Source: a virus
Direction: 5' to 3' (one strand)
IMG/VR virus record: IMGVR_UViG_3300049841_000015
Span: 1 to 22,532 of that record
DNA length: 22,532 bases
Below the pieces are notes generated by a model. The model worked only from the letters and a program-made list of their open reading frames with translations. It ran no database searches and was not told the origin of the DNA. Shown in pieces: positions 1 to 22,532 of this stretch (its first letter is position 1; each line of letters starts with the position of its first letter). Made by a program: the position numbers and the translations under genes.

Positions 1-2600
1 AAACGGGCTTGGTTGTCGAGCGTCTTCTGCTCGTCGGTCATGCCCGACTGCCGCAGTTCCGTGAGCTTTTCGTCACGCGACTTGCGGTTCTGGAACAACT
101 CCTCGTCAATGGCCTTGAGCCTGCCCGCCGTGGCGAGTGCTGCCTGCACCAGATCGTTTTGCAGCTTCTTCAGTTCATCGAAGTAGCTCTTCGCCGCCGC
201 GAGCCGTTCCTGAATCGACTTGCGGTCAATGCCGGTCCATCGGGCGTTGACGTTCTCCACCGTGGTGACGATGCCGGTGGCCGCGTTTCGCTGCGCGTTG
301 TAGACGGCGTTGATGCGCTCGACTTCACCCTCGTAGCGAGCCTTCGCCGCCGTCGCCGTGCGGTTGTAGCTGTCGATCTGTTCCGCCACCCCGGCACGAA
401 TGGTCTGCGTGGTGATGGCGAACTCTCGGGTGTAGGCAAGCGCGCCGTCGCGCACCTGTGCGATGGAGTAACCGACCTTGAGCATTCCCTGCGCGAGTTC
501 CGATTCGCTGCTCGCGTTGGCCTGCGCCACATCGCGCATCAGTTTCAGCGTGTCCACCGCCGTCTTGATGTCGGCGACGAAGTTCTTCACTGCCTCGGCG
601 CTGCGCTTCAACTCCTCGTCAATGCGGGCATTCTTGATCTTCTCCTTGTACTGCTCCGCTTGATTGGAGGCGATCCCGGTGGACTTGGACACGATGTCCC
701 ATGCCTCCGCAAGCTCATCCGGGGTCTTCGCCGCTTCCACGATCCGCTTGGCGAGCAGCGTGACCTGCCCTTCGGTGGCGATGATGTTGCCATCGAGGTC
801 TTTGGTGCCCTTCTGGAAAGCCTCATAGAGCTTGGCGAAGTTGGTGGCCAGATTGGTGAAGCTGTCGCTGACCTCTTTGCCCGACCGTGCTTCATCGCTG
901 CCGAGCTTCACCGCATCCACCACATCCTGCACTGCCTTGACCTGATCCTCGATGGCCTTGCGTGCAGCGTTGGCTTCTACCTTCTTCGCCACCTCCAACT
1001 GCGCGGACTTGGCTTCCTCACTGTTGAGCTTGAGCGCCGTCGCATAGGTCTCGGCCTTGCTCTTGGCCTCTTCCTCACGCGCACGGGCACCCTTCAATGC
1101 CTCGTTGGCCTCGGTGATCGTAAGCTTGCCCCGGCCCTCCATGGCGTCCTTCACCGCTTGCTCTGCATCCTGACGCTTCTTCTGGATGTCCAACACTTCC
1201 ATGTACTGCGCCTTCAACCCCTCCATCGAAGGATTGGTGCCGATGTCCTTAACGATCTTCTTGGCCCGATCCTCAAGCTCGTCCACCTGCTTGGTGAGTT
1301 CCACCAGTTGAACGATGTTCAACGTGGCGATGGCCACCAGTTGTTGCCGGAACAGGCTCCACCTTTGTTGTGAGGCATTCTCCCCGGTGAGCTTGTCGGA
1401 CTGCTCCAACGTGGCCGTGAGTTCCTTGAAGTCGGTGATTGCCTTGATGGCAAGCCCAACGGCAGTGGCGATGGCCACGAAGGCAACCACGTAGGGGTGA
1501 GCGAGTGCCGCCGCCGAAATCTTGGTCCACCCATCCACCAGAGCAGCGAAGGCCGTGAAGGCGAGCTTCAGGGCGCTGTAGGCCGATACGACCTTGAAGA
1601 TCGTGTCGGCGTGGGCAATGGCGAACTCGGTAATCTCGCGGAAGTGCGCGATGATGGGACGAATCTTCTCCGCAAGCTCCGCTGCGCCGCGCCCCTGTTC
1701 GAAGAACCCATCGCCGATGAGTTGCAGGTTCTTCATCAGCTTGATGCCCTCTTCCACGAACACTTGGTAGAGGGGGATCAGGTTCGCGCCGAGCGCGGTC
1801 TTCGCTTCTCCGGTCTGAGTGGCGAGCTTGCTGAGTTGCCGCCCGAGCAGTCCCGCTGTCTCTTCGGCAACCCCGGCCTGCTCGTTCAGCTTCTTCTGTA
1901 CCGCTTCAAGGAAGATGACCTGTTGCGTGTGCCGGTCGATGGACGCCTTGGCCATGTCGTGTTCATGGGCGTACTTGGCCAGTTCCTTTTGCAGATCGAC
2001 GGTGACCCCCAACTGCCGCAGCGAGCGCGACGTTAGGTTCTGCACCGAGAAGATCAACCGGTCCAACACGGCAGGAGCCGACTGCCCCGCCGCCACGGCA
2101 AGGTCTTTGGCTCCCTTGGCAAGGTTCTCAAAAGCGTTGACATCGAGACCGGCACGGATGAAGCGAGTGAGCGAGCGCGCCGTGTCTTCCGAGGAGAAGC
2201 CCAGTTCGCGCACCGCCTTGGCCGTCTTGTCCACGCTCTCGGTGGCGATCCCGGCATTGGTGGCCACAGCGTGCAGGGAAGCCGCGAGCAGTTGATCCTC
2301 GGCGGCAGCGGTGGCCAAGTCCTTGACGAAACGCACCACCTCCAAGGCGAGGAAGGATCGCCCAAGGAATTGGATGGTGGAGGCGAGCTTGCCCATCGTC
2401 TCGATGGACGACTGCGCCTGCTTGGTGAAGGCGAGTATGTCTGCCGTGGCCTTGTCCGCACCGGGCACGGAGACCGGCTTCGACACCGGTTGCGTGTTGA
2501 TCGACTTGGCGAGCGCATCGACTTGCGACTTGATGTCCGCAAGCGACTGCTTCATCTCGTTGCGCGCACGGATGACTACTTCAAGTACGGCTTCAGCCAT
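1..2600 (-). CDS. tape measure protein (3' partial)
   Basis: The frame is open from the ATG at 2600 to the window edge, at least 866 residues. The ATG has AGGAG 7 nt upstream; an ATG 3 nt earlier has a less good spacing. It overlaps the chaperone extension by 8 bp. The protein begins MAEAVLEVVIRARNEMKQSL and is almost entirely helical, with long Ala/Lys/Glu/Gln stretches such as LKGARAREEEAKSKAETYAT. A hydrophobic segment (YVVAFVAIATAVGLAIKAI, about 370-388) lies in its middle. This is the usual form of tape measure proteins, which set tail length and later help open the membrane. The plus-strand ORF at 9-1373 is a shadow. Confidence 0.9.
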   Translation of the reverse strand, partial: MAEAVLEVVIRARNEMKQSLADIKSQVDALAKSINTQPVSKPVSVPGADKATADILAFTKQAQSSIETMGKLASTIQFLGRSFLALEVVRFVKDLATAAAEDQLLAASLHAVATNAGIATESVDKTAKAVRELGFSSEDTARSLTRFIRAGLDVNAFENLAKGAKDLAVAAGQSAPAVLDRLIFSVQNLTSRSLRQLGVTVDLQKELAKYAHEHDMAKASIDRHTQQVIFLEAVQKKLNEQAGVAEETAGLLGRQLSKLATQTGEAKTALGANLIPLYQVFVEEGIKLMKNLQLIGDGFFEQGRGAAELAEKIRPIIAHFREITEFAIAHADTIFKVVSAYSALKLAFTAFAALVDGWTKISAAALAHPYVVAFVAIATAVGLAIKAITDFKELTATLEQSDKLTGENASQQRWSLFRQQLVAIATLNIVQLVELTKQVDELEDRAKKIVKDIGTNPSMEGLKAQYMEVLDIQKKRQDAEQAVKDAMEGRGKLTITEANEALKGARAREEEAKSKAETYATALKLNSEEAKSAQLEVAKKVEANAARKAIEDQVKAVQDVVDAVKLGSDEARSGKEVSDSFTNLATNFAKLYEAFQKGTKDLDGNIIATEGQVTLLAKRIVEAAKTPDELAEAWDIVSKSTGIASNQAEQYKEKIKNARIDEELKRSAEAVKNFVADIKTAVDTLKLMRDVAQANASSESELAQGMLKVGYSIAQVRDGALAYTREFAITTQTIRAGVAEQIDSYNRTATAAKARYEGEVERINAVYNAQRNAATGIVTTVENVNARWTGIDRKSIQERLAAAKSYFDELKKLQNDLVQAALATAGRLKAIDEELFQNRKSRDEKLTELRQSGMTDEQKTLDNQAR

Positions 2601-3200
2601 CATCTAGCTCCTGAAGGAACTCGGAAAAGCCTTCCTTCTTTGCGTTCACTGCCATCCGCACTGCGCTCGACCACAGCGACACATCGTTCCTCTTACGCTC
2701 CGCTGCCAACATGCTGAAGCTTACTGCCGACTTCAGTGTGTACCCTAGTATGTCCTTGAGAGAGTGTCCCGCCCCGATCAGGGAGTCGATGACTCGGGGG
2801 ATGACGTACTCAAGGGTGCCGGGGTGCTTCGCGCCACTGCGAGGCTTGCGGACGCCCTTTCCAGTGACGCGAGTAATTTTTTTACGTTGGGCACACTCTG
2901 TTCCCAGACCTCCATGAGGATGTCCACCTGCGCCTGCACCGGAAACTTCTTGATGTCTTCTTCCTGACCGACCGCATCGACGCCCATGCCGATGATTTCG
3001 GCCACCATGTCGGGAGCCTGCGCTACCAGAAGCGTGAAGTCCAGATTGGTGGCACCGAAGAAGACCGAGAGTGGTTCCTTGTGCTTGTTGAGCAGCGCGA
3101 TGGTCTGCGTGAGGTCGATGCCGTGCGTGCTGATGCTCTTGCCACCACCGATGTCCACGACGCGCGGGGGCGGCAACAGGTCTTTGATGATCACTGCCAT
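2593..3200 (-). CDS. tail assembly chaperone, frameshifted long form (gpGT-like)
   Basis: A -1 slip on A_AAA_AAA joins the first 108 codons to a second frame that reads ITRVTGKGVRKPRSGAKHPG and continues for 94 residues to a TGA at 2593, giving about 202 residues in total. The extension (YVIPRVIDSLIGAGHSLKDI and ending FSEFLQELDDG) is helical and ends overlapping the tape measure start. This matches the lambda gpGT arrangement, in which a minor frameshift product recruits the tail tube protein to the tape measure. The coordinates span both frames; the second frame begins at 2877. Confidence 0.8.
2778..3200 (-). CDS. tail assembly chaperone, short form (gpG-like)
   Basis: The ATG has AAGGAG 6 nt upstream; the zero-frame product has 140 residues. 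It starts MAVIIKDLLPPPRVVDIGGG and has a helical body ending in VPNVKKLLASLERASASLAV and a Ser/Pro-rich tail that looks random. It sits directly before the tape measure gene, as lambda gpG and its relatives do; these proteins coat the tape measure during tail assembly. A slippery heptamer at codons 106-108 allows the long form. The tail after codon 108 looks less constrained than the part before it. Confidence 0.8.
   Translation of the reverse strand: MAVIIKDLLPPPRVVDIGGGKSISTHGIDLTQTIALLNKHKEPLSVFFGATNLDFTLLVAQAPDMVAEIIGMGVDAVGQEEDIKKFPVQAQVDILMEVWEQSVPNVKKLLASLERASASLAVARSTPAPLSTSSPESSTP
2877..2883 (-). promoter_or_regulatory. slippery heptamer A_AAA_AAA for -1 frameshifting
   Basis: In the zero frame the minus strand reads GTA AAA AAA TTA, which places A_AAA_AAA exactly in the X_XXY_YYZ register. 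After the slip the codons read ATT ACT CGC and continue into the open second frame. A GC-rich stretch follows and could form a stimulatory structure, which I did not model. Confidence 0.85.
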
Positions 3201-3224
3201 GTATCACTCCTTTGGGACCGCTGA

Positions 3225-3256
3225 AAAGAGAAGGGGCGACCATCCTTGGTCGCCCC
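3225..3256 (-). terminator. intrinsic terminator after the tail tube gene
   Basis: On the minus strand GGGGCGACC (loop AAGGAT) GGTCGCCCC forms a perfect 9-bp stem, followed by TTCTCTTTT. It lies between the tail tube stop and the chaperone ATG and probably limits transcription into the chaperone and tape measure genes. Confidence 0.8.
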
Positions 3257-3280
3257 CATCTTAGCCCACCTGACGATGGA

Positions 3281-4345
3281 TTACCGCAGTTGCGTCACCT
3301 TGAAGAACTTGGAGCCGGTGGCTTGCAGCGGGTCCGACAGCACGTTGCCGTCGAGAACGAACGGGCCGACGCCTTCGCCGATCAGTTGCAGTTCCTTCAA
3401 CGGGTCCACGATGAAGCGGAACACCTCCACGATTACCGGGTTGCCGCCGTCTGCGGTGTTCAGACCTTCGAACCGCATGTACTTCTCGGAAGCGAGCGCC
3501 GTCATGGCGTTGACGCGATTCTGCGCCGTGTAGTTGTAGGCGAAGTCGAGAACGTCGCCGTCCACGCACAGCACCGGGGTGCCGATGGTGATCGTCTTGC
3601 CCGCCGTGTTGGTGGCGAGCGTGACGGTCTTGGCCGAAGCGTCGATGGCCGTGACCCGGTGCGCTTTGGCGTTGAGCAGCGCCGCATCCGCACCCGCGAA
3701 ACCGGTGGCCGAGAGGTAGCCGCCGACACCGACTGCGAGGACCGAAGCCGGGGGCGTCGCCGCCCACGTCAGGACCGTCGTGGTGCCCACCGTGACGTTG
3801 GTGGGAGCGGTGATGGTGTTGCCCGTGGTCAGCGTGGCGATGGCGGTCACCGAGCCGTCGTTGATCATCACCGAGCCTGCCGCCGCGTTGAGCTTGTAGT
3901 CCCACGGCGTCGCATCGTTGGTGTACAGCGTCAGCGTTTGCGGCGTGCCGCCGTTGCGCTTGACCACCACCGAGGACACGTTGATGTTGGCCATCGGGGT
4001 GACCTTGCCGTGGTACAGCTTGGCCGTTTCCGATCCCGTCGTCACCGTGCCCGCGATCACCTGCGACACGTCGCCCGTGAGCGCATTGGCGAGGCCGGTG
4101 GACGAGAAGTTCTCGATGGTCATTTGCAGCGAGGACTTCAGTTCCGTGATCAGGCGCAGGTCGATGGCGCGGTTGCCGGTCTGCGACTCCTTGTGTTCCA
4201 AGGTGGTTGCCGCAAGGCCGAGCTTCAGCGCCGAGACGTTGCCGACCGGAATCAGGCCCGCAGGCTTGCCGGTGCTGTCGCGGCTACCGATCAGCACGAC
4301 CCCCTGACCCGAGAAGTAAAAGTTGTTGCCGTCAAACGTGGACAT
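3281..4345 (-). CDS. tail tube (major tail) protein
   Basis: The product has 354 residues and starts at an ATG with CAGGAG 8 nt upstream. The N-terminus (STFDGNNFYFSGQGVVLIG then PVGNVSALKLGLAATTLEHK) and the following strand-helix-strand pattern (LITELKSSLQMTIENFSSTG) fit phage major tail tube proteins, which stack as hexamers to make the tail. The middle (about 130-265) is Thr/Ala/Val-rich and looks like an inserted beta domain; the C-terminus (KYMRFEGLNTADGGNPVIVE) returns to the tube-like part. Its position just before the frameshifted chaperone and the tape measure is the usual place for this gene. A terminator follows. Confidence 0.75.
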   Translation of the reverse strand: MSTFDGNNFYFSGQGVVLIGSRDSTGKPAGLIPVGNVSALKLGLAATTLEHKESQTGNRAIDLRLITELKSSLQMTIENFSSTGLANALTGDVSQVIAGTVTTGSETAKLYHGKVTPMANINVSSVVVKRNGGTPQTLTLYTNDATPWDYKLNAAAGSVMINDGSVTAIATLTTGNTITAPTNVTVGTTTVLTWAATPPASVLAVGVGGYLSATGFAGADAALLNAKAHRVTAIDASAKTVTLATNTAGKTITIGTPVLCVDGDVLDFAYNYTAQNRVNAMTALASEKYMRFEGLNTADGGNPVIVEVFRFIVDPLKELQLIGEGVGPFVLDGNVLSDPLQATGSKFFKVTQLR

Positions 4346-4399
4346 GGAACACGCTCCTGTGTCAGTGGAAGGGGGCCGCTATGGGGTCAGCCAGTTCGC

Positions 4400-5359
4400 T
4401 TACGGGTTCTTGTTGAGCCAGTGCACGACCACGCTCTTGCCCGAGAGGTTCGTCGTGGACTTGATGCCGCCCGTCGCTGTGCCGCCCGCGAGCGTCGCAC
4501 CCGAGACCGCGACGTTGGTCGAGGCTTCCACCAACGGGTAGATGTTGCCTTGCGCCGGGGCATCCGGGTAGATGTGCACGACGTTGGAGATGGCCGCTGC
4601 CGTGACCCCCATGCTGCCCACCTGCCGCGCCTTGATGTTGATGGCATTGGCGAGCAGCGTGGCTTGGATCGCATCGGTGCCGCCGATGGCCACGTCGGTA
4701 GCAACCGTGACATCCGGCGTGGTCTTGACCGTGAACACGATGCCGTTGACCGTCAGCGTGTCGGTGTTGACCATCGCGGACACGTCAGCGGTGTTGTTGT
4801 TCGTCACCGCTGCGTGCGCCGAGTTGGTGACTGCCGGGGCGTTGCCCGGTCCATCCATGACTGCCGTGATCGTGACCACGCCCGCTGCCGGGGAGGCGAC
4901 CACAAGCGGCTGCACCGTCTTGCTGCCGTCGTAGCGGTTGTGCCACGCATTGATCGAGTTGGCGAGCGCGAGCGCCATGGCGGTGTTGTCGCCCGCCGTG
5001 ATCTTGACTTCCCTCGGGGCCGAAGGCGTCGCCTTCCACGTGTACACGTCGCCGCCGATGGTCATCGTCTCGTCGGCAACCGGGTTGCCCGAGATGGTGA
5101 TCGTTCCGCTCGCCTTGGTGGGTTGGATCGTGATGTTGGCCACGTCGTCCGTCCACGCGCCGCCCGCATCCGTGCCGATGATCGCGGCGAGGATCGTGTC
5201 CTCCACCCGCATCGCGGCGATGTTCATCTTGGTGCCGTTTGTCGCACCGGCAACGAAGCTGACCGTGTAGCCCGAGAGTTCGCGGACGATCTTGGGCAGT
5301 TGGTCCACTGCGCCTGCCCCGCCCTTCATCAGTTGCGAGGAAACGACTTCCTTGGTCAT
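4400..5359 (-). CDS. virion structural protein with internal domain duplication
   Basis: The product has 319 residues and starts at an ATG with AGGAG 8 nt upstream. Residues 1-80 form an N-terminal domain. Two repeated units follow: GTITISGNPV...GGDVYTWKA...LANSINA...VVTITA (about 85-165) and DTLTVNGIVFTV...LLANAINIKA...VVHIYP (about 199-265). Each is a beta-rich unit with an Ala-rich helix. Duplicated beta domains of this kind occur in phage decoration and tail-decoration proteins. The neighbouring gene downstream is the tail tube, so a role on the tail or as a minor tail protein is plausible. No enzyme motif is visible. Confidence 0.65.
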   Translation of the reverse strand: MTKEVVSSQLMKGGAGAVDQLPKIVRELSGYTVSFVAGATNGTKMNIAAMRVEDTILAAIIGTDAGGAWTDDVANITIQPTKASGTITISGNPVADETMTIGGDVYTWKATPSAPREVKITAGDNTAMALALANSINAWHNRYDGSKTVQPLVVASPAAGVVTITAVMDGPGNAPAVTNSAHAAVTNNNTADVSAMVNTDTLTVNGIVFTVKTTPDVTVATDVAIGGTDAIQATLLANAINIKARQVGSMGVTAAAISNVVHIYPDAPAQGNIYPLVEASTNVAVSGATLAGGTATGGIKSTTNLSGKSVVVHWLNKNP

Positions 5360-5446
5360 GGCAAAACTCCTGTTGATTGATCAGGGGGGTCACAAGGGGA
5401 CCGCACGTGCACTGTCGCACACGCGAAGCTACCTAACAAATTGGAA

Positions 5447-5462
5447 TTGCAGATGTCTGCAA
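5447..5462. repeat. 16-bp palindrome, copy 1
   Basis: The minus strand reads TTGCAGACATCTGCAA, with perfect 7-bp arms around a 2-nt centre. It is intergenic, 4 nt after the stop of the terminator-like gene. The 107-bp gap it sits in holds no ORF and only the AGGAG of the next gene. Confidence 0.85.
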
Positions 5463-5466
5463 AAAC

Positions 5467-5895
5467 TTACGACGTGAGAATGATCGCCGTGGACCATTGC
5501 TGCCGATAGACGACAGCATTGCCGATGGTTCCGGCAGGACGCTCGCTCACGAAGCGCCACTTGTGGAAGGTGGGGGAGGTCTGCATCCGCACCTGCTTGC
5601 GAATCTCATCGAGCAGACGGGCCGCTTCGTTCTTTTGGTCGAGTCCACCAATGGCGTTGTTGGCGATGATGAGAAGAACCGTGCAGGTCAGGTCCGCAGC
5701 CATGCCCTGCCGGGAAGGGTCGAGGGAGTTGGCCGCGATACCACCGTAGACCACGCCCGCCATCGGGAACTTGGCAAGCTTCAGGATCGAAAGCAAGTCC
5801 TGCTCCGAGAGTACGCTGACGGTCTTCTCCGACAACTCGGAGACTTGCATCACGCGAGCAATCAGGTCTTCCCAACAGGCTACGGCAGTGGTCAT
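5467..5895 (-). CDS. tail terminator-like protein (DUF1834-like)
   Basis: The product has 142 residues and starts at an ATG with GAG 9 nt upstream. It contains an N-terminal helix (TTAVACWEDLIARVMQVSEL), a mixed core (KFPMAGVVYGG...DLTCTVLLIIANNAIGG), then LLDEIRKQVRMQTSPTFHKW and VVYRQQWSTAIIL. The size, position after the gpG-like gene and the helix-H-K-W-x-F pattern resemble Gp37/DUF1834 and other small tail-terminator proteins that cap the tail tube and dock it to the head. The upstream 40-codon ORF may be its true 5' end if a frameshift exists. The structural role is likely, the exact family is uncertain. Confidence 0.6.
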   Translation of the reverse strand: MTTAVACWEDLIARVMQVSELSEKTVSVLSEQDLLSILKLAKFPMAGVVYGGIAANSLDPSRQGMAADLTCTVLLIIANNAIGGLDQKNEAARLLDEIRKQVRMQTSPTFHKWRFVSERPAGTIGNAVVYRQQWSTAIILTS

Positions 5896-6016
5896 GATAG
5901 TTCTCGGTGCGGTAGGTTATCGTGGGCCAGTTGATGCACGTGGACGTGTCGTTGTGGCGCACCTGAATCGTCGCTGTAGTGCCGCCGTACAGGTCAAAGT
6001 ACGCCATTCCCATCAT
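5606..6016 (-). CDS. possible coupled ORF whose first 40 codons look coding
   Basis: The ATG overlaps the upstream stop by 4 bp (ATGA). The reading frame continues for 136 codons, but only the first 40 (MMGMAYFDLYGGTTATIQ... to about RTENY) show this genome's codon bias. By hand count 33 of these 40 codons end in G or C, against 14 of the next 40. After codon 40 the frame overlaps the next gene and the sequence looks like a shadow. Either this is a short peptide with a non-functional tail, or a +1 frameshift joins the 40 codons to the downstream gene. Confidence 0.35.
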   Translation of the reverse strand: MMGMAYFDLYGGTTATIQVRHNDTSTCINWPTITYRTENYHDHCRSLLGRPDCSRDASLRVVGEDRQRTLGAGLAFDPEACQVPDGGRGLRWYRGQLPRPFPAGHGCGPDLHGSSHHRQQRHWWTRPKERSGPSAR

Positions 6017-6474
6017 GCCAGTCCAAGAGCCTCCGCGACACGCTGCATGATGCGCGCTTCGAAGAGTTCAACGTCTTCCTTGGGGACGCCCATGAACTCG
6101 CGCACGGGCAGGAACTTGGTGCCGTACTGGTGGAACTTGCCGTACTCGACGCCCTTCTCAGTGAAGGCACCGGCCTTGATGATGCGCTCACCGGGGCCGT
6201 GATCATCCGACTCCTGAATGGAGCGCCACAGCGTGCCGGTGTCGAACAGGGTGCCGGTGCCACCGCCGCGCCGTCGTTGGATGGCCGCTTGCGACGGGGG
6301 CCATGCCACGCCCTCGGGGTTCACCTCCTCAAGGAAGCGTTGCCGGGTGTGGTTGAGGATGATGCTCGCCGCCTCGTCCAACACCTCGTCTTCATCGAGA
6401 GCTTCGGCGACACCATGCAGCGCCGCGCTGAGTTGCGAGGCGTCAATCTCGATGGTGAGTTGCAGGTCGCTCAC
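6013..6474 (-). CDS. gpG/gpS-like virion morphogenesis (tail completion) protein
   Basis: The GTG at 6474 overlaps the previous stop by 4 bp and gives 153 residues (SDLQLTIEIDASQLSAALHG...). The frame is open further upstream but shadows the connector gene. Features are an acidic helix with DEDEVLDEAASIILNHTRQR, then PEGVAWPPSQAAIQRRRGGG, GTLFDTGTLWRSI and VEYGKFHQYGT. The pattern DxxGxxWP...tLxdTGxLxxSI...vxYgxxHQxGt is characteristic of the phage virion morphogenesis family (Mu gpG, P2 gpS type), whose members terminate or complete tails. The stop overlaps an ATG at 6016 by 4 bp, starting the short ORF that follows. Confidence 0.8.
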   Translation of the reverse strand: MSDLQLTIEIDASQLSAALHGVAEALDEDEVLDEAASIILNHTRQRFLEEVNPEGVAWPPSQAAIQRRRGGGTGTLFDTGTLWRSIQESDDHGPGERIIKAGAFTEKGVEYGKFHQYGTKFLPVREFMGVPKEDVELFEARIMQRVAEALGLA

Positions 6475-7091
6475 GTGCCGTAAGCGTTGAACTGGAAAGC
6501 GCGATTGCGAACGTAGGGTTCCACGATCTTGCCGGTGATGTTCCACGCCATCTTCTGCGCTTCGGTTGCGGCAGTCATGGCGGCAGTGTCGAGCGAGCCT
6601 TCCGGGTGCGAGAGCAGGTGCGGCAGGTAGGCCAACACCGCTTCCTGCAACCAGATCGGAGCCTTGTGCGTGGAGTCGAACCCCGCCTTGTAGGCGATGT
6701 TGACCCAGTAGCCGGTGTAGGCCACGTCCACCATCACGTAGCCGCGCATGGCATCGAGGATGTAATCCTCGGCGGGCATCGCCTCGGGGGCCGTGACCAG
6801 TGCCTTGCGCGACTCGGCGTTGAAGTTGATCACCAACGGCGTGTCGGCCTGCACGAAGCCCTGCGACAGCTTGCAGCAAAGCAGGCCGTCCACGGGCGTC
6901 GGGTACAACTCGGGATGCAGGAAGAAGGTGTCGGTGCGGGTGTTGGGTTCGAACGTGGTGTGTAACATGCCTTGCAGCACCACGTGCGCCGCGTTGAGCG
7001 TCGAGTCGATGGCAGCACGGACTTCCGCGATGTCCTGCAACGACATCCGTGCGATCACGGCGTCGGTGTCGATGATCAGCTTCAGTGCCAT
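6471..7091 (-). CDS. probable head-tail connector protein
   Basis: The product has 206 residues and starts at an ATG with GAGAGGG nearby. It is largely helical: the N-terminal half contains DIAEVRAAIDSTLNAAHVVL, the C-terminal half IWLQEAVLAYLPHLLS and several Ala-rich helices ending in VEPYVRNRAFQFNAYGT. Its place directly before a gpG-like gene and its size fit adaptor or head-tail connector proteins of long-tailed phages, which join the portal to the tail. There is no diagnostic motif, so the role rests on position. Its stop overlaps the next GTG start by 4 bp (GTGA). Confidence 0.6.
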   Translation of the reverse strand: MALKLIIDTDAVIARMSLQDIAEVRAAIDSTLNAAHVVLQGMLHTTFEPNTRTDTFFLHPELYPTPVDGLLCCKLSQGFVQADTPLVINFNAESRKALVTAPEAMPAEDYILDAMRGYVMVDVAYTGYWVNIAYKAGFDSTHKAPIWLQEAVLAYLPHLLSHPEGSLDTAAMTAATEAQKMAWNITGKIVEPYVRNRAFQFNAYGT

Positions 7092-7105
7092 GCTGCCCTC
7101 TCAGT

Positions 7106-7121
7106 TTGCAGATGTCTGCAA
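7106..7121. repeat. 16-bp palindrome, copy 2
   Basis: Minus strand TTGCAGACATCTGCAA with perfect arms. It lies 2 nt after the stop of the 147-residue protein gene and just before the Shine-Dalgarno sequence of the connector gene. Confidence 0.85.
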
Positions 7122-7123
7122 TT

Positions 7124-7567
7124 TCAGACCGTGACGCCGACTTCGTTGCCGTCCCGATCCTTCAGCGCCATGGCTCCGGTGTCGAGTTCTTCACCATCGT
7201 CATCGTTGGCATCGGTGGGGGAATGCTCCACGGTGCCTGCGGGACCGCCGCGATCCTGCACCACCTTCGCCGTGTTGTCGGGCTTGCTGTCGGTGACTTC
7301 GGCGTTGGTCTGCTTGAAGAACCGCTTGCCCCAGTCATCCCGGTACGACAGGAGTCTGCCGAGTTGTTCCGGCGTGACTTCGTAGACCTTGGGATTGCCT
7401 TCGCTGTCGCGCGAGTAGAACACTTCGCGCTCCGGGGTGACGTAGGTGCTGCACCCGTTGACCAGAAGCACGCGCGGGAGCGGTGCGGGGGATGGCGTCG
7501 CCGTGTTGAGTTGTTGCGTCTCGACGGTGACTTTCGCGGGTGGTGTGCTGCGCTTGGTGATGGCCAT
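7124..7567 (-). CDS. hypothetical virion-cluster protein
   Basis: The product has 147 residues and starts at an ATG with AAGGAG 4 nt upstream. I do not recognise it. The N-terminus is Thr/Pro-rich (TPSPAPLPRV), the middle (about 35-90) has a compact mix of strands and helices (VFYSRDSEGNPKVYEVTPEQ and a GKRFF segment), and the C-terminus is acidic (TDANDDDGEELDTG). It sits between capsid and connector genes, where head completion or decoration proteins are usual. A palindrome copy lies 2 nt after its stop. Confidence 0.65.
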   Translation of the reverse strand: MAITKRSTPPAKVTVETQQLNTATPSPAPLPRVLLVNGCSTYVTPEREVFYSRDSEGNPKVYEVTPEQLGRLLSYRDDWGKRFFKQTNAEVTDSKPDNTAKVVQDRGGPAGTVEHSPTDANDDDGEELDTGAMALKDRDGNEVGVTV

Positions 7568-7593
7568 GTTGCTCCTTATCCTGTCTGGGAATG

Positions 7594-7625
7594 AAAAAAG
7601 CCCCCCACCGTGAGGCAGGGGGCTT
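7594..7625 (-). terminator. intrinsic terminator after the capsid gene
   Basis: On the minus strand AAGCCCCC is followed by a short loop region (TGCCTCACGGT) and GGGGGGCTT, then TTTTTT. A GC-rich stem of about 8 bp plus a U-tract is a standard rho-independent terminator. It lies 39 bp after the capsid stop and could cap capsid transcript or attenuate transcription into the tail genes. Confidence 0.85.
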
Positions 7626-7663
7626 CAGTCTTGCACGGACCCAGACAGGGGTCAACCCGAAGG

Positions 7664-8602
7664 TTACCCGATGTTGGAGTACGTGACCACCGCATCCGTC
7701 TCTTCGACGGCGCAGGCCACGCGACAGGTCAGCACGATGATGTAGACGCGGGCACGGATGTCCTTGTCGAATTCCATCGTGACCTTCCGTTGGATGCCGA
7801 AGATCAGGTTCAGCGGATCGCAGAACAGGCCGCGCGCAGCGGGCATCAGCGGCACGCCTTGCAGTTGCGAACCCCATGCGTAGACCGGCCCGGTGCCTTG
7901 CAGCATCGAGTCGCCGAGCGCCGTCTGCCGGTTGGCATACGTGTCGCGGTACTCCGTGTCGTTGTCCACCGAGACGAAGTGCGTCAGGCGGGCACGGTTG
8001 CGGAGGTACTTGTCGGGCATCGCCTTGACCCCGGCCTTCAGCAAGTCCTTGCTGATGGTCGCGCCGCCGCCGTTGACGATGTGCGACGTGCACAGCTTCA
8101 GGTAGCCGTCGAGCATGGCGAGGTACGGGTCAGCCGACACGCTGTCGCCGAGCAGGAGCAGTTCTTCCAGATCGAGCGCCGCGCGTTCCGCGATCAACTG
8201 GGTGATGGTTTCCATCAGGCCACCGCCCGATTCGCCCATCGCCGCATTGATCGAGCCGCGCTCGATGTTGTCTTCCATCACGTCGTAGGGAATCCAGACT
8301 TCCGCGATGGCTTCCTTGGTCGTCAGGGTGACCTGCGACAGATCAGGCTTCACGCGCTTGTTGGACGCGAGCGCCGTGGCCGAGGTCGCCGGGTTCATGA
8401 TCCGCGTGCCGAAGCCGATCTTGTTGATCTTGCGCGTCGGGGCGTTCATCGTGACCACCCGCGCCGAGTTGAGGATCGTCGGCGAGTCGATCAGCGTGCG
8501 GATGAACGTGTCGGTCATCTCGGGGTTGAGAAGACCGCCGTTGTTGGTGATGTCGGACAGCGCGATGTCCGCTTTCTGAAGCAGTGCTTGGTTGTCGCTC
8601 AT
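7664..8602 (-). CDS. major capsid protein (HK97-fold type)
   Basis: The product has 312 residues. The ATG has AGGAG 9 nt upstream, a strong site expected for an abundant protein. The sequence contains SNKRVKPDLSQVTLTTKEAI then AEVWIPYDVMEDNI, followed by LIAERAALDLEELLLLGDS. The pattern of a strand entering the spine helix, then an acidic helix with AALDLEE, is typical of HK97-like capsid proteins of this length. The gene lies right after the scaffold and before the connector genes, and a strong intrinsic terminator follows. It would form the icosahedral shell around the packaged DNA. No cleavage site or E-loop residues can be fixed by eye. Confidence 0.85.
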   Translation of the reverse strand: MSDNQALLQKADIALSDITNNGGLLNPEMTDTFIRTLIDSPTILNSARVVTMNAPTRKINKIGFGTRIMNPATSATALASNKRVKPDLSQVTLTTKEAIAEVWIPYDVMEDNIERGSINAAMGESGGGLMETITQLIAERAALDLEELLLLGDSVSADPYLAMLDGYLKLCTSHIVNGGGATISKDLLKAGVKAMPDKYLRNRARLTHFVSVDNDTEYRDTYANRQTALGDSMLQGTGPVYAWGSQLQGVPLMPAARGLFCDPLNLIFGIQRKVTMEFDKDIRARVYIIVLTCRVACAVEETDAVVTYSNIG

Positions 8603-8640
8603 TGCAAAATCTCCTGTCAGGGTAAGTGGATTTGCGCTGT

Positions 8641-10248
8641 TTACCGACGCGCAGCGGTGCGGTGTTGCCCAATCTGCCGCTCCGCGAAGGACGACTTCTG
8701 GGTACGGACAGAGGTTTGGTAGGCAGTGTCGATGACGCCAAGCTCCTTATGCTCATGCTTGGTCACCTTCGCCGGGGCGTGATCTTCGGCGGGGACTGCA
8801 CCGATGACCGTGCCCTTCGCTGCCGCCTCGGCTTTTTGGGCCGCAGTCTGCGCCGTCGTTTCGACGGCAGCGACCTTGGTCACCAGTTCGCCAACGCTCT
8901 TCGTGATGAGGGCGATGTTCGCCGCCATCTCGCTGAGTGCCTTCTGTACCGTTGCATCCATGGGCGCGACTGTAGCAGTCGAATCGGCCTCCTGAGACCC
9001 CTCGGCCTTCTTGGCGAAGGGGTTGGGCTTCTTCGGTGCGGCATCGTTACCGGGGGCCGCAGGCGCGGGCGCAGCGGGTTCGCCTGCCGGTTGGGCGGGC
9101 GCAGCCGCAGCGGGAGCAGCGGCAGGCGCAGCGGGAGCAGCGGGAGCCGTCGAACCTTGGGCCGCAGCCTGCACGGTGGACTTCTCGTCGGGCGTCATGT
9201 TGTCCCATGCGTCTTGATCCACGCCCTCGGGCGCAGCGCCACCACCGCCTTCGGCACCCTCGGTCGCCGCCTCGGCACCTTCGCCTGCGTCTTCCATGCC
9301 ACCTTCGGAGGCAGCGGGTTGCGCGGCATCGGCAGCGGGGGCAGCGGGCTTCTTCGGCGGGAATGCCTTCAGGAGCAGTTCCATGCGCGCGGCATCTTCC
9401 TTCATGACCTTGCCGGTGCTGCCGCACGCCTTGCAGCCCTTGCCGTCGCAGATCGGGCAGTCCTTGGTCTCTTCGACCTTGGCCACCGCCGCAGCCGGGG
9501 CATCGAGCTTTTGGGCGGCAGTCTTTTTCTTCTTGCACGCCTTGGTCACGATTTCGTCGGCCTTGAAGGCGAGTTCCGGCAGGGCTTCCTTCAGCCGTTG
9601 CACGTACACCGCGATCCCGGCGTTGATGGCGGCAGCTTCGTCTTCCTTGCCCTCGTCGGCCTTGGTGACGCTGCCCGACAGGGCTTCCTCGGGCGAAGGC
9701 AGGAAGCCGCACTCTTCGAACACGGCGGCGAGCGGGGTGTCCTTGACGATGGTCTCGGCATCGAGGTCCGCGACGAGCGCGAGCGTGTTGCCCGACATCT
9801 TCACCACCACCGAGGTCTCGCCTTCGCCTTGGTTGAAGATCACGGTGTTATCTTCGTTCTCCGTGGTGTTGTCGGTGGCCACGCCTGCCGCGTGCAGTTC
9901 CTTGATCGTGTCCTCGTCCATGTGGTCGCCCTTCTCCACGACGAGGCCGACGATGGTGGGCTTGGGCGCTTCGGCAGCGGCTTCCGGCTTCGGCTCCGCA
10001 TCCTTGGCGACGAGAACCGCGCCGCGCGACGGGCGCACCGCATCGTCGTCTTGGTCCATCTTGATGACGTTGCGGATGTCGCTCAGGTCGAGCTTGCCGC
10101 GCGATTCGACGTTGATCATGCCGGTCTCCGTTTCGGGGTGTTGCTTGATGATGCGGAAGGGGATGCGATTGGCTCCCCGGTTCACCAAGCTGATGTAATC
10201 AGCGGTGCCGTTCTCTAGTTTGTTTACGTCAATGCGAATCTTGGGCAT
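8641..10248 (-). CDS. scaffold-like capsid assembly protein with four-Cys motif
   Basis: The product has 535 residues and starts at an ATG preceded by GGAAGG. Its N-terminus (ADYISLVNRGANRIPFRIIK, 16-35) is a motif seen in phage scaffold and protease-linked proteins. Residues 264-280 read CPICDGKGCKACGSTGK, a Cys-x-x-Cys pair duplicated in DnaJ zinc-finger style, probably one zinc site. Residues 300-420 are low complexity and Ala/Pro/Gly-rich, apparently disordered. Residues 430-480 are Ala/Lys/Glu-rich and look like a coiled coil. Disorder plus a coiled coil directly before the major capsid gene fits a scaffold, removed during maturation by the XkdF-like protease. A minor capsid or fibre role cannot be excluded. 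The long plus-strand ORFs over this region are shadows. Confidence 0.7.
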   Translation of the reverse strand: MPKIRIDVNKLENGTADYISLVNRGANRIPFRIIKQHPETETGMINVESRGKLDLSDIRNVIKMDQDDDAVRPSRGAVLVAKDAEPKPEAAAEAPKPTIVGLVVEKGDHMDEDTIKELHAAGVATDNTTENEDNTVIFNQGEGETSVVVKMSGNTLALVADLDAETIVKDTPLAAVFEECGFLPSPEEALSGSVTKADEGKEDEAAAINAGIAVYVQRLKEALPELAFKADEIVTKACKKKKTAAQKLDAPAAAVAKVEETKDCPICDGKGCKACGSTGKVMKEDAARMELLLKAFPPKKPAAPAADAAQPAASEGGMEDAGEGAEAATEGAEGGGGAAPEGVDQDAWDNMTPDEKSTVQAAAQGSTAPAAPAAPAAAPAAAAPAQPAGEPAAPAPAAPGNDAAPKKPNPFAKKAEGSQEADSTATVAPMDATVQKALSEMAANIALITKSVGELVTKVAAVETTAQTAAQKAEAAAKGTVIGAVPAEDHAPAKVTKHEHKELGVIDTAYQTSVRTQKSSFAERQIGQHRTAARR

Positions 10249-10251
10249 GGG

Positions 10252-10314
10252 TCACCTTCCGCGAACTGTAACAATGTGGTGGGCACCTGACAATGCAGAT
10301 GTCTGCAAACTCAT
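10252..10314 (-). CDS. possible 20-residue mini-ORF carrying the LQTSA palindrome
   Basis: The ATG overlaps the stop of the HD gene by 4 bp (ATGA). Twenty codons follow, MSLQTSALSGAHHIVTVRGR, ending at a TGA 3 nt before the scaffold ATG. Residues 3-7 are encoded by the palindrome in the same frame used in the larger genes. There is no clear Shine-Dalgarno sequence of its own, so it would depend on coupling. It may be a functional leader peptide, a remnant of a tagged gene, or an accident of the palindrome position. Confidence 0.3.
   Translation of the reverse strand: MSLQTSALSGAHHIVTVRGR
10293..10308. repeat. 16-bp palindrome, copy 3
   Basis: Minus strand TTGCAGACATCTGCAT, one mismatch in the outermost pair. 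It lies just after the HD gene stop and is codons 3-7 of the 20-codon mini-ORF. Confidence 0.85.
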
Positions 10315-11801
10315 CCGAACAAACTGCGCTTGAGGACCATGAAGAAGTCCCCTTTGCGGGTGATGAGCTTGGCGATCAGCACCACCTTCTTCTTGAACGG
10401 GTCGATGAACTTGGTCAGCCCCTTGCTGATCAGTTCGTCGGGTGTCGAGTGGTAGGTCTCGGCGAGCTTCTTGTACTGGCGCTGCCCCAGATCGAGAACC
10501 TTGGCCAGTCCTTCGTTGGCCTTGCCCCGTTCCATCGTCACTTCCACCGCCTTGTCCTCGGCATTCCACTTCACTCCCTTGTACTGGGAGCCGACCATGC
10601 CGAGCGTGAACTTGGGCAGCACGCCCGAGACTTCGGACACGGCGTGCGAGTATGCCGCCTTCAACTCGGGTGACAGGTGACCGGCCTTCTCGATGTTGGC
10701 CCGCATCAGTTCCTTGGCACTGGCCACGTCCACCTTACCCTCGCCGAGCTTGACCAGTACGCCGATGTTGTCGGGCACGTGGCGCAGCATCGGCGGCATC
10801 TTCTCCTTGTGGAAGAGCGCGAAGTTGTCAGCCGTGGAGAAGGCACTGCGCTCCGGGTGCTGCTCCCAGTCCACCGAGGGTGAGTCGTGCGCGCCGATCA
10901 TCGTGGAGGCCATCGTCACCCAGTCCTTGCCCAAGCTCTTCTCCAAGATCGGGCCGACATGCTCGTTGAAGTATTGCTGCCCCCACCGGGGATGATCGAG
11001 GTCGAGGAAGTTGCGCGACGGTGGCGTGAGATAGCCCATGTCGTGCGTTGCGGCCACCACGTCCATCAGGAGCCGGTTGCCGGGAGTGTTCACGTTGGTG
11101 GGCAGCACGCCGAGGATTTCCTTGGCCATCTGCGCGTCACCGCGCAGGTGGAAGCTGCCGTGATCGCCGAGCGTGCGCGAAGCCGCTTCATAGTCCTGCG
11201 CGATCACCATGCGAGTCAGGGCGTGTTGCAGGTTGCGGGCGTCCTCCTCGTTCATGCCCGCTGCCCGTGCGTTGGCGTGCGTGGCGTCCATCATCTCGAT
11301 GATCGCCTTCTGGTTGTCGGGCGGCAGCACCTTGCTGTAGCTCGCCACGTAGTCTTGCAGGTTGGTGAACGGCTTGTCGGCCCCGAGCAGTTCGTCCATG
11401 CGTGCGGGCACGCTGTTGCGCGGATCGGCCAGTGCGTCACGATGCTCGCGCGAGAGCTTGCTGAAGGCTTCGTTGCGATCTTGAATCGGCATCTTGGCGA
11501 AGTCTTCGATGGTGCCCGGTCCCACGGGCGCTTCGGGGGCACTGCCCACCCCACCTTTGGTGAACTGCCCGCCTTCGGCATTGCCTGCCGACACGCGCGG
11601 GTGGGCCGCTTCGTCCCACTCGGCCTTTTTTGCAGACATCTGCACACCCTTGGGCAGGTAGCTGTTGATCAGCCGCTTCATGCTCTCGGGCACCTGCTCC
11701 ATGGATTCAAAGTGCTTGCACTCGTCCACGCACGGCCACGCCACCTCAGGCGGCATGTTGGGCGCAGCGAGGCGAAGATAGGTTCGCAGTTCAGGATTCA
11801 T
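10311..11801 (-). CDS. tagged HD-domain phosphohydrolase
   Basis: The ATG at 11801 overlaps the previous stop by 4 bp; the product has 496 residues. Residues 1-52 form a leader with WPCVDECKH. The palindrome then encodes VQMSA (53-57), and the tag variant EWDEAAHPRVSAGNAEGGQF follows (61-80). M55 is itself a plausible internal start: AAGGG lies 7 nt before it (ATG at 11639). The HD domain shows a full set of metal ligands: H218 (FHLRGD), H253-D254 (AATHDMG), H270 (DHPRWGQ), H305 (IGAHDS) and D325 (STADNF). HD proteins hydrolyse nucleotides or cyclic and signalling nucleotides, so an ejected HD enzyme could act on host nucleotides; the substrate is unknown. The C-terminus is Lys-rich. The HD call is firm, the delivery hypothesis is inference. 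Confidence 0.8.
   Translation of the reverse strand: MNPELRTYLRLAAPNMPPEVAWPCVDECKHFESMEQVPESMKRLINSYLPKGVQMSAKKAEWDEAAHPRVSAGNAEGGQFTKGGVGSAPEAPVGPGTIEDFAKMPIQDRNEAFSKLSREHRDALADPRNSVPARMDELLGADKPFTNLQDYVASYSKVLPPDNQKAIIEMMDATHANARAAGMNEEDARNLQHALTRMVIAQDYEAASRTLGDHGSFHLRGDAQMAKEILGVLPTNVNTPGNRLLMDVVAATHDMGYLTPPSRNFLDLDHPRWGQQYFNEHVGPILEKSLGKDWVTMASTMIGAHDSPSVDWEQHPERSAFSTADNFALFHKEKMPPMLRHVPDNIGVLVKLGEGKVDVASAKELMRANIEKAGHLSPELKAAYSHAVSEVSGVLPKFTLGMVGSQYKGVKWNAEDKAVEVTMERGKANEGLAKVLDLGQRQYKKLAETYHSTPDELISKGLTKFIDPFKKKVVLIAKLITRKGDFFMVLKRSLFG
11630..11645. repeat. 16-bp palindrome, copy 4
   Basis: Minus strand GTGCAGATGTCTGCAA, with the centre inverted (TG instead of CA). It encodes VQMSA 11 nt before the tag of the HD protein and creates an in-frame ATG with AAGGG upstream. 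Confidence 0.85.
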
Positions 11802-12139
11802 GCTGATACCCACTTTCCGTTGCGGATGAAACCGTGATCACCACACGAACACAGGATACTGGGAGAGAGCGTCAGCGGTTCCCACGATTCGACTTGCCAG
11901 AAGTGGCTGCGCTCATTGCCGGGAATGGAGCGAGTACCGGGCAGATCGAACCAACACGCCCCCATGCACGGCTCGCCCGTGACCTTGTGCGGATGCCTGA
12001 TCGTGCAGCCCGCCTTGGGCACGTCGGGCACCCCGGCGTAGCGTTCCGCATTCGATGGGATGTCGCGGTCAGGTGACCACTGAAACCACCGCAGCGAGTG
12101 GCCATCTCCCAACTCAAGGTCTGCGTCTTCGTTCCACAT
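11798..12139 (-). CDS. small cysteine-containing protein, DUF6527-like
   Basis: I chose the ATG at 12139 (MWNEDADLELG) because AAGGGGG lies 5 nt upstream; this gives 113 residues. In-frame ATGs at 12160 and 12175 are alternatives, and the last overlaps the upstream stop (ATGA). The protein contains GCTIRHPHKVTGEPCMGACWFD in its middle (three cysteines, two histidines). It ends with LTLSPSILCSCGDHGFIRNG KWV, a C-terminus that resembles DUF6527-type phage proteins, whose function is unknown to me; the Cys/His content suggests metal binding. The stop overlaps the next ATG by 4 bp. The gene is well supported by spacing and composition; the family name is from memory and tentative. Confidence 0.7.
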   Translation of the reverse strand: MWNEDADLELGDGHSLRWFQWSPDRDIPSNAERYAGVPDVPKAGCTIRHPHKVTGEPCMGACWFDLPGTRSIPGNERSHFWQVESWEPLTLSPSILCSCGDHGFIRNGKWVSA

Positions 12140-12171
12140 AACTACCCCCTTCGTGACCATCGGCTCACCGA

Positions 12172-13989
12172 TCATTGGTTGGCCTTGATTATTTCGTTGA
12201 TGTAGCGGTCGCGCTTCTTGGCGTCCTTCATGGTGAGGATCGTGCCGATGATGCCCTCGCCGTAGCCCTTGCCGAACAGGCCCGATGATGCCACGGGAAT
12301 CAGCACGCGCCTCGGGATGATCAAGCCCATATACTGGCGAGTGCCGCCGCGCTCCTTGCCAATCGTGTGGTCCACGTACAGCGGACCTTCCTTGTTCCAT
12401 GCGTGCGACAGTGGCACGCCATGCTCCGTCACCACGCCTTCCACGTACTCGATGGGCACCTTGGTGACGCTGTTGGGGTCGCGCGCATCGGCGAGCATCA
12501 CGTCAATCGAGTTGTTGTAGCAGCGGTGCGGTGTCATCGGCTTGTCGGTGTTCTCCACTTCCATCGGTGTGCCGTGCTTGTGCACGAAGTCGAGACGCGG
12601 CAGGTGGGCCATCGTGGAAAGCTTGTCGAGCAGCGATGAGATGGGTTCGTTCTCGGGGATGTTGTTGCTGCGGGCCAAGTGCAACAGTTGGAAAGCGTTG
12701 CCCAACGGCGACTCAGGCTCACGGTAGCCCCCCTCCCCCGAGGTGAACTGGCCCGTCCTCGGGTCGTGGTTGGGATTGAACTTGAAGATCGCTTCGAACT
12801 TCTGCTCCTTGACGCGCTTCACCGCCTTGCCGGTGTGCGTGCGCCACTCGGCGAGACTGCTCACGGAGTAGCCCATCGACTTCTTGCTGCGCGGCGCGAA
12901 GGTCATCAGTTGAATCTGGTCGCGCGGCACCTTGCCCAGTGCTTGCAGGTTGGAGCCGAAGAACAGCGGATCGAGGTCGCCGGTCACCGCTTCGCGGGCC
13001 GCGAGCCACGTCTTGAGGAAGCGTTCCTTAGCGTCCTTCTTCTCGGTGTCGGTCGCGGGCCGCTGCACGAAGGTGGACTCACTGGTGCGCGCGACGATCT
13101 TGGCGTTGCCGGTCTTGTCTCCCCACGACAAGTTGTGCCCCGACCATGCCAACATCTCCTCGGTGTAGCCTGCCCCCTTCATCTCGGTGCGGGTGTCGTG
13201 CAACAGGTCGTAGATTTGCGGGTGCAGATCGGTGCCGGGATAGCTCTCCTTGGTGTCGCCGATGTAGGTCTTCATCTTCTCAAGGAAGCCGCGCTCGCGG
13301 GCTTGCTCGATCAGGTCTTGTGGGGTCACGTCCCCGGCCATGTAGTCGCGGGCGAGCAGCATGGCGCTGTGAATGCCTTCGGCCACCTTGCGATCCGTGG
13401 CGAAGCTGATGGTGTCATCGGTGCCGCCGCCCAAGCCCAACCCCGCGCCTTGGTTCAACTCCTCACGGGTCTTCAGCCCGTGCTTCTCCACGTCGGACGC
13501 TGCCGTAGTGACGTGATAGAGGACCGGAGGCAGCGGGCCATACTTCTCGCCGCCGCCATGCCACCCGCCGAGCTTTTCGAACTCCTCCAACGTGAGCTTG
13601 CCCGTCGAGACGGCAGCGTTGGCCTGCCGATCCCACTCCTTCCGCAACTCGCGGTTCTCGCGCAGGATCGCCATCACCTTCTCTTCCATCTCGGGCGTGC
13701 GCTGCGTGGCGTCGAGTTCCGTCCACTGGGTCAGCAACTTCTCGCCTTCGGGTTCGTGGGTCTTGGCGTACACGTCCTTGGGCACGCGCCATGCTTCGGC
13801 GTGCGCGAACTGTCCCCCTGCGGAAGAGCCTGCGGGTTCGTGATTGGGGTTGAACTTGAGAATTGCAGACATCTGCAACTCGTCAGGGTCTTCGAACGTC
13901 GCGGGGCACTTGCGCCAATCGTCCGTCTTGTCGAAGGAGACGGTGGCGAAGAAGTCGTCCATGAGAGCTTGGGCGCTACTCGTCTTCAT
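12172..13989 (-). CDS. two-module tagged protein: ADP-ribosyltransferase-like + papain/transglutaminase-like
   Basis: The product has 605 residues. The ATG overlaps the end of the polyprotein gene by 14 bp. Residues 38-42 (LQMSA) come from a palindrome copy and are followed by the tag LKFNPNHEPAGSSAGGQF (44-61). Module 1 continues with a helical region and LYHVTTAASDVEKHGLKTRE (157-176) and DDTISFATDRKVAEGI (191-206). The Y-H-x-T...GL...SF-x-T-D pattern fits H-Y-E type ADP-ribosyltransferase or RNA phosphotransferase-like folds, with H159 as the probable NAD-binding residue. Module 2 starts with the second tag FKFNPNHDPRTGQF (402-415). It then carries HRCYNNS (C490), YVEGVVTEHGVPLSHAWN (H529) and LYVDHT (D540), a probable Cys-His-Asp triad like that of transglutaminase/papain-fold proteins. 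An AAGGAG lies just before the second tag without a start codon. The activities are inferred from motifs. Confidence 0.75.
   Translation of the reverse strand: MKTSSAQALMDDFFATVSFDKTDDWRKCPATFEDPDELQMSAILKFNPNHEPAGSSAGGQFAHAEAWRVPKDVYAKTHEPEGEKLLTQWTELDATQRTPEMEEKVMAILRENRELRKEWDRQANAAVSTGKLTLEEFEKLGGWHGGGEKYGPLPPVLYHVTTAASDVEKHGLKTREELNQGAGLGLGGGTDDTISFATDRKVAEGIHSAMLLARDYMAGDVTPQDLIEQARERGFLEKMKTYIGDTKESYPGTDLHPQIYDLLHDTRTEMKGAGYTEEMLAWSGHNLSWGDKTGNAKIVARTSESTFVQRPATDTEKKDAKERFLKTWLAAREAVTGDLDPLFFGSNLQALGKVPRDQIQLMTFAPRSKKSMGYSVSSLAEWRTHTGKAVKRVKEQKFEAIFKFNPNHDPRTGQFTSGEGGYREPESPLGNAFQLLHLARSNNIPENEPISSLLDKLSTMAHLPRLDFVHKHGTPMEVENTDKPMTPHRCYNNSIDVMLADARDPNSVTKVPIEYVEGVVTEHGVPLSHAWNKEGPLYVDHTIGKERGGTRQYMGLIIPRRVLIPVASSGLFGKGYGEGIIGTILTMKDAKKRDRYINEIIKANQ
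13863..13878. repeat. 16-bp palindrome, copy 5
   Basis: Minus strand TTGCAGATGTCTGCAA with perfect arms and TG centre. It encodes LQMSA 5 nt before the first tag of the 605-residue protein. Confidence 0.85.
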
Positions 13990-16900
13990 GCTTCTTCCTC
14001 TTCACCTTGTCATGCTCGCGGCCTGCCCACTTGCCCCACACCGTGGGCGAGATGTAGGAATTGAGCGCCACGGCGCGAGTGTTGCCCAGATGCGCCGACA
14101 CGGCATCACCGACAGCCACGCGCGCCTTCTTGTACTCGCTCAGACTCTTCGGCTTGCCATGCTCGCTCAACCATTCCAGTGCCTTGTACGTGCCATGCCA
14201 CGTGCGGAAATCCTTGGCGCTGAAATCGTCCTTGGTCACTCGCTTGATGTAGCCATTGACGCGGGACTCGGTGGTGTCGAAGAGTCGATCTGTGGGTCCG
14301 CGCTTGGCTTGGGCGTTGCGGATGTAGGTGGCGAGCAGGGCGTCGTCCACGCTGTGTTCTTGCTTGACGGCGTGCTTACCGGGAAAACTGAACCGGATAG
14401 TATTCCCGGCAACACTAACATGCTCACTGAGGAGGGTGGACGCGCCATACGCCTTGCCTTTGCGGGTTTCGAATTCGTGTTCACCTCCTACGCGGAACCC
14501 GGTCTTGTCCATCAGCCGCACCACTGCCGCCGTATCCTTCTCGGACTTGGTGTTGCCGCGCCGGGTCATGTCGGCCTGTGCCTCTCTGCGGAGGTTGGGT
14601 AGGGCCGCATTGAAATCCTGCACGCGCGAGAACTTCTCGGCAGCGTTGCCTGCCGTGTTCTCTGCGCTGTACTTGTACTGAAGCTTGCCGTTCTTGGCCG
14701 TCCACGTCGCCTGCATCGGCGCGTTGGTATCCGGGTTCAGGTGCACGTTGATCGAGGCCGGGGGGATGGCCAGTGCCTTGAGCCGATCAGCAACCGCCTT
14801 GGGCACTTCGGTGTGATCGCCGCCATAGCGCCACACCTTGGCGTCGGGGTTGCGGTCATCGAAGTACATGCCCGTGCCTTCGCGCCACCTGCCGAGCGCA
14901 TCACGGGGCTGCGTGCCATCGGTATCGCGCTTCCACAGGCGGAACGTGTCGCCAATGGCCATGAAGTAGCTCATGTCCATCACGATGTCGTCGGCCTTCT
15001 TGGTGGTGTGAGCGTGGGCCGCAAGGATGCGCCGCGCCACGCGCTCGATTTCGTTGGCCTGCTCTTGGCCTTGCACCTCGCGCCCGAGCGATTGCAGGTG
15101 ATCCATCACCGCACGTTCGAACTGCTCCATGCCGAGCAGATTCATCGCCCGGTTCATCGCTTCCACTGTGGGGATCGCCTTGTGCCCCGGCTGCACGGCG
15201 TTGGCCGCAGTGGTGAACTTGCCGTCATCGTCGTGATTCGGGTTGAACTTGCTGACAATCTCTTCGGACTTGACAAGATAATTCTTGTCGGCGTCCTTGA
15301 TGCGCCGCACCTTGACGGTCTTGCCCTCGACAGCGGTCACCTCATACGTGCCCGAGGTCAACCACTCCTTCGCGTCGCGCAAACTGGGACTGTCGGTGTA
15401 CTTGGACACATAGATGCCCTTGGCGTCGCTCGCTTCCAACACCAACGTGACACCGGGCTTGCTGCGGTACTCACGCGGGGAGAACTCGTCACGCCGAAAC
15501 CTCTCGGCGAGCGCCGGGTCTTGCGTCCATGAGGTCAATGACTCGCTGAACTTGTCGCCCACTTGGAAGTCGCTGACACCACTCAAGCCACGGTACAGCG
15601 GCATCTTCAGCGGGGCCGTGCTGTTGATGTAGTCGATCACCTGCTTCGCCATGTCGTAGCGTTGCTGATCGTCTCCCTTGCAGTCGTAGCAGAGGTAATC
15701 ATTGCGCCGCATCCCCTCGATCACTGCGCGAGCCGCGTGCTGATAGTCGTTCCAGTCGAAATCACTCTCGGTCCAACCACGCACGAAGTCGGCAATTTCC
15801 TCGGGCAAATCTTGGGAGGAGGCAAAGCGCCCGAGACGGTCGTGGTTACGGTTGAATTTGAGGATCGAGGAAAATTGATTCTTTTCGGATTGCGGTTGCG
15901 GTGAGGAAATTGCAGATGTCTGCACGCAAAAGATCACCGTGTAGTAGATCGGGCCGTCTTCCGCCTTGGTCTCGCGGGGGTGCAGCGGATGCTTGGGGTG
16001 GTGCCGTGCACTCTCCCACTTGTCGCTGTGTCCCTCCTGATACGCCACGATCCATTCGGGTGGAATGCTCGCGGGCAAGCGAAAGGTCTTCGAAGACTCG
16101 GTGAAGTATTCGTCCTGCACCAACTTCTGCCGCGCTTCGGGGGGAAGCTTCACCTTGAGGACGATGGGATCGCCTCGGTCCCAACGGTCGCCATTCTTCG
16201 ACCATGCGTAAGCCGCTTCGGGATCGCTCACCAGATAGACCGACTTGCCGCGCTCGTCGTTGTAGTAACCGGGACTGAAGTTGCGGTTGGGGGGATCGAG
16301 TACCAGTCCCTTCTGCATGATGCTGTCGAGGGCTTCGGAGGTGGTGCCATGGAACTGGGTGGCACGGGCCAAGTTCCTGAACAGTTCGTCGTTGTGCATC
16401 CGCACGCGCACGTAGTCGCTGATCTGCGATTGCCGCTCGTACATGTTGGCGATGCGCTGCTCTTTGGGCGACATCCGCGAGTACGGCTTCTGCCCTTCGG
16501 GGTAGGCGGGCAGCATGGCGTTGAGCGTGGACACTGCCTTGTTGATGGTGTGCCAATCCATCTTGGGCAGCACGTCTTCACGGAAGGCTTTCCACCGGGT
16601 GAACTGGGGATCGTCTTCCGGCTTGTCGGGGTTGAACAGGTAGGCCGCGATTTGTGACTCGGCAGTGGCGAACCTGCCACGCTCGTCGTGGAAATGGTTG
16701 TACTTGCGGACTTTTGCAGATGTCTGCAAAACCATGCCGTAGTGCCACTGCCGCTTGAAGCGTTGCTTCTTGGGGCCGAGCGTGGGGGGCAACCTGCCGC
16801 CGCGATCAAGATCGGCTTGCGCCATGTCTTCCTTGCGCGTGGGGTCCATCCACCGGGCCTCTTGGGCTTTGATGAAGGCCGGGTAGTCCTTGCTGTAGGT

Positions 16901-17617
16901 CTCGATGGCCTTGGCCATGGCTTCGCGCTTGGGGTGATCCGCCGTGCCGCGCGCATAGGCGAAGGCGCAGGCGAACCACTCCTGATCGTTGGTGCGCGCG
17001 TACATGCCCAGTGGGTAGGGCGGGTCATGCGGGGGGCCATGGGCGATGTGCTGAATCTCTTGCACCAGTCGCCCGAATCCGCGCTTGGACGATTCGGGGC
17101 CACCCGTCTCCACGTTCATGAAGTGGTGGCCGAACTCATGGTCGATGATCGACTTGATGCTGCCGGTGCCATCGGGATGGAAGCCGCTGTCGATGGCCTG
17201 CTTCAACTCGGTCTTGAAGGATTCGCCGGGTTGCTTGTTGAGGACGCCCAGACTGTTCCTGATGCCCCAGTAGTGGGGGTTGAGGAACATATAGCCGGTC
17301 ACGGACATGCCCGCCCATGCGTTGAGCATGGTGTCGAACAGATCGGTGCCCTTGTTGGTGATGCTGATGCCGCGCAGCCCTTTGAAGGCGTAGGGGTAGT
17401 CGGTGGCCAGTTTATCCACGGCCATGGCCACCTCGCGCACCATCTCGGGCACGCCGTCGCGCAGCTTGAATTCCTTGCCGGGGTACTTCTCCGACAGCAA
17501 CTTCTCTACAGAATAGGCACCCTTGCCCTCGTACTCACCGCCCCCTTCGGAGGTGGTGAAGCGCCCGTCATGTGGGTCGTGATTCGGGTTGTACTTGAGG
17601 ACGGACTGCCAATCCAT
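13976..17617 (-). CDS. four-module tagged polyprotein: metallopeptidase, two ADP-ribosyltransferase-like domains, topoisomerase IB
   Basis: One frame of 1213 residues with no internal stop. The start ATG at 17617 (MDWQSVLKYN) follows GGGAAGAG; the frame is open further upstream but shadows the preceding gene. Module 1 (1-294): tag at 8-20, gluzincin-like HEFGHH at 160-165, probable third ligand E213 in EWFACAFAYA. Module 2 (295-565): LQTSA, tag at 305-316, then FHGTT (H423), SVYLVSDPEAAYAW (459-472) and SIPPEW, an H-Y-E-like ART or 2'-phosphotransferase-like fold. Module 3 (566-786): VQTSA, tag at 587-598, then LYRGLS (R676), SLTSWT, and KEWLTSGTYEV (E751), an R-S-E type ART. Module 4 (787-1213): tag at 790-801, then a full poxvirus-type topoisomerase IB: R1042, K1081, KDFRTWHGT (R1138), LGNTRAVALNSYISP (N1179, Y1188). 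The stop overlaps the next start by 14 bp. Each module could act alone after cleavage at the tags. The domain calls are by eye. Confidence 0.85.
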   Translation of the reverse strand: MDWQSVLKYNPNHDPHDGRFTTSEGGGEYEGKGAYSVEKLLSEKYPGKEFKLRDGVPEMVREVAMAVDKLATDYPYAFKGLRGISITNKGTDLFDTMLNAWAGMSVTGYMFLNPHYWGIRNSLGVLNKQPGESFKTELKQAIDSGFHPDGTGSIKSIIDHEFGHHFMNVETGGPESSKRGFGRLVQEIQHIAHGPPHDPPYPLGMYARTNDQEWFACAFAYARGTADHPKREAMAKAIETYSKDYPAFIKAQEARWMDPTRKEDMAQADLDRGGRLPPTLGPKKQRFKRQWHYGMVLQTSAKVRKYNHFHDERGRFATAESQIAAYLFNPDKPEDDPQFTRWKAFREDVLPKMDWHTINKAVSTLNAMLPAYPEGQKPYSRMSPKEQRIANMYERQSQISDYVRVRMHNDELFRNLARATQFHGTTSEALDSIMQKGLVLDPPNRNFSPGYYNDERGKSVYLVSDPEAAYAWSKNGDRWDRGDPIVLKVKLPPEARQKLVQDEYFTESSKTFRLPASIPPEWIVAYQEGHSDKWESARHHPKHPLHPRETKAEDGPIYYTVIFCVQTSAISSPQPQSEKNQFSSILKFNRNHDRLGRFASSQDLPEEIADFVRGWTESDFDWNDYQHAARAVIEGMRRNDYLCYDCKGDDQQRYDMAKQVIDYINSTAPLKMPLYRGLSGVSDFQVGDKFSESLTSWTQDPALAERFRRDEFSPREYRSKPGVTLVLEASDAKGIYVSKYTDSPSLRDAKEWLTSGTYEVTAVEGKTVKVRRIKDADKNYLVKSEEIVSKFNPNHDDDGKFTTAANAVQPGHKAIPTVEAMNRAMNLLGMEQFERAVMDHLQSLGREVQGQEQANEIERVARRILAAHAHTTKKADDIVMDMSYFMAIGDTFRLWKRDTDGTQPRDALGRWREGTGMYFDDRNPDAKVWRYGGDHTEVPKAVADRLKALAIPPASINVHLNPDTNAPMQATWTAKNGKLQYKYSAENTAGNAAEKFSRVQDFNAALPNLRREAQADMTRRGNTKSEKDTAAVVRLMDKTGFRVGGEHEFETRKGKAYGASTLLSEHVSVAGNTIRFSFPGKHAVKQEHSVDDALLATYIRNAQAKRGPTDRLFDTTESRVNGYIKRVTKDDFSAKDFRTWHGTYKALEWLSEHGKPKSLSEYKKARVAVGDAVSAHLGNTRAVALNSYISPTVWGKWAGREHDKVKRKKHEDE
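15272..15289. repeat. inverted repeat of a different sequence at a module boundary
   Basis: GACAAGA TAAT TCTTGTC has perfect 7-bp arms and a 4-nt centre. It lies 21 nt before the tag of the topoisomerase module, where other modules have the GCAGA...TCTGC palindrome. Confidence 0.6.
15910..15925. repeat. 16-bp palindrome, copy 6
   Basis: Minus strand GTGCAGACATCTGCAA, one outer mismatch. It encodes VQTSA at the boundary of modules 2 and 3 of the polyprotein, about 50 nt before the tag. Confidence 0.85.
16714..16729. repeat. 16-bp palindrome, copy 7
   Basis: Minus strand TTGCAGACATCTGCAA with perfect arms. It encodes LQTSA at the boundary of modules 1 and 2 of the polyprotein, 8 nt before the tag. 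Confidence 0.85.
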
Positions 17618-17795
17618 AGCTCTTCCCACCGGGTTTGGGTTCGTAGTGCACGCCATTATCACCCGGTGCGGGGAACCTGTGGTCGAGCGAGTTGAGGAGG
17701 ATGACGAGAGGGATGCCTTCGGAAAATGCCTTGCAACTGAACTCGCCTTTATTGAGATGGGCGCAGCCCATGCACATCGGTACACCAGCAATCAT
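17568..17795 (-). CDS. small cysteine-motif phage protein
   Basis: The ATG at 17795 overlaps the protease stop by 4 bp (ATGA), giving 75 residues. A further upstream ATG at 17810 in the same frame would overlap the protease gene and is less likely. The N-terminal half contains CMGCAHLNKGEFSCKAF followed by SEGIPLVILLNSLDH and PAPGDNGVHYEPK. This Cys-x-x-Cys...Cys-x-AF...GIP...DH...PGDNG pattern recurs, to my knowledge, in small proteins of phage head clusters whose function is unknown; the cysteines could bind metal. The 3' end overlaps the start of the polyprotein gene by 50 bp in another frame. The gene itself is well supported; the function is unknown. Confidence 0.7.
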   Translation of the reverse strand: MIAGVPMCMGCAHLNKGEFSCKAFSEGIPLVILLNSLDHRFPAPGDNGVHYEPKPGGKSYGLAVRPQVQPESRPT

Positions 17796-18385
17796 GACGC
17801 TTCCTTCCATGTCAGCTTTTCAACATAGCTGAAACGATGATTGTGCCCGTTGGCAGGCTCAGTCACCGTGCCCCGTTTAATCACGTGGGAATGGCCGTTG
17901 ACACTGGACGTGGTGCCGCCAAGAAACCGTCCGTTGTCATCGTAAGACACGAAGAATTCGTGATCGTGGCCGTCTTCATGCTTGGTGACGCGACCCATGA
18001 TCACGGGCGGGATTTCGACTTCCATCTGCGACTTGCGGCGAGTGACCAACGCTTCCATGGAGAAGCCGTTGATTTCGCCCTTCTTCACCATGCTCCACAC
18101 CTGCTTGTCGGGCACGTGCACGCCGACTACCCATGCGCCTTCGATGAAGTGCGGATCACCCTTGCGGGCGATGAAGCTCTCGATGACCGCCGCCCCGGCG
18201 ACGATCTTGTTGTTGTGCTGAAGATCAACCTTGTCGGTCTTCTTCTCGCGCATGAACTTGTACGCCATCGCCTGAATCTCTTCCGCCGTCATGATGTCGC
18301 CATCGGCGTCGGGGATATTGGGGGCGTACACCTCCCCCCAGACCATCTGTTGGTCTTCGGAGGCGAGCTTCAGTTGGGCGTCCAT
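17792..18385 (-). CDS. XkdF-like prohead serine protease (peptidase S78_2 type)
   Basis: The product has 197 residues. Residues 13-45 (QMVWGEVYAPNIPDADGD then IMTAEEIQAMAYKFM) match the start of the XkdF family, thought to be prohead maturation proteases that trim scaffold and capsid proteins inside the procapsid. Likely catalytic residues are H57 (in DLQHNN) and S109 (in GFSMEA). The C-terminus carries three His-rich motifs (GHDHEF, NGHSH, NGHNHRF) that may bind metal. Between them, residues 148-157 read YDDNGRFLGG, which resembles the DxxGRF core of the cargo tag. The gene abuts the tagged gene upstream, and its stop overlaps the next start by 4 bp. Its place among the polyprotein genes makes it the natural candidate for their processing; that link is inference. 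Confidence 0.85.
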   Translation of the reverse strand: MDAQLKLASEDQQMVWGEVYAPNIPDADGDIMTAEEIQAMAYKFMREKKTDKVDLQHNNKIVAGAAVIESFIARKGDPHFIEGAWVVGVHVPDKQVWSMVKKGEINGFSMEALVTRRKSQMEVEIPPVIMGRVTKHEDGHDHEFFVSYDDNGRFLGGTTSSVNGHSHVIKRGTVTEPANGHNHRFSYVEKLTWKEAS

Positions 18386-18997
18386 CTACGGTCCCGGCTT
18401 CTTGAACTGGATCGTATTGGTGATGGGACTGGCGTCGTGCCCGAAGCGGTAGTAGAGGTGGAACTTCTCCGCTTGCTTGGGCGACATGGTGTAGCCATGC
18501 TCGCGGTTGGTGTAGTGACCGCCGACCGCTTCGGCAAGCCTGCCCGCACGGGTCTTGAAGCCGTCTTGGCCGGGAGCCTGCACCAACACCTTGCCGCGAG
18601 CGTAGCGCGCAGGTTGGATGGCGTACTCGCCATGGTGATCCTTGGTGCCTCCCTTGACCGCAGGGAACTCCAACCGGCCATTCATACCCGGTGCGCGGGG
18701 CACCTTCAGTTCGCGGTCAGCGAGCGCATGACTGTACTGGTCCTGCTCCTTGGCCTTGGCCTGCTCCCATGTCATGGCCGTGCCTTCGCGCATCGCTTGC
18801 GCCATGCGACGGGCGTTGTACTGCTCGCGGGTCTCCCCCGGCAGGAAGCCCTTGGCCGAAGCAGGGTGCGTTTCGCGCATCCGCTCCGTGGTCTTGGCGT
18901 TGGTGGTGGAGATGAAGGTCGCTCCCTCGCCCGAGGTGAAGCGACCATCCGGCCCGTGGTTGGGGTTGAACTTGCGCGTGCGGAAAAAGTGGTTCAT
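18386..18997 (-). CDS. tagged protein of unknown function
   Basis: The ATG is preceded by AGGAGG with a 7-nt spacer and follows the upstream stop closely. The product has 203 residues. It opens with MNHFFRTRKFNPNHGPDGRF, the same N-terminal tag as its neighbours, followed by TSGEGA. The middle (about 40-110) is charged and probably helical. The C-terminal part (about 143-195) contains GFKTRAGRLAEAVGGHYTNR and GYTMSPKQAEKFHLYYRFG. I have the impression that this segment occurs as a small domain in other phage clusters, but I cannot name it. The stop TAG directly abuts the ATG of the XkdF protease gene, so the two are probably translated together. A cargo or protease-partner role is inferred from the tag and location only. 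Confidence 0.75.
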   Translation of the reverse strand: MNHFFRTRKFNPNHGPDGRFTSGEGATFISTTNAKTTERMRETHPASAKGFLPGETREQYNARRMAQAMREGTAMTWEQAKAKEQDQYSHALADRELKVPRAPGMNGRLEFPAVKGGTKDHHGEYAIQPARYARGKVLVQAPGQDGFKTRAGRLAEAVGGHYTNREHGYTMSPKQAEKFHLYYRFGHDASPITNTIQFKKPGP

Positions 18998-19007
18998 GGC
19001 GGGCCTC

Positions 19008-20465
19008 CTAGAGGCCCATGGCCCGAACCTTCTTCTTCAGGTCACCCTGCTTCGGGGTGTGCGTCACCTTCTGCCACGATCCGCCGACATTGGCGTGGGT
19101 GATGTCGTGACTGTAGACCGACCCCATCTCGGTGTAGTCGCCGTAGACCGTGGCAAGCCGGGTGTTGCCCTTCTTGTTGTCCTCGATCTTGGCTTCCCAT
19201 CCGTTGCGGAGGCGCACCTTGGTGCCGCGCTTCAGGTCGTTGGTGAACAGCGCGGACGGGCCTGCCACGGGCTTGCCGAGCGGTTGAGCGTTGCCATGCT
19301 CGCCCGAGGTGAGACCCGTGCTTCCCGGCGTATTGTCGCCGTCCGTGGCCTTGTTCTCGCCGCTGCGCGGGCCATCGGCAGTGCCCACCGGGCCGACTGC
19401 GCCCACCCCGGCGTTCTCGGTGGACTTGTTGTCGCCGCCACGCACGCCACCGGCATCCTGCCCGGTGACCTTGGGTGCGCCGGTCAGTGTGTCGTTCTGT
19501 TGCGCGACCGCAGGCGTCCCGGCGTTCTCCCCCGAGCGCGGACCCGACACCGACGTATCGTGCAGAGGTGCGTTGTTGGGGACCGCCTTGTTGTCGCCCG
19601 AGCGCGTACCGCCTGCGTCCTGACCATCGACCGAAGTGGCCGGGGCCGGGGCCATCTTGACCGGATCGGTGCGGGGGTCGTTGCCGCGATTCGCGGACGT
19701 GCCCTGCGACTCACCGCTGCGCGGACCTTGAACCGGGGGTTGAGCATTCTTGCCCTCCGTTCCCGAGGGCATACCGGAAGCGAAGCGACCGGAAGCATCG
19801 TGGTTGATGTTGTACTTCAGAACCTTGCTGAAATCTTGCTTCATGGTCGTCTCCTCAACTTGGGAATCGCGGGGTGCTTCTTCCTTTTGCCGCTTGGCGT
19901 AAATCTTGGCCTGATGTTCCTTCATCTTGCCATAGGCGGCGCTGACTTCTCCGTAGCGCGGGTGATCCGGGGTGACGTGGATCGTGTCCTTGTCGAAGTA
20001 GTCGGTCATCGAGTCCGACTCGTTGCGGACCTTGAACTGTTCGTGCACCGCCTTCGGCAGACTGGCGTAGCCGCGTGCGTAGATGGCGATGGTGCCCTCG
20101 GGCAGGCCCGACTCCTTGGTGTAGCTGCCGCCTGAGTACCACACGCCGTGCAGCTTGCCTTCCTTGTCCTTGATGCCGTTGTACATGAAGCGCACGTCAT
20201 CGGGGGTGGCAGGCTTGGTGGGTGCGCCGCCATCGGTCGCCGTGGACAGCGGACCCGTGGGGATGCCGCCCATGCGCTCCTTGAAGCTCGCGTGGGCCGC
20301 TGCGCGATCTGCGTCGGAGACGGCACGTTGTGCGTCAGGATTGACCGAGGGCGTCGGCCCTTCGAACTCGGCTGCGGCACTCGCGCCCGCGCTTACGCCC
20401 GAGGCGAACCTGCCTTTCTCATCGTGATTGGCGTTGTACTTTTTGGTACGGGTGAAGAAGGACAT
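19008..20465 (-). CDS. two-module tagged protein (unknown domain + Gly-rich repeats with SH3-like C-terminus)
   Basis: The frame encodes 485 residues and starts at an ATG with a strong leader (GAGGAG, 5-nt spacer). Module 1 (residues 1-207) opens with the tag KKYNANHDEKGRF (8-20) and carries an unrecognised domain (about 85-190). Module 2 begins at an internal in-frame ATG (19844) that has its own GAGGAG leader and opens with VLKYNINHDASGRF. After this tag come alternating Gly-rich motifs, GPRSGE[SN] and QDAGG[TV]RxGDNK, over about 150 residues. The last 80 residues (DLKRGTKVRLRNGWEAKIED...MGSVYSHDI) resemble a small SH3-like domain common in phage structural clusters. The product could be made as one fusion protein, as a separate C-terminal protein from the internal start, or both. 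The role is probably virion cargo or a capsid-associated protein; this is inference from the shared tag and the position next to the protease. Confidence 0.75.
   Translation of the reverse strand: MSFFTRTKKYNANHDEKGRFASGVSAGASAAAEFEGPTPSVNPDAQRAVSDADRAAAHASFKERMGGIPTGPLSTATDGGAPTKPATPDDVRFMYNGIKDKEGKLHGVWYSGGSYTKESGLPEGTIAIYARGYASLPKAVHEQFKVRNESDSMTDYFDKDTIHVTPDHPRYGEVSAAYGKMKEHQAKIYAKRQKEEAPRDSQVEETTMKQDFSKVLKYNINHDASGRFASGMPSGTEGKNAQPPVQGPRSGESQGTSANRGNDPRTDPVKMAPAPATSVDGQDAGGTRSGDNKAVPNNAPLHDTSVSGPRSGENAGTPAVAQQNDTLTGAPKVTGQDAGGVRGGDNKSTENAGVGAVGPVGTADGPRSGENKATDGDNTPGSTGLTSGEHGNAQPLGKPVAGPSALFTNDLKRGTKVRLRNGWEAKIEDNKKGNTRLATVYGDYTEMGSVYSHDITHANVGGSWQKVTHTPKQGDLKKKVRAMGL
19850..19872 (-). 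repeat. 23-bp direct repeat, copy B (inside the 485-residue ORF)
   Basis: Identical to copy A over 23 bp, but read as codons RDSQVEET inside the ORF. It places GAGGAG 6 nt before an in-frame ATG (19844) that opens the second tagged module, so a ribosome binding site is retained within coding sequence. Confidence 0.8.
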
Positions 20466-20469
20466 GGGT

Positions 20470-20492
20470 TCTCCTCAACTTGGGAATCGCGG
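20470..20492 (-). repeat. 23-bp direct repeat, copy A (non-coding leader)
   Basis: Contains CTCCTCAACTTGGGAATCGC (plus strand). On the minus strand it supplies the GAGGAG Shine-Dalgarno sequence of the 485-residue ORF, after the stop of the 30-residue peptide. Confidence 0.8.
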
Positions 20493-20493
20493 A

Positions 20494-20586
20494 CTACCGG
20501 GGCCAGTACACGTACACGCACACCAGAGCAATGACGACGGCAATGACGATGAGGTTGAGCTTGGTCTGACTCTTCATGTTGCTCAT
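20494..20586 (-). CDS. 30-residue single-TM peptide
   Basis: The ORF is ATG to TAG, 30 codons. Its ATG overlaps the stop of the upstream gene by 4 bp (ATGA), which favours coupled translation. The peptide has a short basic N-terminus (MSNMKSQTK) followed by one uninterrupted hydrophobic stretch (LNLIVIAVVIALVCVYVY) and ends WPR, the layout of a small bitopic membrane protein. Downstream lies the Shine-Dalgarno leader of the next gene. No function can be assigned. A small holin-like or anchoring peptide working with the TM protein just upstream is possible. The hydrophobic composition and the coupling make chance unlikely, but expression is unproven. Confidence 0.6.
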   Translation of the reverse strand: MSNMKSQTKLNLIVIAVVIALVCVYVYWPR

Positions 20587-20990
20587 TTCAGAGGCATCCC
20601 CATCGCGTTCCATCGTTGGTTCATCTCGCGGATTTCCTGCTCGTACTTGGCCTTGAGCGCGTTGTCCACAGGAGTGCGTTGCTTGTCGGGTGTGACGTTG
20701 ATCTTGAACAGCGTGTCTTCAAGCGACCGTTTACGATTCTGGTCCGCTTGGTACTCGATCTTCTTCTCCAACTGCTTGGTGGCCGCATCCGACTGCTTGG
20801 CCTGAGCCACCACCATGGCCTCCACCTCGGACACCTTGTCGGCCTTGGCGTAGCGGCTGTCGAAAGCCGATGCGCCGCCGAGCGTTGCGGTGCCGATGGT
20901 GATGGCAATGCCAACGAACCACACCAACCCCTTCACGTAGGGGTTGTCCCACAATTTTGCAGATGTCTGCAAAGTTGGATCGTCAGGCAT
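20583..20990 (-). CDS. small single-TM coiled-coil protein
   Basis: I do not recognise a family. From the ATG at 20990 the product has 135 residues. It shows a short polar N-terminus, one hydrophobic segment (around VKGLVWFVGIAITIGTATLG, residues 19-38), then a charged, probably coiled-coil segment (around residues 50-85) and a Gln/Lys/Glu-rich tail. It is probably a membrane-anchored protein with the helical part on one side of the inner membrane; a lysis or ejection role is possible but unsupported. An alternative TTG start at 21029 overlaps the upstream stop by 4 bp (TTGA) and adds 13 residues; neither start has a clear Shine-Dalgarno sequence. Residues 7-11 (LQTSA) are encoded by one copy of the dispersed 16-bp palindrome. 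Confidence 0.7.
   Translation of the reverse strand: MPDDPTLQTSAKLWDNPYVKGLVWFVGIAITIGTATLGGASAFDSRYAKADKVSEVEAMVVAQAKQSDAATKQLEKKIEYQADQNRKRSLEDTLFKINVTPDKQRTPVDNALKAKYEQEIREMNQRWNAMGMPLK
20957..20972. repeat. 16-bp palindrome, copy 8
   Basis: Minus strand TTGCAGACATCTGCAA with perfect arms. It encodes LQTSA near the N-terminus of the single-TM coiled-coil protein. Confidence 0.85.
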
Positions 20991-21025
20991 GGCCGCATGG
21001 TAGCCCGAGCGGGGGTACCTATCAA

Positions 21026-22532
21026 TCAACCCGTGGCGTCGGCGAAACGTGCCGCTGTGGCTTCATCGGTCAGGTCAATGATGATGGACAGCCCGAGCGA
21101 GGCTAGGAACTCGTCCACGGCAGGAATGTCGAGGTCCACCAGTTGCCAGAAGGCTTCGGTGTCGGTGTCGTTCAGCAAGGGCTGCACAGCTTCCATCTCT
21201 GTGTCAGTCAGGCTGACATCGCCCCCGGTGATTGCCGCCTTCAACTGTTGGCGAGCATCCTGCCACTCGGCGTCGTCAGGCATTCCGCCGTACTCGCTCC
21301 ACAGTCCGTTGGAGGGATCGAGTTCCGCGTCCACCTCCACCCGGTCAATGCCCATCAGGGCCGCTGCCGCCACCCATGACTTCATCACCTCGGGGGCGTT
21401 GTCCTTGCCCACTCCGCTCAGGGATTTGATGTGCATCAACTTGTCGAACTGTTCGAACACGAAGTCGATGCCTGCCGAAAGCGGATTCTTCAGCCCGAGC
21501 ATCTTGCCTTCCAACTCCACGATGGCCCGCAACCGCTCTTCCTCAGTGCCGTTGGCAATGAGGTCCATGGTCACGCCGTACTCGGAAGAATCCGTGGTGT
21601 CCTTGATCGGGTCATACGCCTCATCAGCCATGTCCTGCGGACTCATGCCGGTCATCAGCGACAAGACATCGGCAGGAGGCACCCCGGCCTCGGTGTTCCA
21701 TGCTTCGGCCTCTAGGTCGTTCACGTCGATGCCAAGCGATTGGAAGGTCTCCACGTCGATCTGCTCAGGCGAGAAGTCGCCCATGGCGTCGGTGGGGAAG
21801 GCGGCTTGGAAGCTGCCGGTGTCGCTGATGCGCGGAAGCTCGCCCACCTTCACCAGTTGCCCCCGGCACCATGGGTGGTAAGGGGGGATGTGCCACCCCC
21901 GCGCGAGGATGTCGTCGTCGCTCATGTCGCGCAGTGCCGCCACGCTCGCCTTGTTCTGGGAGGGCCATGGCTGCAACGTGGACAGGGCTTCAGGATCGTC
22001 GGTGGACAGCGTGCGCTCCAACAGGTCACGGGCATCGCGCACGTAGAACGTCTTGCCGTGCATGATTTCGCACACCGGGCAAATCTTGTTGTCGAGTTGT
22101 TCGTTGATCATGTACTCGGTCACGCCGAGCAGTTGCGCTTCCTCGGTGTAGCCGAAAGCCGCGAGCCGGGAGGTGTGCAGCGCACTAATCATCTGAATCA
22201 TGCGCTGCGCTTCGTCGTTCACCGGATTGCGGAACTCCACGAAGGGCTTGAGCAGCACCGTGTCTTCGGCCTTGAACAGCACGTTGCCCTCGGACTGCGC
22301 GAAGTTGGTGTGCGGGGCCGACAGGTCATGCTCGCGGATCATGTCGTAGAGCTTGGTCTTCACCTGCTCGCCGACCGTGTTGACTATGGCGTTGGCGAAG
22401 CTCGCCGTGGTGCGAGCGATCAGAGGCGACAGGTTGGAGCCGTTGGTGCGGGCATCGGCCACCTTGGGCGTGAGCCGCGACGCGCCGAACAGGATCGAAG
22501 CGAGCGACATGTAGCGCACGTAGTCGCGGCAC
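21026..22532 (-). CDS. MuF/gpF-like phage head morphogenesis protein (5' partial), possible C-terminal GNAT-like domain
   Basis: The frame stays open to the window edge, so the true start lies outside; a GTG at 22519 is probably internal. Numbering from that GTG, residues 147-158 hold CPVCEIMHGKTF and residues 215-225 hold HPWCRGQLVKV. This Cys-x-x-Cys...HPxCRG pair is the signature of the Mu gpF / SPP1 gp7 minor head proteins, which sit at the portal, act early in head assembly and may be ejected with DNA. The roughly 270 residues after it are an extra domain. Around residues 368-420, a GVGKDN turn, a helix, MGIDRVEVDAE and GLWSEYGGMPDDAEW resemble GNAT-like domains found in phage minor head proteins. 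That reading is inference. Effector domains fused to MuF proteins are known from phage polymorphic toxins. The stop overlaps a possible TTG start of the next gene. The head assignment is firm; the C-terminal domain is tentative. Confidence 0.85.
   Translation of the reverse strand, partial: CRDYVRYMSLASILFGASRLTPKVADARTNGSNLSPLIARTTASFANAIVNTVGEQVKTKLYDMIREHDLSAPHTNFAQSEGNVLFKAEDTVLLKPFVEFRNPVNDEAQRMIQMISALHTSRLAAFGYTEEAQLLGVTEYMINEQLDNKICPVCEIMHGKTFYVRDARDLLERTLSTDDPEALSTLQPWPSQNKASVAALRDMSDDDILARGWHIPPYHPWCRGQLVKVGELPRISDTGSFQAAFPTDAMGDFSPEQIDVETFQSLGIDVNDLEAEAWNTEAGVPPADVLSLMTGMSPQDMADEAYDPIKDTTDSSEYGVTMDLIANGTEEERLRAIVELEGKMLGLKNPLSAGIDFVFEQFDKLMHIKSLSGVGKDNAPEVMKSWVAAAALMGIDRVEVDAELDPSNGLWSEYGGMPDDAEWQDARQQLKAAITGGDVSLTDTEMEAVQPLLNDTDTEAFWQLVDLDIPAVDEFLASLGLSIIIDLTDEATAARFADATG

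What the first reader, a model, noticed from the sequence alone, without database searches (positions are those of the whole stretch)
13976..17617. One uninterrupted reading frame carries four enzymes separated by repeated tags
A metallopeptidase, two ADP-ribosyltransferase-like domains and a topoisomerase IB follow each other in frame, each preceded by its own tag. Single-domain tagged genes exist beside it, so this looks like fused genes kept as a polyprotein. Cleavage near the tags by the neighbouring XkdF-like protease would release four effectors in equal amounts.
Basis: partly seen in the sequence, partly recalled or inferred. Interest (0 to 1): 0.9.

Follow-up and report, generated by a model that had tools for sequence, protein, structure and literature searches.

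The report
Phage effector polyprotein with joint tags
This phage gene is one unbroken frame that strings together five enzyme modules, each introduced by the same roughly 15-residue tag; the tag recurs in over 150 sequences, mostly uncultured phages, where it fronts enzyme genes or joins them to proteins that sit inside the virus head, so it probably marks proteins to be loaded and injected with the DNA.

Summary
Observation confirmed, with corrections. The frame lies on the minus strand (ATG 17617, stop 13976; 1213 aa) with no internal stops. It holds five tagged modules, not four: zinc metallopeptidase, two ADP-ribosyltransferase (ART)-like domains, a ~100-aa helical domain and a bacterial-type topoisomerase IB behind a degenerate fifth tag.

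A near relative (capsid 92% identical) keeps the first and last two modules and swaps the middle ones. The exchange footprint lies exactly at a tag. Other phages carry the peptidase, topoisomerase and neighbouring modules as separate genes.

The tag, [VIL]xK[FY]NP[NYF]HDxxGRF[TAS][ST][AG]xGG, occurs 330 times in 259 ORFs (reversed control: 0). It sits at the start of single effector genes, between modules (49 ORFs with 2-6 tags), or between effectors and portal, MuF or prohead-protease proteins. No paper in the held library prints the tag strings searched.

Best reading: a head-loaded, injected multi-enzyme effector of the 'polyvalent protein' kind, built by in-frame shuffling at a conserved joint tag. 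Cleavage at the tags by the XkdF protease and release in equal amounts are plausible but untested. The frame's own metallopeptidase, or no cleavage at all, remain open.

The parts
13976..17617 (-). uninterrupted 1213-aa frame, five tagged modules
   Evidence: ATG at 17617, stop 13976-13978, no internal stop, GC3 uniform across segments
17558..17596 (-). tag 1 KYNPNHDPHDGRF (residues 8-20)
   Evidence: tag profile 37.6 bits
16706..17557 (-). module 1, zincin metallopeptidase; HEFGHH at 17123-17140
   Evidence: HExGH...E invariant in 7 homologues; homologues in single-tag genes L143, L214 and fused behind XkdF in L238/L222
16714..16729 (.). palindrome TTGCAGATGTCTGCAA, read in frame as LQTSA, at junction 1
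   Evidence: 8 copies in window vs 0.27 expected; 28 in the 108-kb relative
16670..16705 (-). tag 2 KYNHFHDERGRF (residues 305-316)
   Evidence: 34.2 bits
15893..16669 (-). module 2, PARP/KptA-like ADP-ribosyltransferase superfamily domain
   Evidence: Pfam PARP 1.2e-4, below cut-off; NCBIfam KptA 0.034
15910..15925 (.). palindrome TTGCAGATGTCTGCAC, read in frame as VQTSA, at junction 2
15824..15859 (-). tag 3 KFNRNHDRLGRF (residues 587-598)
   Evidence: 31.8 bits; 5' partner of the chimeric tag in L044
15263..15823 (-). module 3, R-S-E-type ADP-ribosyltransferase-like domain (LYRG, LTS, KEWLTSG)
   Evidence: motif shared with relatives in L206, L126, L156, L177, L051; no curated family hit, so tentative
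15215..15250 (-). tag 4 KFNPNHDDDGKF (residues 790-801)
   Evidence: 37.2 bits; 3' partner of the chimeric tag in L044
14912..15214 (-). module 4, ~100-aa domain of unknown function (helical by eye)
   Evidence: conserved in L044; found alone between two tags in L121
14885..14911 (-). degenerate tag 5 QPRDALGRW (residues 903-911)
   Evidence: aligned with FDESKHPREPAGTPKGGQF in L044
13979..14884 (-). module 5, bacterial-type topoisomerase IB
   Evidence: Pfam Topoisom_I 1.6e-32; PDB 2f4q 1e-38 with catalytic R, K, R, N, Y aligned; standalone gene L055:3139-4086
17792..18385 (-). XkdF-type prohead protease gene
   Evidence: Pfam Peptidase_S78_2 4.1e-25; PHROG 15223 4e-78
12172..13989 (-). neighbouring frame with two tagged modules (tags at residues ~40 and ~397)
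   Evidence: first module is a standalone 350-aa gene in L048/L049/L050/L052
19008..20465 (-). neighbouring frame with two tagged modules; 21-nt leader CGCGATTCCCAAGTTGAGGAG at 20471-20491 repeated inside the frame at 19851-19871, before an in-frame ATG
   Evidence: homologues are two separate genes in L120 (7370-8071, 8087-8917)
18386..18997 (-). single tagged gene (203 aa)
   Evidence: tag 32.3 bits
10311..11813 (-). gene with HPR...GGQF variant of the tag
   Evidence: sequence; homologue L044:6816-8288 with the same variant

Best explanation
The frame encodes one modular multi-enzyme effector of the polyvalent-protein kind. It is made late with the head proteins, loaded into the phage head, and delivered into the host with the DNA. 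Each module brings its own copy of a ~15-residue tag; the tag acts as a head-loading signal and flexible joint, possibly also a processing site. Modules are gained, lost and fused in frame by recombination at the tags. SHOWN: frame, tags, domain identities to the degree stated, module swapping, separate genes elsewhere, joining of tagged modules to portal/MuF/protease, location in the head operon. INFERRED: late expression, packaging, injection, and the tag as loading signal. OPEN: whether and by which peptidase it is cut.
For: Tag profile: 330 hits in 259 ORFs, 0 in reversed proteins. Every internal tag precedes a module-sized stretch: tag-to-tag gaps 86-680 aa, median 269. N-terminal and internal tags share one consensus, encoded by varied synonymous codons, so selection is on the protein. 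Of 65 long N-terminal partners of tags, summed Pfam counts give up to 20 portals, 8 MuF and 9 prohead proteases (PHROGs agree). Neighbours of tagged genes are portal, head morphogenesis, protease, terminase and capsid genes. Tagged modules include ARTs, zeta toxin, NUDIX, RelA/SpoT, colicin E5, deamidase, 2'-5' ligase and DNA ligase. L156 carries MuF + 6 tags; L191 and L104 carry portal + 3 tags. Relatives DLP5, RcZahn, RHph_Y1_11 and SIO-2 keep the portal/XkdF/scaffold/capsid backbone without tagged genes recognisable from their annotation. L044's single linker and tag is half window tag 3 and half tag 4. Literature precedent: polyvalent proteins (PMC5512222) and head-packaged ARTs (PMC9503650).
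Against: No virion proteomics or packaging data were found for any tagged protein. The tag is almost absent from sequenced cultured phages. ART2 has no curated family match and both structure models failed. A tag between a carrier already in the head (portal, protease) and its effector would not be needed as a loading signal.
Confidence: 0.62

Rival explanations
1. The tag is a cleavage site of the phage head-maturation protease (here XkdF): the frame is a true polyprotein cut at each tag in the procapsid, releasing separate enzymes in equal amounts.
For: XkdF gene is adjacent; tags link protease, portal or MuF carriers to effectors, where a cut would free the effector; the tag is followed by a small-residue, Gly-rich stretch. 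T4 internal proteins (general knowledge) carry an N-terminal targeting sequence removed by the head protease.
Against: No site, product or protease specificity shown. Tags occur next to at least two protease families (S78_2 and S78). The profile finds no tag in the window's capsid or scaffold proteins.
Confidence: 0.35
2. The embedded zincin (module 1) cuts the chain in cis, before packaging or after injection, as proposed for polyvalent proteins.
For: Module 1 keeps all zinc ligands; PMC5512222 proposes self-processing by zincin domains and cites phage P1 DdrB processing.
Against: Most tagged frames show no recognised peptidase module, so it is unlikely to be the general processing route. The same paper notes N4 virion RNA polymerase is packaged uncut.
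Confidence: 0.12
3. The protein stays fused and works as one multidomain effector; tags are only flexible hinges and recombination joints.
For: N4 vRNAP and plasmid polyvalent proteins are transferred full length (PMC5512222); one search shows recombination at tags.
Against: Near-invariant N-H-G-F core with synonymous codon variation and N-terminal tags on single-domain proteins are more than a hinge needs.
Confidence: 0.3
4. Separate proteins are made by internal translation starts rather than proteolysis.
For: One neighbouring fusion (19008-20465) retains a duplicated Shine-Dalgarno leader and ATG inside the frame.
Against: Shine-Dalgarno plus start upstream of internal tags is at control level (9.8% vs 9.2%); none of tags 2-4 of this frame has one.
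Confidence: 0.05
5. Assembly or sequencing artefact joining separate genes.
For: Single metagenomic record.
Against: Independent relative L044 has the same in-frame architecture with conserved linkers; 49 multi-tag frames in the set; uniform GC3.
Confidence: 0.01

Closest known systems
Polyvalent proteins of phages and conjugative elements (Iyer et al. 2017, PMC5512222)
   Same: Several unrelated effector enzymes (zincin, ART and others) in one polypeptide, head-gene context, domain shuffling, explicit analogy to viral polyproteins
   Different: The text searches found no mention of a linker or short motif; topoisomerase appears only in a reference title. Here every module has its own tag, modules also occur as single tagged genes, and the same tag attaches modules to portal, MuF and prohead protease
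MuF polymorphic toxins (Jamet et al. 2017, PMC5576092)
   Same: C-terminal enzymes fused to a head protein
   Different: MuF is only one of three carrier types here; no MuF domain in this frame; no word beginning with motif, linker, cleav or tag occurs in that paper's main text
T4 internal proteins and Alt ART with capsid targeting sequences (e.g. PMC9026906, PMC9503650)
   Same: Head-packaged, injected effectors including an ART; short N-terminal signal (cleaved, from general knowledge)
   Different: No sequence relation shown; T4 proteins are single-effector genes; packaging and cleavage of this tag are untested
Deinococcus radiodurans topoisomerase IB (PDB 2f4q)
   Same: Same enzyme family, all five catalytic residues conserved
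   Different: Here it is the last module of a head-operon effector protein

Membership tests
Polyvalent proteins | two or more distinct effector domains in one polypeptide | tested here: met
   zincin, topoisomerase IB, ART-like domains
Polyvalent proteins | encoded with virion/packaging genes | tested here: met
   between XkdF protease and scaffold/capsid genes
Polyvalent proteins | domain architecture diversified by shuffling among relatives | tested here: met
   L044 comparison and tag chimera
Polyvalent proteins | transferred into the host with the DNA | not testable with these tools
   needs virion proteomics or an injection assay
MuF polymorphic toxins | MuF domain at the N-terminus of the effector protein | tested here: not met
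   no MuF match in this frame; met in other tagged frames such as L156
T4-type internal proteins with capsid targeting sequence | N-terminal signal that directs packaging and is cleaved by the head protease | not testable with these tools
   N-terminal tag and adjacent protease present; no packaging or cleavage data
Viral polyprotein | proteolytic release of the modules | not testable with these tools
   no product data
Topoisomerase IB | catalytic R-K-R-(H/N)-Y set | tested here: met
   aligned with R137, K174, R239, N280, Y289 of 2f4q (residue roles from general knowledge)
ADP-ribosyltransferase (module 2) | match to an ART superfamily profile | tested here: inconclusive
   PARP 1.2e-4, below gathering score
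ADP-ribosyltransferase (module 3) | R-S-E catalytic motif and ART fold | tested here: inconclusive
   motif shared by most relatives, not invariant; no ART profile hit; model unusable
Zincin metallopeptidase (module 1) | HExxH plus third zinc ligand | tested here: met
   H157, E158, H161 and E210 invariant (numbering of the module sequence)

The most novel reading that the evidence does not exclude
The tag is a widespread, undescribed head-loading and release signal of tailed phages: a portable peptide that lets any enzyme be packaged (alone, in series, or on portal, MuF or protease) and freed in the procapsid, and whose coding sequence is also the joint for swapping modules.
Probability: 0.38. 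Interest if true: 0.87.

Novelty: new variant of a known kind. Interest (0 to 1): 0.7.

Why it matters
How phages choose which enzymes to pack into their heads is understood in only a few models. A short tag shared by hundreds of candidate effectors, joined to portal, MuF or protease or set in series, would let packaged effectors be predicted from sequence alone. It would also give a testable loading signal and perhaps a processing site, and explain how effector cassettes are shuffled without breaking the frame.

Tried and rejected
Whole-protein relatives: direct scan of viral contigs found none, so relatives were reached through capsid, palindrome and tag. Tblastn against sequenced phages gave only distant topoisomerases; the neighbouring frame gave none. 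Internal translation initiation as a general mechanism: rejected by the control. Artefact fusion: rejected by L044. AlphaFold on modules 2 and 3: pLDDT 39-41, discarded, no fold search run. Profile search of PDB with module 3: nothing significant. Profile search with module 1: weak similarity confined to the zinc-binding core of M34-type zincins, read as fold class only. Literature search for tag strings: no paper. Family clustering of modules was useless because the tag itself links everything. Whether the palindrome is the recombination site: not supported, since one search places the exchange at the tag, not the palindrome.

Full report
OBSERVATION. The frame is real and lies on the minus strand, ATG 17617 to stop 13976, 1213 aa. 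Codon-position GC is uniform across its segments (GC3 0.78-0.85). A near relative, L044 (108-kb IMG/VR contig, capsid 92% identical), has a homologous frame of 1202 aa; dN/dS is 0.30/1.02 for the topoisomerase part and 0.56/0.90 for the peptidase. So this is neither a chance open frame nor a join made by assembly.

MODULES. There are five: zincin metallopeptidase (HExGH...E invariant across seven sequences); a PARP/KptA-like domain; a domain with an R-S-E-like ADP-ribosyltransferase motif shared with most relatives; a ~100-aa domain that looks helical; and a topoisomerase IB. The fifth tag, QPRDALGRW, is degenerate here but complete in L044, and the ~100-aa domain stands alone between two tags in L121. 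Structure prediction of modules 2 and 3 failed, so module 3 stays tentative.

TAG. The consensus is [VIL]xK[FY]NP[NYF]HDxxGRF[TAS][ST][AG]xGG, nearly the same for N-terminal and internal copies. A profile built from pattern matches finds 330 tags >=12 bits in 259 ORFs and none in reversed proteins; most loci were fetched by the tag pattern or the capsid, so this is not an unbiased frequency. Forty-nine ORFs hold two to six tags; the gap between tags is 86-680 aa, median 269, and at least 113 aa follow the last tag in multi-tag frames with a known end. Core residues use all their synonymous codons, so the peptide, not the DNA, is conserved.

WHAT THE TAG JOINS. Modules after tags match ARTs, zeta toxin, NUDIX, RelA/SpoT, colicin E5, glutamine deamidase, CdiA-C, 2'-5' RNA ligase, DNA ligase and topoisomerase IB. 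Long segments before tags match portal proteins, MuF and prohead proteases. Examples: MuF + 6 tags in 2594 aa (L156), portal + 3 tags (L191, L104), XkdF + tag + metallopeptidase (L238). Neighbouring genes are head and packaging genes. In isolated relatives of the window phage (DLP5, RcZahn, RHph_Y1_11, SIO-2) the annotated portal-XkdF-scaffold-capsid backbone lacks this array, so the tagged genes look like an accessory insertion in the head operon. Tags were not profiled in RcZahn, RHph_Y1_11 and SIO-2; DLP5 was checked through L064, which gave no tag.

FUSION AND SHUFFLING. The topoisomerase is a separate gene in L055, peptidase homologues are single-tag genes in L143 and L214, and the first module of 12172-13989 is separate in L048, L049, L050 and L052. 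The two modules of 19008-20465 have homologues that are separate genes in L120, and in the window the second module still carries a 21-nt copy of the first one's ribosome-binding leader inside the frame. L044's single linker and tag before the ~100-aa module matches the window's linker/tag 3 up to the tag (63-73%) and the window's tag 4 after it (67-87%), with background similarity outside. The simplest reading is that module 3 was gained or lost by recombination at the tag.

MECHANISM. Location inside the head operon, attachment to head-interior proteins, and N-terminal placement on standalone effectors make a head-loading role for the tag the best reading. Its use between carrier and effector leaves room for cleavage. 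Internal starts are not the general answer. Which peptidase cuts, if any, cannot be told from sequence.

KNOWN KINDS. Polyvalent proteins (PMC5512222) are the same kind of object, including the proposal of self-processing by zincin domains and the analogy with polyproteins. MuF toxins (PMC5576092) and T4 Alt (PMC9503650) are related strategies. Text searches of the closest papers and of the library for tag strings found no description of the tag; most subscription papers are not covered, so prior description cannot be excluded.

Noticed in passing
window 5447, 7106, 10293, 11630, 13863, 15910, 16714, 20957; L044 genome, 28 sites: Palindrome TTGCAGA(YR)TCTGCAA repeated at gene boundaries and starts, sometimes read in frame as LQTSA or LQMSA; 8 in the window (0.27 expected) and 28 in the 108-kb relative (0.006 expected). 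Looks like a phage regulatory or boundary element; function unknown.
   Followed up: partly
L002 (5 copies), L043, L026: The same palindrome with a CG centre (TGCAGACGTCTGCA core) recurs, often near gene boundaries, in other phage contigs, suggesting a wider family of such elements.
   Followed up: no
window 19851-19871 and 20471-20491: Duplicated 21-nt ribosome-binding leader, one copy inside a fused frame: a footprint of gene fusion.
   Followed up: yes
window 13863-13878: Palindrome whose minus strand contains an ATG in frame (LQMSAILKFN), conserved at the same place in L044 (VQMSAILKFN).
   Followed up: partly
L223, L240 (Nitrososphaeraceae), L229, L241 (Methanosaeta) and Nitrososphaera provirus Nvie-Pro1: The tag also occurs in archaeal genome contigs; in Nvie-Pro1 it lies near the end of the portal gene, just before a Rel/Spo-like gene.
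   Followed up: partly
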